This document shows, piece by piece, positions 1 to 64,000 of a stretch of DNA of 64,000 nucleotides. The notes beneath the pieces are model-generated. The model saw only the letters and a program-made list of their open reading frames with translations. It had not been told where the DNA came from and searched no databases. Position 1 is the stretch's first letter, and the number at the start of each line of letters is the position of its first letter. Where the stretch lies: positions 102,531 through 166,530 of the forward strand of contig JABAQJ010000003.1 of assembly GCA_019186945.1 (NCBI GenBank). The letters run 5' to 3'. The translations under genes were made by a program, and so were the position numbers. This stretch comes from Gemmatimonadaceae bacterium (lineage in GTDB: Bacteria; Gemmatimonadota; Gemmatimonadetes; Gemmatimonadales; Gemmatimonadaceae).

Positions 1-2169
1 CGCAGAGTCTATCCCGGCTTCGAGTTGCACGGCTCCACGCAGATGACGGTCCACGATGCCGATGGCGCCCGGCTCATGAGCGACATCGGAGTGCATCGCG
101 TGGTGCTGGCTCGAGAGAACACGCTCAACGACATCCGCGCGATCCGCGACGCCGTTCCGGACCTGGGCCTCGAGAGCTTCGTTCACGGTGCACTGTGCAT
201 TTCATACTCCGGGCAATGCCTCATGTCGGGCATGATCTCCGAGCGCAGCGCCAATCGCGGGGCTTGTGCGCAGGCTTGCCGGAAGGACTACATCCTCCGC
301 GATGCCGCTACGCGAGCGGAACTAGACCGCGGGTATCTCATTTCTGCGCGCGATCTGGCCGCTCACGATCATCTCGGTGAGTTGGCGCAGGAGGGTATCG
401 GCTGCCTCAAGATCGAGGGGCGCAAGAAGAAGCCGGAGTACGTCGCCACAGTCACGCACGGGTACCGCACCTTTCTCGACCGCCTTGCCTCAGGGAGCGA
501 CGGGCTCCCTTCGCCCGAAGAAGTACGACCCCTCGTGCAGATATTCAGTCGCGGTTTCACCGGCGGCATGTACGGTGGCCGGGTTGGGCGCGACTACGTC
601 ACGCGCGAGCATCCGGACAACCGCGGTCATGCGATCGGCGTCGTGGTCGACCGGAATCGCGGAGAGATCGTCATTGCAGTCTCGCACCCGGTTGCTGCTG
701 GCGACGGACTGGCGTTCGAGCCGCCAGACGAAGCAGCCGGTAACGCTGTCGGGTGTGCGATTGACGACGTCCGGACGCTGTCGTCATATCCGGGAGGCGT
801 GAGGCAGGCTATCGTCGCCCGGCTCGAAGTTCGCCCGGGATGGCGCGTCGTCCGCAGTTCCCAGGCATCGCTGAATGCGTCGGCCCGCGAGTCGTTCGCG
901 ACCATTCCGCTTTCGGCTCGACCCCGCATTGCCTTGCACGTGCGCTGTTTTGGTTCGGCGGGATCGCCACTCAAGGCACTGGTGTCGGCCTGTGGCACTG
1001 AAGTCTCCGTTACCTCCGAACTCCCACTCGCCCCGGCCCGGGAGCACGCTCTCGACGTCGCGAAGCTGCGCGAGCACTTCGACCGCTTGGGCGAGACGCA
1101 GTTCGCATTGGGCGATCTCGACGCACGCGGCCTGGCCGAACGGCTCTTCCTCCCGGTCAGCGAATTGAATCGGCTGCGACAGCATGCTGTCGCGCAGTTG
1201 CAGGCACACATCGAGTGGTCGGCGTCCGGCGCGCGCGCCGAGCGTGATCTTCGGATCAGCCAGGTGGTTTCCAGAGTCGAAACCGACATTCGTTGCGACG
1301 AGCCCCCGGGCGGCTTCGCACTGAGCGCCGAGGTATTTCTACATGACGACGCCCTGGCGGCTGCGGACGGCGGGGCGACTCATGTCGTCTTCGACCCCTT
1401 TCTCCGGCATCCGGCGCCCAGCCGAGCGAGCTTGAGCGAGCTGCGTGACATCCTTGCCCAGCGCGGTGTCGAGTTGCATCTGAAGCTGCCAACCATCGTT
1501 CGGCCGGACGATCGACCGGCGGTGGAGCGATGGCTTGACCTCGACATGCCCGTGGTGACGGGGCACGCGGGAATGGCGACTTCGCTGGCCCGACGCGGCC
1601 GTACGGTGACTGCGGACTACGCCGTCAATTGCTTCAATCAGCATACCGCGGCTGAGTTCTTCAACCGCGGAGTTCGCCGGCTCGTCGCATCGGTCGAGCT
1701 GACGGTGGACGAATTGCGAGCCCTTACGAGCCCATGGGCTGGCAGGGGATTCGACGTGGTGCTCTACGGCCGACCGGAAGGAATGACGCTCGAACACTGC
1801 GTACTCTCGGCTGCCTTCTCGCGGGAGCCACGCACCTGCCGCGACCTGTGCGTCCGCTCTCATCCCGATGTCGAGCTGACGGACCCAGCCGGGTATCCGT
1901 TCCCCGTCGCGACGGATGTCGCATGCCGCAACCGGCTCCTCCATTCGCGTCCGATCGATGGCTCCGAGTTCCTTTCGGCACTCTGGCGCATTGGCGTGCG
2001 CGGTTTCCGATTGCTGCTGAACGTACACGGACTGCCGGTGCGCGAAATTGTGTCGGCCTATCGGCAGATGCTGGATTCGCTCGTGCGCGGCGAACGCCCG
2101 GGCCGTGAATCGGTACGCGCCATCGTCGGCAGGGAGTTCACCCGGGGGCATTACAACAAGGCAGTCTGA
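1..2169 (+). CDS. Peptidase U32 family protein (RlhA/YdcP-like), 5' end missing
   Basis: The frame is open from base 1, so the true start lies upstream; 722 residues are visible. The sequence carries the U32 signature FVHGALCISYSGQCLMS (near residues 60-76) followed by RSANRGACAQACR, the conserved Cys-rich stretch of this family. A long C-terminal part repeats a second barrel-like segment, as in the larger U32 proteins with a DUF3656-type extension. Characterised relatives are RlhA (formerly YdcP), needed for hydroxylation of 23S rRNA C2501, and the ubiquinone hydroxylation proteins UbiU/UbiV. Size and motif order favour the RlhA-like group, but the substrate here is inference. The stop is 78 nt before recQ. 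Confidence 0.85.
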   Translation, partial: RRVYPGFELHGSTQMTVHDADGARLMSDIGVHRVVLARENTLNDIRAIRDAVPDLGLESFVHGALCISYSGQCLMSGMISERSANRGACAQACRKDYILRDAATRAELDRGYLISARDLAAHDHLGELAQEGIGCLKIEGRKKKPEYVATVTHGYRTFLDRLASGSDGLPSPEEVRPLVQIFSRGFTGGMYGGRVGRDYVTREHPDNRGHAIGVVVDRNRGEIVIAVSHPVAAGDGLAFEPPDEAAGNAVGCAIDDVRTLSSYPGGVRQAIVARLEVRPGWRVVRSSQASLNASARESFATIPLSARPRIALHVRCFGSAGSPLKALVSACGTEVSVTSELPLAPAREHALDVAKLREHFDRLGETQFALGDLDARGLAERLFLPVSELNRLRQHAVAQLQAHIEWSASGARAERDLRISQVVSRVETDIRCDEPPGGFALSAEVFLHDDALAAADGGATHVVFDPFLRHPAPSRASLSELRDILAQRGVELHLKLPTIVRPDDRPAVERWLDLDMPVVTGHAGMATSLARRGRTVTADYAVNCFNQHTAAEFFNRGVRRLVASVELTVDELRALTSPWAGRGFDVVLYGRPEGMTLEHCVLSAAFSREPRTCRDLCVRSHPDVELTDPAGYPFPVATDVACRNRLLHSRPIDGSEFLSALWRIGVRGFRLLLNVHGLPVREIVSAYRQMLDSLVRGERPGRESVRAIVGREFTRGHYNKAV

Positions 2170-2247
2170 TCCCCTGCCGCGTTCCCACAGTCGGGCGCGC
2201 GTTCTCATGATGGCGCAGTCCGCACGACTGGTCCCCATCATCGTGGC

Positions 2248-4038
2248 GTGGAACCGTCCCGATTCGGCCGCGCTCGCGACGCGCTGCGCCAGTACTACGG
2301 CTTCTCCGATCTCCGTGATGGCCAGGCGCGAGCTATCCGAAGTATCCTCGCCGGCCGGGATTCGCTGGTCGTCCTGCCAACCGGGGGAGGCAAGTCACTC
2401 TGTTACCAGCTGCCGGCTCTCGTGTTGCCCGGGCTGACGGTCGTCGTGTCTCCCTTGATCGCGCTGATGGACGATCAGGTTCAGGGCCTGCGTCGACGAC
2501 GGATCGCGGCGGCGGCGTTGCATAGCGGCCTGAAACCGTCTGAGGAAGCGCACACCTGGCGGTCCGTCGAATCCGGCGTGTTGCAGCTCATGTACCTCTC
2601 GCCGGAACGTCTACTCAGCCCGCGAACGCTAGCGCGTCTCACTGGACGGCGCATCGCCATCTTCGCAGTGGACGAAGCGCACTGCGTGTGCGAGTGGGGC
2701 TATGACTTTCGTCCGGATTACCTTCGACTCGCGGCCGCGCGCGATAAGTTGGCTCCTTTCGCTACGATGGCATTGACCGCTACGGCGACGCCCGCCACGC
2801 GGCGTGATATCGTGCGAGTGCTGGAGTTGCGGCAACCGATCGTGGTCGTCAGCGGCTTCGATCGCCCCAACCTGTACTTCGGTGTCGAACGCGTGGGCCC
2901 CCTGCGCGATCGTATCACGCGGATCCGTGACCTCGTACGCTCGGCAGCACCGGATCCAGTCATCGTCTACGCCGGCACCAGAACGAGCGTAGAAGCAGTG
3001 GCTCGCTCGTTGGCACACCCGAATGGCGCTGTCGACTTCTATCATGCCGGGCGGACCGCCAACGACCGGACAAGCGTGCAGGAGCGTTTCGCCTCGGGCT
3101 CGTTGCGCGTTCTGGTGGCGACGAACGCCTTCGGCATGGGGGTCGACAAGCCTGATGTAAGACTCGTCGTGCACCTGGCGCCACCCGGCTCGATCGAGGA
3201 TTACTACCAGGAGGCCGGCCGTGCCTCGCGCGACGGTGCGCCTGGACGCTGCCTGCTGCTCGCAGGTGACGACGATCGGGAACTGCACGAACGCTTTCTG
3301 AAGCGCTCGTACCCTCCGGAGGCACGCATTCTGGCGTTTTGGGAACGGCTCGTCGCGCTCGCCGGCAACGACGATCACGTCATCCTGGATCCTCCCGGCC
3401 AACAGGGCAGTGGCCTGCATCGCCTAACGCCTTCCGATTCCGACGTCCTCGCAATTCTTTCGCGGCACGGCCTGGTCTCGTTCGCGCTCGCACCTCCTGA
3501 GGCTTGGCGCGTTCGGCTGCTCGTATCGCATGCTCATGCCGCCAGCTGCCCCCTACCGCTCTCGGTGGATGCCTCGCGGTTGATGCAGCGCCTCCTGAAG
3601 ATCGGCACTCCGCCGCGCGGAGATGACGTGCCACTCGCGGGACTCCTGACGACGTTGACGCCACGGCAGGCTGCGGCAGCGGTTGGGGAACTGACTCGGC
3701 AACGCCTGCTTAATCTTGCGCCGCCATCGACGCACGTCCGATTCCTTGTGAGCGCCGACGCACGATCCGGCGGACGTCTGCCGATCGACTGGTCTCTTCG
3801 ACGGACGCGCGCTGGCATGGAACGCGCCAGGCTCGACGCAATGCAAGGCTATGTCGGCACTCGGCGTTGCCGCCGCCGGTTTCTCCTTCGATATTTCGGC
3901 CAGCATCCCGCGCCCCTCGCGTGCGGTGACTGTGACAACTGCACGATGGTGGGATCGGGACTCCATGGACGACTCGCTGTATTTCTCCGAGCAGCATTTC
4001 GCGGTGCGCGAAACGATTCGCGCCTTCGCGCGCGATGA
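2248..4038 (+). CDS. recQ: ATP-dependent DNA helicase RecQ
   Basis: 596-residue superfamily 2 helicase. Walker A is TGGGKS at residues 45-50, motif II is DEAH at 142-145 followed by the RecQ-typical [13 protein letters not shown]. The later helicase motifs ([39 protein letters not shown]) are intact. The C-terminal zinc site has four cysteines at about 541, 559, 562 and 565 (CGDCDNC). No HRDC domain follows; the protein ends about 30 residues after the zinc site, so it is a short RecQ. The start is GTG; no in-frame ATG lies nearby. The last 74 nt overlap the start of the acyl-CoA dehydrogenase gene in another frame. Role: unwinding of DNA in recombination and replication repair. Confidence 0.93.
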
Positions 4039-5182
4039 AGTCGCGCCGATTGCCGCAAGGTACGATGCCAGCGCGGAGTTCCCGTGGGAGAGCATCAGGA
4101 AGATGTCGGACCTGGGACTACTCGGGATCCCATGGTCCGAGGAACTTGGCGGCGCGGGCCTGGACCTGCTCTCGTACATCACGGTCATCCATGAGTTGGC
4201 GAAGGTCGATGCATCGCACGCGCTCACCATCTCCGCCCATACCACACTCGGCACCTCGCCGATCGTGCACTTCGGGACGCCGGAGCAGAAGCGTCGCTTC
4301 GTGCCGTTGCTCGCGTCGGGCACTGTCCTGGGCGGATTTGGGCTGACGGAAGAGGGGGCAGGGAGCGATGCCGGGGGAACCAGAACGTCGGCGCGCGCCA
4401 GCGGCGATCACTTCGTACTGAACGGATCCAAGCGCTTCATCACGCACGGCGGTGTCGGCGAAATCTTCGTCGTCACTGCCGTCACCGATGCCTCCCGTCG
4501 AACCCATGGAATTTCGTCATTCATCCTGACGAAACATAACGATGACCTGGCGCGCGCCCAGTCGTTCGGAATTGGCCACGATCCATCGTTGCCAGTCATG
4601 AAGGGCTTCAGTTCCGGACGCAAGGAAGACAAGCTGGGTTGGCGCGCTTCGGATACCCGCGAACTGATCTTTCAGGATGTCGAAGTACCTCGCGAGAACA
4701 TGCTGGGCGCGGAGGGCGAAGGCTTTACCAACTTCATGAAGACGCTGGATGCAGGTCGCATCGGTATTGGCGCGCTCTCCCTGGGAATCGCCGAAGGCGC
4801 CTTCGAACTGGCACTCCGGTATGCCGCCGTGCGCAAACAGTTCGGACAACCGATAGCCACTTTTCAGGGCGTGCAGTTCCAGCTCTCGGACATGGCCACG
4901 GAAATCGAAGCGGCCAAGCACCTCGTGTTCCATGCCGCCTGGTTGGCCCAGCACGGCAAGCCGGTCACGAAATCCGCGGCGATGGCGAAGCTGTTTGCCT
5001 CCGAACTGGCCATGCGGGTGACGATCAAGGCGATCCAGATCCATGGCGGTTATGGCTACACGAAGGACTATCCTGTCGAGCGGATGATGCGCGATGCCAA
5101 GATCTGCGAGATCGGCGAAGGCACGAGCGAGATCCAGCGCCTGGTAATCGCCCGGTCCCTGCTCAAGGAAATCGCTGCGTGA
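3965..5182 (+). CDS. Acyl-CoA dehydrogenase
   Basis: 405-residue FAD-dependent acyl-CoA dehydrogenase, short-chain/butyryl-CoA type by overall similarity. Family motifs are present: [14 protein letters not shown] in the middle domain, KRFITHGG, and the C-terminal [19 protein letters not shown] containing the probable catalytic Glu, then [20 protein letters not shown]. It oxidises an acyl-CoA to the trans-2-enoyl-CoA and passes electrons to ETF. I chose ATG at 3965 ([10 protein letters not shown]), where family homology begins; the frame is open further upstream to 3851 but that part lies inside recQ. It overlaps recQ by 74 nt and the next gene by 4 nt (GTGA). No ETF gene is nearby, so chain-length preference is not deducible. 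Confidence 0.93.
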
Positions 5183-5724
5183 ACTGGTCTCTGACGGCCA
5201 AGAGGCTCCGGCTGCCACTCGGCTTCGTACTGTCGTTCGCCTACCTCGCATTCGCTCGCCCAACGCTCCTGTCGCTGATCGTTGGCTGCCCTGTAGCTCT
5301 GATCGGCGTCGGCGTTCGTGCATGGGCCTCCGGTCATATCATGAAGAACGACCGCTTGGCCGTTTCCGGGCCGTATGCTCACACCCGGAACCCGCTGTAC
5401 TTCGGGAGTTTTCTGATTGCGTGCGGTTTCGCGATCGCCGCTCACTGGTCCCTGATCCTTGCCGTCGTCGCGTTCTTCCTGCTGATCTACGCGCCGACCA
5501 TGGAGCGCGAGAAGGCGAATATTCGCGGTCGGTTTCCTGACGCCTACGCGCGCTTCGAAGCCAACGTCCCGGCCTTCATTCCACGATTGACGCCTTGGAG
5601 GTCAGGCGACGGCGATGGGACCTTCAGCCCAGCTCTTTACATGAAGCATGGTGAGTGGAAAGCCATTGCGGCCTACACGGCCGCCGTTGCTTGGCTGATT
5701 CTTCGTGCCTACGGAAGCGTCTAA
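5179..5724 (+). CDS. Isoprenylcysteine carboxyl methyltransferase (ICMT)/PEMT-like membrane protein
   Basis: 181-residue integral membrane protein with about four hydrophobic segments. It has the ICMT/phospholipid-methyltransferase fold signature [16 protein letters not shown] near residues 64-79 and the C-terminal motif [19 protein letters not shown] followed by VPAFIPR. Proteins of this fold bind S-adenosylmethionine at the membrane face; bacterial substrates are mostly unknown. The start is GTG at 5179, overlapping the stop of the acyl-CoA dehydrogenase as GTGA, which suggests translational coupling. It is the last gene before a 424-nt gap. Methyltransferase activity is inferred from motifs only. 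Confidence 0.75.
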
Positions 5725-6148
5725 ACGCCGGCCTATCCCTCGCTCGGCGCTGCAAGCTATTATTCAGCCTCAGGTTACAAGGGGATTCAGGTGCGACGGG
5801 CGAGCGACTCTCGTTCGGGCGCACAGCATTTCGTGGAGCGCGGCTTCGCTCGAGCAGGCCGAGTGGCTCCCGATGGCAGTTGGTTGGTCGTCATGATCTT
5901 GGATCGCATGCCACTCCGTTTAACACCGACGATCGGTTCTCTGAGGACCGCCTTGCGCCATCGCGCCAGGAGGCCATCGATCGTGCGACCGGAAGTGTCA
6001 TGGACGATCGCGACCGACAACCTGCCACACGACTTCCGTTGGCGACTGGCCGGCAAGCGATGCGCTCCCGGTTACGCCCTCCCCTCGATTCCGAACCGCT
6101 CCACCTTTGCCGCTGAGTCGCAGCAGCGAGGGTGCGCTGCGGAGCACA
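5725..6148. other. 424-nt region without a convincing gene, upstream of rng
   Basis: No frame here shows a recognisable protein or a start with ribosome-binding site. Open frames exist on both strands (for example a GTG-initiated frame at 5791), but they run out of frame into rng and their third-position base use is less GC-rich than in neighbouring genes. Just before rng there is a small hairpin with stem GCAGCG/CGCTGC (about 6123-6141) and the likely ribosome-binding site GGAG immediately upstream of the ATG. I found no convincing -35/-10 pair. It may be a long rng leader or a decayed gene. Confidence 0.5.
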
Positions 6149-7717
6149 ATGAAGAGAGAAATCCTCATCAGTTCCACGGCGCGGGAGACACGCGTCGCCA
6201 TCATCGAGGACGACCAACTCGTTGAGTTGCTCGTCGACCGACCCGAAGCTCGTCGCATGGTCGGTGACATTTATGTTGGGCGTGTCGATGCCGTGCTACC
6301 CGGCATCCAGGCAGCGTTCATCGACATCGGGACAGAGAAGAGTGCCTTCCTTCACGCCTCCGACCTCGTCCACGGGTACGGTGACGACGCGGATGAGAAC
6401 GACGACGCTGACGCTGAAGACGAAGAAGTTGCTCCCACCGACTCGGTGCCTCGCCCGGGCCGACGGCAGGAGGCGCCGCCAATCCAGGACATTCTGAAGA
6501 AGGGCCAGGAACTGATCGTGCAGATCTCCAAGGAACCGATCTCCACGAAAGGACCGCGAGTTACCGCACAGGTATCGCTGGCGGGCAGATTCCTGGTTTT
6601 CATGCCACACGCCGCTCGTGTTGGCGTGAGCCGCAAGATCGGCGATCGCACCGAACGACAGCGCCTGCGGAAGATGGTCGAAGCGGTCCTTCCACCGAAG
6701 GAAGGTGGCGTAATCGTTCGCACAGTCGGCGAGGAAGCGACACAGGACACGTTCGAGCGCGAGCTGAACACGCTCATGGGACAGTGGAAGAAGATCAAGC
6801 GCAAGACTCACTTCGTGCGCTCGCCATCCCTCCTCCACCGCGAAACGAGCCTGACCAGAGGCATCATTCGCGACCTGTTCAGTACCAAGATCGAGAAAGT
6901 CCAGATCGACTCCAAGCACGTTTTCAACGAGGTGGTCGAGTACCTGAAAGGCGTCGCTCCCGAGTTGATCGAGCGGATCCACTATTACGATGGGACAGTC
7001 CCGCTCTTCGACCGAGCCGATATCGAGACCGAGATCCGGGATCTCTTCAAACGTCGCTGTGACCTGCCCAGTGGCGGTTACATCATCGTCGAACCCACCG
7101 AAGCGCTGGTGTCCATCGACGTAAATTCAGGTCGCTTCACCGGCAAGAAAGATCCGGAAAAGACGAGTCTCAAGACAAATATCGAAGCAGCGCGAGAGAT
7201 CGCTCGCCAGCTCCGACTGCGTGACGTTGGTGGGATCATAGTCTGCGATTTCATCGACATGGAGACGAAATCCAATCGCGATCGCGTGCTTCAGGAACTG
7301 CGCACGCACCTGAGCCGCGATCGGGCGCGGACCAAGGCATTCGCGCTCTCGGACCTCGGGCTGATCGAGATGACTCGCCAACGTGTGCGACAGAGTCATC
7401 TCCAGAGCATGACGGATTCCTGTCCGACCTGCCACGGAACTGGCCGCGTGTTCACGCCGGAGACGATTGTCCGCCGCGTCGAACGATCCGTGAAGCGGAT
7501 TGCCGTCGAGGGGAAACGCGACCACCTGATCGTCAAGTTGCATCCGGAGGTGGCACTCTACGTCCTCGAAAACGAGCAGGATCTCATCCGGAAACTCGAG
7601 AAGTCCGCGGGGTTCTCCCTGGAACTCCGCGATGACCCTCTGCTGCGGCCCGATGAGTTCAAGCTCGTGGTCAAGTCGGCGGGTCGCGACGTGACGCAAC
7701 AGTACGCCGTCGCTTGA
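6149..7717 (+). CDS. rng: Ribonuclease E/G family endoribonuclease
   Basis: 522 residues, close to RNase G (489 in E. coli) and without the long RNase E scaffold tail. The N-terminal S1 domain (about 37-160) is interrupted by an acidic insert (about 79-93, nearly all Asp/Glu). The DNase I-like catalytic part holds the two metal-binding aspartates in VSIDVNSGRFTG and GGIIVCDFIDM. The zinc-link that joins subunits is CPTCHGTG. Start ATG 6149 is chosen because family homology begins at MKREILISS and GGAG lies 5 nt upstream. Role: single-strand RNA cleavage in rRNA maturation and mRNA decay. It precedes rplU/rpmA, a common neighbourhood for rng, but a promoter separates them. Confidence 0.92.
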   Translation: MKREILISSTARETRVAIIEDDQLVELLVDRPEARRMVGDIYVGRVDAVLPGIQAAFIDIGTEKSAFLHASDLVHGYGDDADENDDADAEDEEVAPTDSVPRPGRRQEAPPIQDILKKGQELIVQISKEPISTKGPRVTAQVSLAGRFLVFMPHAARVGVSRKIGDRTERQRLRKMVEAVLPPKEGGVIVRTVGEEATQDTFERELNTLMGQWKKIKRKTHFVRSPSLLHRETSLTRGIIRDLFSTKIEKVQIDSKHVFNEVVEYLKGVAPELIERIHYYDGTVPLFDRADIETEIRDLFKRRCDLPSGGYIIVEPTEALVSIDVNSGRFTGKKDPEKTSLKTNIEAAREIARQLRLRDVGGIIVCDFIDMETKSNRDRVLQELRTHLSRDRARTKAFALSDLGLIEMTRQRVRQSHLQSMTDSCPTCHGTGRVFTPETIVRRVERSVKRIAVEGKRDHLIVKLHPEVALYVLENEQDLIRKLEKSAGFSLELRDDPLLRPDEFKLVVKSAGRDVTQQYAVA

Positions 7718-7736
7718 CAGCGCCCAAGTCGATGAC

Positions 7737-7765
7737 TTGACATGGGTTATCTATGGACCTAGGTT
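7737..7765 (+). promoter_or_regulatory. Sigma-70-type promoter of rplU-rpmA
   Basis: TTGACA at 7737-7742, 17-nt spacer, TAGGTT at 7760-7765. A start near 7772 would leave a leader of about 30 nt before rplU, which has no clear Shine-Dalgarno sequence. The same layout recurs at several operon heads in this window. Confidence 0.75.
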
Positions 7766-7801
7766 GTTGGGCTCGCATCCAATTCTTTCAGTTCCGTACC
7801 A

Positions 7802-8119
7802 ATGTCTTACGCGATCATTCGCACCGGCGGAAAGCAGTTTCGGGTCGAACCAGGGGACACGCTGCGCATACCGTCGCTCCCTGGCGACGCCGGCACCGCC
7901 ATCGAGTTCAACGAAGTGCTGCTCGGGTCGGATGGCAGCGCCGTGCGGGCTGGGGTTCCGTCACTCTCCGGAGCCAAGGTCACCGCCGAGATCCTGAAGC
8001 AGGGGAAAGACGACAAGATCATCGTCTTCAAGTTCAAGCGGCGAAAGAACTACGCGAGAAAGCAGGGTCACCGCCAGAAGTTTACCGAAGTCCGTATCCA
8101 GTCCATTTCGCTCGGCTGA
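7802..8119 (+). CDS. rplU: 50S ribosomal protein L21
   Basis: 105 residues, the usual length for bacterial L21. It begins [15 protein letters not shown] and has the conserved C-terminal block [17 protein letters not shown] that contacts 23S rRNA. It is followed 12 nt later by rpmA, the standard L21-L27 pair. Confidence 0.97.
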
Positions 8120-8131
8120 GTTGAGGATCGT

Positions 8132-8407
8132 ATGGCACACAAGAAGGGCGTTGGTTCCTCGCGGAACGGGCGTGATTCCAATCCCAAGTACCGTGGGATC
8201 AAGAAGTACGGTGGCGAGACGGTTCGGGCGGGCAATATCATACTGCGCCAGTGCGGCACCGTCTGGCACCCCGGAAAGAATGTCGGACTCGGCACGGACT
8301 ACACGATCTATTCGCTCATCGACGGCGTGGTGAAGTTCGAGCACAAGTCGAAAACGCGATATCGGGTCAGCGTCTACCCTCAGGCCAGTGAGACGCCGGC
8401 AGCCTGA
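8132..8407 (+). CDS. rpmA: 50S ribosomal protein L27
   Basis: 91 residues starting [19 protein letters not shown], the classic L27 N-terminus that reaches toward the peptidyl transferase centre. There is no Firmicutes-type cleavable N-terminal extension. It is co-transcribed with rplU and followed by a terminator. Confidence 0.97.
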
Positions 8408-8434
8408 CGTGTCCTGCCACGACTTCTTCTAACG

Positions 8435-8460
8435 GCCTCGCCCTGCACGGCGGGGCTTTT
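8435..8460 (+). terminator. Rho-independent terminator after rpmA
   Basis: Stem GCCTCGCC (8435-8442) pairs with GGCGGGGC (8449-8456), with a six-base loop and one T-G pair. It is followed by TTTTCTCTTT. It ends the rplU-rpmA transcript. Confidence 0.85.
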
Positions 8461-8595
8461 CTCTTTACACGAGCGGTGTAACGCGAAACCGGCACGACTG
8501 TCTCGATGGCGGACGCAAGGCATGTCGCGGACACGCACTCTGTAACTCCCGGGTTCCTGACGCGTACTTTCGGAAGGTTCACTCCGAGGTTTCCT

Positions 8596-8910
8596 ATGCC
8601 CATGTGGAGCAAACTGAAGACCGAGCTCGATCGGGCCAGTCGGGCGGCAGCCAATGCCATCGACGAGGGAAAGGTGCGACTGGAGATTTTTCGAGCGCGG
8701 CAGCTGACTGACAAGGCTGCCCAATCGCTCGGATACGCGGTTTTTCGGGCGAAGGCAGCCGGCAACGAACTGGATCAGGTAGCGATGACTCGCCTCGTCG
8801 CGGCAATCGAGGAGCGCGAGGCCGAGGTTCGTCGCCTTGAAGACAGTCTCCGCGCACCCGCTGCCTCAACCGCAGCGCCCGACGAAGCCGGCCACGACAC
8901 GGCGTCCTGA
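8596..8910 (+). CDS. Small charged helical protein of unknown function
   Basis: 104 residues, not recognised. It lacks a signal peptide or membrane segment. The middle is rich in Ala, Glu, Arg and Lys with heptad-like spacing (for example AIEEREAEVRRLEDSL), so a coiled coil is likely. The tail is Ala/Thr/Asp-rich and probably disordered. The start ATG 8596 has GAGG 6 nt upstream; ATG 8602 is an alternative. The gene stands alone between the rpmA terminator and a bidirectional terminator, converging on the amidohydrolase genes. Third-position GC use looks like real coding sequence. Confidence 0.65.
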   Translation: MPMWSKLKTELDRASRAAANAIDEGKVRLEIFRARQLTDKAAQSLGYAVFRAKAAGNELDQVAMTRLVAAIEEREAEVRRLEDSLRAPAASTAAPDEAGHDTAS

Positions 8911-8970
8911 CGAGGCCACCCTGACGTGGGGGGCCAACGCGTGGCACGCCACCGACAGTGACTGCTAGAA

Positions 8971-8997
8971 GCCCCGTCCGGAGGACTCGGACGGGGC
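8971..8997. terminator. Bidirectional terminator between convergent genes
   Basis: A perfect 10-bp stem, GCCCCGTCCG (8971-8980) with CGGACGGGGC (8988-8997), and a 7-nt loop. It sits between the + strand gene ending at 8910 and the minus-strand gene ending at 9019, so it can serve both. The T run on each side is short. Confidence 0.75.
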
Positions 8998-9018
8998 CTT
9001 GTGACTGCGGTTCTCCTG

Positions 9019-10326
9019 TTACGGACGACCGCGGTAGTCTGCCGGCAGCCGGCGGTAGCGACGCACCAGTTCATCCTGGCGGGACGGTCGCAGCACATCG
9101 TTGCCACGCACCAGCACATGTTCTGGTCGCGTCGACAGCTCAAAGGGGTCGCCGTTCCATATCACCAGTGTCGCGTCCTTGCCGGCTTCCAACGTACCGA
9201 CGCGGTCACTGACGCCGTACAGCTCCGCCGGGTTTATCGTGACGGCACGGAGTGCCTCGTCCCAAGGCAATCCGAACGAAACCGCGACACCCGCCGAGTA
9301 CTTCACGTTTCGGGCGTTGAAGGCGTCCGTCCCGTCATTGACGATGACACGAACTCCAGCCTTCTGGAGCAGGGCGGCATTGTCCTGCCGGGCCCCGAGC
9401 GTCGAGAAGTCGCGGGGAATGTTGCTCAGGGCTCCGACGATAACGGGAACCTTGGCCGCCGCGAGTTCGTCGGCCACCTTCCAGGCCTCCGTCGCGCCGC
9501 TGATCGCTATCCGGAGGGAGAACTCTTTCGCCAGTTGCAACGCGTTCTGGATGTCCGACGCGCGCTCGGCATTCAGGATGAGAAGAGTGCGGCCCTGTAC
9601 GACTGGCAGGAGCGCTTCCAGATCCGCCTTTCGCGCAGACAGTTCGCGGCTCTGCGCTCGCTCATACTCGGCTCGCCGACGCGGGAAGTCACGCGCATCC
9701 GACAACACGTCGCGGAATCTCTGCAGTACTTCGCCGCGCGAGGCGCCGCGATCAGTGCCCGTCGAGGTGAGGTCAGCGATCAGGGCGACAGGCGCGCGCA
9801 GAAGCATCTCGGTTCGGGAACGGCTGTCCGACAAGTCGAAAACGGCTGCCTGTCCGGAGATCATGTTGCCGCCGGGCAGGACGCCGACGGTTGTGATGCC
9901 GTCGTTGCGCGTGACCTGGAGCAGCGGCGAGGCGGGATTGAATCCCTCCCAAGCCCGGAACGAGGCTGTGATGCCATCTCCCTTGCCGCGGGCACCAACG
10001 TCCACGGTGTTCTGGACGGCGCCAACCTCCATGATCCCGAGCGCCGTGGCTGAGTTGAAGATGCCGGGAGTGACCCACTTCCCCGAGGCATCGATGCGTT
10101 GCGCATCGGCGGGGATCGTCACATTTGCTCCGACGGCCACGATCCGCCCGTCGCGGATCAACACCGTTCCGTTCTCGATCGGTGCGCTACTTACGGGGAA
10201 GACCCTGCCGCCGGTGATGGCGATCGTCTGCGCCGCCGCAGGCAAAGCCAGGAGCAGAGAGACCGATGCCGTCAGCGCAGGGCGTGTCATGCGCGTGTGC
10301 CGGAATGCGATGGTGGGCTGAAACAT
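9019..10326 (-). CDS. Secreted amidohydrolase-like protein lacking the HxH metal ligands
   Basis: 435 residues with a signal peptide (TRPALTASVSLLLALPAAAQ). The amidohydrolase beta-sandwich flanks are clear: IENGTVLIRDGRIVAVGAN near the start and VGTLEAGKDATLVIWNGDP near the end. The metal-binding HxH that should follow TPGI is replaced: TPGIFNSATALG here against TPGIIDPHSHLG in the neighbouring gene. Other positions are also changed (SGATEAWK versus HHGVEAYK; IVNDGT versus VVHSDDG). The protein is probably a non-hydrolytic paralogue or a partner subunit. The start ATG 10326 is 1 nt after the stop of the upstream gene, with GGAGGG 7 nt before it. Substrate unknown. Confidence 0.8.
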   Translation of the reverse strand: MFQPTIAFRHTRMTRPALTASVSLLLALPAAAQTIAITGGRVFPVSSAPIENGTVLIRDGRIVAVGANVTIPADAQRIDASGKWVTPGIFNSATALGIMEVGAVQNTVDVGARGKGDGITASFRAWEGFNPASPLLQVTRNDGITTVGVLPGGNMISGQAAVFDLSDSRSRTEMLLRAPVALIADLTSTGTDRGASRGEVLQRFRDVLSDARDFPRRRAEYERAQSRELSARKADLEALLPVVQGRTLLILNAERASDIQNALQLAKEFSLRIAISGATEAWKVADELAAAKVPVIVGALSNIPRDFSTLGARQDNAALLQKAGVRVIVNDGTDAFNARNVKYSAGVAVSFGLPWDEALRAVTINPAELYGVSDRVGTLEAGKDATLVIWNGDPFELSTRPEHVLVRGNDVLRPSRQDELVRRYRRLPADYRGRP

Positions 10327-10327
10327 A

Positions 10328-11785
10328 TCAACGCCCTCCATCGGGCTGGGGGATGAAGCCAAGTTCGAAGTCAGTACGCCAACGCCCAGATGCGTCCAAC
10401 CGGTCAAAGGCCATCGCTCCATCGATCCACACCTTCTCTGCGAGTGAGTAGATGCTGAACGGGTAGCCGCTCCAGAGGACCACATCGGCATTCTTGCCCG
10501 GTTCCAACGACCCGATTCGATCGTCCAGCCCGAGAACCCATGCCGGGTTGATGGTGATCCACTTGATGGCTTCCTCGTCGGAGACCGTGATGCCGACATC
10601 CTTGCCAGCTGCAACGCCCTTGGCTACATCCTGATTGAGTCGCTGCATCCCGCTGCCATCGTCCGAGTGCACCACAGCGCGCGCGCCGGCGGCATACACC
10701 AGTGCGAGGTTCGCTCGCACACCGTCGAGCGCTTCCATCTTGAAGCCGCCCCAATCGGACCAGAGCGAGGCCGCAATACCCTTGTCCGCCAGTGTACTCG
10801 CGATCTTGTACGCTTCCACGCCGTGGTGGAACGAGCGGACCTTGAACCCGAACTCGTCCGCCACCTCCATTGCCTCCTCCATGTCGCTTGCCGTGTAGCA
10901 GTGCCACTGCACAAGGATGTTGCCGCGGAGAACTTCGGCCAGCGTTTCCAGGCCGAGATCCCGGGCCGGTGGATCTCCCTTCCTGTCCGAGAGCCATTTA
11001 TCCCATCGACGCCGGTACTGCTCGCCCTGGATGTACTGGGCACGGTAACCGGAGACGTTAGCCATCCGCGTGCTCGGACCACGCGTGGCGTATACGCGTT
11101 TAGGATTCTCGCCGCACGCCTGCTTCAGACCGTACCGCGCTCCGGGAAACTTCATTCCCCGAACGGTGGTCGAGGGCACGACCTTCAGGACCACGCTGCG
11201 GCCGCCGATCAGGTTCGCTGAGCCCGGAAGTATCTGAATCGTCGTGACGCCGGCGGCCAACGCCCGCGGGAATTGAGGATCCTGAGGCCAGACCGAGTGC
11301 TCGGCCCACACGTATGGTGTCGCTGGGTTCGTCATCTCGTTGCCGTCGCTGAGTGCATCGACGGACGGTGCCGCATAGACGCCCAGGTGCGAGTGCGGAT
11401 CGATGATTCCTGGAGTGACGTACTTGCCGGTTCCGTCGATCGACACCGCGTCTGCCGGCGGCTCGATGTTCGTCCCCACGGCAGCGATCTTGCCATCCCT
11501 GAGCAGAATGCTCGCATTCCTCAGGACGGGGCCGCTCGCCGTGAGGATTGTTGCGTTACGAATGAGAGTTGGACGGGATGGCGCCGGCCGATACGTTGAG
11601 GGGAACGGGTCCGCGTTCGGGACCGAGAGCGCGCCGGGACCCGGTGGGATGGTCTTGGCAGTATCAGGCGCCAGTGCCGCCGCTGGTTGGGCGGCAGCCA
11701 CTGGCGTCGGAGGCGGCGGCGATGGTGCCCGCGTGCACGCGGCCGCCATCGAGAGGACGCAGATTCCAACGGATGCTCGCGTCAA
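10328..11785 (-). CDS. Amidohydrolase family lipoprotein (imidazolonepropionase-like)
   Basis: 485 residues if it starts at TTG 11785; an in-frame ATG at 11833 would add 16 residues. I prefer TTG because AGGAG lies 6 nt upstream and it puts a short TR n-region before the signal sequence. The signal ends in a lipobox-like AAAC, so the mature protein should be a membrane-anchored lipoprotein, followed by a Pro/Ala-rich linker. The metal-site motifs are intact: DPHSHLG, FHHGVEAYK and VVHSDDG. The C-terminal IGSLEPGKNADVVLWSG is the family hallmark (COG1228 group). These enzymes hydrolyse cyclic amides or act as peptidases; the substrate cannot be read here. It forms a two-gene operon with its metal-site-deficient paralogue downstream. 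Confidence 0.85.
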   Translation of the reverse strand: MTRASVGICVLSMAAACTRAPSPPPPTPVAAAQPAAALAPDTAKTIPPGPGALSVPNADPFPSTYRPAPSRPTLIRNATILTASGPVLRNASILLRDGKIAAVGTNIEPPADAVSIDGTGKYVTPGIIDPHSHLGVYAAPSVDALSDGNEMTNPATPYVWAEHSVWPQDPQFPRALAAGVTTIQILPGSANLIGGRSVVLKVVPSTTVRGMKFPGARYGLKQACGENPKRVYATRGPSTRMANVSGYRAQYIQGEQYRRRWDKWLSDRKGDPPARDLGLETLAEVLRGNILVQWHCYTASDMEEAMEVADEFGFKVRSFHHGVEAYKIASTLADKGIAASLWSDWGGFKMEALDGVRANLALVYAAGARAVVHSDDGSGMQRLNQDVAKGVAAGKDVGITVSDEEAIKWITINPAWVLGLDDRIGSLEPGKNADVVLWSGYPFSIYSLAEKVWIDGAMAFDRLDASGRWRTDFELGFIPQPDGGR

Positions 11786-11878
11786 GAGGCTCTCCTGCAG
11801 GTGAGGGTGTGGCTTGGGGCGGTGGGTCGTCAAGGTAGGAGATGCAGTCCGGCGTGGCTAGTGACTGCGAGGGGGCGT

Positions 11879-11907
11879 GGCCTTAACGTCCCGAGCACAA
11901 TCACGTC
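11879..11907 (+). promoter_or_regulatory. Possible ECF-type promoter of the sigma factor operon
   Basis: GGCCTTAAC at 11879-11887, 16-nt spacer, then CGTC at 11904-11907. The AAC ... CGTC pair at this spacing matches the general ECF promoter plan, which would mean autoregulation. The start would fall near 11914, just before ATG 11922. The -35 lacks the common GGAAC, so this is tentative. Confidence 0.35.
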
Positions 11908-11921
11908 ATACACGACACAAA

Positions 11922-12476
11922 ATGGATGAGCGCGATCCCCCAGACGATTCGAGGCTCGATCAGACGCTGATATCGCGGTGGCGCGCTGGCGATGAGCGTG
12001 CGGCAACGCAGCTTGTCGAGCGGCACGCACACCAGGTTGCGCGATACCTGCAGAGCCTGGGAGCTCGCGATGCGGTCGAGGAACTGGTTCAGGATACGTT
12101 CGTCAGGGTCTTTTCGTCGCTCGATTCGTTTCGCGGCGACAGCTCGCTTCGCACGTGGATTTTCACGATCGCACGGCGGCTGTTACTGGATAGTCGACGG
12201 GCGTTCAAGCGGCGACGGGATGTCGAGCCGGTGCACGAGGGCGATGCCGTAACGGAGTACGACGCATTGGATGGCATGATTGCTGGAGAATCCGGTCAGC
12301 GGGTACTGGACGCGGTGGAGAGGTTGTCTCCGACCCAGCGGGAGGTGTTTGCGTTGCGGGTGGGGGAAGGGCGTTCGTACCGGGAGATTGCCGCGATCGT
12401 CGGCACCACGGAGGGTGCAGCACGGGTTCACTACCACAACGCGGTTCGCACGGTGAAGGAGAATCTGTATGTCTGA
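11922..12476 (+). CDS. ECF-family RNA polymerase sigma factor
   Basis: 184 residues with region 2 (ISRWRAGDERAATQLVERH ... ARDAVEELVQDTFVRVF, then FRGDSSLRTWIFTIARRLLLD) and region 4 (LSPTQREVFALRVGEGRSY, REIAAIVGTTEGAARVH). There is no region 1 or 3, as expected for the ECF group. Start ATG 11922 is chosen over an open upstream frame because homology begins shortly after it. The stop overlaps the next gene by 8 nt. The partner is the zinc-finger anti-sigma protein encoded next, so it is probably released by an envelope signal. Confidence 0.92.
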   Translation: MDERDPPDDSRLDQTLISRWRAGDERAATQLVERHAHQVARYLQSLGARDAVEELVQDTFVRVFSSLDSFRGDSSLRTWIFTIARRLLLDSRRAFKRRRDVEPVHEGDAVTEYDALDGMIAGESGQRVLDAVERLSPTQREVFALRVGEGRSYREIAAIVGTTEGAARVHYHNAVRTVKENLYV

Positions 12477-13038
12477 ATGCGGTTCGCCGATGATGCGGGA
12501 CCTGCTGCCGGAGTATCTGCACGGACGCCTGGATGCCGCGGGTCATCTGTCAGTCGATTCGCATCTCGCGGAGTGCGACGAGTGCCGGTTGGAGCTGTCG
12601 ATGCTGGCATCTGTGCGTCAGGCGATGCAGCAACGAGCCCCGGCGATCGACACGGCCGCAATTGTCCGTGCGCTTCCGCGCCCGACGCGGCGCAGGGTGG
12701 TGCGACCATCGATCATGCAGCTGGCAGCAGCGCTCTCCTTCCTCTCCCTTGGCGGTGTGTCGCTGGTGGTGGCGCGCTCGTTCTACGATCGCGAGTCGGC
12801 CGTGGCCACGTCGGATTCCGGACGTACGCGCTCGGGATCGGACTCCGTCGTTGGAGATGGAACGAGGCTGTTGGCTATCGCCGATCCGGGGCTGACGGTG
12901 GGCGGAGGCGTTGCCGACCTGGGCGCTGACGAGATCGAGCAGTTGCTCGGTGCCCTGGAGTCGCTCGAGGCGATTCCGTCGGCCCAGCAGGATCTGCTCT
13001 TAACCGAGGATACGACCCGCGTGGGCGGGGTGAGGTAG
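12469..13038 (+). CDS. Anti-sigma factor with ZAS zinc motif
   Basis: 189 residues. The cytoplasmic N-terminal domain carries HxxxCxxC in SHLAECDECR (about residues 28-39), the zinc-binding anti-sigma signature. One transmembrane segment follows near residues 82-104 (PSIMQLAAALSFLSLGGVSL region). The periplasmic tail is acidic with a Leu/Glu-rich helix. It overlaps the sigma gene by 8 nt, so translation is probably coupled and keeps the two proteins in balance. It should hold the ECF sigma factor at the membrane until an envelope stress signal is sensed. Confidence 0.88.
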   Translation: MSECGSPMMRDLLPEYLHGRLDAAGHLSVDSHLAECDECRLELSMLASVRQAMQQRAPAIDTAAIVRALPRPTRRRVVRPSIMQLAAALSFLSLGGVSLVVARSFYDRESAVATSDSGRTRSGSDSVVGDGTRLLAIADPGLTVGGGVADLGADEIEQLLGALESLEAIPSAQQDLLLTEDTTRVGGVR

Positions 13039-13042
13039 CGCC

Positions 13043-13594
13043 ATGATGTACGGACGAGTGGCTCTGGCCGGAATGCTGGGAGCCATGTGGTTTTCCAGCG
13101 GGGCGGCGGCCCAGGGGGAGCGCCGCCCGACACGAGACCGCGAGGCCATGCAGCAGCGATTCGAGCAGCGCTTCGCCGAGGTCGTGCGTCAACGCGTTGG
13201 CCTCGACGACGGCCAGATGGCCAAGCTGACTGAACTGAACCGCCGATTCGAGGGAAAGCGGCACGATCTCTTTCTGCGCGACCGGCAGATCCGCATCGGC
13301 ATGCGCGAGGAGCTGGCGGACGGCGTCACGCCTAACGAGGACCGGGTGCGCAAGCTGCTGGACGACCAAATGAAGCTCCAGCGAGAGCGGGTGGACCTGA
13401 TGGAGTCGGAGCAGCAGGAACTGACGACGTTCATGACCGCTATCCAGCGCGCGCGGTACTTCGGCATCCAGGAACAGATGCGCCGGAAAGTGGAAGAACT
13501 TCGGGGTCCGCCTGGCGGATCTGATCATTCCATGAGCCGCAGCGAGCGTTCCCGGCGGAACGGCCGGACGCCGGCCGACACGACTGTGCGTTGA
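13043..13594 (+). CDS. Periplasmic Spy/CpxP/ZraP-like helical protein
   Basis: 183 residues with a signal peptide (about residues 1-24, ending AAAQ). The rest is almost entirely charged helix: repeated Arg/Glu/Gln stretches such as EAMQQRFEQRFAEVVRQRVG and LDDGQMAKLTELNRRFEGKR resemble the LTxxQ-type periplasmic chaperones. It is the third gene of the sigma/anti-sigma operon, 4 nt after the anti-sigma stop. By analogy with CpxP and Spy it may protect envelope proteins or act as feedback sensor for the anti-sigma factor; that role is inference. The C-terminal 25 residues are Ser/Arg-rich and probably disordered. Confidence 0.7.
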   Translation: MMYGRVALAGMLGAMWFSSGAAAQGERRPTRDREAMQQRFEQRFAEVVRQRVGLDDGQMAKLTELNRRFEGKRHDLFLRDRQIRIGMREELADGVTPNEDRVRKLLDDQMKLQRERVDLMESEQQELTTFMTAIQRARYFGIQEQMRRKVEELRGPPGGSDHSMSRSERSRRNGRTPADTTVR

Positions 13595-13619
13595 GCCGGC
13601 GGCCTTCGCCCGCTACATT
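13591..13619 (+). promoter_or_regulatory. Promoter of tRNA-Leu
   Basis: TTGAGC at 13591-13596, 17-nt spacer, TACATT at 13614-13619. It starts at the stop of the previous gene. The predicted start lies a few bases before the mature tRNA 5' end at 13629. Confidence 0.65.
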
Positions 13620-13628
13620 CCGTCCGCT

Positions 13629-13712
13629 GCCCGGGTGGCGGAATTGGTAGACGCAGCGGACTCAAAATCCGCCGGGCTCCGGCCCTTACGAGTTCGAGTC
13701 TCGTCCTGGGCA
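13629..13712 (+). tRNA. tRNA-Leu (anticodon CAA)
   Basis: 84-nt class II tRNA. Acceptor stem GCCCGGG pairs with CCTGGGC (one G-T), discriminator A at 13712. The D-arm contains GGAATTGGTAGACGC. The anticodon stem GCGGA/TCCGC encloses the loop CTCAAAA, giving anticodon CAA (reads UUG). A long variable arm (CGGGCTCCGGCCC region) and T-arm GAGTTCGAGTCTC complete the Leu structure. CCA is not encoded. Confidence 0.97.
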
Positions 13713-13718
13713 CTGTGA

Positions 13719-13753
13719 CACGAGGACGCCGCCATTAAAGCGGCGTCCTCGTG
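13719..13753 (+). terminator. Terminator hairpin after tRNA-Leu
   Basis: A perfect 14-bp stem: CACGAGGACGCCGC (13719-13732) pairs with GCGGCGTCCTCGTG (13740-13753), loop CATTAAA. No long T run follows, but the stem is very stable and directly follows the tRNA. Confidence 0.75.
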
Positions 13754-13827
13754 CTATGTGTCGCCTCCAGCGGGAAGGATCTGTCACGACAGAGCTCGGG
13801 TCGCGATCGTTGGTGTAACGCCGTTCC

Positions 13828-13856
13828 TTGCCCGGTTTTTTCGCCATGTCTACCTT
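13828..13856 (+). promoter_or_regulatory. Possible promoter of pepA
   Basis: TTGCCC at 13828-13833, 17-nt spacer, TACCTT at 13851-13856, giving a start near 13863 and a leader of about 60 nt. The -35 is weaker than at the other promoters here. Confidence 0.4.
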
Positions 13857-13925
13857 ACTCGACGCTCGCAGCATCGTGCTTCCGCGCCGCATCGCGTGGC
13901 GGCGGTCCCTCCGAATTCAGGTAAC

Positions 13926-15401
13926 ATGTCGCTGAAGATTGGTGTGCGTGCGGTGGGTTTCGCTGCCGCGGATTCGCCGCTGCTGGTCATCATCCTTCCA
14001 GCGAGTATCACGCTTCCGCCTTCTCTGCGTGACGTCGATCTGGCGACCGGAGGTGCCCTAGAGCGAACTCTCGCCCGCGGTGACTTCCGCGGTGCCCGCG
14101 ACGAGACCCTTCATCTGACAGGCGGCACGACGGGTCCGGCCCGCCTGCTGCTCGTGGGCACTGGCACGTCCACAGATCGCGCACGAGCGCTGCGCCGTGC
14201 TGCCTCGCTTGCCGCGCGGCAGGCTCAGAAGATGGGTGTTGGCCGGATGGGTGTCTGGGCGGCCGCGCTCTCTGCCGCGGACGTCGAAGGCATGGTCATC
14301 GGCCTGAATCTGGGTTGCTGGGAGTACTCAGACCTGAAGACACCGCCTCCCGAAGAGGAACGGCGTGCACCTCTCGAGGAAGCGACGCTGTTCCTGCGCG
14401 ATGCCCGGCGTGGCCGAAACGCGGCCGCTCAGGGGACAGCGATCGCCGAAGGCTACGATGTCGCCAGGCGGCTCGCGATGATGCCGGGTAACGTCTGCAC
14501 GCCCGAGCTGTTGGCTGAGACGGCCCGAAGTATCGCGGACCGCCACAAGCTGGAGCTGACGGTGCTGGGGCGTACTGAGATGGAGCAGGAAGGGATGGGG
14601 TCGTTCCTCTCGGTCGCCGCCGGAACGCCCCAGGAGCCCAAGCTTATCGCCTTGGCCTGCCGCAGAGGAAAGCGTGGCGCAGCGCCACTGGTACTGGTAG
14701 GGAAGGGATTGTGCTTCGATACGGGCGGGATCTCGATCAAGCCGGCCGAGCGGATGGAGTTCATGAAGTTCGACATGTGCGGTGCGGCGGGCGTCCTTGG
14801 GGCGATAGAGGCGATCGCGCGCCTGAAACTCAAGGTCAACGTGATCGGGTTGATCGGCGCCACCACGAATATGCCCTCCGGGACGGCCGTTAAGCCGGGT
14901 GACGTCGTCAAGGCCTCTAACGGCAAGTCGATCGAGATCATCAACACGGACGCCGAAGGGCGGCTCGTCCTGGCAGACGTGCTCCACTACGCAAGCCGAT
15001 ACAGCCCGGCCGCCGTCGTTGACGCCGCCACGCTGACGGGTGCATGCGTCGTTGCGTTAGGCAGTGGCGCCACTGGCGCAATGGGGAACCAGGAGGCGCT
15101 GGTACGTGAAGTGATCGACGCTGCTGGGCGTGCGAGCGAGCCCGCATGGCAGCTCCCACTCTGGGACGTGTACCGCGAACAGATCAAGTCGGACGTCGCC
15201 GACATCAGGAACACCGGCGGGCGCTCGGCGGGCGCGATCACCGCTGGACTCTTCCTGCAGGAGTTCGTCTCGTATCCGTGGGTCCATCTGGATGTCGCGG
15301 GGACAGCATACAGCGAGACAGACCTCGTGGTTGTCCCCAAAGGACCAACGGGAGTACCTGTGGGTACGTTCGTCGAGTTCGTCCGGGGGAGGAGTCGCTG
15401 A
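13926..15401 (+). CDS. pepA: Leucyl aminopeptidase (M17 family)
   Basis: 491 residues, the usual M17 length. The N-terminal domain is variable. The catalytic domain has GKGLCFDTGGISIKPAERM with the metal-binding Lys/Asp pair, then KFDMCGAA, and the signature NTDAEGR at residues 340-346. The enzyme removes N-terminal residues from peptides using two metal ions in a hexamer in the cytoplasm; some homologues also bind DNA in site-specific recombination. Start ATG 13926 (MSLKIGVRAVG) is where family homology begins; an upstream open frame extends to 13758 but covers the spacer after the tRNA. The stop overlaps a CTG start of the next gene. Confidence 0.93.
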   Translation: MSLKIGVRAVGFAAADSPLLVIILPASITLPPSLRDVDLATGGALERTLARGDFRGARDETLHLTGGTTGPARLLLVGTGTSTDRARALRRAASLAARQAQKMGVGRMGVWAAALSAADVEGMVIGLNLGCWEYSDLKTPPPEEERRAPLEEATLFLRDARRGRNAAAQGTAIAEGYDVARRLAMMPGNVCTPELLAETARSIADRHKLELTVLGRTEMEQEGMGSFLSVAAGTPQEPKLIALACRRGKRGAAPLVLVGKGLCFDTGGISIKPAERMEFMKFDMCGAAGVLGAIEAIARLKLKVNVIGLIGATTNMPSGTAVKPGDVVKASNGKSIEIINTDAEGRLVLADVLHYASRYSPAAVVDAATLTGACVVALGSGATGAMGNQEALVREVIDAAGRASEPAWQLPLWDVYREQIKSDVADIRNTGGRSAGAITAGLFLQEFVSYPWVHLDVAGTAYSETDLVVVPKGPTGVPVGTFVEFVRGRSR

Positions 15402-17344
15402 TTTTCCTGCGATCGTGGCACTACCGTCGCGCCGGCCTCGGCCTCCTGGTCGGGGCCGTTTTGCACAGTCCGTTGATCGCGCAGGATACTACGCGCGTCA
15501 GGCGCGACTCGGTGCGAGCCGGAGCGGACAGCGCGCGTGTAGCCGTGGACTCGATCCGCGCCGATTCCGCGGCGGCTGCCGAACGCCTGGCGAGGACGCA
15601 GCGTCAGCAGGCAGCAGCTCGCTCGCGCGCCGATTCGATCAAGGCGCCTCTCGCCGCGGCGGAACTTCCACCGATGGTCGATGTCGTGCCCGGTTTCGAC
15701 TATGACCGCAACGGGTTGTTCGCGAGCGGCGCCCTCAACGCGGCTGAACTGTTAGACCGCGTCCCAGGCGTCACAGTCTATCGCTCCGGCTCGATGGCAT
15801 CGCCCCACGCCGCTGCCACTCTCGGGGACTTCAGCCGAGTGCGCTACTTTCAGGACGGCATCGAGATGGACGCGCTGGATCCTCGAACTGGCGGGATCCT
15901 GGACGTCTCCACGCTTGACCTTTGGCAGTCCGAGGGAGCCCGGATCGAACGTGGCGCCGGCGAAACACGCGTCTACATGCGATCATGGCGCACCCGCAGC
16001 GTAACACCCGAGACACGCGTGGATATCGCCACAGGAGATCTCGAAACCAATGCGTACCGCGGCTACTTCTCTCGGCGCTTCTCACACGGAGAGGCGCTGC
16101 AGGCGGGAGCGTATCAGTACAGCAGCAAGGATGCACGAAACGGCGGTGATGCCGATCAGCTCTCGCTCTTCGGCCGTTTCGGAATTGCCAGGAAGCGCTG
16201 GTCGCTGGATGGAACTGTGTGGCAGATGTCGCGCGACCGATCCGAGCAGAAGGCGCTCAATCCGGTGCCGAATCTTGCGAAACTGGACGCTCGCTACCGG
16301 ATGGCGTACGCGAGGTTTGCGTTTGCCGACCCCGATGGGCCGGGCTTCTGGGCACAAGCAATCGCATCCTCGCAGCGGTTCAACAAACGCGGTGGTGCGC
16401 CAGTTACCGTAATCGACTCGATTGCCGGGCCCGGTGGCGGCGGCCCCGGCGGATCTCCGGAAAGCCCGGATACCCTCAGTGTCCCAACGGACACATCGCG
16501 CAGCAGGCCTCAGTATGTTGCGGCTGCAGGCTGGAACTCAGGTCCGTTCCGGGTCTCGCTCACCGGCCGCTTCCGTTCCGTCGACGGTGAGTCGCGAATA
16601 TCGGAAATCGCTCGTGCATCGTTCGAGCACAAACAGTTGGCCGCCAGCGCCTACGTGGAGCGTGCGCCTGACGACGGGATCCAGCGTATGGAGTTCGCCG
16701 GAAGGATCTTCCCGTTGTCGCTCATATCGCTCGGCGGCGCTGTCTCGCGATACACGCCGATCGGAGGCTCCGATCGACCCACGACGACTTCGTTCCGGGG
16801 TGAAGCGGGACTGCGGCTCGGCAGGCTCTGGGTCTCTGGTGGAGCGATGGTGCGTGACAGTGCGAAGCTCGTCGCACCGGTCGTCTTCGACACCTCCTAC
16901 GTCGACGTCAAACAAGGTCAGACAACCGCGTACTTTGCATCCGCGAACGGGAAAGTGTGGCGCGATGTGGGGGTGCAGTTCTTCGGCGTGCGTTACGGTA
17001 CGGCCAGCGCTTTCCGGCCGCAGTATCAGGCACGCTCCGAGGTCTTTCTTTCGACGACCTGGCCGGGTCGTTTCCCAAGCGGAAACCTGCACATCCTGTT
17101 CGCGATCAATCATGAATACCGGTCGCAAGCGCTCTTTTTCGTGCGTGGACCTGACGACGATCTGGTCGCACTGGAGTCTTCTCAGTACCGCAGCTGGGGC
17201 GGCCAGCTGGAGATCCGCCTGCTGCAGGCCACGCTCTGGATGCAGTACCGGAACTTCCTTGGCGAGCAATATCAGCAGATCCCGGGTTTCGAGATGCCGC
17301 GTCCCGCCAGCTACTACGGCGTGCGATGGTACTTCTTCAATTGA
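15398..17344 (+). CDS. Outer-membrane beta-barrel protein with TonB-receptor-like plug
   Basis: 648 residues if translation starts at CTG 15398, which overlaps the pepA stop as CTGA. No ATG, GTG or TTG lies close by in frame, and GGGGAGGAG sits just upstream. From there a signal peptide is read (LGLLVGAVLHSPLIAQ). A charged Arg/Asp/Ala repeat linker (about 30-85) follows, then a plug-like segment (LNAAELLDRVPGVTVYRSG ... FQDGIEMDALDP). The remainder has alternating aromatic strands and ends VRWYFFN, like an outer-membrane barrel. It probably transports or binds an unknown ligand. There is no TonB box that I can recognise. Coupling to pepA is notable but unexplained. Confidence 0.72.
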   Translation: MIFLRSWHYRRAGLGLLVGAVLHSPLIAQDTTRVRRDSVRAGADSARVAVDSIRADSAAAAERLARTQRQQAAARSRADSIKAPLAAAELPPMVDVVPGFDYDRNGLFASGALNAAELLDRVPGVTVYRSGSMASPHAAATLGDFSRVRYFQDGIEMDALDPRTGGILDVSTLDLWQSEGARIERGAGETRVYMRSWRTRSVTPETRVDIATGDLETNAYRGYFSRRFSHGEALQAGAYQYSSKDARNGGDADQLSLFGRFGIARKRWSLDGTVWQMSRDRSEQKALNPVPNLAKLDARYRMAYARFAFADPDGPGFWAQAIASSQRFNKRGGAPVTVIDSIAGPGGGGPGGSPESPDTLSVPTDTSRSRPQYVAAAGWNSGPFRVSLTGRFRSVDGESRISEIARASFEHKQLAASAYVERAPDDGIQRMEFAGRIFPLSLISLGGAVSRYTPIGGSDRPTTTSFRGEAGLRLGRLWVSGGAMVRDSAKLVAPVVFDTSYVDVKQGQTTAYFASANGKVWRDVGVQFFGVRYGTASAFRPQYQARSEVFLSTTWPGRFPSGNLHILFAINHEYRSQALFFVRGPDDDLVALESSQYRSWGGQLEIRLLQATLWMQYRNFLGEQYQQIPGFEMPRPASYYGVRWYFFN

Positions 17345-17369
17345 CGTTCCTGTTGTCCTGGAATAGGTT
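17341..17369 (+). promoter_or_regulatory. Promoter of the yicC-gmk-rpoZ operon
   Basis: TTGACG at 17341-17346 (overlapping the stop codon of the preceding gene), 17-nt spacer, TAGGTT at 17364-17369. The predicted start, near 17376, is about 6 nt before the yicC ATG, so the message would be nearly leaderless. Confidence 0.75.
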
Positions 17370-17381
17370 AGCCCCTTGTCC

Positions 17382-18254
17382 ATGATCCGAAGCATGACCG
17401 GGTTCGGAGCGGCGGAAGGAGCGTTGGGTTCGGCGCGCATTTCTGTCGAACTTCGATCCGTCAACCACCGCTTTTTCAATTCCACCATTCGCCTCCCCAA
17501 CGAGATTTCCCGATGGGAAGGCGAGGTTCGAGAGGTCTTGCGGCGCCGCATAGTCCGAGGGCATGTGACGCTGACGGCGAGGCTGGAGAGGCGCCCGGAC
17601 CAGACCACCGTCATCGACGAGGCGCGTTTTGCAGCCGCAGCCAGCGTTCTGCGCACCCTTCGCGAGCGGCACGGACTGGAGGGCGCAGTCGATATCGGGT
17701 CCGTCCTCCGGATGCCCGATGTCATCGCCGGTGCGCCAGACGCACTCGAGGCCGACACACCCACACTGGTGTCGATCGTTGAAGCTGCGGTCGCATCGCT
17801 CATGGACGCGCGCGAAGAAGAAGGAGACCGCCTCGCGCAATACGTCCGTGCCAGGCTGAACATCATCGAAGAGGCGCTCGATCGCATAGCGGCGCGAGCT
17901 CCAGAGCGCCTTGTGGAGTCGCGCAGCCGGCTGCGGGAAAACGTGCGGCAGCTGACGGAAGGCATCACTGTTGACGAGCAGCGACTCGCGATGGAGATAG
18001 CTATTCTCGCGGACCGTCTCGACCTGCAGGAGGAACTCGCGCGATTCCGATCGCATACCCAGGCGTTCCTCCGGACGCTTGCCAACCCGGGGGGAGAGGC
18101 CGTCGGCAAACGCCTTGGGTTCCTCCTGCAGGAGATGCTGCGCGAGGCGAACACGATGGGGAGCAAGGCAAACGACTCGACGATCGTGACGGACGTGGTG
18201 ACGGTGAAGGAGGAGCTGGAACGAATCCGTGAGCAGGTGGAGAACCTCGAGTGA
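17382..18254 (+). CDS. yicC: YicC family endoribonuclease
   Basis: 290 residues, standard YicC length. It starts MIRSMTGFGAAEG and has the conserved VELRSVNHRFFN block and the C-terminal NTMGSKANDSTIVTDVV signature. YicC proteins have been characterised as RNA endonucleases involved in RNA turnover. A TTG at 17376 is an alternative start, but ATG 17382 matches the family N-terminus. It is the first gene of a long overlapping cluster and overlaps gmk by 4 nt (GTGA). The yicC-gmk-rpoZ-coaBC order is widely conserved. Confidence 0.93.
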   Translation: MIRSMTGFGAAEGALGSARISVELRSVNHRFFNSTIRLPNEISRWEGEVREVLRRRIVRGHVTLTARLERRPDQTTVIDEARFAAAASVLRTLRERHGLEGAVDIGSVLRMPDVIAGAPDALEADTPTLVSIVEAAVASLMDAREEEGDRLAQYVRARLNIIEEALDRIAARAPERLVESRSRLRENVRQLTEGITVDEQRLAMEIAILADRLDLQEELARFRSHTQAFLRTLANPGGEAVGKRLGFLLQEMLREANTMGSKANDSTIVTDVVTVKEELERIREQVENLE

Positions 18255-18904
18255 ATCCCTTCGCTCTCATCCTGTCCTCGCCGTCCGGTGGCGGGAAGAC
18301 GACGTTGACGCGTCTCCTGCTGGAAAGGCGGGATGACGTTGGGTACAGCATCTCGTGCACCACGCGGAAACCTCGCCTGGGCGAGACCGATGGTGTCGAC
18401 TATCACTTTCTCACCAGAGAGGAGTTCCTCGCTCGGAGGTTGCGGGGCGATTTCGCAGAATCGGCCGATGTTTTCGGCAATCTCTATGGCACGCTTCGAC
18501 AGGAGGTGGAGATGGTGTTCTCCTCGCAGCGGCACGTAGTGATGGACATCGACGTGCAGGGAGCGCTCCAGTTCCTGGCCGCATTTCCCGAGTCCGTGCC
18601 GGTCTTCCTGCTCCCGCCTTCGGCCGATGTCCTGTTGAGCAGGCTGAAATCCCGGAACACCGAATCCGCCGAGATCGTGCGTCAGCGCCTAACGGCCGCC
18701 AGGGATGAATTGCGGGCAGTGGTCCGCTATGATTATGTGGTTATCAACGACGATCTGGAGCGGGCTTACCGGCAGGTGGCCGCGATCGTCGATGCAGAGA
18801 CCGTGCGGCACAGTCGGCTACCCGGCCTGGAGGAGCGGGTCGAAGGCCTCATCTCCGAACTGGATCGTCAGATTTCCTCGAATCTTACCGTGGGTCGATC
18901 ATGA
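18251..18904 (+). CDS. gmk: Guanylate kinase
   Basis: 217 residues. The phosphate-binding loop is SPSGGGKTT near the N-terminus, with Ser in place of the usual first Gly/Ala. GMP-binding motifs follow: SCTTRKPRLGETDGVDYHF and FGNLYGT, then MDIDVQGAL. It converts GMP and ATP to GDP and ADP. The start is GTG, overlapping the yicC stop; the stop overlaps rpoZ as ATGA. Length is typical. Confidence 0.95.
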   Translation: MNPFALILSSPSGGGKTTLTRLLLERRDDVGYSISCTTRKPRLGETDGVDYHFLTREEFLARRLRGDFAESADVFGNLYGTLRQEVEMVFSSQRHVVMDIDVQGALQFLAAFPESVPVFLLPPSADVLLSRLKSRNTESAEIVRQRLTAARDELRAVVRYDYVVINDDLERAYRQVAAIVDAETVRHSRLPGLEERVEGLISELDRQISSNLTVGRS

Positions 18905-19125
18905 GAGTGTTTACGCCAGACGAAGTCATCAATCATGCGGCGAACAAGTACCTGGGAGTGCTCGTCTCCGCCAAGTACGCGCGTGTCCTGAATGAATTCC
19001 CGCGCGAACGGTCGTCGAAGGAGAAGAAATTGACGACTCGCGCGCTGGAGGAGCTTTCTGGCGGTGCGTTCGAATACCGTATCGTTCCGCGACGGCGCGG
19101 TGGAGAAGCCCGTTCGGCCACTTGA
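18901..19125 (+). CDS. rpoZ: RNA polymerase omega subunit
   Basis: 74 residues. It begins MRVFTPDEVINHAANKYLG and has the KLTTRALEELS helix typical of omega. It assists assembly of RNA polymerase around beta-prime. It overlaps gmk by 4 nt and its end overlaps the coaBC start, the usual gmk-rpoZ-coaBC cluster. Confidence 0.93.
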   Translation: MRVFTPDEVINHAANKYLGVLVSAKYARVLNEFPRERSSKEKKLTTRALEELSGGAFEYRIVPRRRGGEARSAT

Positions 19126-20317
19126 CCGGCGTCGCATCCTCCTTGGCGTCACTGGAGGAATTGCCAGCTACAAGAGCGCGTGGCTGGCTCGTATTCTCAC
19201 GCAGGCGGGCGCGGAAGTCGACGTTGTCCTGACTCGCTCGGCCCAGGAATTCGTCGGCGCCGTCACTTTCGAGGCGTTGACTGGACGCCGGGTCCACACG
19301 GCGATTCTTGAGCCCGGGCAGGCGCTGGAGCACATCAAGCTGGCTCGTGCGGCTGAACTCGTCGTTATTGCGCCCGCGACAGCCGATTTCCTGTCGAGGG
19401 CGGCTGCCGGCCGTGCCGATGATCTTCTTGCGGCGATACTCCTGGCGACGACTGCACCGGTGCTGTTTGTGCCTGCGATGAACGACCGGATGTGGGCACA
19501 TCCGCAGACCCGGGCCAACGTCGTTCACCTCCGGGAACTGGGCTATCGCGTTCTGGAGCCGGACGTTGGAGAACTGGCCGTTGGCGAGGGTTCCGGGCCG
19601 GGTCGGATGCCTGAGCCTGAGACGGTTTTCGCACACATCGGCCGCCTTCTGGAGCCCGCCACTGGACTGACTGGCAAACGTGTTCTGGTTTCTGCCGGAC
19701 CGACGCGAGAAGCACTTGATCCCGTACGGTTCATCTCGAATCGTTCCAGTGGGCGCATGGGGATCGCCATTGCGGCGGCCGCTTGGCGTCGCGGCGCGAA
19801 TGTCACGCTCGTTCACGGCCCGCTGACCGTCCGGCCGCCGACCGGAGCATTACTGGTTGGCGTCGAGAGCGCACAGGACATGCTTCGCGAAATCGCCGAG
19901 CGGCTGCCGGAGGCCGACGTGCTGATCATGGCAGCGGCTCCCGCGGACTTCAGGCCAGCGGAAGTCGCGGGCAGCAAGCTGAAGAAGGCATCTGCACCAT
20001 CTGCTGTCCCGCTTGCCGCAACTCCTGACATCCTCGTGGAGACAACGGGTGCGCGGAAGGTCGGATCTATCATCGTTGGCTTTGCTCTCGAGACCGACGA
20101 GCCGATCGCCAATGCGCGAGGAAAGCTCGCGCGCAAGGGGCTGGACCTGGTAGTGCTGAACGACGCCCGCGAAAGCGGCGCTGGGTTCGAGACCGAGACG
20201 AATCGCGTTACGCTTCTCGCGCGAGACGGCACCATGAGCGAGCTTCCCCTGATGACGAAGGATCAGGTAGCAGATGCGATACTCGATCGTGTCGGGGGAT
20301 TGCTGGGTGGACACTAG
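19100..20317 (+). CDS. coaBC: Bifunctional phosphopantothenoylcysteine decarboxylase/phosphopantothenate-cysteine ligase
   Basis: 405 residues from GTG 19100 (MEKPVRPLDRRRILLGVTGG); an upstream GTG at 19064 lies deeper inside rpoZ. The CoaC half has GVTGGIASYKSA, the FMN-binding core with VIAPATADFLS, and PAMNDRMWAHP with its catalytic residues. The CoaB half begins about residue 185 with KRVLVSAGPTREALDPVRF and SNRSSGRMG. It performs two consecutive steps of coenzyme A synthesis. The gene ends 11 nt inside the start region of the uracil-DNA glycosylase gene. Confidence 0.95.
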   Translation: MEKPVRPLDRRRILLGVTGGIASYKSAWLARILTQAGAEVDVVLTRSAQEFVGAVTFEALTGRRVHTAILEPGQALEHIKLARAAELVVIAPATADFLSRAAAGRADDLLAAILLATTAPVLFVPAMNDRMWAHPQTRANVVHLRELGYRVLEPDVGELAVGEGSGPGRMPEPETVFAHIGRLLEPATGLTGKRVLVSAGPTREALDPVRFISNRSSGRMGIAIAAAAWRRGANVTLVHGPLTVRPPTGALLVGVESAQDMLREIAERLPEADVLIMAAAPADFRPAEVAGSKLKKASAPSAVPLAATPDILVETTGARKVGSIIVGFALETDEPIANARGKLARKGLDLVVLNDARESGAGFETETNRVTLLARDGTMSELPLMTKDQVADAILDRVGGLLGGH

Positions 20318-21347
20318 GGATACGTTGCGACGCTTCCTGGAACAGCGCAGGGAATCCGGTGAGACCGAGCTGGTGCTGGATTCGCTTTCTGTCGACGAGG
20401 CACTGCGATTGATCGGTGTACGCGGTGCTCTTGAGTCGCAGAAACCAGTTCCGCCGATGCCACATGGCGGGTCACCCCCGGCGGCAGAACAGGGGCATCC
20501 GCGTGAAGCTGTTGCGAGCCCACGGGAGACGGGTGGCGGGATGGTCGACTGGAGATCGATCCTCCGTGGCCACGATCGGAGCGAACGGACCGAGGTGGAG
20601 TCGGTACCGCAGCCGGCTGAATCGCAGGTGCATACCGATTTGCGGCGTGGCGTGTTGTCGGCGAGCGCCATTCCCGTTGAGTCGAGGTCGGGCCGGACAG
20701 GTGCGCCGGTTACACCGCCGGACAGTGTGCCCGGTATCGTGGTAGGCGGTAGCGGTAGTGAGTTGTTCACCGCGGATTCTCCTTATGCATCGCTGGAGGA
20801 GATCGAGCGGGCCGTGGCCAGCTGCCAGCGGTGTTCGTTGTTCAGGGAGGCGAAGCACCCCGTGCCGGGGGTTGGGAACCCGGTGGCGGAACTCGTCTGC
20901 GTCGGCGAAGCTCCGGGCGCGACCGAGGATGAGATGGGGCTTCCCTTCGTGGGGCAGGCGGGTCAGCTCTTGACCAGGATTCTGGCCGCGATCGATCTGT
21001 CACGCGAAGACGTGTTCATCTGCAACGTGCTCAAGCACCGGCCGCCCGGTAACAGGAATCCCCAGCCTTCGGAGGTCGAAGCCTGCAGCCCGTACCTGCT
21101 CCGACAGATCGAGCTGATACGGCCGAAGGTCATCGTTGCACTGGGAACGTTTGCGGCGCAGACGCTGCTCGAGACAAAGGAGTCGATCGGAAAGCTGCGA
21201 GGCCGAATCCATCGCTACCACGGTATTCCTCTGGTGGTGACATATCATCCCGCGGCTCTGCTGCGGAATCCGGCGTGGAAACGCCCGACCTGGGAAGATG
21301 TCCAACTCGCTCGACAGCTCCTCGACCGCGCTGGCAGCGGACGATAA
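20307..21347 (+). CDS. Uracil-DNA glycosylase, family 4 (4Fe-4S)
   Basis: 346 residues from GTG 20307, which overlaps the coaBC stop. The catalytic part is C-terminal (about 165-346): CQRCSLFREAKHPVPGVGN, GEAPGATEDEMGLPFVGQAG, the cysteine pair in ICNVLKHRPPGN...EAC that completes the iron-sulphur site, and VVTYHPAALLRNP. It removes uracil from DNA. The N-terminal helical stretch is followed by roughly 100 residues of low-complexity Pro/Gly/Ser/Glu linker, longer than in typical family 4 enzymes. The end overlaps dnaB by 50 nt. Confidence 0.92.
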   Translation: MDTRDTLRRFLEQRRESGETELVLDSLSVDEALRLIGVRGALESQKPVPPMPHGGSPPAAEQGHPREAVASPRETGGGMVDWRSILRGHDRSERTEVESVPQPAESQVHTDLRRGVLSASAIPVESRSGRTGAPVTPPDSVPGIVVGGSGSELFTADSPYASLEEIERAVASCQRCSLFREAKHPVPGVGNPVAELVCVGEAPGATEDEMGLPFVGQAGQLLTRILAAIDLSREDVFICNVLKHRPPGNRNPQPSEVEACSPYLLRQIELIRPKVIVALGTFAAQTLLETKESIGKLRGRIHRYHGIPLVVTYHPAALLRNPAWKRPTWEDVQLARQLLDRAGSGR

Positions 21348-22728
21348 CGACGTCTTCCGCGATCGCCGGCCACCATGGTCGGAAGATGCGGAGCAAGCGG
21401 TGCTGGCGGCGATGCTGCTGGATCGCGACGCGATCATGCGCGCCGCAGAGTTTGTAGAAGATTCGATGTTCTATCGCGAAGGTCATCGGCGGATTTTTCG
21501 GGCCATGCTCGCGATCAACGAGCGTGGAGCCGTGGTCGATACGCTCACGCTCGCAGATGAACTACTCCTTCGTGGCGACCTGGATCGTTCCGGCGGCAAG
21601 GAATACCTCTCGCTGCTTCTGGATGCCGTCCCGACAGCTGCAAACGTCGAGTATCATGCCAAGATCGTCCGTGAGAAGGCGCTGATCCGTCGACTGATTG
21701 AAGCTTCGACGGAACTGATCGCCTCCGCCTACGAAGGACGTCAGGCGTCGGGCGAACTCCTGGATCATGCCGAGCAGCGGATCTTCCAGATCAGCCAGAA
21801 GCGGGCGCGCGAGGGCTTTCGCCGCATCAAGGAACTGTTGTGGCCGGCCATGGAGCGGATCGAGGATCTGGCGCGCGGTGGAGGCACGGTCACCGGAGTG
21901 CCGTCCGGGTTCGCGGACCTCGATCGTCTCACGTTAGGCTTCCAGCCATCGGAGTTGAGCATCATCGCGGCCCGTCCCTCGATGGGCAAGACGGCGTTCG
22001 TCCTGAACATGGCCAGCAACGCGGCGATTCAGGGGAACATACCGGTGGCGATTTTCTCGCTCGAGATGGCCAAGGAGCAACTGGTATCCCGCATGCTGGC
22101 TTCCGAGGGGTATATCGACGCGCAGAAGCTCCGGAACGGTCGCTTGAGCAACGACGACTTCGCGCGCCTTGCGAAGGCCGCCGGCATTCTCGGATCTGCG
22201 CCGGTCTGGATCGACGATTCGCCCGGCCTAACGGCGCTCGATATCCGCTCCCGTGCGCGCCGCCTCAAGGCGGAGAATCAGGTCGGCCTGATCGTGATCG
22301 ACTACCTGCAGCTGATCCAGGGCCCCTCGGACGCTGAGAACCGCCAGCAGGAAATCAGCTACATCTCGCGCTCGCTGAAGATCCTCGCGCGCGAACTGCT
22401 CGTGCCGGTGGTCGCGCTGTCGCAGCTGTCGCGGGCACCGGAGCAGCGGTCCGCGGAGAACCGCCGGCCGCAATTGTCCGACCTCCGTGAATCAGGAGCG
22501 ATCGAACAGGACGCCGATGTCGTGATGTTTCTGTATCGACCCGAATATTACGAGGGGGCGACGGACGAACGCGGTGAACAGCGCCGGTTGCAGGACGGTA
22601 CGCCGCTCGAAGGGCTCGCCGAGGTCATCATCGGCAAGCAGCGCAACGGTCCGACGGACACCGTGCGGTTATACTTTCACAAACAGTACACGCGCTTCGA
22701 CAACTACACGCCCAGACAGCCGACGTGA
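21298..22728 (+). CDS. dnaB: Replicative DNA helicase DnaB
   Basis: 476 residues. The N-terminal helical domain (PPWSEDAEQAVLAAMLLD) is followed by the RecA-like motor: ARPSMGKTAFVLNMA (Walker A), FSLEMAKEQLVSRML, VIDYLQLIQG (Walker B), LSQLSRAPEQR and the C-terminal IIGKQRNGPTDTVRLYF. It is the ring helicase of the replication fork. The start ATG 21298 lies inside the end of the glycosylase gene; homology supports it. The stop overlaps radA by 4 nt (GTGA). No intein or insertion. Confidence 0.96.
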   Translation: MSNSLDSSSTALAADDNDVFRDRRPPWSEDAEQAVLAAMLLDRDAIMRAAEFVEDSMFYREGHRRIFRAMLAINERGAVVDTLTLADELLLRGDLDRSGGKEYLSLLLDAVPTAANVEYHAKIVREKALIRRLIEASTELIASAYEGRQASGELLDHAEQRIFQISQKRAREGFRRIKELLWPAMERIEDLARGGGTVTGVPSGFADLDRLTLGFQPSELSIIAARPSMGKTAFVLNMASNAAIQGNIPVAIFSLEMAKEQLVSRMLASEGYIDAQKLRNGRLSNDDFARLAKAAGILGSAPVWIDDSPGLTALDIRSRARRLKAENQVGLIVIDYLQLIQGPSDAENRQQEISYISRSLKILARELLVPVVALSQLSRAPEQRSAENRRPQLSDLRESGAIEQDADVVMFLYRPEYYEGATDERGEQRRLQDGTPLEGLAEVIIGKQRNGPTDTVRLYFHKQYTRFDNYTPRQPT

Positions 22729-24092
22729 GCACGAAGGTCCACAGTGTTTTTCGCTGTACGGAATGCGGCGCCACCGCCCATCGCTGGGGTGGCCGGTGTG
22801 ACAGGTGCGGTGCGTGGAACACGATGGTGGAGGAGGCCGCGCCACGTGCCACCGGCCGCATCCGCGCCGCACAGCCACCCCGACCCAGCGCGACGACCGG
22901 GCGTCGTCTCGGCGACGTGCCCCCGACGGAGGCGGCGCGCATTCGCACCGGCATCGAGGAACTGGATCACGTGCTTGGCGGGGGCCTGGTGCGGGGCTCT
23001 CTCGTTCTCGTGGGAGGCGAGCCGGGGATCGGGAAGTCCACGCTCGTGCTGCAGCTCTCCGGACATCTCGCGGCAGCCGGACGGCCTACGATCTACGTCT
23101 CGGCCGAGGAATCGCCTGCGCAGGTCCGCCTTCGCGCTGACCGCCTGGCCGTGGATTGCGACGCGGTCGAATTGTTGGGCGAGACAGCTCTCGACGTAAT
23201 CCTCGACACTCTGGAGGCGCGGCGGCCCGAGCTGGCCGTGATCGATTCGATCCAGACCGTGTGGGTCGACACCGTGGACGGCGCCCCGGGAAACGTGAGC
23301 CAGGTGCGCGAGTGCGCCAGTCGGCTTCAACGATGGGCCAAGTCGAGCGGTTGCGCACTGTTTCTGGTGGGACACGTTACCAAGGGTGGCGGAATCGCCG
23401 GTCCCAGGATGCTGGAGCACGTCGTCGATACCGTCCTTTACTTCGAAGGCGAGCACACGCTCGATCATCGCATCCTGCGCGCGACCAAGAACCGCTTCGG
23501 CAGCGTCGACGAAGTCGGTGTTTTTCGCATGACTGGGAGCGGGCTCGACGAGGTCGCGAACCCTTCTGCGCTGTTTCTCGACGCCGGCGAGTTGCATCCG
23601 CCGGGAAGCGCGACGACCGCGCTCATGGAAGGGACGCGGCCGCTTCTGGTCGAAGTCCAGGGCCTCGCGGCCAAGGCCGGCTATGGAACGCCTCAGCGTG
23701 TAGCGAACGGACTTGACCCTCGCCGGCTCGCATTGCTGCTCGCGGTTCTCGAAAGGAGAGCGGGCGTGGCGTTCTCCTCCCTGGACGTGTTCCTCAACGT
23801 CGTTGGCGGACTGCGCCTGCAGGAGACGGCCAGCGATCTGGCCATCGCCGCGGCGCTCGTGTCCAGCGTGTACGATCGGCCGTTGCGACCCCATTCCGTC
23901 TTGATCGGTGAACTTGGGCTTGGCGGCGAGGTTCGACCGGTGGGTAAGCTCGAGCGCCGCCTCGCGGAAGCCGCTCAGTTGGGGCTGACGACGGCCTTCG
24001 TTTCCGCGCGATCGTCGCCACCGCGCGGCGCGATGCTGGAAGTCGTGCCGGTGCGAAGCGCCAGCGATCTATTGGAGCGAGCGTTCGTGTGA
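22725..24092 (+). CDS. radA: DNA repair protein RadA (Sms)
   Basis: 455 residues. The N-terminal zinc finger has cysteines at about 11, 14, 25 and 28 (CTECG, CDRCG). Walker A is GEPGIGKST near residue 98-106, and the RadA hallmark KNRFG lies near 250. The C-terminal third is the Lon-like domain (GGLRLQETASDLAIAAAL). It is a branch-migration helicase in recombination. The start is GTG, overlapping dnaB; the stop overlaps ispD as GTGA. The dnaB-radA adjacency is common. Confidence 0.95.
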   Translation: MSTKVHSVFRCTECGATAHRWGGRCDRCGAWNTMVEEAAPRATGRIRAAQPPRPSATTGRRLGDVPPTEAARIRTGIEELDHVLGGGLVRGSLVLVGGEPGIGKSTLVLQLSGHLAAAGRPTIYVSAEESPAQVRLRADRLAVDCDAVELLGETALDVILDTLEARRPELAVIDSIQTVWVDTVDGAPGNVSQVRECASRLQRWAKSSGCALFLVGHVTKGGGIAGPRMLEHVVDTVLYFEGEHTLDHRILRATKNRFGSVDEVGVFRMTGSGLDEVANPSALFLDAGELHPPGSATTALMEGTRPLLVEVQGLAAKAGYGTPQRVANGLDPRRLALLLAVLERRAGVAFSSLDVFLNVVGGLRLQETASDLAIAAALVSSVYDRPLRPHSVLIGELGLGGEVRPVGKLERRLAEAAQLGLTTAFVSARSSPPRGAMLEVVPVRSASDLLERAFV

Positions 24093-24868
24093 CGCACCCA
24101 GACTCGTTCGAGGTTCCGCGCGCTCCGGGCAATCTTACCCGCCAGGCAGCGACGCCTGACCTGAGGCCCGAACTGGTGGACCAGCCGGACGTCGGCGTTG
24201 TGATCGTTGCAGCTGGAAGCGGTTCGCGTACCGGGAGCCGTGAACTTAAGCAGTTTCGCTGGGTGGCCGGGAAGCCAATGCTCCTGCACAGTATCCAGGC
24301 GTTCCATCGCCGACGCGACGTGGCGCTCGTCGTCGCGGTGTTGCCCAGGTCGTTCGCTGGCGACCCTCCGCCATGGATCTTCCAGTGCGATATCGATCGC
24401 CTGCTGGTATCCGTCGGCGGAAGGCAACGCAGCGACTCGGTGTGGAGCGGTATCGAGGATCTCCCGGAAGAAGTGCGCGTGGTGGTGGTGCACGATGCGG
24501 CTCGACCGCTCGTGACCGACGCCACGATCGACGCCGTCATCGCCCGGGCGCGCGCGGGCCGGGGCGCGGTGGCCGCGCTTCCCGTCGTGGACACGCTCAA
24601 GGAGGTGGATGCCGATGGCCGGATCGTCCGGACCATCGACCGGGCGACCCTCTGGCGCGCGCAAACGCCGCAGGCGTTTCCACGGGAGATGATCGAGCGT
24701 GCGTATTTGCAAGCGATTCGGGATGGCATCGTCGCCACCGACGACGCCGCGCTATGCGAGCGGCTGCAGCTGGAAGTGACCGTCGTGCCAGGCAGCGAAC
24801 GCGCGCTCAAGGTCACGGAAGAGTCGGATTTCGCACGAGCCGATCGCCTTGCCAGACTCGAGGGCTAA
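24089..24868 (+). CDS. ispD: 2-C-methyl-D-erythritol 4-phosphate cytidylyltransferase
   Basis: 259 residues with an N-terminal extension of about 33 residues before the core. The nucleotide-binding loop is VIVAAGSGSRTGSRELKQF; VVHDAARPLVTDATID and WRAQTPQAFPREMI are IspD signatures. It makes CDP-methylerythritol in the MEP isoprenoid pathway. The start is GTG 24089, overlapping radA. IspF, often adjacent, is not here. Confidence 0.93.
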   Translation: MTHPDSFEVPRAPGNLTRQAATPDLRPELVDQPDVGVVIVAAGSGSRTGSRELKQFRWVAGKPMLLHSIQAFHRRRDVALVVAVLPRSFAGDPPPWIFQCDIDRLLVSVGGRQRSDSVWSGIEDLPEEVRVVVVHDAARPLVTDATIDAVIARARAGRGAVAALPVVDTLKEVDADGRIVRTIDRATLWRAQTPQAFPREMIERAYLQAIRDGIVATDDAALCERLQLEVTVVPGSERALKVTEESDFARADRLARLEG

Positions 24869-24869
24869 C

Positions 24870-25532
24870 GTGTCACTCGCCGTCCCATTCTGGTCCGCAG
24901 AGGAAATCGAGTCGTCGCTGGGCGGCACCATCGCTCATCTGCAGGCCGGTCGAGTCCTGGCGTACCCCACAGAAACCGTTTACGGATTCGGGGGAGCGGT
25001 GGATGCCGATGCGGTCGAGGCGCTGGTCGCTCTCAAGGCGCGCCCGCCAGCCAAGCCGTTCCTGTTGCTGATAGCCGGAAGCGAGATGCTGCATCGACTC
25101 GGGTTGAATCTGACGAGCCCGGCGTCGCGCCTTGCAGCGCGACATTGGCCCGGACCGCTCACCCTCGTGCTTACGGGCGGCGAGCATCGGATCCCGGCAC
25201 GGCTGCGCGGGCCGGAGGGTGGTGTTGCAGTACGATGGACGTCGCACCCGGGACTGCAGCGGCTCATCACGGCTTATGGCGATCCGCTGACGTCGACCAG
25301 CGCGAACCGTCCGGGCGTAGCTCCGGCCATGACCGCGACCGAAATCGTTCATGCCTGGAGCGAGTCGATCGGCCGTGGCGTGCTACGCGTGCTCGATGGT
25401 GGGAGGCTCGAGTCATCGCCTCCATCCACGGTCGTGGATTGTACCGGCCGACAATTGCGCGTCATACGGCCGGGGGCGATTCCTGCAAACGTGCTCCGTG
25501 AGAGCGTGGATGACCTGATTGGAGACCGGTAG
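24870..25532 (+). CDS. tsaC: L-threonylcarbamoyladenylate synthase (TsaC/Sua5/YrdC)
   Basis: 220 residues from GTG 24870, 1 nt after the ispD stop. Core YrdC motifs: AYPTETVYGFGG, KARPPAKPFLLLI, WPGPLTLVL, and PLTSTSANRPGVAP. It makes threonylcarbamoyl-AMP for the t6A modification of ANN-decoding tRNAs. There is no C-terminal Sua5 domain. The next gene, a phosphatase, starts 1 nt after the stop; the same pair is seen in Bacillus (ywlC-ywlE). Confidence 0.92.
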   Translation: MSLAVPFWSAEEIESSLGGTIAHLQAGRVLAYPTETVYGFGGAVDADAVEALVALKARPPAKPFLLLIAGSEMLHRLGLNLTSPASRLAARHWPGPLTLVLTGGEHRIPARLRGPEGGVAVRWTSHPGLQRLITAYGDPLTSTSANRPGVAPAMTATEIVHAWSESIGRGVLRVLDGGRLESSPPSTVVDCTGRQLRVIRPGAIPANVLRESVDDLIGDR

Positions 25533-25533
25533 C

Positions 25534-26004
25534 ATGCGTCTGCTATTTGTCTGTACGGGGAACACCTGTCGCTCGCCCATGGCCGAAGCGATCGCCCGAC
25601 GCGAAGCCATCGAGCGGGGACTGATCGACGTCGAGGCTTCGAGCGCTGGCACCAGCGCATGGGATGGCGCCCCCGCTTCGGATGGCGCCTTGCTCGTCGC
25701 CATGGAACGAGGGAGCGATCTTTCGTCGCATCGCGCGCAGCAGCTCTCGAGGGAACTCGTTTCGATGCAGGATCTGATTCTCTCCATGGGATCGCATCAT
25801 CTTGAGCGTGTCGAAGCTCTCGGCGGAGTGGGTACGGCACACCTGCTCTCTGCCTACGCGTCGAATGGCGAACGCCGCGACGACGTATCGGATCCGTTTG
25901 GCGGCGATCTGGAGGCGTACCGCGCGACGTGGCGCGACCTGGAACGTGACATCCGGCGCGTGTTCGATCGTCTGGCTGCCGGGCGAGCCCCGCGCGACCA
26001 GTGA
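25534..26004 (+). CDS. Low-molecular-weight phosphatase, probably protein-arginine phosphatase (YwlE-like)
   Basis: 156 residues. The active-site loop is VCTGNTCRSPMAE (Cys 7 to Arg 13) and the general-acid Asp is in SDPFGG. The residue after Asn in the loop is Thr. Established work on Bacillus YwlE links this Thr to phosphoarginine specificity, whereas tyrosine phosphatases of this fold usually have Ile or Leu there. The gene follows tsaC directly, as ywlE follows ywlC. The start ATG 25534 has GGAG about 10 nt upstream. The protein-arginine kinase McsB is not in the window, so the specificity is a prediction. Confidence 0.8.
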   Translation: MRLLFVCTGNTCRSPMAEAIARREAIERGLIDVEASSAGTSAWDGAPASDGALLVAMERGSDLSSHRAQQLSRELVSMQDLILSMGSHHLERVEALGGVGTAHLLSAYASNGERRDDVSDPFGGDLEAYRATWRDLERDIRRVFDRLAAGRAPRDQ

Positions 26005-26810
26005 ATCGACCCCCCGGCCGGCTCGTCCTTCTGGGACGGCCGGTCGCGCATTCGCTGTCGCCGCGCTTCCAGAATGCCGCGTTGCTCAAGGCGGGCATCC
26101 CGCTCACCTATGAAGCGATCGACGTCGCCCCACTGAAGCTCGCGGATACCATGAGCGCGTTGCGTCTCGTGCGCGGCGCCGGAAACGTCACGATTCCACA
26201 CAAGACTGCCGTGGCGGACCTGTGCGACTGCCTGACGCCAGTCGCGACGCGTACCGGAGCTGTGAATACGTTCTGGCACGATGCCGCCGGAACGCTCAAC
26301 GGAGACAACACCGACGTTGAAGGCTTTCTGCGTCTGGTTGAATCGTTGCGGCTGCCTTCCTTGCCGCAACGCGTCGCGATTCTTGGCGCCGGTGGCGCTG
26401 CCGCTGCTGTGTGCGATGCAGTCGCGTCGTGGCCGGGTACGACCGCGCTACTCTGGAGTCGGCATCCAGAGACCGCGGCCCGGCTGGCGAAGCGCTACGC
26501 CGCCTGCGTCAGCCCGGTGACGGATATCGAGGACTGCGTGCGCTCCGCTGGTCTCGTGGTAAACGCCACGCCCGTGGGCCTGCTCGACGAGGACATTCCC
26601 CTGCCGGTGCACCTCATTCCGCGTGACGCCGCGGTGACGGACCTGGTATACCGTACAACCGAAACCCGTTGGGTGCGCGAGGCTCGCGCACACGGACATC
26701 CGGCGGCCGACGGTCTCGTTATGCTGATCGAACAGGGGGCGGCCGCGTTCCGTCGCTGGTTCGGCGTCGAGCCCGATCGGGATGCCATGCGAAGAGCCGC
26801 AGGACGATGA
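26001..26810 (+). CDS. aroE: Shikimate dehydrogenase
   Basis: 269 residues from GTG 26001, overlapping the phosphatase stop. Substrate-site motifs are HSLSPRFQN and NVTIPHKTAV (catalytic Lys), plus NGDNTDVEGF with the catalytic Asp. The NADP domain starts ILGAGGAAAAV. It reduces 3-dehydroshikimate in the chorismate pathway. No other aro gene is nearby. Confidence 0.94.
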   Translation: MNRPPGRLVLLGRPVAHSLSPRFQNAALLKAGIPLTYEAIDVAPLKLADTMSALRLVRGAGNVTIPHKTAVADLCDCLTPVATRTGAVNTFWHDAAGTLNGDNTDVEGFLRLVESLRLPSLPQRVAILGAGGAAAAVCDAVASWPGTTALLWSRHPETAARLAKRYAACVSPVTDIEDCVRSAGLVVNATPVGLLDEDIPLPVHLIPRDAAVTDLVYRTTETRWVREARAHGHPAADGLVMLIEQGAAAFRRWFGVEPDRDAMRRAAGR

Positions 26811-26819
26811 GGGGGCACG

Positions 26820-27605
26820 GTGTTTGCCTGCCGTGCCATTGCCGGAGGATCGTTGGACGTCATCTCGCGTCTGTCCCGGACCGTTCGCAACATCGCCCAC
26901 GTGTTGCTGCCACCCGTGTGCGCCGTCTGCGAGCGCGAGCTGCCGCTTGCCGATGACGCTCTCGTCTGCGGCGTGTGCTGGTCTCGGCTGCAACGCCTTC
27001 CGCACCCGCAATGCCAGCGTTGCGGACATCCTGGCTCGGTCACCAACTGCCACTGGTGTGCCGTGCTGCCGGCATATGTGCGCTCTGCACGATCAGTGTG
27101 CTGGGTTCCGGATGGGTCGGCTGGCCCGATCGTCCATGCGTTCAAGTACGGAGGGTGGTATCGGATCGCGGGCGAACTCGCCAGACGGATGAGCCGACTC
27201 GCATGGCCCGATGAGGAACGGAGCGAATGGAGCGGCATCGTCCCGGTTCCTCTGTCTGCCTCGCGACTGCGTGAGCGCGGATACAATCAGTGTCGTCTGC
27301 TTGCCGACGCACTCGCGCAACAGTGGAAAATCCCGGCCTACGATCAGTTCCTTATGCGACCGGTGGCGACACGAGTTCAGGCTCGGTTGACACCAGAGGA
27401 GCGTTTGCGCAACGTTGCGAACGCGTTTCGGGTCAGCCACATGCCATCCTGCCTTCGCGGTTCGCATCTGGTTCTGGTGGACGACGTCATTACGACCAGC
27501 GCGACCCTCAACGCATGCGCCGCTGCCTTGTTCGATAGCGGTGTGCGCGCGGTCAGCTATGTTACCTTCGGACGCGCTCGTTCGCTCGGCGACGTCCCCA
27601 CATAA
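26820..27605 (+). CDS. comF: ComF family phosphoribosyltransferase-like protein
   Basis: 261 residues from GTG 26820 (preceded by GAGGGGG); TTG 26853 with GGAGG upstream is an alternative. The N-terminal zinc-ribbon has CAVCEREL, CGVC, CQRCGH and CHWC. The C-terminal PRTase part has the PRPP loop LVLVDDVITTSATL and VPVPLSASRLRERGYNQ. ComF proteins support DNA uptake and recombination of imported DNA in competent bacteria. It is the last gene of the overlapping cluster; gap follows after 15 nt. Confidence 0.9.
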   Translation: MFACRAIAGGSLDVISRLSRTVRNIAHVLLPPVCAVCERELPLADDALVCGVCWSRLQRLPHPQCQRCGHPGSVTNCHWCAVLPAYVRSARSVCWVPDGSAGPIVHAFKYGGWYRIAGELARRMSRLAWPDEERSEWSGIVPVPLSASRLRERGYNQCRLLADALAQQWKIPAYDQFLMRPVATRVQARLTPEERLRNVANAFRVSHMPSCLRGSHLVLVDDVITTSATLNACAAALFDSGVRAVSYVTFGRARSLGDVPT

Positions 27606-27620
27606 CGAGGGAATCCATTC

Positions 27621-28625
27621 ATGGCCATTCGAGTAGGGATCAACGGGTTCGGCCGCATCGGCCGGCAGGTGGTGCGCGCCGCAAAGGAAGCGGGCGCAGG
27701 TATCGACTTCGTCGCCGTCAACGACCTCACGGACACGAAGACGCTGGCGCATCTCTTCAAGTACGATTCCGTGCATCGCACCTACAGGGGAACGGTGAGC
27801 CACGCCGATGACGCGATCACCATCGATGGCGATACGATCAGGATCTTCGCGCAGAAGGATCCGGCCGCGCTGCCGTGGAAGGAACTGGGCGTGGATGTCG
27901 TGCTCGAATCGACCGGTCGTTTCACAAATGCCGCGGACGCCAGGAAGCACATCGACGGGGGCGCACGGAAGGTCATCATTTCCGCGCCGGGGAAGGGTGA
28001 GGATCTGACGATCGTCATGGGCGTCAACCATGACAAGTACGATGCGGCGTCGCACCATATCATTTCCAACGCATCGTGCACGACGAACTGCCTGGTGCCG
28101 ATGGTGAAAGTGATCCGCGACACCTTTGGCTTCAAGCACGCGTCGATGGTGACGATTCACAGCTACACCAACGATCAGAATGTGCTCGACCTCCCACACA
28201 AGGATCTGCGCCGTGCGCGCGCGGCAGCCGTGTCGATCATCCCTACCACTACCGGAGCCGCCAAGGCCACGTCGCTGGTGATCCCCGAGGTCAAGGGCAG
28301 GATCGACGGTATCGCCATCCGTGTCCCCACACCCGACGTATCCCTGACGGAGCTGACGGTGGAGGTCGAACGCGCCACGACGATCGATGCGGTCAACGCC
28401 GCCATGCGAGCCGCCGCTGCCGGCCCCATGAAGGGCGTGTTGACGGTTACCGACGAGGAACTGGTCTCCTCCGACTATATCGGGAACCCGCACTCGTGCA
28501 TCGTGGACGCGAAGTGCACCAACGTCATTGACGGCACGATGGTCAAGGTCAGCGGATGGTATGATAACGAATGGGGCTACGCCTGCCGTTGCGTCGACCT
28601 CATCAAAATGGTCGGAACCCACTGA
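27621..28625 (+). CDS. gap: Glyceraldehyde-3-phosphate dehydrogenase, type I
   Basis: 334 residues. NAD-binding [11 protein letters not shown] at the N-terminus; catalytic Cys 153 in [10 protein letters not shown]-terminal [13 protein letters not shown]. It oxidises glyceraldehyde-3-phosphate to 1,3-bisphosphoglycerate. It heads the gap-pgk-tpiA glycolytic set. The ribosome-binding site GAGGGAA lies about 8 nt upstream of the ATG. I did not find a clear own promoter. Confidence 0.96.
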
Positions 28626-28642
28626 CCGCGGATCAATCTTCG

Positions 28643-29839
28643 ATGAACAAGAAGACACTGAAGGACCTTCCGGATGCGTTCTTCAGGGGACGCCGCGCGC
28701 TCACACGTGTCGACTTCAACGTGCCGCTCGACGCTGACGGCAGTGTGGCGGACGACACGCGGATTCGTGCGGCGCTCCCGACGATCGATTACATGGCGGA
28801 TCGTGGCGCCCGCGTGGTCCTGTTCTCGCACCTCGGTCGCCCCAAGGGGGGTCCGGATCCCAGGTACAGCATGGCATCGGTCGCCAGACGGCTGTCGGAG
28901 CTGACGAAACACCCCGTGCGCTTCCACGGTTCCTCCGGCGACGAAGCGGCCGCAGTCGCTACGCGCGGCCTCGCGGATGGCGACATCCTCGTGCTCGAGA
29001 ATACTCGGTTCCATGCCGGCGAAGAGAAGAACGACGACGCGCTGTCGGAGTCCTTCGCGGCAGCCGGCGATTTCTTCGTCAATGATGCGTTCGGATCCGC
29101 GCACCGCGCGCATTCGTCTACAGCCGGAGTGACTGCGTACCTCAAGCCAGCCGTGGCTGGCTTCCTGATGGAAAAGGAACTCGACTACCTCGGCACGGCC
29201 GTAGCCGAGCCCAAACGACCATTCGTCGCGATCCTCGGGGGAGCGAAGGTCTCCGGGAAGATCGACGTGATCGAAGCGCTGCTCCCGAAGGTCGATGGCC
29301 TCCTCGTCGGCGGGGCGATGGCCTGCACTTTCTTCCGCGCCATGGGCCTGGAAACGGGTAAGTCACTCGTCGAACCTGACCGCGTGGATCTGGCAAGATC
29401 GCTGACCGATCGAGCGGGGTTTCGCTTGACGTTGCCACACGACGCCACAGTCGCGCCGTCCCTGGACCGGCCGCAACTGGCGCATGCCGTGCGACGTGAC
29501 GCAATTCCGATGGACGAGGCGATGTTCGACATCGGTCCCGAAACGATAGCCTCCTATGCCCGCGCTATCGCTTCGGCGAACACCGTTCTCTGGAACGGCC
29601 CGATGGGCGTCTTCGAGACGCCGCCGTTCGACGCCGGAACACTGGCCATCGCACAGGCCATGGCAGAGGCAACAGGACGCGGAGCGATCACTATTGTGGG
29701 AGGGGGCGACTCCGCCGCTGCGGTAGCACGCGCCGGTCTGGAGGATCGTATGAGCCACGTCTCAACCGGGGGCGGAGCTTCTCTCGAGTACCTCGAAGGC
29801 AAGTCGCTTCCCGGCGTCGCTGCCCTCGAAGATCGGTAA
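28643..29839 (+). CDS. pgk: Phosphoglycerate kinase
   Basis: 398 residues from ATG 28643 (MNKKTLKDLPDAFFRGRRAL). Signatures: RVDFNVPLDADG, HLGRPKGG, the hinge-region KRPFVAILGGAKVSGK and the C-terminal ITIVGGGDSAAAV with MSHVSTGGGASLEYLEGK. It transfers phosphate from 1,3-bisphosphoglycerate to ADP. It lies 17 nt after gap and 4 nt before tpiA. Confidence 0.96.
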   Translation: MNKKTLKDLPDAFFRGRRALTRVDFNVPLDADGSVADDTRIRAALPTIDYMADRGARVVLFSHLGRPKGGPDPRYSMASVARRLSELTKHPVRFHGSSGDEAAAVATRGLADGDILVLENTRFHAGEEKNDDALSESFAAAGDFFVNDAFGSAHRAHSSTAGVTAYLKPAVAGFLMEKELDYLGTAVAEPKRPFVAILGGAKVSGKIDVIEALLPKVDGLLVGGAMACTFFRAMGLETGKSLVEPDRVDLARSLTDRAGFRLTLPHDATVAPSLDRPQLAHAVRRDAIPMDEAMFDIGPETIASYARAIASANTVLWNGPMGVFETPPFDAGTLAIAQAMAEATGRGAITIVGGGDSAAAVARAGLEDRMSHVSTGGGASLEYLEGKSLPGVAALEDR

Positions 29840-29843
29840 CCGT

Positions 29844-30593
29844 ATGCAACGACCCATTCTCGCAGCCAACTGGAAGATGAATCACGGCCCGTCCGATGCA
29901 CGTGCCTTCATGCGGACGTTCCTTGCCCACTACGCCAGGCGACAGGATCGGCAGGTGATTCTCTTCCCGCCAGCTGTGACGGTGACGACTGTCCTCGCTG
30001 CCCTGAAGGATCGCCCGGACATTCAGGTCGGGGTTCAAAACATCTACTGGGAGGACAAGGGCGCTTTCACAGGGGAGCTCTCGGCGCCGATGGCGCGCGA
30101 TGCGGGTGCGACGCTGGCACTCATCGGTCACTCCGAACGCCGCCACGTTTTTGGAGAGACGGACGCCGAAACTGCGCGAAAAGTCGCCGCGGCCGTACGG
30201 GCAGGGCTGATTCCCATGCTGTGTGTCGGTGAGAAACTCGACGAACGAGAAAGCGGCCAGACGGAGGCTGTGGTCCTGCGCCAGCTGCGTGCCGGCATCG
30301 CTGAAGTGGAGCCGCATGCGGTCGGCGGAATGCTCATTGCCTACGAGCCGGTGTGGGCCATAGGCACTGGCAAGACGGCCACGCCAGCGGATGCGAGTGC
30401 GGTACACGCGGTGATCGCCGATGCGCTTCGGTCTCAGGTCGGTGAGCGCGCCCGATCCGTTCCCATCCTGTACGGCGGTAGCGTGAACCGAGGGAACGCC
30501 ACGGCGCTGCTTTCCGCGGACGGTGTCGACGGACTGCTGGTGGGCGGAGCAAGCCTCGATGCCGAAGGATGGACGTCGATCGCTCGCGCTTGA
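29844..30593 (+). CDS. tpiA: Triosephosphate isomerase
   Basis: 249 residues. The catalytic set is complete: Asn/Lys in AANWKMN, His in LIGHSERRH, Glu in AYEPVWAIGTGK, and the phosphate loop YGGSVNRGNA. It interconverts dihydroxyacetone phosphate and glyceraldehyde-3-phosphate. It follows pgk by 4 nt. Confidence 0.96.
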   Translation: MQRPILAANWKMNHGPSDARAFMRTFLAHYARRQDRQVILFPPAVTVTTVLAALKDRPDIQVGVQNIYWEDKGAFTGELSAPMARDAGATLALIGHSERRHVFGETDAETARKVAAAVRAGLIPMLCVGEKLDERESGQTEAVVLRQLRAGIAEVEPHAVGGMLIAYEPVWAIGTGKTATPADASAVHAVIADALRSQVGERARSVPILYGGSVNRGNATALLSADGVDGLLVGGASLDAEGWTSIARA

Positions 30594-30609
30594 TTTCGCT
30601 TTCCAACCC

Positions 30610-30628
30610 CGGCGATATTACGCCGTTT
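30610..30628 (+). terminator. Weak hairpin between tpiA and secG
   Basis: CGGCG (30610-30614) pairs with CGCCG (30621-30625), loop ATATTA, followed by TTT. The stem is only 5 bp, so it may attenuate rather than stop transcription into secG. Confidence 0.3.
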
Positions 30629-30659
30629 CACCAAAGCGGTCTCCCGTTCTGAGTTTCGC

Positions 30660-31064
30660 ATGTACACGTTCATCCTGATTCTTCTCATTCTAGACGCTCT
30701 TGTCATCACAGGCGCCATCCTGCTGCAAGCGGCCAAGGGCGGCGGTCTGGCTTCGAGCTTCGGTGGTGCCACCACCGCGTCAGATGCATTCATCGGTACC
30801 AGGCAGGCCAGCAACTTCCTGTCGCGGATCAGCTGGTGGGGTGGCGGGGCATTCCTCCTCCTCTCGTTCGTGCTCCAGCTGATGAACGCCGGTAGTCGAG
30901 TTCCCAAGTCGGTTCTCGATCAACCAGTCGGCCAATCACCGGCGACGGCGCCTGCCGCGACGCCGGCACCGTCGACCAGCAGCAATCCAGCCATACCACT
31001 GAGCCCCGCCGAGAAGGCCCCTGCTACGACCCCTTCTCCGACGTCGACGCCCAAGAATCCCTAA
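30660..31064 (+). CDS. secG: Preprotein translocase subunit SecG
   Basis: 134 residues. Two membrane segments (about 2-22 and 58-78) flank the conserved [18 protein letters not shown] loop. The C-terminal 45 residues are Pro/Ala/Ser/Thr-rich and presumably disordered, making the protein a little longer than the usual SecG. It belongs to the SecYEG channel in the inner membrane. It commonly follows tpiA. Confidence 0.93.
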
Positions 31065-31083
31065 CGAGGCGAAGCGCACTGAC

Positions 31084-32196
31084 GTGACCGTTGCTGCCGA
31101 ACGACGACAAGGGTTCCTTCTCCTCGAGGATGGAACCCTTTTTCACGGTCGGCTGGTTGCCGAGGCGGCGCCAGCCGTGGCTGAAGTGGTCTTCACTACC
31201 AACATGTCCGGCTACCAGGAGGTCTTCACGGACCCCTCCTATCGCGGACAGATCGTCGTCATGACGGCGCCGATGATCGGCAACTACGGCGTGAATGACG
31301 AAGACGGAGAATCCGGTGGCCCGCAGGTCTCCGGAATCGTCGTGCGTGACATGTCCCGCAGCTATTCGAACTGGCGTGGAGATCGAGACTTGTCGTCCTG
31401 GCTCGCCGAGGCGGGAATCCCTGTCCTGTCGGACGTCGATACACGCCAACTCACGAGACATCTACGGTCTTCCGGTGTGATGCGGGGCGTCATCGGCGTT
31501 GGACACGCGGCGACCGATGACGCTCGTGCCATGCTTGACGCATGCCCCAGCATGATTGGATTGGACCTCGCCTCTGTGGTTTCTGCAAAGACCGAGTATT
31601 CATGGGGAGGTCCGACCGCGTCGAAGCACATCGTGGCGTACGATTTCGGCATAAAGCGCAACATCCTCAGGCTCTTCGAGTCAGAGGGGTGTCGAGTCAC
31701 GGTCGTGCCGTCGAATACGCCGCCAGAGGCGGTTCTGGAGCGAGAACCAGATGGCGTTTTTCTCGCCAACGGACCGGGCGATCCGGCTGCCGTCACCTAC
31801 GCTCCGGCGACCATTCGGACAATCGCACAAAAGGGGATCCCGATTCTAGGCATCTGCCTTGGCCACCAGCTCGTTGGACTGTCGTTCGGCGCGAGTACGG
31901 AGAAGCTGCCCTACGGACATCGAGGCGGAAACCACCCAGTTCGCGAATTGGCGACGGGGAAAGTGCTGATCACATCGCAGAACCACGGCTTCGCCGTCAG
32001 TGGGTCGGAGCAGGGGATCCCGGGAGCGCCTGAGCTCGAGGTGACTCATATCAACCTCAATGACGGGACCATCGAGGGGATGCGTCATCGCGAGCTTCCA
32101 GTATTCTGTGTCCAGTATCATCCCGAGGCAGCTCCGGGGCCGCACGACGCACGGCCGCTCTTTTCGGAGTTCATGACGGCCCTCGGAGAAGGCTAG
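31084..32196 (+). CDS. carA: Carbamoyl-phosphate synthase small subunit
   Basis: 370 residues from GTG 31084. The N-terminal CarA domain has [16 protein letters not shown]; the C-terminal class I glutamine amidotransferase has the nucleophile in [12 protein letters not shown] and the His/Glu pair in [13 protein letters not shown]. It releases ammonia from glutamine for carbamoyl phosphate synthesis. The large subunit gene carB does not follow; the next gene is HU with its own promoter. Confidence 0.94.
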
Positions 32197-32215
32197 GGCG
32201 AGGTGGCCCAAACGC

Positions 32216-32244
32216 TTGACACACAATAGTTAACGACCTAAGTT
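32216..32244 (+). promoter_or_regulatory. Promoter of the HU gene
   Basis: TTGACA at 32216-32221, 17-nt spacer, TAAGTT at 32239-32244. A start near 32251 gives a leader of about 60 nt that includes a run of seven T at 32275-32281. Confidence 0.8.
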
Positions 32245-32311
32245 CGGCTCGCAGTTGTCGTGACTGGGACCGCATTTTTTTGGGGCCAACCGGGGCCACG
32301 AGGGCCACGCA

Positions 32312-32641
32312 ATGACAAAAGCCGACCTCGTCGAGCGCGTCACTCAGCAGATCTCGCGGACAGCCGGTCCGTTGATCTCCAAGAAGGACTGCGCGCGCGT
32401 TGTCGATTCCTTTCTGGAAGCGATCAAGGAAGCGCTCCAGCAACAGCGGAACATCGAAGTGCGCGGTTTCGGCACGTTCAAGATCCGACACCGCAAGACG
32501 AGGATGGCGCGAAACCCTCGCACGGGTTCGCCAGTCGAAGTCTCCGCTCGGCCAGTCCCCGTTTTCAAGCCATCGAAAGAGCTGCGCGCGATGGTCGCCG
32601 ACCTCGAGCCGCTTCCCGGCGGCACTCACCCAGACGACTGA
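32312..32641 (+). CDS. hup: HU/IHF family DNA-binding protein
   Basis: 109 residues. It begins MTKADLVERVTQQIS and contains the family signature VRGFGTFKIRHRKTRMARNP, with the Pro-containing arm motif RNPRTG that intercalates in DNA. The C-terminal 15 residues extend beyond typical HU. HU and IHF subunits cannot be told apart with certainty here; as a single gene a homodimer is likely. GAGGG lies 7 nt before the ATG. Confidence 0.93.
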   Translation: MTKADLVERVTQQISRTAGPLISKKDCARVVDSFLEAIKEALQQQRNIEVRGFGTFKIRHRKTRMARNPRTGSPVEVSARPVPVFKPSKELRAMVADLEPLPGGTHPDD

Positions 32642-32664
32642 CCCGTCAATCGTGAGTCACCATT

Positions 32665-32694
32665 GGCCCCAGGCACCAGCGCTGGGGCCTTCTC
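32665..32694 (+). terminator. Terminator after the HU gene
   Basis: GGCCCCAG (32665-32672) pairs with CTGGGGCC (32682-32689) around a 9-nt loop, followed by TTCTC. It separates HU from the molybdopterin genes. Confidence 0.75.
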
Positions 32695-32742
32695 GTTGTC
32701 GCTATGTTGCGGACGCTTGCCGTAGTGTATTCTGCGAGTACC

Positions 32743-32985
32743 ATGACTGTGCGCGTCCTCCTGTTTGCGTCCTACGCGGATGCCCTCGGCACGCCCGAGT
32801 TGCCGCTCGATCTTGCTGCGGGTAGTTCGGTTGGGGACGTACTGCACCGTATCAGGATGCTGCCCGGAGCGGCAGCGCTCCCGGTGAAGCCTCTGATGGC
32901 CGTGAATGCAGAGTATGCTACGTTCGATCGCGTGGTCGTCGACGGCGACGAAGTTGCCATCATTCCGCCGGTTGCAGGTGGCTAG
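32743..32985 (+). CDS. moaD: Molybdopterin synthase sulfur carrier subunit
   Basis: 80 residues from ATG 32743; an in-frame ATG at 32704 would add 13 residues of no family likeness. The ubiquitin-like fold ends in PPVAGG; the terminal Gly-Gly is the site of thiocarboxylation. It supplies sulfur to make molybdopterin. moaE starts 3 nt after the stop. Confidence 0.9.
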   Translation: MTVRVLLFASYADALGTPELPLDLAAGSSVGDVLHRIRMLPGAAALPVKPLMAVNAEYATFDRVVVDGDEVAIIPPVAGG

Positions 32986-32988
32986 GTG

Positions 32989-33420
32989 ATGTCACTTCTA
33001 ACAGAACGCCCGATCGAGCTTGACGCGCTCATTGCAGCGGTGTCCAGCGAAGCTCATGGCGCGGTTGCCCTGTTCATCGGCACAGTGCGCAACGAGAACG
33101 ACGGTCGTCTGGTCAACGGCATCGAGTACTCGGCCTATGACGCCATGGCGGAGCGGGAGCTCGGGCGTATCATGGCCGAGGCGTCGCAGCTTTTCGGCGT
33201 TCGCGTCGCTCTCCAGCACCGGCTCGGCTACTTGAGGGTCGGCGAATCGAGCGTCGTCATAGCCGCAGCGCACGCGCATCGCGCCGCTGCCCTGGACGGA
33301 TTACGACATATGCTCGAAGCATTGAAGTTGCGCGTGCCGATTTGGAAACGCGAGCATTATGTCGACGGAACGCGGGAGTGGGTGGATCCCACTGTTGCGA
33401 GTACGGAGGCGGCCCGATGA
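32989..33420 (+). CDS. moaE: Molybdopterin synthase catalytic subunit
   Basis: 143 residues from ATG 32989 (GTG 32986 is possible). Motifs: GAVALFIGTVRNENDG, IEYSAYDAMAERELG, HRLGYLRVGESSVVI and the catalytic Lys in VPIWKREHYVDG. With MoaD it inserts two sulfurs into cyclic pyranopterin monophosphate. The stop overlaps moaA as ATGA. Confidence 0.94.
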   Translation: MSLLTERPIELDALIAAVSSEAHGAVALFIGTVRNENDGRLVNGIEYSAYDAMAERELGRIMAEASQLFGVRVALQHRLGYLRVGESSVVIAAAHAHRAAALDGLRHMLEALKLRVPIWKREHYVDGTREWVDPTVASTEAAR

Positions 33421-34400
33421 GCGAGGCGCTCCGAGATCAATTCGGGCGACAGATCGAGTACTTGCGCATCTCGGTCACGGACAAGTGCAACTTCCGATGC
33501 GTTTATTGCATGCCGCTGGAAGGACTGCCGTGGCTCCCAAAGCACGAAGTCCTGAGTTACGAGGAGATTGCCGAGGTTGTCCGGCAGCTGGCGCCGCTGG
33601 GTTTGCGAAGGCTTCGGGTGACGGGTGGAGAGCCGACGATTCGCCCGCACCTCGAGCGGCTGATCTCGATGCTGCGTGATGTGCCGGGCATCGAGGACAT
33701 CGCGCTGTCCACGAACGGCGTAAGACTCCCGGAAATGGCGGTTTCGCTTCGTTCGGCAGGCTTGGACCGCGTCAACATGAGCGCGGACTCGCTGCGAAAG
33801 GATCGAATCGAGGCCATCGCCCGTCGCCGGCTGGATTTCGATCCGGTGGCCAGTGCCGCAGCGGCCCAGGCGGCCGAGCTCGGCCCGATCAAGATCAACA
33901 TGGTCGTCATGCGCGGTATCAACGACGACGAGATCGAGGATTTCGCGCGCCTGACGGTCGCGCATCCCTGGCACGTTCGGTTCATCGAACTGATGCCGGT
34001 TGGCGGGATGCGCGATCTCACCTGGGATCACGTCGTCCCGAGTCGTGAGGTGCTCGATCGCGTGGCGCAATTGGGAGCGCTGGCGCCGGACGAGGGGCCG
34101 GCGCGCGGGAACGGCCCCGCATCGTATTACCGGCTGTCCGGTGCGCTGGGGACGGTGGGCGTCATCACACCGATGACGCACAGCTACTGTGCCTCATGCA
34201 ATCGGGTGCGCCTAACGGCGGACGGCCGGCTGCGTACGTGTCTGTACGGCGATCACGAAGTAAACCTGCGCGATGCCCTGCGTGCGGGGCACCCGCTCGA
34301 GCCGCTGTTCGTGCGCGCGCTCGCGGAAAAGCCGAAGGAGCATCGGCTGCTTCAACTGCATGTGGGAGGATTGCGCGCGTTGTCGCAGGTCGGCGGCTGA
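33417..34400 (+). CDS. moaA: GTP 3',8-cyclase (radical SAM)
   Basis: 327 residues from ATG 33417. The radical SAM cluster is CNFRCVYC (Cys 24, 28, 31); the second iron-sulphur site is in YCASCNRVRLTADGRLRTCLYG. The C-terminus ends in Gly-Gly (SQVGG), as required for MoaA function. It makes 3',8-cyclo-GTP, the first step of molybdenum cofactor synthesis. moaC, which carries out the next step, is not in the window. Confidence 0.95.
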   Translation: MSEALRDQFGRQIEYLRISVTDKCNFRCVYCMPLEGLPWLPKHEVLSYEEIAEVVRQLAPLGLRRLRVTGGEPTIRPHLERLISMLRDVPGIEDIALSTNGVRLPEMAVSLRSAGLDRVNMSADSLRKDRIEAIARRRLDFDPVASAAAAQAAELGPIKINMVVMRGINDDEIEDFARLTVAHPWHVRFIELMPVGGMRDLTWDHVVPSREVLDRVAQLGALAPDEGPARGNGPASYYRLSGALGTVGVITPMTHSYCASCNRVRLTADGRLRTCLYGDHEVNLRDALRAGHPLEPLFVRALAEKPKEHRLLQLHVGGLRALSQVGG

Positions 34401-34407
34401 CGCGCGG

Positions 34408-34436
34408 TTGAAGCCCTGTGGAAGCGCGGCTAAGTT
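34408..34436 (+). promoter_or_regulatory. Promoter of mdh
   Basis: TTGAAG at 34408-34413, 17-nt spacer, TAAGTT at 34431-34436. A start near 34443 gives a leader of about 29 nt before the mdh ATG, without an obvious Shine-Dalgarno sequence. Confidence 0.75.
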
Positions 34437-34471
34437 GCCAGAGCCGCACTTCTCTCACACTCGCACAAGAC

Positions 34472-35401
34472 ATGGTCAACAAGATCACGGTTGTCGGCGC
34501 CGGCAACGTGGGTGCCACGGCAGCCCAACGCGTCGCCGAGAAGGAACTTGCCAGGCAGGTGGTGCTGGTGGACATCGCAGAAGGCATTCCGCAGGGCAAG
34601 GGACTGGACCAATGGCAGTCAGCGCCGATCGAGCTCTACGACAGCCGGGTCATCGGGACCAACGGCTACGATGAGACGGAAGGTTCCGAAATCGTCATCG
34701 TTACGGCGGGCATCGCGCGCAAGCCGGGCATGTCGCGCGACGATCTGATGAACACGAACGCCGGCATCGTGAAGTCGGTTTCGGAGAGCATCGCGCGATC
34801 CTCACCCAACGCCATCGTCATCGTGGTGTCGAACCCGTTGGACGTGATGTGCCATGTGGCGAAGAAAGCGACGGGATTCCCCAGGCAACGAGTGATCGGC
34901 ATGGCCGGTGTACTCGACACGGCGCGCTACCGGGCGTTCCTTGCGGAAGCGCTGGATGTTTCTGTGCGCGACATTCAGGCCATGGTCCTGGGCGGGCACG
35001 GCGATACGATGGTGCCGCTCATTTCGTACACGACCGTCAGCGGGATTCCCGTTACGCAGTTGATGGATCGGGCGGTACTGGACAAGATTGTCGAGCGCAC
35101 GCGCAGCGGTGGTGCGGAGATCGTGAGTCTGCTCAAGACCGGATCGGCGTATTACGCGCCGTCGGCCGGGGCCGTGCAGATGGCCGAAGCGATCGTGCAG
35201 GATCAGAAGCGCATCCTGCCGTGTTCGGCATGGCTGGAGGGCGAATACGGACAGTCGGGGATTTTCCTGGGTGTTCCGTGCAAGCTTGGTCGCGGAGGCG
35301 TCGAGCGCATCATCGAGGTCGATCTGACGCCAGCGGAACGCGTTGCGTTAGGCAGGAGCGCGGACTCCGTACGCGAGCCGATGGGCAAACTCAGCATCTG
35401 A
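34472..35401 (+). CDS. mdh: Malate dehydrogenase (LDH-like, MDH type 3)
   Basis: 309 residues from ATG 34472 ([18 protein letters not shown]), with the dinucleotide-binding glycines at 9-14. The catalytic His is in [12 protein letters not shown], and substrate-binding Arg residues are in [13 protein letters not shown] and VLDTARYR. It oxidises malate to oxaloacetate with NAD. It sits next to the succinate dehydrogenase genes. A longer upstream frame is excluded because it crosses the promoter. Confidence 0.95.
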
Positions 35402-35451
35402 TCGTCGCCGCGGAGCGCCCCCGGCCCTGGACATCTTCATCTGGAACTCCT

Positions 35452-36180
35452 ATGGCATCCAGCCTCGCGCCAAGATCCGCCAGCGGAGGCCCGGTGGCGC
35501 TTTTCTGGGCGTCCACCGTCGGCAAGAAGCTCGTCATGGCGGTGACCGGCCTGCTCATGGCGGGGTTTCTCGTCACGCACATGACGGCCAACCTCCTGGC
35601 GTACCTGGGCCCGGACGAGATCAACGCGTACTCCCGGTTCCTTCACACGACGCCCGAGGTTCTCTGGCCGGCCCGCCTGGTCCTCCTCGCCTCCGTGGTT
35701 CTGCACGCCGTGTCCGCGTATCAGCTGTCGCGCACCAGCGCGCGCGCGCGCTCGGAAGACTACGCCGTCCATCGGCTGCAGGTGGCCACCATCGCCTCGC
35801 GCACGATCCGCTGGTTCAGCGTGTTGCTGGCGCTGTTCATAGTGATTCACCTCCTGCACTTCACGTCCGGAACTCTGCTTCCGGGGTTCCTGGAGGGAAA
35901 CCCGTACGCCAACATCGTCACCGGATTCCAGACGCAGCGTGGGATGGCTGTGTTCTACCTGGCGATGATGGTGGTGGTCGGGTTGCACGTGTATCACGGC
36001 GCCTGGAGCTCCATTCGCACGCTCGGGCTATCGCGTCCCAAGGCGCATCCGCTCGTGCGCCCGATCGCGACCATCGTGGCGATCGCGCTCTGGCTGGGCT
36101 TTTCCGCCGTACCGGTCGGAGTGTTGACTGGCGCCATCCGTCCGGCGGGCGACACCACTTACACTGCACACGCCCGTTAG
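35452..36180 (+). CDS. sdhC: Succinate dehydrogenase cytochrome b subunit (type B)
   Basis: 242 residues with five predicted membrane segments, the single large anchor of type-B succinate dehydrogenases (b558 family) instead of separate SdhC and SdhD. Potential haem-ligand histidines appear in [26 protein letters not shown] and [11 protein letters not shown]. It anchors the enzyme and passes electrons to quinone, usually menaquinone. The start ATG 35452 follows GGAA at a short distance. sdhA begins 8 nt after the stop. Confidence 0.92.
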
Positions 36181-36188
36181 GCCGCATC

Positions 36189-38102
36189 ATGGAACTGCGA
36201 TCCAATATTCCATCCGGTCCGCTGCAGCAGAAGTGGGACAAGCACCGCTTCGAGATGAAGCTGGTGAACCCGGCGAACAAGCGGAAGTATCACGTGCTCG
36301 TCGTGGGATCCGGACTGGCCGGTGCATCCGCTGCTGCAACGCTCTCGGAGCTCGGATATCACGTATCGTGCTTCTGTTTCCAGGACTCGCCGCGCCGTGC
36401 ACACTCGATCGCCGCGCAAGGTGGGATCAACGCTGCCAAGAACTACCAGAACGACGGCGATAGTGTCTGGCGGTTGTTCTACGATACGGTCAAGGGTGGC
36501 GATTTCCGTTCGCGGGAAGCCAACGTGTACCGCTTGGCCCAGTTGTCCGTCAACATCATCGATCAGTGCGTGGCGCAGGGTGTGCCATTCGCCCGCGAGT
36601 ATGGCGGCCTGCTTACCAACCGTTCCTTCGGTGGCGCTCAGGTCTCCCGGACCTTCTATGCACGGGGCCAGACCGGCCAGCAACTCCTCCTCGGCGCCTA
36701 TCAGGCGCTGGAGAAGGAGATCGCGAAGGGCGGCGTTACGATGTTCCCGCGCACGGAAATGCTCGACCTCGTCGTCGTGAATGGCAGGGCGCGTGGCATC
36801 GTCGTGCGGGATCTCGTCACCGGCGCCATCACGCCGCACATGGGCCACGCCGTCGTGCTTGCGACCGGTGGCTACGGCAACGTGTTCTACCTGTCGACGA
36901 ACGCCAGGGGATCGAACGCGACGGCGATTTGGCGCGCGCACAAGCGAGGAGCGCTATTCGCCAATCCGTGCTTCACGCAGATCCATCCCACGTGCATCCC
37001 GCAGAGCGGGCACTACCAGTCGAAGCTCACGCTGATGTCCGAGTCGCTCCGCAACGACGGCCGCGTGTGGGTGCCCAGACAGAAGGGGGATGCCCGCGGT
37101 CCGGGACAGATCCCGGAGGAAGAGCGCGACTACTATCTCGAGCGCAAGTACCCGTCATTCGGCAACCTGTCGCCGCGCGACATTGCCTCGCGCGCGGCCA
37201 AGGAAGTGTGCGACGAGGGGCGCGGTGTTGGGCCTGGCGGCTTGGGCGTGTATCTGGACTTCGCGGACGCCATCAGGCGGTTGGGAGAAGACACGATCCG
37301 GGAGCGATACGGAAACCTGTTTGAAATGTACGAGCGGATTACGGACGAGAATCCGTACCGTGTTCCGATGCGCATCTACCCGGCAGTGCATTACACGATG
37401 GGCGGGCTCTGGGTCGACTATAACCTGATGAGCACCATTCCCGGACTTCACGTACTCGGCGAGGCCAATTTCTCCGATCACGGCGCAAACCGTCTTGGCG
37501 CGAGCGCTCTGATGCAGGGCTTGGCGGACGGATACTTCGTGATCCCGTACACCATCGGCCACTACCTGGCAAGCACGCCGCTCGAGCCGGTTGCGCCTGA
37601 CGCGCCGGAGTTGCGTGACGCCGTCCGCAACGTCGAAAACATGGGACAGCAGTTGCTCGGCATCCGCGGGAAACGCACCGTCCAGTCGTTCCATCGCGAA
37701 CTGGGCAAGATCATGTGGGAGCATTGCGGAATGGCCAGAAACGCCGCCGGACTGGAAGAGGCCCTCCGACTAATCCCTGCCGTCCGTGAGGAGTTCTGGA
37801 AGAACGTCACCGTTCCCGGAAGCGGCGCTGAACTGAATCAGTCGCTCGAACATGCCGGGCGCGTTGCCGACTTCCTCGAACTCGCGGAGTTGATGTGTCG
37901 CGACGCGCTGCACCGCGAGGAATCGTGTGGCGGTCACTTCCGAACCGAACACGAGACTCCGGATGGAGAAGCGCAGCGAGACGACTCGCGCTTTGCGTAC
38001 GTTGCCGCCTGGGAGTACCAGGCTAACGGTGCCGCCCCGGTGCTTCACAAGGAGGCACTGCAGTTCGAGAACGTTCACCTCGCCACGCGCAGCTACAAGT
38101 AG
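36189..38102 (+). CDS. sdhA: Succinate dehydrogenase/fumarate reductase flavoprotein subunit (type B)
   Basis: 637 residues. FAD-binding [19 protein letters not shown], the flavin-attachment region [17 protein letters not shown], active-site motifs [11 protein letters not shown] and [13 protein letters not shown], and [18 protein letters not shown]. It oxidises succinate to fumarate. The sequence belongs to the long type with HPTCIPQSG, shared with Bacteroidetes and epsilon-proteobacterial enzymes. Operon order is sdhC-A-B. Confidence 0.95.
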
Positions 38103-38104
38103 CG

Positions 38105-38878
38105 ATGCGACTGACACTCAGAGTCTGGCGACAGCCAGCACCGAACGCTGAAGGGCGTCTGGTCACCTACACGGCGGACGATGTCACGCCCGACATGTCG
38201 TTCCTCGAGATGCTCGACGTCGTCAATGAAGGTCTGACAGAGAAGGGCGAGTCACCGATCGCGTTCGATCACGACTGCCGCGAGGGTATCTGTGGAAGTT
38301 GCGGTATGATGATCAACGGTGTGGCGCACGGTCCCATGAAGGCGACGACGACGTGCCAGCTCCATATGCGATCCTTCAAGGACGGCGACACGCTGACGAT
38401 CGAGCCGTGGCGCGCGGCCGCGTTCCCGGTCATACGCGACCTCTGTGTGGACCGAAGTGCGTTCGATCGGATCATTCAGGCCGGGGGCTATGTTTCTGTC
38501 GCAACCGGCAATGCACCGGATGGCAATACGTTACCTGTCGCCAAGGGAGACGCAGAAGCGGCGATGGATGCCGCCGCCTGCATCGGTTGTGGCGCATGCG
38601 TCGCCGCCTGCCCAAACGGAAGCGCTTCCCTGTTCACGGCGGCGAAACTGTCGCATCTGAGCCACCTGCCGCAGGGGCAGCCAGAGCGCTATCGGCGCGC
38701 GTTGATGATGGTCGCGCAGATGGACGAGGAGTCGTTCGGCAACTGTACGTGGTTCGGCGAGTGTCAGGAGGCTTGTCCGAAGGACGTCTCGATCGACGAG
38801 ATCGCGCGCATGAACCGCGACTTCTGGATGGCTTCGCTGTTCGAGCGCGACGAGAAGGTGAGCACTGGCACTGGATAA
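38105..38878 (+). CDS. sdhB: Succinate dehydrogenase iron-sulfur subunit
   Basis: 257 residues. 2Fe-2S site [12 protein letters not shown] with a later Cys in TTTC; 4Fe-4S site [14 protein letters not shown]; 3Fe-4S site [14 protein letters not shown]. It moves electrons from SdhA to the haem/quinone site in SdhC. It starts 2 nt after sdhA. Confidence 0.95.
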
Positions 38879-39140
38879 GCGTCGCCTGACAGTCGCTTCG
38901 TGCTGACAGTGGCTCGCCGGGCGCGCAGCTCGTTACGGCGAACCATTGCGAGTGCGCCGTCATCTGGACAATACGACATCGCGCTAGCATCTGCATGCGA
39001 ACCAGGTGAATGCCGAACCATCGCTGCCGGGGTGACGCTGCGGAGGGCGTTGGAGGCTTGTGCACAGCGGCGCAATACAACGGATTCGACGCTGTATTTC
39101 CAACGACCGCCGTGAGTGCAAACACGCGTGCGCGAATTGG
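38879..39140. other. Intergenic region between sdhB and the nuo promoter
   Basis: Together with the promoter and leader this is a 335-nt gap. I see no convincing gene. The octamer CTGACAGT occurs twice at 38886-38893 and 38903-38910, 17 nt apart (start to start), which would place both on one helix face over roughly one and a half turns; it may be chance or an operator. A weak pair TTGCGA and CAATAC spaced 17 nt lies near 38947-38975. No terminator hairpin with a T run is visible after sdhB. Confidence 0.4.
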
Positions 39141-39170
39141 TTGACACTCCTTGGCGGCGATGGATAAGTT
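39141..39170 (+). promoter_or_regulatory. Promoter of the nuo operon
   Basis: TTGACA at 39141-39146, 18-nt spacer, TAAGTT at 39165-39170. The predicted start near 39177 leaves a leader of about 37 nt. The leader contains GTGAAA-TT-TTTCAC (39186-39199), an inverted repeat just before the ribosome-binding site. Confidence 0.8.
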
Positions 39171-39213
39171 TTCTCGGCTGCGCAAGTGAAATTTTTCACG
39201 AGCAGGGAGCGTG

Positions 39214-39618
39214 ATGGACCGAACGTACCTTCCAATACTCCTCCTCTTCGGTTTCGTGGCGATCAATGCCGTGGTGATGGTTGGGCTCTCCCACCTCACC
39301 ATGCGGTCGCGCCCATCGCCGGTGAAAGACCAACCGTACGAGTCCGGCATCCCGCCGCTGGGTGATGCGCGCGAACGGTTCTCCGTCAAGTTCTACATGG
39401 TGGCGATGTTGTTCATCATCTTCGACATCGAAACCGTGTTCATGCTGCCGTGGAGCGTCTACTACCGGCAACTCTCGTGTGCGCAACCGCTCGTGAATGG
39501 CGTGTGTCCGGCCGGCGCGGTGTCGTTCTTCGGTCTCGGCGAGATGATCGTTTTCATCCTCATCCTGCTCGTTGGCTACATCTACGTCTGGAAGAAGGGA
39601 GCGCTGCAATGGGACTGA
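39214..39618 (+). CDS. nuoA: NADH-quinone oxidoreductase subunit A
   Basis: 134 residues from ATG 39214 (GTG 39211 adds one residue); AGGGAG lies 4 nt before the ATG. Three membrane segments, with the conserved loop [20 protein letters not shown] and the acidic [11 protein letters not shown]. It is a membrane subunit near the quinone site of complex I and opens the 14-gene operon. The stop overlaps nuoB. Confidence 0.95.
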
Positions 39619-40235
39619 CATCCCGTCCCCAACCGGACGTCATCACCGTCGATCCTTCATCGCAGGACGGCTGGGTCACGACGCGGCTGGACTTTCTCGT
39701 GAACTGGTCACGCGCGAATTCGCTTTGGCCGATGCCGTTCGGAACCGCCTGCTGTGCCATCGAGTTCATGGCCACCGCCGCCAGCCGTTTCGATCTTGCC
39801 CGATTCGGAATGGAGCGCATGTCCTTTTCGCCGCGCCAGGCGGATGTGTTGATCTGTGCGGGGCGCGTGCCATTCAAGCTGGCGCCCGTGATCCGGCGCA
39901 TCTGGCAGCAGATGTCGCAGCCGAAGTGGGCCATCTCCATGGGAGCGTGCGCGTCGACTGGCGGGATGTTCGACACCTACGCGGTGGTGCAGGGAATCGA
40001 CACGATCATTCCGGTCGACGTGTACGTGCCCGGTTGTCCCCCGCGTCCCGAGGGGTTGATCTACGGCATCATGATGTTGCAGCAGAAGGTGATGCGCGAA
40101 CGCATGAAGGACGAGTCTCTCCGCGTGGAAATGGAGCCCGATCCCAGGAGCAATCTCTACATCCCGCCGTCGGTGATCGACGAGTTGTCGGAGCCGTTCG
40201 GCAATTCCGTGAACCAGACGCGATCGAGTGTGTGA
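39609..40235 (+). CDS. nuoB: NADH-quinone oxidoreductase subunit B
   Basis: 208 residues from ATG 39609, inside the end of nuoA. Cluster N2 ligands: [10 protein letters not shown] (adjacent Cys pair), [10 protein letters not shown] and [10 protein letters not shown]. It hands electrons from the last iron-sulphur cluster to quinone. The C-terminal 40 residues extend beyond the minimal family core. Confidence 0.95.
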
Positions 40236-40933
40236 GCGTGTCGATCACTGTCCAGTATCCGGGTAGTGGTGAGCCTGGCGCTCCCTCGCCTGTAACGCCG
40301 AAAAACGTGCCACACCGCGGCGGGCCGATGAACCCGAGCGTTGTCCGATTGCGCGAGCGATTCGGAGCGGCAATTGTACGAGCCGAAGTTGGCTGGGGCG
40401 AGACGAACGTAGTGGTGAGCGGCAGCGTCCTGCTCGATGTCGTGCGCTATCTGCACGACGATCCTGCGGAACGCTACGACTACTTGAGCGACGTAACGGC
40501 GGTCGAATATCGCGACGCCGGACTTCCCCTCGAGGTCGTCTGGCATCTCCGTTCTCTCCCGTACCGGCGTTTTCTCAGGCTGAAGGTGCTGATCGAACCT
40601 GGTGCACCGCTCCGCGTGGCGAGCGTGTGGTCGGTATACAAGGGTGCGGACTGGCTCGAGCGCGAGGCGTTCGACATGTTCGGCATCGTGTTCGAGGGGC
40701 ATCCCGATCTGCGGCGCATCCTGCTGTGGGAGCAGTACAAGGAGGGCTTCCCGCTGCGAAAGGACTTTCCGTTGCGGGGCCGGTTCTCGCGTTCGGAGCA
40801 GCTGGTCCAGGCACTGGCCGCGAACCCGGAAGCGCGGTATTCGATGGAGGAGCTGTCGATTGCCGATGCGTTCGAGGATCTGCCGGTGGACATGCGGGGC
40901 CGCCTGGTGCGCGGCGAGAAGACGGGGGAATAG
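40232..40933 (+). CDS. nuoC: NADH-quinone oxidoreductase subunit C
   Basis: 233 residues from GTG 40232, overlapping the nuoB stop; ATG 40328 is a plausible internal start that would give 201 residues and begin right at the homologous part ([13 protein letters not shown]). The core signature is [24 protein letters not shown] plus [12 protein letters not shown]. It belongs to the peripheral arm and binds NuoD. Confidence 0.9.
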
Positions 40934-40936
40934 ACT

Positions 40937-42244
40937 GTGACCACGAAGCAGGTCGAGGTCTCGCTTTCGACTACGGGGCTGGACGCCCAGGGACGACCGC
41001 AACGTGTGCCGCTCGTCGTGGATGCTGCCGGAAACGTCGTCGAGATGCCGCCGCCGGCAGCGCTCGAGCCCGAGCTGGAAGGCGAGCACATGCTGATCAA
41101 CATTGGCCCGCAGCACCCGGCAACGCACGGTGTGCTCCGCCTGGTGTTGGAGCTGGATGGGGAAACGGTCGTGCGCTGCATCCCGCACGTGGGATATCTC
41201 CACTGCGGTTTCGAGAAGATCGGCGAGTACCGACAGTACAACCAGATCATTCCGTGGACTGACCGCGAGGACTACCTGAACTCTCCAGGGAACAACGTCG
41301 CGTTTGCCATGGCCGCGGAACGATTGTTCGGCATCGAGATCACGCCACGATGCACCGTGCTGCGCGTGATCGCGATGGAGCTGTCGCGCATCATGTCGCA
41401 TCTCGTCTGGCTGGGCACGACATGCATCGACATCGGGGCCTTCACCCCGTTTCTCTGGGCATTCCAGCGGCGCGAGCAGATCTACAATCTTCTCGAGAGC
41501 TGGATTGGCGCGCGCCTGACGACCACGCTCACCCGCGTGGGTGGCATGGGCGCGGACATTCCTGACGGTTTCGTGGAGAACCTGCGCGACTTCAACCGGG
41601 ACTTCCCGGGCACGATCGACGAGATCGACCGCATGGTTACGCGAAACGGGATCTGGGTCGGGCGGACGATCGGTATTGGCGCGATGACCGCGGACGAGGC
41701 CGTCAACTACGGCCTGTCGGGCTCGATGGTACGCGCTTCCGGCGTCGCCTACGACGTGAGGAAGGATTTCCCGTATCTCGACTACGAGACCTACGACTTC
41801 GACGTTCCCGTCGGCAGCACCGGCGATGTTTACGACCGTTTCCTCGTCAGGATGGAGGAGCTCCGGCAGTCCGTGCGGATTCTCGAGCAGGCGGTCGCCC
41901 GGCTCCCGGACGGCCCCGTGAACGTCGCCGACGCGCGCGTCATTCTTCCGCCGAAAAGCAAGGCGACGAGCGAGATCGAGTCCATGATCCATCACTTCAA
42001 GCAGGTGATGGAGGGGCCGCGACCGCCGGCTGGGGAGTCCTATGTCGCTGTCGAGAGTCCGAAGGGAGAGAAGGGCTACTACCTGGTTTCCGACGGAACG
42101 CCAAAGCCGGTGCGATGGCGCATCCGGCCACCTTCTTTCGTCAACCTGTCCGCCATCCCCCGGATGGTCGAGGGACATCTGCTGTCGGATGTCATCGCGA
42201 TCAACGCCAGCATCGATATCGTGATGGGAGAGATCGATCGATGA
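40937..42244 (+). CDS. nuoD: NADH-quinone oxidoreductase subunit D
   Basis: 435 residues from GTG 40937. It carries the hydrogenase-derived signatures NIGPQHPATHGVLRL, PHVGYLHCGFEKIGE and GVVYD-like SGVAYDVRKDFPY. The quinone cavity Tyr and His residues fall in these motifs. The first 45 residues are an extension rich in Pro and Glu. nuoE starts 40 nt later; one copy of the GCCTAACG octamer lies in the gap. Confidence 0.95.
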   Translation: MTTKQVEVSLSTTGLDAQGRPQRVPLVVDAAGNVVEMPPPAALEPELEGEHMLINIGPQHPATHGVLRLVLELDGETVVRCIPHVGYLHCGFEKIGEYRQYNQIIPWTDREDYLNSPGNNVAFAMAAERLFGIEITPRCTVLRVIAMELSRIMSHLVWLGTTCIDIGAFTPFLWAFQRREQIYNLLESWIGARLTTTLTRVGGMGADIPDGFVENLRDFNRDFPGTIDEIDRMVTRNGIWVGRTIGIGAMTADEAVNYGLSGSMVRASGVAYDVRKDFPYLDYETYDFDVPVGSTGDVYDRFLVRMEELRQSVRILEQAVARLPDGPVNVADARVILPPKSKATSEIESMIHHFKQVMEGPRPPAGESYVAVESPKGEKGYYLVSDGTPKPVRWRIRPPSFVNLSAIPRMVEGHLLSDVIAINASIDIVMGEIDR

Positions 42245-42284
42245 CCAGTCCGGTGCCTAACGTTCGATCAGGAGCAGTTCACGC

Positions 42285-42827
42285 ATGAGCCACGGACCGT
42301 CCGCCAGCGCTGGCGCCATTATCAGGTCGGGGCACCACGACGATGCGCCATACGAACCGGTCTTCGTCGGCGAGGCGAAGGTGCGCCTCGACGAGCTCGT
42401 AAAGCGGTATCCGCGCAAGGTGGGGGCGCTGTTGCCGGCGCTCTGGATGGTGCAGGAGGCGCGTGGCTGGGTCAGCGAGGCAGGCATGGCGGAGGTGGCG
42501 GCACAACTCGATGTCACGCCGGCGTACGTGAAGGGTGTCGTCACCTTCTACACGATGTACAACCAGCACCCGGTGGGGAAATACCTCATCCAGGTGTGCA
42601 CGACCACACCGTGCCATGTGTGCGGTGCCGAAGATGTGGTAAGAGCGTTCCTCGATCAGACTGGATGCGGTGAACTCGGTGTCACGTCCGAGGACGGTCG
42701 CTACACCGTGATAGAAGTGGAATGCCTTGGGGCATGCGGCTTCGCGACGCCGGTCATGGTCAATTCGGATTTCCTGGAATCGGTGAGCGCGGATCGCGTC
42801 GCGGACGTTCTGGGCCGCTACCGGTAG
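42285..42827 (+). CDS. nuoE: NADH-quinone oxidoreductase subunit E
   Basis: 180 residues. The thioredoxin-like 2Fe-2S (N1a) site is CTTTPC ... CLGAC (four Cys). The N-terminal helical part starts about residue 25, after a low-complexity lead. It belongs to the NADH-input module with NuoF and NuoG. Confidence 0.94.
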   Translation: MSHGPSASAGAIIRSGHHDDAPYEPVFVGEAKVRLDELVKRYPRKVGALLPALWMVQEARGWVSEAGMAEVAAQLDVTPAYVKGVVTFYTMYNQHPVGKYLIQVCTTTPCHVCGAEDVVRAFLDQTGCGELGVTSEDGRYTVIEVECLGACGFATPVMVNSDFLESVSADRVADVLGRYR

Positions 42828-42882
42828 GGCGAGCCGTCCTCGTCAGTCGTCTAATCGTTTCACGTCTCTGGACTCTGTCGTC

Positions 42883-44199
42883 ATGGGTTATCCGTACAAG
42901 CCACACGCCAGCGAAACACTCGTGCTGTCGACGCATTTCGGCGATCCCGAAGCGCGCACGCTGAAAGGGTGGAAGGATCGCGGTGGGTACCGCGCGCTCG
43001 AAACCGCGTTAGGCATGGATCCGGCCGCGATTATCGGCGTGATCAAGGAGTCTGGACTGCGGGGACGGGGTGGGGCCGGCTTTCCCACCGGCCTGAAATG
43101 GTCCTTCATGAAACCGGACGACGGCAAGCCGCATTATCTCTGCTGCAACGCCGACGAGTCCGAGCCGGGAACGTTCAAGGATCGCGAGATCATGCGTTGG
43201 ACGCCGCACGCCCTGATCGAAGGCTGCGCCATCGGCGCCTACGCGATCGGCGCCGAGACCTGCTACATCTACATCCGCGGCGAGTTCACCGAACCGCTGC
43301 AGCGGATGGAAGACGCACTCGCTGAGGCCCGTGCGGCAGGAATCGTCGGCAGGAATGCCATGGGGACGGGCAAGACGATCAACGTGTGGGTGCACAAGGG
43401 CGCCGGCGCGTACATCTGCGGCGAAGAGACCGCGCTGATGAACTCGATCGAGGGAAAGCGCGGCAACCCACGGATCAAACCGCCGTTCCCGGCCGTTGCC
43501 GGCGTTTTCGGCATGCCGACGACGATCAACAACGTCGAGACGCTCACGGCCGTCCCGCATATCCTGAATCAGGGCGGCGCGTGGTACAAGAACTTCGCGC
43601 GCTCGGATAATCCGAAGTCCACTGGAACGAAGCTCTGGAGCGTGTGCGGCAACATCGCCCGGCCCGGCAATTACGAAATGGTGATGGGCTTCCCCTTCGG
43701 GGAGTTCCTGCGGGATATCTGCGGTGGTGCGCTGCCCGGTCGTGAACTCCGCGCGATCATTCCCGGTGGATCCAGCGTGCCGATCATCAACATGGAAGAG
43801 GCCGATCGCGCCCTGATGGACTATGAGGGAATGGCGGCTGTTGGCACCATGCTGGGTTCTGCGGGCTGCATAGTTATCGACAACGCCCAGAGCATTCCCA
43901 GGCAGGTGGCGCGCCTGGCGCGCTTCTACGCGCACGAAAGCTGTGCCCAGTGCACCCAGTGCCGCGAAGGAACGGCATGGACGACGAAGATCCTCGAGCG
44001 AATCGTCGCCGGCAACGGCACGGCGGAGGATCTCGACACACTGCTGGATGTGGCGGATGACATGACGGGCAAAACGATCTGCGTGCTGAGCGATTCGTGC
44101 GCCGTGCCGGTGGTCTCGGCGTTGCAGCGCTTCCGTGGCGACTTCGAGGCGCTGATCACGAAGAAGACCGTCCACACAGTTCCGGTCGTGGTGTCGTGA
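42883..44199 (+). CDS. nuoF: NADH-quinone oxidoreductase subunit F
   Basis: 438 residues. FMN/NADH-binding GLRGRGGAGFPTGLKWSFM, CNADESEPGTFKDREIM, and AYICGEETALMNSIEGKRG. The 4Fe-4S (N3) site is CAQCTQC plus a later Cys in LSDSCAVP. It oxidises NADH. Start ATG 42883; the 55-nt gap from nuoE shows no regulatory signal I can identify. The stop overlaps nuoG by 1 nt (TGATG). Confidence 0.95.
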   Translation: MGYPYKPHASETLVLSTHFGDPEARTLKGWKDRGGYRALETALGMDPAAIIGVIKESGLRGRGGAGFPTGLKWSFMKPDDGKPHYLCCNADESEPGTFKDREIMRWTPHALIEGCAIGAYAIGAETCYIYIRGEFTEPLQRMEDALAEARAAGIVGRNAMGTGKTINVWVHKGAGAYICGEETALMNSIEGKRGNPRIKPPFPAVAGVFGMPTTINNVETLTAVPHILNQGGAWYKNFARSDNPKSTGTKLWSVCGNIARPGNYEMVMGFPFGEFLRDICGGALPGRELRAIIPGGSSVPIINMEEADRALMDYEGMAAVGTMLGSAGCIVIDNAQSIPRQVARLARFYAHESCAQCTQCREGTAWTTKILERIVAGNGTAEDLDTLLDVADDMTGKTICVLSDSCAVPVVSALQRFRGDFEALITKKTVHTVPVVVS

Positions 44200-45767
44200 T
44201 GTCGGACTCCGGCATGGTGAACCTGACGATCGAAGGCCGAGCGGTCAGCGTCGAACCGGGTACGTCCGTCCTGGAGGCGGCCAAGACCGTCGGCGTGCTG
44301 ATCCCGCACTACTGCTATCACCCGGGACTGCCGGTGGCCGGATCGTGCCGGATGTGCCTGGTGGATGTGGAGAAAGCGCCCAAGCTGGCCCCGGCATGCG
44401 CCACCGCGGTGGCCGAGGGACAGGTCATTCGCGTCCACACCGAAAAGGCGCGAACGGCCCGCAAGGGTGTGCTCGAAATGCTGCTCATCAATCATCCGCT
44501 CGACTGCCCGATCTGCGACAGGTCAGGCGAGTGCGAGTTGCAGGACTTCACATACCAGGAGGGCCCGGCCGAGTCCCGGTATCGCGACCCGAAGCGATTC
44601 AATCCTGTGGAGGATTTCGGAGGTGATGTCGTTTACGTCCCGAACCGCTGCATCCTCTGTACACGCTGCGTGCGCTTCATGGACGACGTCGCGCATGACC
44701 CGGTTCTCAACGTGGAAGAACGCGGCGACCGCGCCCACATCGGCAAGTTCGAGGGAAAGGATCTCACGCATCCGTGGGCCGCGAATGTAATCGACCTCTG
44801 TCCGGTCGGCGCCCTGGTGTCCAAGGATTTCCTCAACAAGGCCAGGGTGTGGGAGCTGGATCGTGCAGCATCGGTGTGCACCGGGTGTTCGCAGGGCTGC
44901 AACCTCGTGGTGGAGACGCGGGACAACGTGGTGATGCGCCTCAAGCCCCGGCCCAACCCCGAGGTCAACGAGTTCTTCATCTGCGATCACGGACGGCTGA
45001 ACTACCGTTGGATGAACCGGCGTGACCGCCTGGAGTCACCGGCGATCCGCGGGGCCGGCGGCTACGAAGCTGTGGACTGGGACGTCGCCACGGCGGGAGC
45101 GGCCCGTATCCTGAAGGGAAAGCGGGTTTTCGTCCTCGCTTCGCCAAATCTCTCGAACGAGGCGTTGTGGCTGTTGTCACGTCTGATCCGGAAGAGCGGT
45201 GGCGCCGGCGCCTTCCGGATGCCGAACGGGTCCGAAGCGCCACTGCCCGGCGTGGTTGACCTGGCACTTCGCGCGGATCGGGCGGCCAACGGCGCGGGTG
45301 CCGAATTGCTCGGAATGACGCGATCGGAATCCCCGCTCGGCGGTCTGCAGGCAGGCGATGCCCTCCTGATCGTCGATCACGACCTTGCCCCGGAAGACGT
45401 GGCCTTTGCAGGACGCGCTTCAGCGGTTGTAGTAGCCGGAACTGCGATGCCGGCGGGTCTCGAACGTGCCGATGTGCTGCTCCCGATGTGCAACGTCGTA
45501 GAGGAAGACGGCACGTTCACCAATCTGCGTGGCCGCGTGCAACGATTTCTGCAGGCGAAGGCACCATCGGGACTGGCGCGCCCTTCGTGGTACGTGCTTT
45601 CCGGTTTGTGCACGGCGTTGGGGGATTCCGCTGAGTATTTCTCTGCCAGCGCGGTCTTCGATGCACTCGCGACCGAGCACACGGAGTTCGCCGGCATGAG
45701 CTACGGGGTGCTCGGCCTGCGCGGTCGGCGTATCGCGAGTCAGGCAGATGCCGAGGTGAGGGCATGA
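44199..45767 (+). CDS. nuoG: NADH-quinone oxidoreductase subunit G (short form)
   Basis: 522 residues from ATG 44199; E. coli NuoG has 908. N-terminal 2Fe-2S with PHYCYHPGLPVAGSCRMC, the His-ligated cluster HPLDCPICDRSGEC, the 4Fe-4S site CILCTRC, and the extra N7-type motif CTGCSQGC with a later Cys in FFICDHGR. The molybdopterin-like C-terminal domain is much reduced but still has VLLPMCNVVEEDGTFTNLRGR, the end motif of that fold. It transfers electrons from NuoE/F to NuoI. Confidence 0.94.
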   Translation: MSDSGMVNLTIEGRAVSVEPGTSVLEAAKTVGVLIPHYCYHPGLPVAGSCRMCLVDVEKAPKLAPACATAVAEGQVIRVHTEKARTARKGVLEMLLINHPLDCPICDRSGECELQDFTYQEGPAESRYRDPKRFNPVEDFGGDVVYVPNRCILCTRCVRFMDDVAHDPVLNVEERGDRAHIGKFEGKDLTHPWAANVIDLCPVGALVSKDFLNKARVWELDRAASVCTGCSQGCNLVVETRDNVVMRLKPRPNPEVNEFFICDHGRLNYRWMNRRDRLESPAIRGAGGYEAVDWDVATAGAARILKGKRVFVLASPNLSNEALWLLSRLIRKSGGAGAFRMPNGSEAPLPGVVDLALRADRAANGAGAELLGMTRSESPLGGLQAGDALLIVDHDLAPEDVAFAGRASAVVVAGTAMPAGLERADVLLPMCNVVEEDGTFTNLRGRVQRFLQAKAPSGLARPSWYVLSGLCTALGDSAEYFSASAVFDALATEHTEFAGMSYGVLGLRGRRIASQADAEVRA

Positions 45768-47053
45768 GCCCGTCGCTCTCGCTGGCCCTGTTGCAGGTAG
45801 TCGACCGGCAGGCACCGGCGGAGTTCTGGCCGTGGTTCGTGGCGACTCTGGTGAAGCTGGTGGCGCTGTTCACGATCTACATGATCGTCGTGGCGTACAC
45901 CACGCTCGCGGAGCGGAAGGTCAGTGCATGGATGCAGGACCGCTACGGACCCAACCGTGTTGGCCCTCGCGGACTGTTCCAGCCGCTCGCCGATGGCCTC
46001 AAGAATATCATGAAGGAGGAGACGCTCCCGCCGTACGCGAACAAGGTTCTGTTCATGCTGGCGCCGGCGATGGCCTTCATTCCGGCGATGATACTGTGGG
46101 CGGTCATTCCTTTTGCTGCGCCGTGGGCGTCACCGTGGGGACGAATCGAAATGCAGCTGGCGCCGCTCCCGATCGGACTGCTGTTCGTGATAGCCTTCTC
46201 CTCGCTCGGAGTCTACGGCATTGTGCTGGCGGGTTGGTCCTCGAACAACAAGTACGCACTGCTCGGCGGACTGCGTTCGAGCGCACAGATGGTCTCCTAC
46301 GAGATCTCGATGGGCATGTCTCTCATTCCGGTCCTGCTGGTGGCCGGGAACGTGACACTCAACGAGATCGTGAACCAGCAGGCGAGCCTGCATCTGTGGA
46401 ACGTCCTGACGCTTGGCGTCGGATTCTTCCTGTATACCGTTTCTGCCTTTGCGGAAACGAACCGGTTGCCGTTCGATCTGCCGGAGGCCGAATCCGAACT
46501 GATTACTGGGTACCACACCGAGTACAGCGCGATGAAGTTCTCGCTATTCTTCATCGCCGAGTATGCCAACATGCTGACGCAGAGCGCGATGATCGCGACG
46601 CTGTTCTTCGGCGGGTGGGACATCCCCTTCATGCGCGCGGACAACGTCGGCGCCGTCTCGTTCCCATTGGTGCTGCTGTCGTTCGCGATCATGTTCGCCA
46701 AGACCCTGTTCTTCCTGTTTTTCTTCATTTGGATCCGGTGGACGCTGCCGCGATTCCGCTACGACCAGCTGATGTCGATCGGATGGAAGGTGCTGCTGCC
46801 CATCGCACTGGCCTACATCGTGATCGTTGCCGGGACGCTGCTGGCGCTGGATGCCGCTGGCCTGAAGCGGGACTTTGTCTACGGCGCGATCCTGTTTGCG
46901 GTGAATGCCGTCCTGGCTGTTGTGATGTTCCGTATCCTCGACCGCGGCCGCATAGTGAGTCCGGCGTACGGTCGGCTCGATCCGCAAGAGTTGGCCCGGC
47001 TGCGCTCGGTGTCGCGGGCGCGGACGCACCTGACGGTTTCAGCGGGGGACTAG
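45764..47053 (+). CDS. nuoH: NADH-quinone oxidoreductase subunit H
   Basis: 429 residues with eight or nine membrane segments. Signatures: AERKVSAWMQDRYGPNRVGP, and FAETNRLPFDLPEAESELI facing the quinone tunnel. The N-terminal (before about 25) and C-terminal tails are longer than usual. It links the peripheral arm to the proton-pumping arm. ATG 45764 overlaps the nuoG stop (ATGA). Confidence 0.95.
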   Translation: MSPSLSLALLQVVDRQAPAEFWPWFVATLVKLVALFTIYMIVVAYTTLAERKVSAWMQDRYGPNRVGPRGLFQPLADGLKNIMKEETLPPYANKVLFMLAPAMAFIPAMILWAVIPFAAPWASPWGRIEMQLAPLPIGLLFVIAFSSLGVYGIVLAGWSSNNKYALLGGLRSSAQMVSYEISMGMSLIPVLLVAGNVTLNEIVNQQASLHLWNVLTLGVGFFLYTVSAFAETNRLPFDLPEAESELITGYHTEYSAMKFSLFFIAEYANMLTQSAMIATLFFGGWDIPFMRADNVGAVSFPLVLLSFAIMFAKTLFFLFFFIWIRWTLPRFRYDQLMSIGWKVLLPIALAYIVIVAGTLLALDAAGLKRDFVYGAILFAVNAVLAVVMFRILDRGRIVSPAYGRLDPQELARLRSVSRARTHLTVSAGD

Positions 47054-47548
47054 ATGGCCATTGGCGTTAAGGTTATCGAGCGACCGATCGCGGAGACGAG
47101 CTACGTGCGCGCCGCCCTGCAGGGGATGGGGCGGACGCTCAAGCACCTCTTCGAGCAGAAGGTCACGACGCAGTATCCGGAGCAGAAGGAGTCGCTCTCG
47201 CGCCGCTGGCGAGGGACGCACCGCATGCTCACCACGGAGGACGGCAAGGCCAAGTGCGTCGCCTGCGGGCTCTGTCCAACGATTTGTCCCGCCAACTGCA
47301 TCAAGTTGGTACCTGGCGAGGACGAGCGGGGAAACCGCTATCCCCTGGCATTCGAGATCGATGAGTTCCGCTGCATTTTCTGCGGCTACTGTCAGGAAGT
47401 CTGCCCGGAGGAAGCGATTCATCTGGGTCGTCACTACGAGAACTCCGAGTACAGTCGCGAAGGTTTCGTCTACGATCTCGAGCGGCTGACGGCACAAACC
47501 CATCCCGTCTGTGAGATGTGGGATCCCGCGGACCCGAAAGGCGAGTAA
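47054..47548 (+). CDS. nuoI: NADH-quinone oxidoreductase subunit I
   Basis: 164 residues. Two ferredoxin-type 4Fe-4S sites: CVACGLCPTICP and CIFCGYCQEVCP (clusters N6a and N6b). The N-terminal amphipathic part binds the membrane arm. It begins immediately after the nuoH stop and ends TAATG into nuoJ. Confidence 0.95.
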   Translation: MAIGVKVIERPIAETSYVRAALQGMGRTLKHLFEQKVTTQYPEQKESLSRRWRGTHRMLTTEDGKAKCVACGLCPTICPANCIKLVPGEDERGNRYPLAFEIDEFRCIFCGYCQEVCPEEAIHLGRHYENSEYSREGFVYDLERLTAQTHPVCEMWDPADPKGE

Positions 47549-48084
47549 TGCCGAACTTCTTCTATCAGTTCAATTTCTACCTGTTCGGGCTGATCGCTAT
47601 CGCTTCGGCGCTGTTGTTCGTCACGAGGAAGAGCCCTGTGGCCGCCGCGCTCTGGCTGGTCAACGTCATGTTCGCGCTGGCGGCCCTGTACGTCATGCTA
47701 GACGCGCATTTCGTAGGCGTCGTGCAGATCATCGTGTACGCCGGCGCGATCATGGTGGTCTTCCTCTTCGTGGTGATGCTGCTGAATCTCGGCGATCCGA
47801 AGGAGATTTCGGACGTGTCCGGCAAATGGGGACGGTTGGCGGCCGGACTCGTCGGCCTGGCGCTCATCGCGCAGATCATGACGCTGGCCCGGTCCAGCGC
47901 CCCGCCATCGCTGGTGCAGCCGCCCGACCGCGTCGCTGATGACCTGAAGGCACTGAACGCCTTGGGGACGATCGCCAAACCACTATTCGGCGAATACCTG
48001 CTGGCGTTCGAGGTGACGAGCCTCCTGCTTCTCGTAGCGATCGTCGGCGCAGTGGTGCTGGGCCGACGGAGGGCAGCTTCATGA
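47548..48084 (+). CDS. nuoJ: NADH-quinone oxidoreductase subunit J
   Basis: 178 residues from ATG 47548. Five membrane segments; the third carries the family pattern [20 protein letters not shown] with the pi-bulge region. Part of the E-channel of the membrane arm. Overlaps nuoI by 1 nt and nuoK by 4 nt. Confidence 0.93.
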
Positions 48085-48374
48085 TCGCAGAAAGCCTTGC
48101 TCTATCTGCCGTCCTGTTCACCATCGGCACCATCGGTGTCCTTACGCGGCGCAACGCGATCGTGATCTTCATGTGCGTCGAACTGATGCTCAACGCGGTG
48201 AACCTTTCGTTCGTGGCGCTTTCGCGGCAGTACGGCGTGACTGGACAGGTGTTCGTCGTCTTCGTCATGACCGTCGCGGCGGCGGAGGCAGCCGTAGGGC
48301 TGGCGATCATCATTTCGATCTTCCGTCACCGGCAGACGGTCAACCTCCAGAACATCAACCTCTTGAAAGGGTGA
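48081..48374 (+). CDS. nuoK: NADH-quinone oxidoreductase subunit K
   Basis: 97 residues, three membrane segments. The conserved buried Glu residues are in [13 protein letters not shown] and [11 protein letters not shown]. It is part of the proton path next to NuoJ. The stop overlaps nuoL (TGATG). Confidence 0.95.
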
Positions 48375-50554
48375 TGCTGCTACAGACCGCGGCAGTCGCG
48401 TCGACGGGGCACTCGCTGCAGGGGAGTGTCGCCGAGTGGATCTGGCTAGTGCCGGTCCTCCCACTGATCGGCTTCCTGATCAACGGGTGGCTGTCGCTTC
48501 GTGCCGTTGGGCACGTGGGCCCTGCGGATCCATCGGGCGAAGAACACGGCCACGGGCACACAGATGACGCGCACCACGATGCCCACGACGACGGCCACCA
48601 GGCCACCAGGCATCCGTCCGCGAGCATCGTCAGCGTGGTCGGCCCGACAGTACTCATTCTCGCGTTCCTGCTGGCGGTTGCCATTTTTGCCGCGCTCGCG
48701 GCAGCGCAACCCGATGCTCCGTTCGTGAAGCAGCTGTTCACCTGGATGGTCGCCGGTGATTTCCGTGTGGACGCCGCGTTCCAGGTAGATCAGCTATCGA
48801 TGGTGATGGTGCTGGTAATCACCGGCGTGGGCGCTCTGATTCACGTTTTCAGCGTTGGCTACATGCGCGATGACCCGGGTTACCCGCGCTATTTCGCCTA
48901 CCTGAACCTGTTTGTGTTTTTCATGCTGGTGCTCGTGTTAGGCGCCAGCTATCCAGTGCTCTTCGTCGGCTGGGAGGGCGTAGGGCTCTGTTCCTACCTG
49001 CTGATCGGCTTCTGGTTTACAGACAAGGTCAATGCCGACGCCGGCAAGAAGGCGTTCGTAGTCAATCGCATCGGCGACTTCGGCTTCCTGATCGCGATGT
49101 TCCTGCTTTTCGCGAACCTTGGGACGCTCGACTTCTCGGGCGTGAATGCTGCTGCGCCCGCCCTTGGCGCCGGGAGCGCCCTGGTGACGGTGATCTGCCT
49201 GCTCCTGTTCCTGGGATGTGCGGGCAAGAGTGCGCAGATTCCGCTCTACGTGTGGCTGCCGGATGCGATGGCTGGTCCGACACCGGTGTCTGCCCTGATC
49301 CACGCGGCCACGATGGTCACCGCCGGCGTGTACCTCGTCGCGAGGAGTGCGGCGCTGTTTTCGATGGCTCCGGCCGCCAGCCTCACCGTTGCGCTCGTTG
49401 GCGGGCTCACCGCGTTGTTCGCCGCGACGATCGGCCTCAAGCAGTGGGACATCAAGAAGGTGCTCGCGTACTCCACGGTGTCCCAGCTGGGCTACATGTT
49501 CGTCGGGGTCGGCGTGGGAGCCTACGCCGCTGGCATCTTCCATCTTGTCACGCACGCGTTCTTCAAGGCGTTGCTGTTCCTTGGCTCGGGATCGGTGATC
49601 TACGCGATGCACCAGGCGTATCACCACACTGGAAGTCACGAGGACGCGCAGGACATGCGGAACATGGGCGGTCTGAAGCAGTTCATGCCGGTCACGTTCG
49701 TCCTGATGTGGATCGCTACGCTGGCGATCGCCGGGATCCCCCCATTTGCCGGATTCTTCTCCAAGGATGAAATCCTCGGCGCCGTGTTCGCGCGAACGCA
49801 CGGTTCGACGCTCGCCGACGCGCAGTGGTTCGGCATTCCCGGTTCCGCCGTCCTTTATGCCGTTTGGGTGTTTGGTCTGGCGGCCGCCCTGCTGACGGCC
49901 ATCTACATGACTCGCATGATGCTCTACACCTTCCACGGCCCGAACCGGTCCGGCGAGCGGGAGCGCGAGCACCTGCATGAGGCACCGTGGATCATGACCG
50001 GGCCGCTCGTGGCACTCGGCGTATTGAGCGCCGTGGGTGGCTGGTTGAATCTGCCGGCCTTCTTCCCGGCCGGACCGATCCAGGCGCTGCACCACTGGCT
50101 GGAGCCGGTTTCCGGCGACGCCGCCCTGCAGGTGACGCATGGCGCGGAAGCGCACATGACCGCCACCACCGAATACACGCTGGTCGGGATCGCCGTGGCG
50201 ATCGCAGTCGCGGGTATTGCCATCGCATTCGCCCGGCTCAAACCTGCGGCGCTCGTTCCGAAAGCGGAGGCGCCGGAGGCAGAAGGCTTCGAGCGCGTAC
50301 TTGAGCACAAGTACTACGTTGACGAGATCTACGATCGCATCGTCGTGCGCCCGATCGAAAGCGGTTCTAGAGGCATTCTCTGGCGCGGGCTGGACGCTGG
50401 CATCATCGACGGCCTGTTCGTCAACGGAAGCGCGTATCTGGCGCGGGGGTTCGGTTGGCTTGGCGCGCGTCTGCAAACTGGTCGAACGGGAACGTACGCA
50501 TGGGTGCTGGTCATCGGAGTCATCGCGGTCCTGAGCGCTTTCTCACTGCGGTGA
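48374..50554 (+). CDS. nuoL: NADH-quinone oxidoreductase subunit L with His-rich loop
   Basis: 726 residues from ATG 48374; E. coli NuoL has 613. The antiporter-like core is clear: FVGWEGVGLCSYLLIGFW, PLYVWLPDAMAGPTPVSALI, STVSQLGYMFVGVG. The loop after the first membrane segment holds a histidine-rich insertion (residues 58-80, eight His with Asp and Gly). A further extension sits before the C-terminal lateral helix (EHKYYVDEIYDRIVVRPIES). It forms the distal proton-pumping unit. Confidence 0.95.
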   Translation: MLLQTAAVASTGHSLQGSVAEWIWLVPVLPLIGFLINGWLSLRAVGHVGPADPSGEEHGHGHTDDAHHDAHDDGHQATRHPSASIVSVVGPTVLILAFLLAVAIFAALAAAQPDAPFVKQLFTWMVAGDFRVDAAFQVDQLSMVMVLVITGVGALIHVFSVGYMRDDPGYPRYFAYLNLFVFFMLVLVLGASYPVLFVGWEGVGLCSYLLIGFWFTDKVNADAGKKAFVVNRIGDFGFLIAMFLLFANLGTLDFSGVNAAAPALGAGSALVTVICLLLFLGCAGKSAQIPLYVWLPDAMAGPTPVSALIHAATMVTAGVYLVARSAALFSMAPAASLTVALVGGLTALFAATIGLKQWDIKKVLAYSTVSQLGYMFVGVGVGAYAAGIFHLVTHAFFKALLFLGSGSVIYAMHQAYHHTGSHEDAQDMRNMGGLKQFMPVTFVLMWIATLAIAGIPPFAGFFSKDEILGAVFARTHGSTLADAQWFGIPGSAVLYAVWVFGLAAALLTAIYMTRMMLYTFHGPNRSGEREREHLHEAPWIMTGPLVALGVLSAVGGWLNLPAFFPAGPIQALHHWLEPVSGDAALQVTHGAEAHMTATTEYTLVGIAVAIAVAGIAIAFARLKPAALVPKAEAPEAEGFERVLEHKYYVDEIYDRIVVRPIESGSRGILWRGLDAGIIDGLFVNGSAYLARGFGWLGARLQTGRTGTYAWVLVIGVIAVLSAFSLR

Positions 50555-50558
50555 CGAG

Positions 50559-52148
50559 ATGAGCGACTTCCTTGCTTCCATCGGCTACAACGGCTGGATC
50601 CTGCCAGCGTTGCTCATCCTTCCTGCTGTGGGCGCGCTGGCAGTCTGGCTGCAGGGCGTTCTGTCGCGTGGGACGAGCAACGACGTCGCGGACACAACAG
50701 CGCGACGAATGACGTTCGCTATTCTGGTGCTGGAGTTCGTGCTGTCGATCGGGCTCTGGTGGTCGCTCGACCAGAAGGACACGGGTTGGCAAGCCGTCGT
50801 CGATCTGCCGTGGATCGACGTCTGGGGAGCGCGGTTCACTGTCGGCGTGGACGGGATCTCGGTGATGATGGTCCTGCTGACCACGATGCTCATGCCGCTG
50901 GCGATCCTCGGCGGCTGGACGAGCATCAGGCGCAAGGTCAACGGATACCACACGCTGATGCTCGTGTTGACGACCGGCATGCTCGGCGTGTTCGTTGCGA
51001 AGGATCTGTTCCTTTTCTACGTGATGTGGGAGGTGATGCTCGTGCCGATGTACTTCATAATCGGCATCTGGGGTGGGGACCGAAGGATCTACGCCAGCAT
51101 CAAATTCTTCATCTATACGATGCTTGGATCGCTGCTCATGCTGGTGGCGATCATCTACCTTGGGCTCCAGGCCGGCATCATGGAGGGGAAGCCCAACTTC
51201 AGCTACGACGCGATCATGGCGGTGAGCGGACTGTCGCCCACGGCCATGTTTCTCCTGTTCGGGGCGTTCTTTCTGGCATTCGCCGTCAAGGTCCCGATGT
51301 TCCCGTTCCACACCTGGTTGCCCGACGCACACGTGGAGGCACCGACAGCCGGCTCGGTCATCCTAGCGGGAATCCTGTTGAAGCTGGGGACCTACGGCTT
51401 CCTGCGATTTGCGATGCCGCTCTTCCCGGGCGTGGCGATGCACCCGACGGTGCGCACCACTGTCCTCGCACTGGCGGTGATCGGTGTGATCTACGGGTCT
51501 CTGGTGGCGCTGGTGCAACCGGATTTCAAGAAGCTGGTCGCGTACTCCTCGGTGGCCCACCTTGGCATGGTCATGCTCGGAATCTTCGCGAATACGCGGG
51601 AGAGCATCCAGGGAGCGTTGATGGTCATGATCAGCCACGGCCTGTCCACCGGTGCGCTGTTCTTCCTGATCGGGATGATCTATGAACGAAAGCACTCGAG
51701 GATGTTCGCCGACTATGGCGGCATTGCCAAAGTCGTGCCGATTTGGTCGACGATCCTGACGATTGTGGCGCTCAGTTCGATCGGACTGCCCGGAACCAAC
51801 GGATTCGTCTCCGAGTTTCTGGTGATGCTCGGTTCTTTCAAGACCGTGCCGTACATGACGACGGTGGCCGCGATCGGAGTGATACTGTCGGCTGCCTACC
51901 TGCTATGGGCGCTGCAACGCCTGATCTACAATGCATTCGACAAGCCGTCGAATCGCTCTCTGCCGGACCTGAACTGGCGCGAGATCGGTCTCCTCACACC
52001 GCTTCTGATCGGCATTCTCTGGCTGGGTGTCTATCCCAAGCCCGTGTTGCAACGGATGGAGGCCTCGGCGACGAAACTGGTACAACTGGTGGAACAGCGT
52101 GGCGCCAACCAGCTACCTGCGCTGACGTCCGGCGGGGGAGGAAACTAG
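50559..52148 (+). CDS. nuoM: NADH-quinone oxidoreductase subunit M
   Basis: 529 residues. Antiporter-like core: LFYVMWEVMLVPMYFIIGIW (conserved Glu), FLAFAVKVPMFPFHTWLPDA (conserved Lys), SVAHLGMVMLG and ISHGLSTGALF. Proton-pumping membrane subunit. It ends just before nuoN, which starts at the next base. Confidence 0.95.
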   Translation: MSDFLASIGYNGWILPALLILPAVGALAVWLQGVLSRGTSNDVADTTARRMTFAILVLEFVLSIGLWWSLDQKDTGWQAVVDLPWIDVWGARFTVGVDGISVMMVLLTTMLMPLAILGGWTSIRRKVNGYHTLMLVLTTGMLGVFVAKDLFLFYVMWEVMLVPMYFIIGIWGGDRRIYASIKFFIYTMLGSLLMLVAIIYLGLQAGIMEGKPNFSYDAIMAVSGLSPTAMFLLFGAFFLAFAVKVPMFPFHTWLPDAHVEAPTAGSVILAGILLKLGTYGFLRFAMPLFPGVAMHPTVRTTVLALAVIGVIYGSLVALVQPDFKKLVAYSSVAHLGMVMLGIFANTRESIQGALMVMISHGLSTGALFFLIGMIYERKHSRMFADYGGIAKVVPIWSTILTIVALSSIGLPGTNGFVSEFLVMLGSFKTVPYMTTVAAIGVILSAAYLLWALQRLIYNAFDKPSNRSLPDLNWREIGLLTPLLIGILWLGVYPKPVLQRMEASATKLVQLVEQRGANQLPALTSGGGGN

Positions 52149-53678
52149 ATGCGATTCGACCTCTCACGGCCGTTTGATCTGGCGATGGCCATGTCGCCGG
52201 ACCTGTTCCTGTTCGTCGGCGCGATGGCTCTCCTGCTCTGGTCTGCCATTGGCAGGGATGGTGCGGCACACCAGCGGCGCATTGGCGTGGCGGCAATCGC
52301 GGTAGCCGCCGCAACGCTGCTCCTTGTGGTGGCGGCGAGCACGAGAGGATGGTCCGCGGGGCCCGGCATCGTCGCCGTCGACGGCTTCCGCTGGGCTGCC
52401 GATCTGGTCTTCCTCGTCGGCGCCATCATAGCGATCGCGATGTCGCTCGACTACAACGCCCGCGAGGCAATCTTCGCCGCCGAAGCGCATGTCCTGATTC
52501 TCCTCGCCACCGGCGGCATGATGCTGATGGTTGCCTCGCGCGACCTGATGATGCTGTTCCTCGGCATCGAGACGATGTCGATAGCCGTCTACATCCTGAC
52601 GGGAATCGATCGGCGCAGCCCGCGTGCCGCCGAAGGAGCGCTCAAGTACTTCCTGCTCGGGGCATTCTCGACCGCCTTTTTCCTCTATGGAATCGCGCTG
52701 ATCTACGGGGCGACCGGTGCGACCAACTTCCAGGTGATCAGCGAACGCATCGTCGCGTTGAAGCTGGAGCAGACGCCGATGCTGCTCGTCGGCGTGGCTC
52801 TCCTGCTGGTGGGGTTCGGGTTCAAGATGGCGGCAGCACCGTTTCACATGTGGGCTCCCGACGTCTACGAAGGCGCACCGACACCCATTACGGCATTCAT
52901 GGCAGCGTCGGTCAAGGCCGCAGCGTTCGCGGCGTTCCTTCGGGTATGGCTCGCCGCGCTCGGTGGCGTCTATGCGCAGTGGCATGATGCGATCTGGTGG
53001 CTCAGCGCCATTACCATGTGCGTCGGCAATATCGTTGCGTTGCAACAGCGCAACCTGAAGCGAATGATCGCCTACTCGAGCGTCGGCCATACCGGATTCA
53101 TCCTCGTTGCCGTTGCCTCGGGGACAACCCAGTCCGCGGCCGCGTTCCTGTTCTATCTGGTCGCCTACACGTTCGCGATCATGGGGGCGTTCGCCGTAAT
53201 CGTCGCACTGGGTTCTCCTGGGGCGCCGCGGGAACGCATCGACGACTACAACGGCCTGTGGTTTGTGAGACCGGGCATGGCTATCGCCATGGCAGTGTTC
53301 ATGCTCGCGATGCTTGGTTTCCCGGTCTTCGGCGGGATGGGCTTCTTCGCGAAGTGGTACGTCCTTCAGGCCGCGCTGCAAGCCTCAGCGCCACAAACGC
53401 GTCTGGCGGTCTTGTTGGTGCTGACGACGACGATCTCCGCGGGCTACTATCTTTACGTCGTGATGGCGATGTTCATGAAGCCCCGGCCGGAGGGCGCTGA
53501 CCAGCTTCCACCGACGAACGGACTATCACGCTTCATCATCGCCGCATCCGCTGGCATCATACTGATCTTCGGCGTTTTCCCCGATCCAGTAGCTCGTTGG
53601 ACGAGAACCGGCGTGGATCTCGTTCCGCTGGCGCCTCAGGTGGAACCGAACTTCACACAGTCGGCGGTAGCCCGCTGA
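52149..53678 (+). CDS. nuoN: NADH-quinone oxidoreductase subunit N
   Basis: 509 residues. Core motifs: DLMMLFLGIETMSIAVYIL (conserved Glu), GFKMAAAPFHMWAPDVYEGA (conserved Lys), and AYSSVGHTGFILVAV. It closes the operon; the canonical order A to N is complete with no insertions or missing subunit. I see no clear terminator before the next gene 46 nt later. Confidence 0.95.
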   Translation: MRFDLSRPFDLAMAMSPDLFLFVGAMALLLWSAIGRDGAAHQRRIGVAAIAVAAATLLLVVAASTRGWSAGPGIVAVDGFRWAADLVFLVGAIIAIAMSLDYNAREAIFAAEAHVLILLATGGMMLMVASRDLMMLFLGIETMSIAVYILTGIDRRSPRAAEGALKYFLLGAFSTAFFLYGIALIYGATGATNFQVISERIVALKLEQTPMLLVGVALLLVGFGFKMAAAPFHMWAPDVYEGAPTPITAFMAASVKAAAFAAFLRVWLAALGGVYAQWHDAIWWLSAITMCVGNIVALQQRNLKRMIAYSSVGHTGFILVAVASGTTQSAAAFLFYLVAYTFAIMGAFAVIVALGSPGAPRERIDDYNGLWFVRPGMAIAMAVFMLAMLGFPVFGGMGFFAKWYVLQAALQASAPQTRLAVLLVLTTTISAGYYLYVVMAMFMKPRPEGADQLPPTNGLSRFIIAASAGIILIFGVFPDPVARWTRTGVDLVPLAPQVEPNFTQSAVAR

Positions 53679-53724
53679 TCCCGAGAGCCGCGCGCCGCCG
53701 CCCATCTCCTGTCCTCATGCCCGC

Positions 53725-55092
53725 ATGGCGATCTCACCAGGAATCTTCCGGCAATACGACATTCGTGGCATCACTGGCAAGGATCTGACAGAGGAGGCCG
53801 CCTACGGCGTCGGTCGTGGCTTCGCCGCGCTCCTCGTCGAACGCGGCATCTCCGGTTCGGTCGCTGTCGGACGCGACAACCGGCCCAGCGGCCCCGCACT
53901 GCGCGATGCTCTGGTTCGTGGGCTCACGGACTCCGGTGTCGACGTTATCGACATCGACGTCGTCCCGACGCCCGTCCTGTACTGGGCACTGCACGCGCTG
54001 CCAGTAGTTGGCGGCATCCAGATCACCGGTTCGCACAACCCGCCCGAATACAACGGATTCAAGCTGTGTGTCGGGTTCGACTCGGTGCACGGCGAAGAAA
54101 TCCAGCGGTTGCGGCGCCTGATCGAACGGGGACAGTTCACGTCCGGGCCGGCATCGGTGACGGAGGAGCGACTGATCGATCGGTATGTCGACGATGTGGT
54201 CGGCAGGATCGGAACGCTGTCGCGCCGGCTCAAGGTCGTTGTGGACGCCGGAAACGGTGCGGGTTCCCTGGTGGCGGAGAAGCTGTTCAGCCGGCTTGGC
54301 GTGGACGCCACGTATCTGTTCTGCACGTCCGACGGTACGTTCCCGAACCACCATCCGGATCCCACAGTCGTCGAAAACCTCCACGACATCGTCGCCGAGG
54401 TTCGGCGGTCGGGCGCGGACGTCGGGATCGCGTTCGATGGCGATGCGGATCGCATCGGCGTGATCGATGAAGCTGGCGGGATCGTCTGGGGCGATCACGT
54501 TCTTATTCTCTATGCTCGTGACGTACTCTCGCGTACGGGGAAAGGGCAATCGATCATCTTCGACGTGAAGTGCTCGCAAGCGCTGCCTCACGCGATCTCC
54601 GAAGCGGGAGGCGTGCCGGTGATGTGGAAGACCGGCCATTCGCTGATCAAGGAAAGAATGAAGGAATTGCACGCACCGATAGCCGGCGAGATGTCCGGTC
54701 ACATGTTTTTCGCCGAGGGCTTCTACGGGCACGACGACGCGATGTACGGCGGGGCACGGTTGCTTCGCATCGTCGCCGATTCCGGGATGAGTATCGGGTC
54801 GCTGCTGGCGGACGTGCCCAAGTTCGTCAGCACGCCGGAACTGCGCGTTGACTGCCCGGACGAGCGGAAGTTCGCGATCGTCGACGCGGCATCACGACAC
54901 TTCCGGGCAACGCACGAGGTGATCGACGTTGACGGGGTGCGGGTTCTGTTCGGAGACGGTTGGGGACTGATCCGCGCCTCCAACACGCAGCCAGTCCTGG
55001 TGACGAGGTACGAAGCGCTGTCCGAGGCGCGCCTCGCGGAAATCCAGGGCGAAATGGAAGGATGGCTCCGAGCGCAGGGGGTCGCGCCGTAG
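53725..55092 (+). CDS. Phosphomannomutase/phosphoglucomutase
   Basis: 455 residues of the alpha-D-phosphohexomutase family. The phosphoserine loop is QITGSHNPPEYNGFK, the metal-binding loop is AFDGDADRIGV, the sugar-binding loop is GEMSGHMFF, and the phosphate-binding site is RASNTQPVLVTRYEA. It interconverts hexose 1- and 6-phosphates; the closest layout is the AlgC/ManB type with dual specificity. Glucose or mannose preference is not decidable by eye. Confidence 0.9.
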   Translation: MAISPGIFRQYDIRGITGKDLTEEAAYGVGRGFAALLVERGISGSVAVGRDNRPSGPALRDALVRGLTDSGVDVIDIDVVPTPVLYWALHALPVVGGIQITGSHNPPEYNGFKLCVGFDSVHGEEIQRLRRLIERGQFTSGPASVTEERLIDRYVDDVVGRIGTLSRRLKVVVDAGNGAGSLVAEKLFSRLGVDATYLFCTSDGTFPNHHPDPTVVENLHDIVAEVRRSGADVGIAFDGDADRIGVIDEAGGIVWGDHVLILYARDVLSRTGKGQSIIFDVKCSQALPHAISEAGGVPVMWKTGHSLIKERMKELHAPIAGEMSGHMFFAEGFYGHDDAMYGGARLLRIVADSGMSIGSLLADVPKFVSTPELRVDCPDERKFAIVDAASRHFRATHEVIDVDGVRVLFGDGWGLIRASNTQPVLVTRYEALSEARLAEIQGEMEGWLRAQGVAP

Positions 55093-55093
55093 C

Positions 55094-57562
55094 GTGGGAT
55101 CGCGCCGATGGTTGGTCGGTGCGGTCGTAGCGATTGCGCTCCTCCTGCTTGTCGGCCGCGCGCTCGCTGGATGGTACGTCGACTACCGATGGTATGAGTC
55201 GTTAGGAGCCGCCGACGTCTGGCAGGTGCGAAGCTGGAATCTGTTCCTCCTGCGTGGTGCCACGTTCCTGGTCGGCGCCGTTTTCGTATTCGCCAATTTG
55301 TTCGCGGTTCGCGCCTCGGTTGCAGCGCTCGTTCTGCCACGGCGCGTAGGCAATCTGGAGATTGGCGAGGAAGTATCCGGGCGGTACCTGCTGGCCGGCG
55401 TCGTAGTGCTCACGCTGGTCATTGCTGCGATGCTGGCGCTGCCCCACGACGACTGGATGTCACTGGAACTGATTCGCCACGGGGAACGGTTCGGCGAAAC
55501 CGACCCGTACTTCCAGTTCGACATGGCGTTCTGGGTATACTGGCTTCCGCTCGAGTCCGCGTTGCACCTGTGGGCGTTGATCGCGTTGATCGCGGTCACT
55601 CTGCTCGTCCTCTTCCTCTATGCGCTCACGCCCAGCCTGCGTTGGGAAGGAGGACGGTTGCGTGTCACGGGACACGTCCGTCGCCATCTCTTTGCGCTGG
55701 GCGCTGCGCTCCTTGTCCTCCTCGGCTGGAACTTCCGGCTCGATGCCTATGAGCTGTTGAATAGCGGGAGCGGCGCCCTGGGGGGCTTCACCGCCATCGA
55801 CCACCGGGTGGGCATCCCCGTCAACCTCGTCCTGGCGCTCGTCACCGTCGCAGCGGCTCTGTTGGTGATCTGGTCAGGATGGATGGGACAGGTGAAGCTG
55901 GCGTTCTTCTCGGTGTCCGCTGTCCTGCTCGTGTCCCTGACACTCCGTCAGGCGGTTCCGCCAGTGGCTCAGCGGTTCGTCACTCCGGACGATCCAGACC
56001 TTCGGGAGCGGCCCTACCTTACCACACGAAACGGGTATACCAGACGCGCGTACGACGTCGATCGCCTTACGAAGGACGATGCGAGGGCCGCGCCAGCGCC
56101 GGGTCCGGGGCTGCGCGGCGTAGCCCTGTGGGACACCCCAGCGCTCGAACTTGCGGCCGGTCGCAGTGGACGGAGTGCCCGACCGGCTGGCTCGTTAGGC
56201 TGGGACGTCAGCGATGGCCCGCCAATCGCTCTCGCGGTCCCGCCGCCAACAGGCCCGGAGGCCGCAGACCCGGTCGCCGGCTGGTCGCTCACTCGATTCG
56301 CAGGTGACGTCACGGGAGAACGCGGCATGCCGCTCGAACGCATCGACGTCCCGGGCGTCGAGGCGTCGATCGCGCGAGCGGTGCTCGTCTTCGACTCGGT
56401 GTCGAGCTACCTGGTGGTGGCTGACAGCGCGGATCGCGTCGCCGGGAGTGACCTGTCCTCGCTCACCAGCAGGATCGCTCACGCATGGAGTCTTCAGAAC
56501 CCTCGCCTGCTCGGCGCCGAAGTTCCCGCCCGCGGTCGCATCGTCCTGCGACGCAGTGTGCGCGATCGCGTCCAGGCACTCTATCCATTCTTTGTTGCGT
56601 CACCGGACGTGAGGCCGCTCGCCTGGCGGGATTCTCTTCTCTGGGTCATGCATCTCTATGCCGCGTCGTCCACCTATCCGCTGAGCGATGCGATGCGCTT
56701 CGGCGATCGTGACGTTCACTATCTACGGCACGCGGCCATCGCCATCGTAAACGCCCACACCGGCCGCGTGCGCGCCGTGGCCGATCAATCGCCAGACCCG
56801 CTCACGCAGAGCTGGATGCGTCGCTTTCCCTCGCTGTTCGTCGCGGCAACCGACGTCGAGGACGATCTCGCCAGTCGCCTGCCGCCGGCAGTCGATGGGA
56901 CGCTCATCCAGGCCGCCGCGTTCGCGCAGGTCGGCGTGCGAGGAGAGTACCTCCCACCTTCACATCTCCCGAAATGGACCGGTGGCGACCGAATGTTCAC
57001 GCTCGACCGAACGGCGCCGTTCGTAGACGATGCGACTCGCAACCTCGTCGTTTCGATCCCCATCCTCGATGCGGCCGACCGACTTCGCGGTCTGGTAAAC
57101 ATTGCCGGTGGGTCGTCCTACGAGCCTCGGTGGCATGAGTGGCGCGCGGGATCGCCCCGTTGGGGGTACGTGCTGGAACGTCTGCAGCGCTTGCCGGATA
57201 GCGTCACCGCGTCGATACCGCGCGATGCCCACATCTTGAGAGGTCCGGTTCGCGTCATCCCGCGCAACACCAGCATATCGTTCATTCAGACCGCCTACGT
57301 CGTGCGATCGGATGGCTCCGTCCAAGCGCTCGCGACATCCGTGTTGACCGGCGACTCGCTCGGCGTGGGAACCAGCATCGCCGCCGCCGCCGGCGTTCCA
57401 GAACCCCGCCTCCCGGACGCTCCCATCTCGATAGAGGAGTTCAGATCGCGCGTTGCAGGGGTGTATGCCGACATGCGAGAGGCGATGCGTCGCGGCGACT
57501 TTCGTTCTTTCGGGCTCGCATACGACGCGCTCGGGCGCCTGTTGCGCATCCGAATCCGCTAA
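55094..57562 (+). CDS. UPF0182 family membrane protein
   Basis: 822 residues from GTG 55094, 1 nt after the mutase stop. The first 300 residues contain about seven hydrophobic segments, starting with the family pattern WYVDYRWYESLG. A conserved stretch is GETDPYFQFDMAFWVYWLPL, typical of COG1615/UPF0182. The rest is a large extracytoplasmic domain without a recognisable enzyme motif. Family function is unknown. This copy is somewhat short for the family and lacks the acidic C-terminal tail often seen. Confidence 0.85.
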   Translation: MGSRRWLVGAVVAIALLLLVGRALAGWYVDYRWYESLGAADVWQVRSWNLFLLRGATFLVGAVFVFANLFAVRASVAALVLPRRVGNLEIGEEVSGRYLLAGVVVLTLVIAAMLALPHDDWMSLELIRHGERFGETDPYFQFDMAFWVYWLPLESALHLWALIALIAVTLLVLFLYALTPSLRWEGGRLRVTGHVRRHLFALGAALLVLLGWNFRLDAYELLNSGSGALGGFTAIDHRVGIPVNLVLALVTVAAALLVIWSGWMGQVKLAFFSVSAVLLVSLTLRQAVPPVAQRFVTPDDPDLRERPYLTTRNGYTRRAYDVDRLTKDDARAAPAPGPGLRGVALWDTPALELAAGRSGRSARPAGSLGWDVSDGPPIALAVPPPTGPEAADPVAGWSLTRFAGDVTGERGMPLERIDVPGVEASIARAVLVFDSVSSYLVVADSADRVAGSDLSSLTSRIAHAWSLQNPRLLGAEVPARGRIVLRRSVRDRVQALYPFFVASPDVRPLAWRDSLLWVMHLYAASSTYPLSDAMRFGDRDVHYLRHAAIAIVNAHTGRVRAVADQSPDPLTQSWMRRFPSLFVAATDVEDDLASRLPPAVDGTLIQAAAFAQVGVRGEYLPPSHLPKWTGGDRMFTLDRTAPFVDDATRNLVVSIPILDAADRLRGLVNIAGGSSYEPRWHEWRAGSPRWGYVLERLQRLPDSVTASIPRDAHILRGPVRVIPRNTSISFIQTAYVVRSDGSVQALATSVLTGDSLGVGTSIAAAAGVPEPRLPDAPISIEEFRSRVAGVYADMREAMRRGDFRSFGLAYDALGRLLRIRIR

Positions 57563-57601
57563 CTTGATCGACCTCATTTCCGGAAACATGGTGGAGAACC
57601 C

Positions 57602-58747
57602 GTGAACATTCATGAATACCAGGCGAAGGAGATTCTTCGCGCAGCAGGCGTCCCGATACCGCCGGGCGAGATCGCAACCACGCCGGACCAAGCGGAAGCC
57701 ATAGCGCGGCGCATTGGCAAGGCGGTCGTCGTCAAGGCGCAGGTCCATGTCGGCGGCAGGGGAAAAGCGGGCGGTGTGAAGCTGGCAAAGTCACCCGAGG
57801 AAGCGCGGGAGAAGGCTCAGGCCATCCTCGGCATGTCGATCAAGGGCCTGACGGTACAGAAGGTCTTGGTGGCGGAGGCCGCCGATATCGCCAGTGAGGC
57901 CTACGTCGGGATCATCATGGACCGCGCCAGCAAGCGGCCCGTATTCATGGTGAGCGCGGCCGGTGGAATCGACATCGAGGAAGTCGCGGCGACCACGCCC
58001 GAAAAGATCCTGAAACTGCCGATCGACCCGCGCTACGGCCTGCTGCCGTTCCAGGCCATGCGACTCGGGTTCTTTCTGTACGATGACCTGGCCAAGGCGC
58101 GAGCCGCTGCCAGGATCATGGGTCAGCTCTATCGCGCGTTCGTCGACAGTGGGTGTTCTCTGGCGGAGATCAATCCCCTGGTAGTGACGCCGGCCGGCGA
58201 GGTTGTAGCTATCGATGCGAAGATGGCGATAGATGACAACGAACTCGATCGTCGGTCATCGATTGCCGTCCTGCGCGACGAGAGCGCGGAAGCGCCGAGC
58301 GAAGTGCAGGCCCGCAATGCCGGACTCACGTTCATCAAGCTCGACGGCAACGTCGGCTGTTGCGTCAACGGTGCGGGGCTGGCCATGGCGACGATGGATC
58401 TAGTGAAGTACTACGGGGGCGAACCGGCCAACTTCCTCGACATCGGCGGATCGTCCAACCCCGAAAAGGTGGTGAACGCGCTGCGCATAATCACCGCCGA
58501 CACAAACGTCAAAGCCATACTCTTCAACATCTTCGGTGGCATCACACGCACCGACGACGTCGCCAACGGCATCGTCACCGCGACGAAGACCAATCCGTTG
58601 CAGGTGCCGATTGTCATTCGCTTGACCGGAACCAACGAAGAACTGGCAATGAAGATCCTTACCGAGAACGGCTTCTCTGCTTCGAGCGACATGGACGAAG
58701 CCGTGCAGCGCGCCGTGGCGCTGGCAACTGGAGGAAAGGCCGCGTGA
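57602..58747 (+). CDS. sucC: Succinate-CoA ligase subunit beta
   Basis: 381 residues from GTG 57602; GGAG lies 7 nt upstream. It begins [20 protein letters not shown]. The ATP-grasp region has [15 protein letters not shown], and the C-terminal domain has [14 protein letters not shown] and [13 protein letters not shown]. With SucD it makes ATP (or GTP) from succinyl-CoA in the TCA cycle. The stop overlaps sucD as GTGA. No clear promoter found. Confidence 0.96.
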
Positions 58748-59619
58748 GCATATTCGCTGACCGGAACTCGACAGTCATCGTGCAGGGAATCACTGGCCGA
58801 GACGGGTCGTTCCACGCAAGGCAGATGATCGAATACGGCACGCGTATCGTTGCTGGGGTCACTCCCGGGAAGGGTGGGCAGACCTTCGAGTCCGTCGTGC
58901 CAATTTTCAACACCGTCGCCGACGCCGTCCAAGCGACGGGAGCGAACACGTCGGTCATTTACGTCCCGCCGATGTTTGCGGCGGATGCCATCATGGAAGC
59001 CGCGGATTCCGGGATCGCGTTCATCGTAGCCATCACTGAGGGCGTCCCGGTACTCGACATGGCGCGCGTGTATCCGTACGTGAAGGAGCGCGGAGCTCGT
59101 CTGCTGGGCGCAAACTGCCCCGGAATCATTACGCCCGGCCAGGCAAAGGTGGGAATTATCCCCGGGCGAATCTGTGCCAGCGGTTCCGTCGGCGTGGTAT
59201 CGCGTTCGGGTACACTGACGTACGAAGTCGTGTACCAGCTCACGCGCGCTGGAATCGGTCAGTCCACGTGCGTGGGCATCGGTGGCGATCCGATAAGCGG
59301 GACGAACTTCATCGACTGTCTGGCTGCGTTCGAGGCGGACGCGGAAACGAAGGTCGTCTGCATGATGGGCGAGATTGGCGGTACTGATGAGCAGGAAGCC
59401 GCGACGTTCGTACGCGAGCACATGTCGAAACCGGTCGTCGGCTTCATCGCTGGACAAACCGCACCGCCGGGGCGGCGCATGGGCCACGCCGGAGCGATTA
59501 TCTCCGGTGCGTCCGGCACGGCTGCCGAAAAGATCGCGGCCTTCCAGGAGGCTGGCATGGGCGTAGCCAAGCGGCCAAAGGACTTCGTCGAGCTCGTCAA
59601 GGCTCGACTCAACTCATAG
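58744..59619 (+). CDS. sucD: Succinate-CoA ligase subunit alpha
   Basis: 291 residues from GTG 58744. CoA-binding [20 protein letters not shown] and the phosphohistidine in [11 protein letters not shown]. Also [20 protein letters not shown]. Standard length. Overlaps sucC by 4 nt. Confidence 0.96.
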
Positions 59620-59635
59620 AGGGATCGTAAAGCGC

Positions 59636-60079
59636 ATGGCTGTGACACATACGTTGACCATTATCAAACCGGATGCCTTCGGAGCGGGGAAGTCCGGGCA
59701 GATCGTTGCGCATTTGGAGCAGGCCGGGTTCAGGGTGGTTGCCGCGCGCGTGGCGCGTCTGACAACCGAACAGGCAGAGGGCTTCTATGAGGTTCACAAG
59801 GAGCGACCGTTCTTCCGGTCGCTCGTTGCCTTCATGTCTTCGGGGCCCTGCATGCCGCTGGTACTGGAACGTGCCGATGCGGTGGCGGAACTGCGCCGGG
59901 TCATCGGAGCAACAGACCCGGCGGAGGCCGCCGATGGTACGGTGCGCCGCCTCTATGCCGAATCGAAGGAACGGAATGCGATTCATGCTTCAGACTCGGA
60001 CGAAAACGCCAAACGAGAGTCGGGTTTCTTCTTCGCGGAAATGGAGTTGATTGCAAACAGGCAGGTGAACGAGCGCTGA
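59636..60079 (+). CDS. ndk: Nucleoside diphosphate kinase
   Basis: 147 residues. N-terminal TLTIIKPDAFGAGKSGQI, and the phosphorylated His 117 in NAIHASDS. It balances nucleoside triphosphate pools. It follows sucD by 16 nt; coupling to SucCD (which makes NTP) is common. The C-terminal tail is slightly longer than in E. coli. Confidence 0.95.
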   Translation: MAVTHTLTIIKPDAFGAGKSGQIVAHLEQAGFRVVAARVARLTTEQAEGFYEVHKERPFFRSLVAFMSSGPCMPLVLERADAVAELRRVIGATDPAEAADGTVRRLYAESKERNAIHASDSDENAKRESGFFFAEMELIANRQVNER

Positions 60080-60139
60080 ACGGCTTCTGCCCCGGGAGCG
60101 CCGCCAAGGACAGAGCGTAAGTTGTGCATTCAAGCAGAC

Positions 60140-60168
60140 TTGAAGACAGGGCACGGGACGCTTAGGTT
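60140..60168 (+). promoter_or_regulatory. Promoter of the yceD-rpmF-plsX-fab operon
   Basis: TTGAAG at 60140-60145, 17-nt spacer, TAGGTT at 60163-60168, identical downstream (GTTGG) to the rplU promoter. The predicted start near 60175 is about 2 nt before the yceD ATG, so a leaderless message is expected. Confidence 0.75.
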
Positions 60169-60176
60169 GTTGGGCC

Positions 60177-60683
60177 ATGTTGTCCTTCGACCTCACCGCG
60201 CTCGAGTCCCACGCTGTTATTGTTGATGGGTGCCTGGATGCTCGTGATGGCGTCTGGGGCGATACCGAACCCAAGCCGAGTGGGGATATCCGGGTTACCG
60301 GGCGCCTCTCGTCAGCCGGCGCGTCGCGCTTCTATTTCTCCGGTCGAATGGAGGGCAGCGTTTCGACCGATTGCCGTCGGTGTCTGACGCCAGTGACGGC
60401 GTCGGTTGCCGAGGATGTTCACCTTCTGTTCGTCCGTGCTGGCGATCGGGAGATGGACGATCCGGATGTGTATGTGATTGAGGGTCGGGCGCGCGAGCTG
60501 GACCTGCGGCCCGCGATCCGTGAGGAGTGGCTTCTCGCCGTTCCGGCCCTTGTAGTTTGTCGCGATGACTGTAAGGGCCTGTGCCCGCACTGCGGAGCAG
60601 ACTTGAACGCTGGACCGTGCGGCTGTGAATCTGTACGCGATGAACGGTGGGATGCGCTGCGGAAGGCGCGAACCACGTCCTGA
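60177..60683 (+). CDS. yceD: DUF177/YceD family protein
   Basis: 168 residues. The conserved first cysteine pair is in DCRRCLTPV; the C-terminal part has CRDDCKGLCPHCGADLNAG and CGC, the DUF177 cysteine cluster. YceD genes sit upstream of rpmF in most bacteria and are tied to 23S rRNA accumulation; in plants and E. coli the protein is linked to rRNA processing. The metal-binding role is inferred from the cysteines. Confidence 0.88.
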   Translation: MLSFDLTALESHAVIVDGCLDARDGVWGDTEPKPSGDIRVTGRLSSAGASRFYFSGRMEGSVSTDCRRCLTPVTASVAEDVHLLFVRAGDREMDDPDVYVIEGRARELDLRPAIREEWLLAVPALVVCRDDCKGLCPHCGADLNAGPCGCESVRDERWDALRKARTTS

Positions 60684-60714
60684 CGAGCGATACCTTTCTA
60701 CCTAACGACTTTCC

Positions 60715-60897
60715 ATGGCCGTCCCGAAAAGAAGAACCTCCAAGCGCAAGAAGCGCGCGCGGAATACGCACAAGGCAGCAGCGGCGATCGTCCTGCAGCC
60801 GTGTCCGCGTTGCCAGAGCCCCAAACGGCCGCACCGGGTGTGCGCCGAATGCGGCTACTACGCGGGCGAACAACGAATCGCGGCCCGGGAAGCGTAG
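60715..60897 (+). CDS. rpmF: 50S ribosomal protein L32
   Basis: 60 residues, standard size. It begins MAVPKRRTSKRKKRARN and has the zinc-binding pattern CPRCQSPKRPHRVCAECG. It follows yceD by 31 nt and precedes plsX by 3 nt, the conserved yceD-rpmF-plsX order. Confidence 0.95.
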   Translation: MAVPKRRTSKRKKRARNTHKAAAAIVLQPCPRCQSPKRPHRVCAECGYYAGEQRIAAREA

Positions 60898-60900
60898 CGC

Positions 60901-61920
60901 TTGGCTCGCATCGCCCTGGACGCGATGGGGGGCGACTTCGCTCCCGACGCGACGGTGGCTGGGGCGCTCCTCGCGCTTCTTGAGTTCGGTCCGGATCACA
61001 CCATACAGCTGGTCGGCCAGTCAGACATCGTTCGGCGCCAACTGGAAGTGCATCTGTCCGGAGCGTTCGCGGAGGCGCGTCCACAAACTGGACGCCTCGA
61101 TTTCGTGGAGGCGCCGGACGTGATCGCCATGTCCGAGAAGCCAAGCGGAGTGCTGCGCGGCAAGCCGAAAAGCTCGATGCACGTCGGACTGCGGATGCAG
61201 TGCGAGGGTACGTCGGACGCGTTCGTGTCCGCCGGTAACACAGGGGCGCAAATGGCCCTCTCGACGATGATCCTCCGCCTGCACACTGGGCTGATCCGGC
61301 CTGCGATCAGCACGATCTTTCCGACGGCGCGGCAACCGATCGTGGTTCTGGATTCTGGTGCGAACGTCGACTGCAGTCCAGCGGAGCTCGTCCAGTTTGC
61401 CCGTCTCGGATGCGTTTACGCAGAGGACATCCTCGGCCGCTCCGACCCAGTGCTCGGACTGCTCAGCATCGGCGAGGAGCCCGAGAAGGGCAATGCCACC
61501 ACCAAGGCTACACATCTGCTGTTGAGCGAGTCCGGCCTTCGATTCCAGGGAAATATCGAAGGACGGGATCTTCCTGCGGGTGCGAGCGACCGTGGGCCGT
61601 TCGACGTCGTGGTATGTGACGGTTTCGTGGGCAATGTATTGCTCAAGTTCTACGAAGGAATCGCACCAATGCTTGTCACACTCCTTCGAGAGAGAGCCGG
61701 TGTGAGCCGGGAGCAGCTCGCCGTCGCCCTCAAGCACCTCGACTACTCGCAGGTGGGTGGCGCGCCGTTGCTCGGTGTGAAGGGCATCAGCATCATCTCG
61801 CATGGCAAATCGAGCGCGCGCGCCATTTGCAGCGCAATCGGCGTGGCGATCCGTGCGATCGAGTCCCGGATGAACGAGCACATCGCTCGCAGACTCGGCG
61901 AAGCCGGAGGCACGCCATGA
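60901..61920 (+). CDS. plsX: Phosphate acyltransferase PlsX
   Basis: 339 residues from TTG 60901 (MARIALDAMGGDFAP). Motifs: VSAGNTGAQMALS, LDSGANVDCSP, LLSIGEEPEKGN and VCDGFVGNVLLK. It converts acyl-ACP to acyl-phosphate for phospholipid synthesis at the membrane. The TTG start is supported because homology begins with it. The stop overlaps fabH as ATGA. Confidence 0.95.
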   Translation: MARIALDAMGGDFAPDATVAGALLALLEFGPDHTIQLVGQSDIVRRQLEVHLSGAFAEARPQTGRLDFVEAPDVIAMSEKPSGVLRGKPKSSMHVGLRMQCEGTSDAFVSAGNTGAQMALSTMILRLHTGLIRPAISTIFPTARQPIVVLDSGANVDCSPAELVQFARLGCVYAEDILGRSDPVLGLLSIGEEPEKGNATTKATHLLLSESGLRFQGNIEGRDLPAGASDRGPFDVVVCDGFVGNVLLKFYEGIAPMLVTLLRERAGVSREQLAVALKHLDYSQVGGAPLLGVKGISIISHGKSSARAICSAIGVAIRAIESRMNEHIARRLGEAGGTP

Positions 61921-62906
61921 AACGACCGACCGCATACCTCGCGGGAATCGGCAAGTATGCCCCAACTCGCATTCTGAAGAACGCGGATTTCGCCGCGATG
62001 GGGATCGATACTACCGACGAGTGGATCGTACAGCGGACGGGGATTCGCGAGCGCCACATCGCAGATGCGACCGAGACGAATACGAGCATGTCCGAGCGCG
62101 CGGCGCGCATTGCCATGGAGCGCGCTGGCGTTCAAGCTGGCGAGATCGACGTGATCGTGCTCGGCACGGCCTCACCGGATCGGCTGCTCCCAGCCACTGC
62201 GGTCGAACTTCAGGCGGCCCTTGGCGCGAAGCGCGCGGCTGCGTTCGACGTGATGGCCGCATGTTCCAGCTTCCTGTACGGCCTGATCGTCGCCGAGGGG
62301 CTCATGCAGAGCGGCGCTGCCGAAACCTGCCTTGTCGTAGGCACGGAGAAACTCAGTTCCATAGTCGACTGGAAGGATCGGTCGACCTGCGTGCTGTTCG
62401 GCGATGGTGCGGGCGCGGCGATACTCAAGCGTTCGCGTGGCGGGCGAGGAATCCTCTCCACGTTCTTTCGGAGCGACGGAACGCTGGCAGAGTTGCTCTG
62501 GCGGCCCGGCGGTGGCGCGGCGCTACCGTTCGACGAACAGGTGCTGCAGGATCGCTCGTTCTACATCAAGATGGAGGGCCGCGAGGTCTTTCGGCACGCT
62601 GTTCGATCGATGACCGAGGCAACCGATCGTGCGCTGGACGGCGCCAAGCTTACAGGAGCGGACATCGACCTCCTGATCCCGCATCAGGCGAACATGCGCA
62701 TCATCGAAGCGACCGCCAAACATGCGGCTATTCCAATGGAGAAGGTCTTCGTCAACGTGGACCGATACGGGAATACGTCGTCCGCATCCGTTGCCATTGC
62801 CCTCGAAGAAGCGCAGGCCAGCGGGCGCATTACCGATGGCATGAACGTGCTCCTCGTCGCATTCGGCGCGGGATTCACCTGGGCATCTTTGGTGATTCGT
62901 TTCTGA
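61917..62906 (+). CDS. fabH: Beta-ketoacyl-ACP synthase III
   Basis: 329 residues from ATG 61917, with GGAGG 6 nt upstream. Catalytic triad: Cys 116 in DVMAACSSFLYG, His in LLIPHQANMRI, Asn in DRYGNTSSAS. It starts fatty acid synthesis by joining an acyl-CoA primer with malonyl-ACP. The substrate-pocket sequence does not let me decide straight- or branched-chain primers. Confidence 0.95.
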   Translation: MKRPTAYLAGIGKYAPTRILKNADFAAMGIDTTDEWIVQRTGIRERHIADATETNTSMSERAARIAMERAGVQAGEIDVIVLGTASPDRLLPATAVELQAALGAKRAAAFDVMAACSSFLYGLIVAEGLMQSGAAETCLVVGTEKLSSIVDWKDRSTCVLFGDGAGAAILKRSRGGRGILSTFFRSDGTLAELLWRPGGGAALPFDEQVLQDRSFYIKMEGREVFRHAVRSMTEATDRALDGAKLTGADIDLLIPHQANMRIIEATAKHAAIPMEKVFVNVDRYGNTSSASVAIALEEAQASGRITDGMNVLLVAFGAGFTWASLVIRF

Positions 62907-63850
62907 TGGATCTCGTCCTGCTGTTCCCCGGTCAGGGTTCGCAGAAAGTCGGCATGGGCAGCGATCTCGCTGCCGATTTTCCTGCGGCGCGGGATACGTT
63001 CGCCCGAGCCGACGCAGCACTGAACGAGCCGCTGTCATCGCTCTGTTTCAGCGGGCCGCTGGACACGCTGACCCTGACTAGAAATGCGCAGCCGGCGCTC
63101 CTCGTGCATGGCGCCGCGGTCTGGTCTGTCGTCGCGGAACGCGTGCGGCCGTTCGTGCGTGCCGCCGCGGGTCACTCGTTAGGCGAGTTTACGGCTTGGC
63201 ATGCCGCCGGCGGCTTGACGCTCGACGACGCTGTGCGACTGGTGCGCAGGCGCGGCCAACTGATGTTCGATACCGGTGGCGAACGGCCCGGGACGATGGC
63301 CGCCATCCTTGGCGACCCACCGGAACCTGTCGACGTCTACTGCGAGCGGGCTTCGGCTGCGACCGACGGCGGTCTGGTCGTACCCGCCAACTACAACTCG
63401 CCGGGGCAGGTCGTCATTTCCGGGGAAGTGAACGGAGTCGACAAGGCCATCGGGCTCATGAAGGAAGCCGGCTTCAAGCGCGCGATGAAGCTGAACGTCT
63501 CCGGAGCCTTCCATTCGCCTCTGATGGCTCCCGCCCGGGACGGACTCGCTGAGGCCCTTCAAGCGACGGACCTCCGTACTCCGCTTGTTCCTGTCTACGC
63601 CAATGTGACCGCGCGCCCCGTCACCGACCCAGACGAAGGCAAGCGCCTCCTCATAGAGCAGTTGACGTCGCCTGTGCGGTGGTCCGAGGTCGTTGAACGT
63701 CTCGGAACGGATTTCCCCGATGCAACATTCGTCGAAATGGGACCCGGGAACGTTCTCTGCGGATTGGTGCGGCGCATCCTGCCAGCCGCGCAGACATTCG
63801 CCTGCGGTACTTCGCAAGACGTGACTAACTTGCTCTCCTTGATCCCATGA
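62906..63850 (+). CDS. fabD: Malonyl-CoA:ACP transacylase
   Basis: 314 residues from ATG 62906 (TGATG overlap with fabH). GQGSQ at 9-13, the nucleophile Ser 91 in GHSLGEF, and the catalytic His in [10 protein letters not shown]. It loads malonyl groups on ACP. The stop overlaps fabG as ATGA. Confidence 0.95.
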
Positions 63851-64000
63851 AGATCGACCTGACCGGAAAGTCGGCCATTGTCACCGGCAGCACGCGCGGC
63901 ATCGGACGCTCGATCGCCGGACAGCTGGCCATGGCCGGTGCCCGCGTAGCCATTGTTGGACGCGAGCAGGCCCGGGCGGACGAAGCGGCTGCCGCGGTCG
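63847..64000 (+). CDS. fabG: 3-oxoacyl-ACP reductase, N-terminal part only
   Basis: 51 codons are visible before the window ends. [20 protein letters not shown] contains the SDR dinucleotide motif TGxxxGIG (here TGSTRGIG). Position after fabD matches the usual fabH-fabD-fabG order. Another short-chain dehydrogenase cannot be excluded from this fragment. Confidence 0.85.

Follow-up and report, generated by a model that had tools for sequence, protein, structure and literature searches.

Protein arginine phosphorylation has been described chiefly as a mark of heat shock and quality control in Gram-positive bacteria, and a phosphatase gene in a Gram-negative Gemmatimonadota genome raises the question of whether its product acts on phosphorylated arginines there. 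The gene lies in the window, by which we mean the whole 64,000-nucleotide stretch analysed (C8:102531-166530), and the genome (G000) comprises 3.95 Mb in 20 contigs and is listed as 100% complete. An earlier note, drawn from the sequence of the window, had read the product as a likely protein-arginine phosphatase on account of the Thr in its CTGNTCRS loop and of its tsaC neighbour. Frame, coordinates and motif proved correct on translation: the gene occupies 25534..26004 of the forward strand (ATG at 25534, TGA at 26002-26004), and its 156-aa product, a predicted protein-arginine phosphatase, aligns with almost the entire Pfam LMWPc profile (106.8 bits, E 1.5e-30). It is the single LMWPc match in a Pfam search of the genome, and its ten closest relatives, at 55-67% identity, all come from Gemmatimonadota records. 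The P-loop, C7-T8-G9-N10-T11-C12-R13-S14, is encoded at 25552..25575 on the same strand, with Thr11 (codon ACC, 25564-25566) at PX5, the position whose weight for specificity we take from PMC8001253. The acid loop, D120-P-F-G-G, follows at 25891..25905 and begins with the general acid D120 (GAT, 25891-25893); D120, P121 and G123 are invariant in our alignment.

The gene sits in an ordinary housekeeping region. Upstream on the forward strand, tsaC (L-threonylcarbamoyladenylate synthase; 24849..25532, start codon uncertain) ends with TAG at 25530-25532, one base before the phosphatase gene, and its product is a Sua5/YrdC (TsaC) protein by PF01300 (140.6 bits) and TIGR00057 (127.3 bits, cut-off 123.2), as the earlier note had named it. 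Downstream, aroE (shikimate dehydrogenase; 26001..26810, PF08501 and PF18317) starts with a GTG at 26001 that overlaps the phosphatase stop, and a comF-like gene at 26820..27605 (DZR_2 38.9 bits; Pribosyltran 22.2 bits, under the cut-off of 26.3) completes a forward-strand row tsaC-ywlE-aroE-comF (24849-27605), seen again at many Gemmatimonadota loci. The wider row reads, by Pfam, dnaB, a KaiC/AAA ATPase whose sequence reads as radA, ispD, tsaC, the phosphatase gene, aroE, the comF-like gene, gapA, pgk and tpiA. In the five loci of family f10, tsaC is the sole row member detected next to the phosphatase gene. The arrangement had been likened to that of Bacillus, a likeness that holds only approximately: at a Bacillus sp. 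locus (L079) some 0.9 kb separates the frame of tsaC from that of ywlE.

To which class of low-molecular-weight phosphatase the product belongs was left open by a single-sequence search of the PDB, which ranked Geobacillus YwlE best (80 bits), followed by a T. tengcongensis chain with the loop CTGNTCRS (78.5), a Thermus LMW-PTP (73.7) and B. subtilis YwlE (72.4). That the Thermus enzyme, with its loop CLGNICRS, nearly equals YwlE here favours a conventional LMW protein-tyrosine phosphatase of the Wzb/PtpA type, which would have a bacterial tyrosine kinase or envelope polysaccharide synthesis as its target and in which the Thr would be incidental. The AlphaFold model of the window protein (pLDDT 96.5) likewise matched YwlE best (Z 26.4, 35-38% identity in the structural alignment) and the Thermus LMW-PTP next (Z 24.8), values that confirm the predicted fold but are too close to separate the specificities. 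None of the NCBIfam LMWP models matched the window protein at its curated cut-off; the top rank went to Wzb, which also fits the tyrosine-phosphatase reading, though at 62.5 bits it fell far under the cut-off of 243.

Sequence profiles, by contrast, resolve the class. With a profile of 33 rows (A1), which held Bacillota rows chosen with the loop pattern and is therefore biased towards YwlE, the YwlE-type chains and the T. tengcongensis chain scored 144-152 bits, and the best tyrosine-type chain reached 103. A profile built from 19 Gemmatimonadota rows alone (A2) kept this class order with a smaller gap: the solved Bacillus and Geobacillus YwlEs scored 120-128 bits, the T. tengcongensis chain 115 and the best tyrosine-type chain 89, and the solved YwlEs were favoured over the tyrosine type by 31 to 38 bits. 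In a phosphatase tree of 132 sequences with PX5 masked, the tyrosine-type and YwlE-type sequences were split with 100% SH-aLRT support, and the window protein fell on the YwlE side, among Gemmatimonadota YwlE-type sequences. The loci chosen for this tree included 12 from Bacillota, 13 from other phyla and 10 of tyrosine type; L317 and L062 were excluded as short, L189, L172, L277 and L303 for low scores, and L064 as identical to L291 of G207. The two sides also differ in clade markers, T8, T11, H89, G123 and Y129 in the YwlE class (where T8 and H89 vary slightly) against L8, I11, N89, Y/F123 and F129 in 10/10 tyrosine-type rows, all of them Gemmatimonadota sequences with the loop CLGNICRS and an acid loop of DPY followed by Y or F. 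The window protein has neither a CLGNICRS-type Ile loop nor DPYY, and combines the LMW-PTP fold, the C(X)4CR(S/T) loop and the DP acid loop of the YwlE type. We consider the tyrosine-phosphatase reading unlikely.

Weak matches to ArsC models (33.9 bits, cut-off 174.3) raise a further reading, an arsenate-reductase-like protein or another LMWPc side branch without protein phosphatase function. Against it stand the near full-length match to YwlE, the intact DP acid loop and the different loop of ArsC-like proteins of Gemmatimonadota (e.g. CTGNSARSQ), and we regard it as highly improbable.

A protein-arginine phosphatase would call for a kinase, and the absence of any arginine kinase was one half of what the earlier note took to count against its reading. 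The genome does encode one. Its single PF00217 match (194.4 bits, C8:225425-226027) is found on the same contig, ~97 kb away from the phosphatase gene, and the protein scored 266-275 bits against McsB structures in the PDB, with 274.5 bits for 6tv6, the octameric B. subtilis McsB. A metabolic phosphagen kinase acting on free arginine was considered and ruled out by these scores, since the best one-domain arginine kinase reached 88.8 bits and the two-domain taurocyamine and arginine kinases 169 and 164 bits, and by the adjacent mcsA. The latter lies directly upstream of mcsB and encodes a protein with four CxxC motifs and 83.4 bits to the solved activator 8wtb_B; clpC lies directly downstream and encodes two Clp_N repeats, with GTEH twice in the N-domain. 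The kinase, activator, unfoldase and phosphatase genes are thus all on one contig, the first three in a region outside the window (L002:80-14306, reverse strand; C8 217000-236000). Both GTEH motifs were found in 25/26 Gemmatimonadota ClpCs, and according to PMC12583610 they sit at E32 and E106, through which ClpC binds phosphoarginine. Mycobacterial ClpC1 is reported to conserve these phosphoarginine-site residues as well, with no McsB known there (PMC9604228), so the GTEH sites are necessary but not telling.

Among the further partners that the earlier note had listed, ctsR was the one that did not turn up: CtsR (PF05848) gave no match in the window genome and, among the control genomes, matches in Lactococcus lactis alone. 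In the 19 kb around the operon there was no match at ≤3 mismatches to the consensus of CIRCE, the HrcA operator. The McsA and McsB models of NCBIfam gave no match at their curated cut-offs (McsB at best 359.5 against 385), and automatic annotation may therefore overlook or under-name both genes; all five NCBIfam models listed for McsB were protein-arginine-kinase models. The 14 control genomes yielded 0 PF00217 matches, and one of them, labelled Bacillus subtilis, was also negative for Clp_N and CtsR. B. subtilis carries a ctsR-mcsA-mcsB-clpC operon, so these controls do not prove sensitivity, and the operon stretch may be missing or masked in that copy. The sensitivity of the search is shown instead by PF00217 matches in all 59 genomes of a further search, many of them Bacillota.

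The YwlE side of the tree, the 120-128 against 89 bits of the Gemmatimonadota profile, the lack of a second LMWPc match in the genome and an McsB on the same contig all support the arginine-phosphatase reading of the earlier note, and on sequence grounds we think it likely that the window protein is a YwlE-type protein-arginine phosphatase opposing McsB. Its phosphoarginine specificity, its pairing with McsB, degradation by ClpCP and its physiological role are inferred by analogy with Bacillota. On that model, McsA would activate McsB, which would phosphorylate arginines of unfolded or chosen proteins; the window phosphatase would strip phosphate from these arginines before ClpC binds the tagged protein; and ClpC, recognising the phosphoarginine mark, would with ClpP degrade only the proteins that stay marked.

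We then asked how widely the two enzymes are shared across the phylum, using 249 Gemmatimonadota genomes, ≥85% complete, drawn evenly from a larger group. LMWPc was present in 249/249 and McsB in 243/249. With McsB so common, its co-occurrence with the phosphatase is little informative within the phylum. Four of the six McsB-negative genomes keep a Thr loop, and these four are assemblies of 130 to 910 contigs. Outside the phylum, McsB was found in 49/49 genomes reached through named Thr-loop loci; these comprise Bacillota, Zixibacteria, Krumholzibacteriota, Verrucomicrobiota, Lentisphaerota, one Pirellula and one Eisenbacteria, with one locus (L064) belonging to the Gemmatimonadota genome G207, and they form a non-random set of Thr-loop genomes only, picked by similarity to the window protein and by loop-containing patterns.

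The kinase itself looks intact throughout. NEEDH, CPTN, RAS and GE, motifs whose residues we take to have the roles they have in phosphagen kinases, are invariant in 49/49 distinct Gemmatimonadota McsBs, those of the window genome and of the lineages with an Ile loop included; 12 identical sequences had been removed from this alignment, ten of which were duplicates of one and the same place. The phosphoarginine receptor site is more variable. In B. subtilis McsB it consists of R337, D338 and R341 (PMC8370763), and the corresponding residues in the window genome are A, N and R. Beyond Gemmatimonadota, 36/39 aligned McsBs retain R337 and 36/39 retain D338; within the phylum R337 is kept in 10/49, D338 in 30/49 and both in 9/49 (three of f10, six of f5), a truncated sequence (L203) counting as a gap, and R341 and A342 are kept in 49/49. 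As judged from these residues, the receptor site is lost in most, not all, Gemmatimonadota lineages; it is regulatory and not needed for kinase identity. The RDxxRA receptor motif belongs to the C-terminal part of McsB, for which the place recorded is L001:1189-2268 on the reverse strand.

We next examined PX5 itself, because the earlier note had rested its case for specificity on the Thr at this position. A degenerate DNA pattern for the Thr loop, CxGNTCR[S..]P, matched once each in 191/249 genomes, against 0 matches for the reversed control pattern, and is thus not a matter of chance. Reading the 58/249 genomes that lack the strict pattern as lacking YwlE was considered and rejected, as other Thr loops and Ile or Val forms account for most of them: 15 have a Thr loop outside the strict pattern, 9 of these seen as protein (A or V after CTGNTCRS) and the remaining 6 by a looser DNA match alone. 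The full tally is 206 genomes with Thr, 39 with Ile but no Thr, 1 with Val and 3 (G210, G218 and G236) that showed no such loop. The looser Ile pattern gave 3 control matches over the 249 genomes, so that lone unverified matches could be chance. Two genomes counted as Thr carry an additional match: G195 has a second protein with CTGNICR (54.1 bits to PF01451) beside its Thr ortholog, and G216 an extra CRGNICR match.

McsB was present in 202/206 genomes of the Thr class, 38/39 of the Ile class, 1/1 of the Val class and 2/3 of those with no such loop, and Thr versus Ile is unrelated to the presence of McsB in the phylum (Fisher p 0.58). The Ile forms look like true orthologs of the window phosphatase. 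In 16 of the 39 genomes, those fetched with flanking sequence, the Ile-loop gene lies inside the tsaC-ywlE-aroE-comF row in 16/16 cases (four genes in 14, three in 2); T8, G123 and Y129 are kept in 24/24 aligned Ile/Val rows and H89 in 23/24. Since tsaC adjoins the Ile-loop ortholog in 15/16 of these genomes, adjacency to tsaC says nothing about specificity. Ile orthologs occur in families f2, f3 and f7 (loci L150-L166, L168, L169, L173, L174, L176 and L178), and the phosphatase tree, which has low support on many inner branches, requires at least six changes of state at PX5. The Ile forms arose in at least two distant places, one genus of f7, in which G088 keeps Thr, and families f2 and f3. 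One genome, G197 (a single contig of 5.5 Mb, listed as 93% complete), has an Ile-type phosphatase and no McsB match; the absence of its kinase is possibly a real loss, a natural deletion.

When Thr is exchanged for Ile in PtpB of S. aureus or YwlE of B. subtilis, activity moves from phosphoarginine towards phosphotyrosine: the PtpB T11I exchange raises PNPP hydrolysis about six-fold, and the corresponding YwlE exchange raises activity on phosphotyrosine and lowers it on phosphoarginine (PMC8001253). This biochemistry predicts that an Ile form favours phosphotyrosine, yet 38/39 Ile genomes keep McsB, so that one residue cannot settle specificity in Gemmatimonadota. The argument from Thr is the weak point of the earlier reading: the residue is present, but with Ile and no Thr in 39/249 genomes, 38/39 of them with McsB, it is not decisive by itself. 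As far as the sequences go, either the Ile lineages would have lost the phosphoarginine phosphatase and kept its kinase, or PX5 would not be decisive in this phylum. The second possibility could be carried further, to a dual or relaxed enzyme in which Gemmatimonadota YwlE is not tuned by PX5 and the Thr and Ile forms are functionally equivalent, both acting on phosphoarginine or both being mixed. The shared row, the shared markers and the retention of McsB would fit such an enzyme, and the marked effects of the exchange in PtpB and YwlE speak against it; we judge it distinctly unlikely, and keep to a protein-arginine phosphatase for the Thr-bearing window protein.

In the window genome, the genes prfB-lysS-lolC/E-lolD-mcsA-mcsB-clpC-bamA-skp-lpxD-lpxC/fabZ form a row on one strand, in which the Lol names are those of the best NCBIfam models, whose cut-offs were narrowly missed (LolD 276.6 against 307.75, LolCE 353.7 against 362.45). 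The order recurs: in 26/26 Gemmatimonadota loci with flanks, mcsA is preceded on its own strand by lysS, a lolC/E-like permease gene and a lolD-like ATPase gene, a second permease gene lying between lolD and mcsA in L268, and bamA follows clpC in 25/26, the contig of the remaining locus (L247) ending inside clpC. In two Krumholzibacteriota loci the order is kept as far as clpC, and one of the two has bamA as well. Three Zixibacteria loci, one Eisenbacteria locus and 1/2 Lentisphaerota loci also have a lolD-like gene ahead of mcsA; none was found in seven others (two Bacillota, one Pirellula, one Lentisphaerota, two Verrucomicrobiota and one further locus). Its neighbours, lipoprotein sorting genes and bamA, suggest that the row is tied to assembly of the outer membrane; a functional connection is not shown by gene order alone.

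A tree of McsB, built by a quick search with SH-aLRT support only, places the Gemmatimonadota sequences in one clade (99%), grouped with Zixibacteria, Krumholzibacteriota and Eisenbacteria (96%); the 27 Bacillota rows fall on the other side, together with one further long-branched row. This topology argues for old vertical inheritance of McsB in Gemmatimonadota and against recent transfer from Bacillota. We tentatively suggest, as a possibility that we do not yet hold to be probable, that McsA-McsB-ClpC has long belonged to outer-membrane biogenesis in Gemmatimonadota and in the Gram-negative phyla related to them, and has been passed down vertically. Phosphoarginine would single out for ClpCP either proteins of envelope or lipid A synthesis, with LpxC as a candidate, or outer-membrane precursors that are mistargeted; the threshold would be set by YwlE, whose gene lies elsewhere, and Thr-to-Ile changes in several lineages would have turned YwlE towards phosphotyrosine and left McsB unopposed.

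Comparison with known systems places the phosphatase as a member of a known enzyme class and the wider system as a variant. Like YwlE of Bacillus subtilis and Geobacillus and PtpB of Staphylococcus aureus, the window protein has Thr at PX5, a DPFGG-type acid loop and the same fold, and it aligns to YwlE over nearly its full length; it differs in its Gram-negative host, in directly adjoining tsaC and aroE, and in the Ile at PX5 of some orthologs in its phylum. With the Bacillota system, the genome shares the mcsA-mcsB-clpC order, the catalytic motifs of McsB, the four CxxC motifs of McsA and the two GTEH motifs in the N-domain of ClpC. The Bacillota regulon has ctsR as its first operon gene, whereas the window genome, with no CtsR match, has the lolD-like gene upstream of mcsA, preceded by the lolC/E-like gene, has bamA downstream, and carries Ala and Asn at receptor positions 337 and 338.

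The Gram-negative setting, which the earlier note had thought worth following, is not unprecedented. Chlamydia trachomatis, also Gram-negative, has McsAB and ClpC of the same protein families, and PMC10128030 reports that its ClpCP2P1 degrades arginine-phosphorylated casein, that its mcsAB lies apart from clpC, and that horizontal acquisition has been suggested. The window genome differs in having mcsA, mcsB and clpC together, and McsB is common to 243/249 genomes of its phylum. Our literature search, with subscription journals mostly outside its scope, returned nothing on arginine phosphorylation in Gemmatimonadota: a single paper names both McsB and Gemmatimonadetes, but in passages that have nothing to do with each other, and the single one with McsB and LolD is a table of CoAlated proteins.

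Nearly all the genomes examined in this Gram-negative phylum thus carry a protein-arginine kinase. In the window genome the kinase gene stands in a row with outer-membrane assembly genes and there is no CtsR match, so that its regulation there must differ. Gemmatimonadota also offer a natural experiment on PX5, in which the same gene at the same locus carries either Thr or Ile and the kinase is kept with both.
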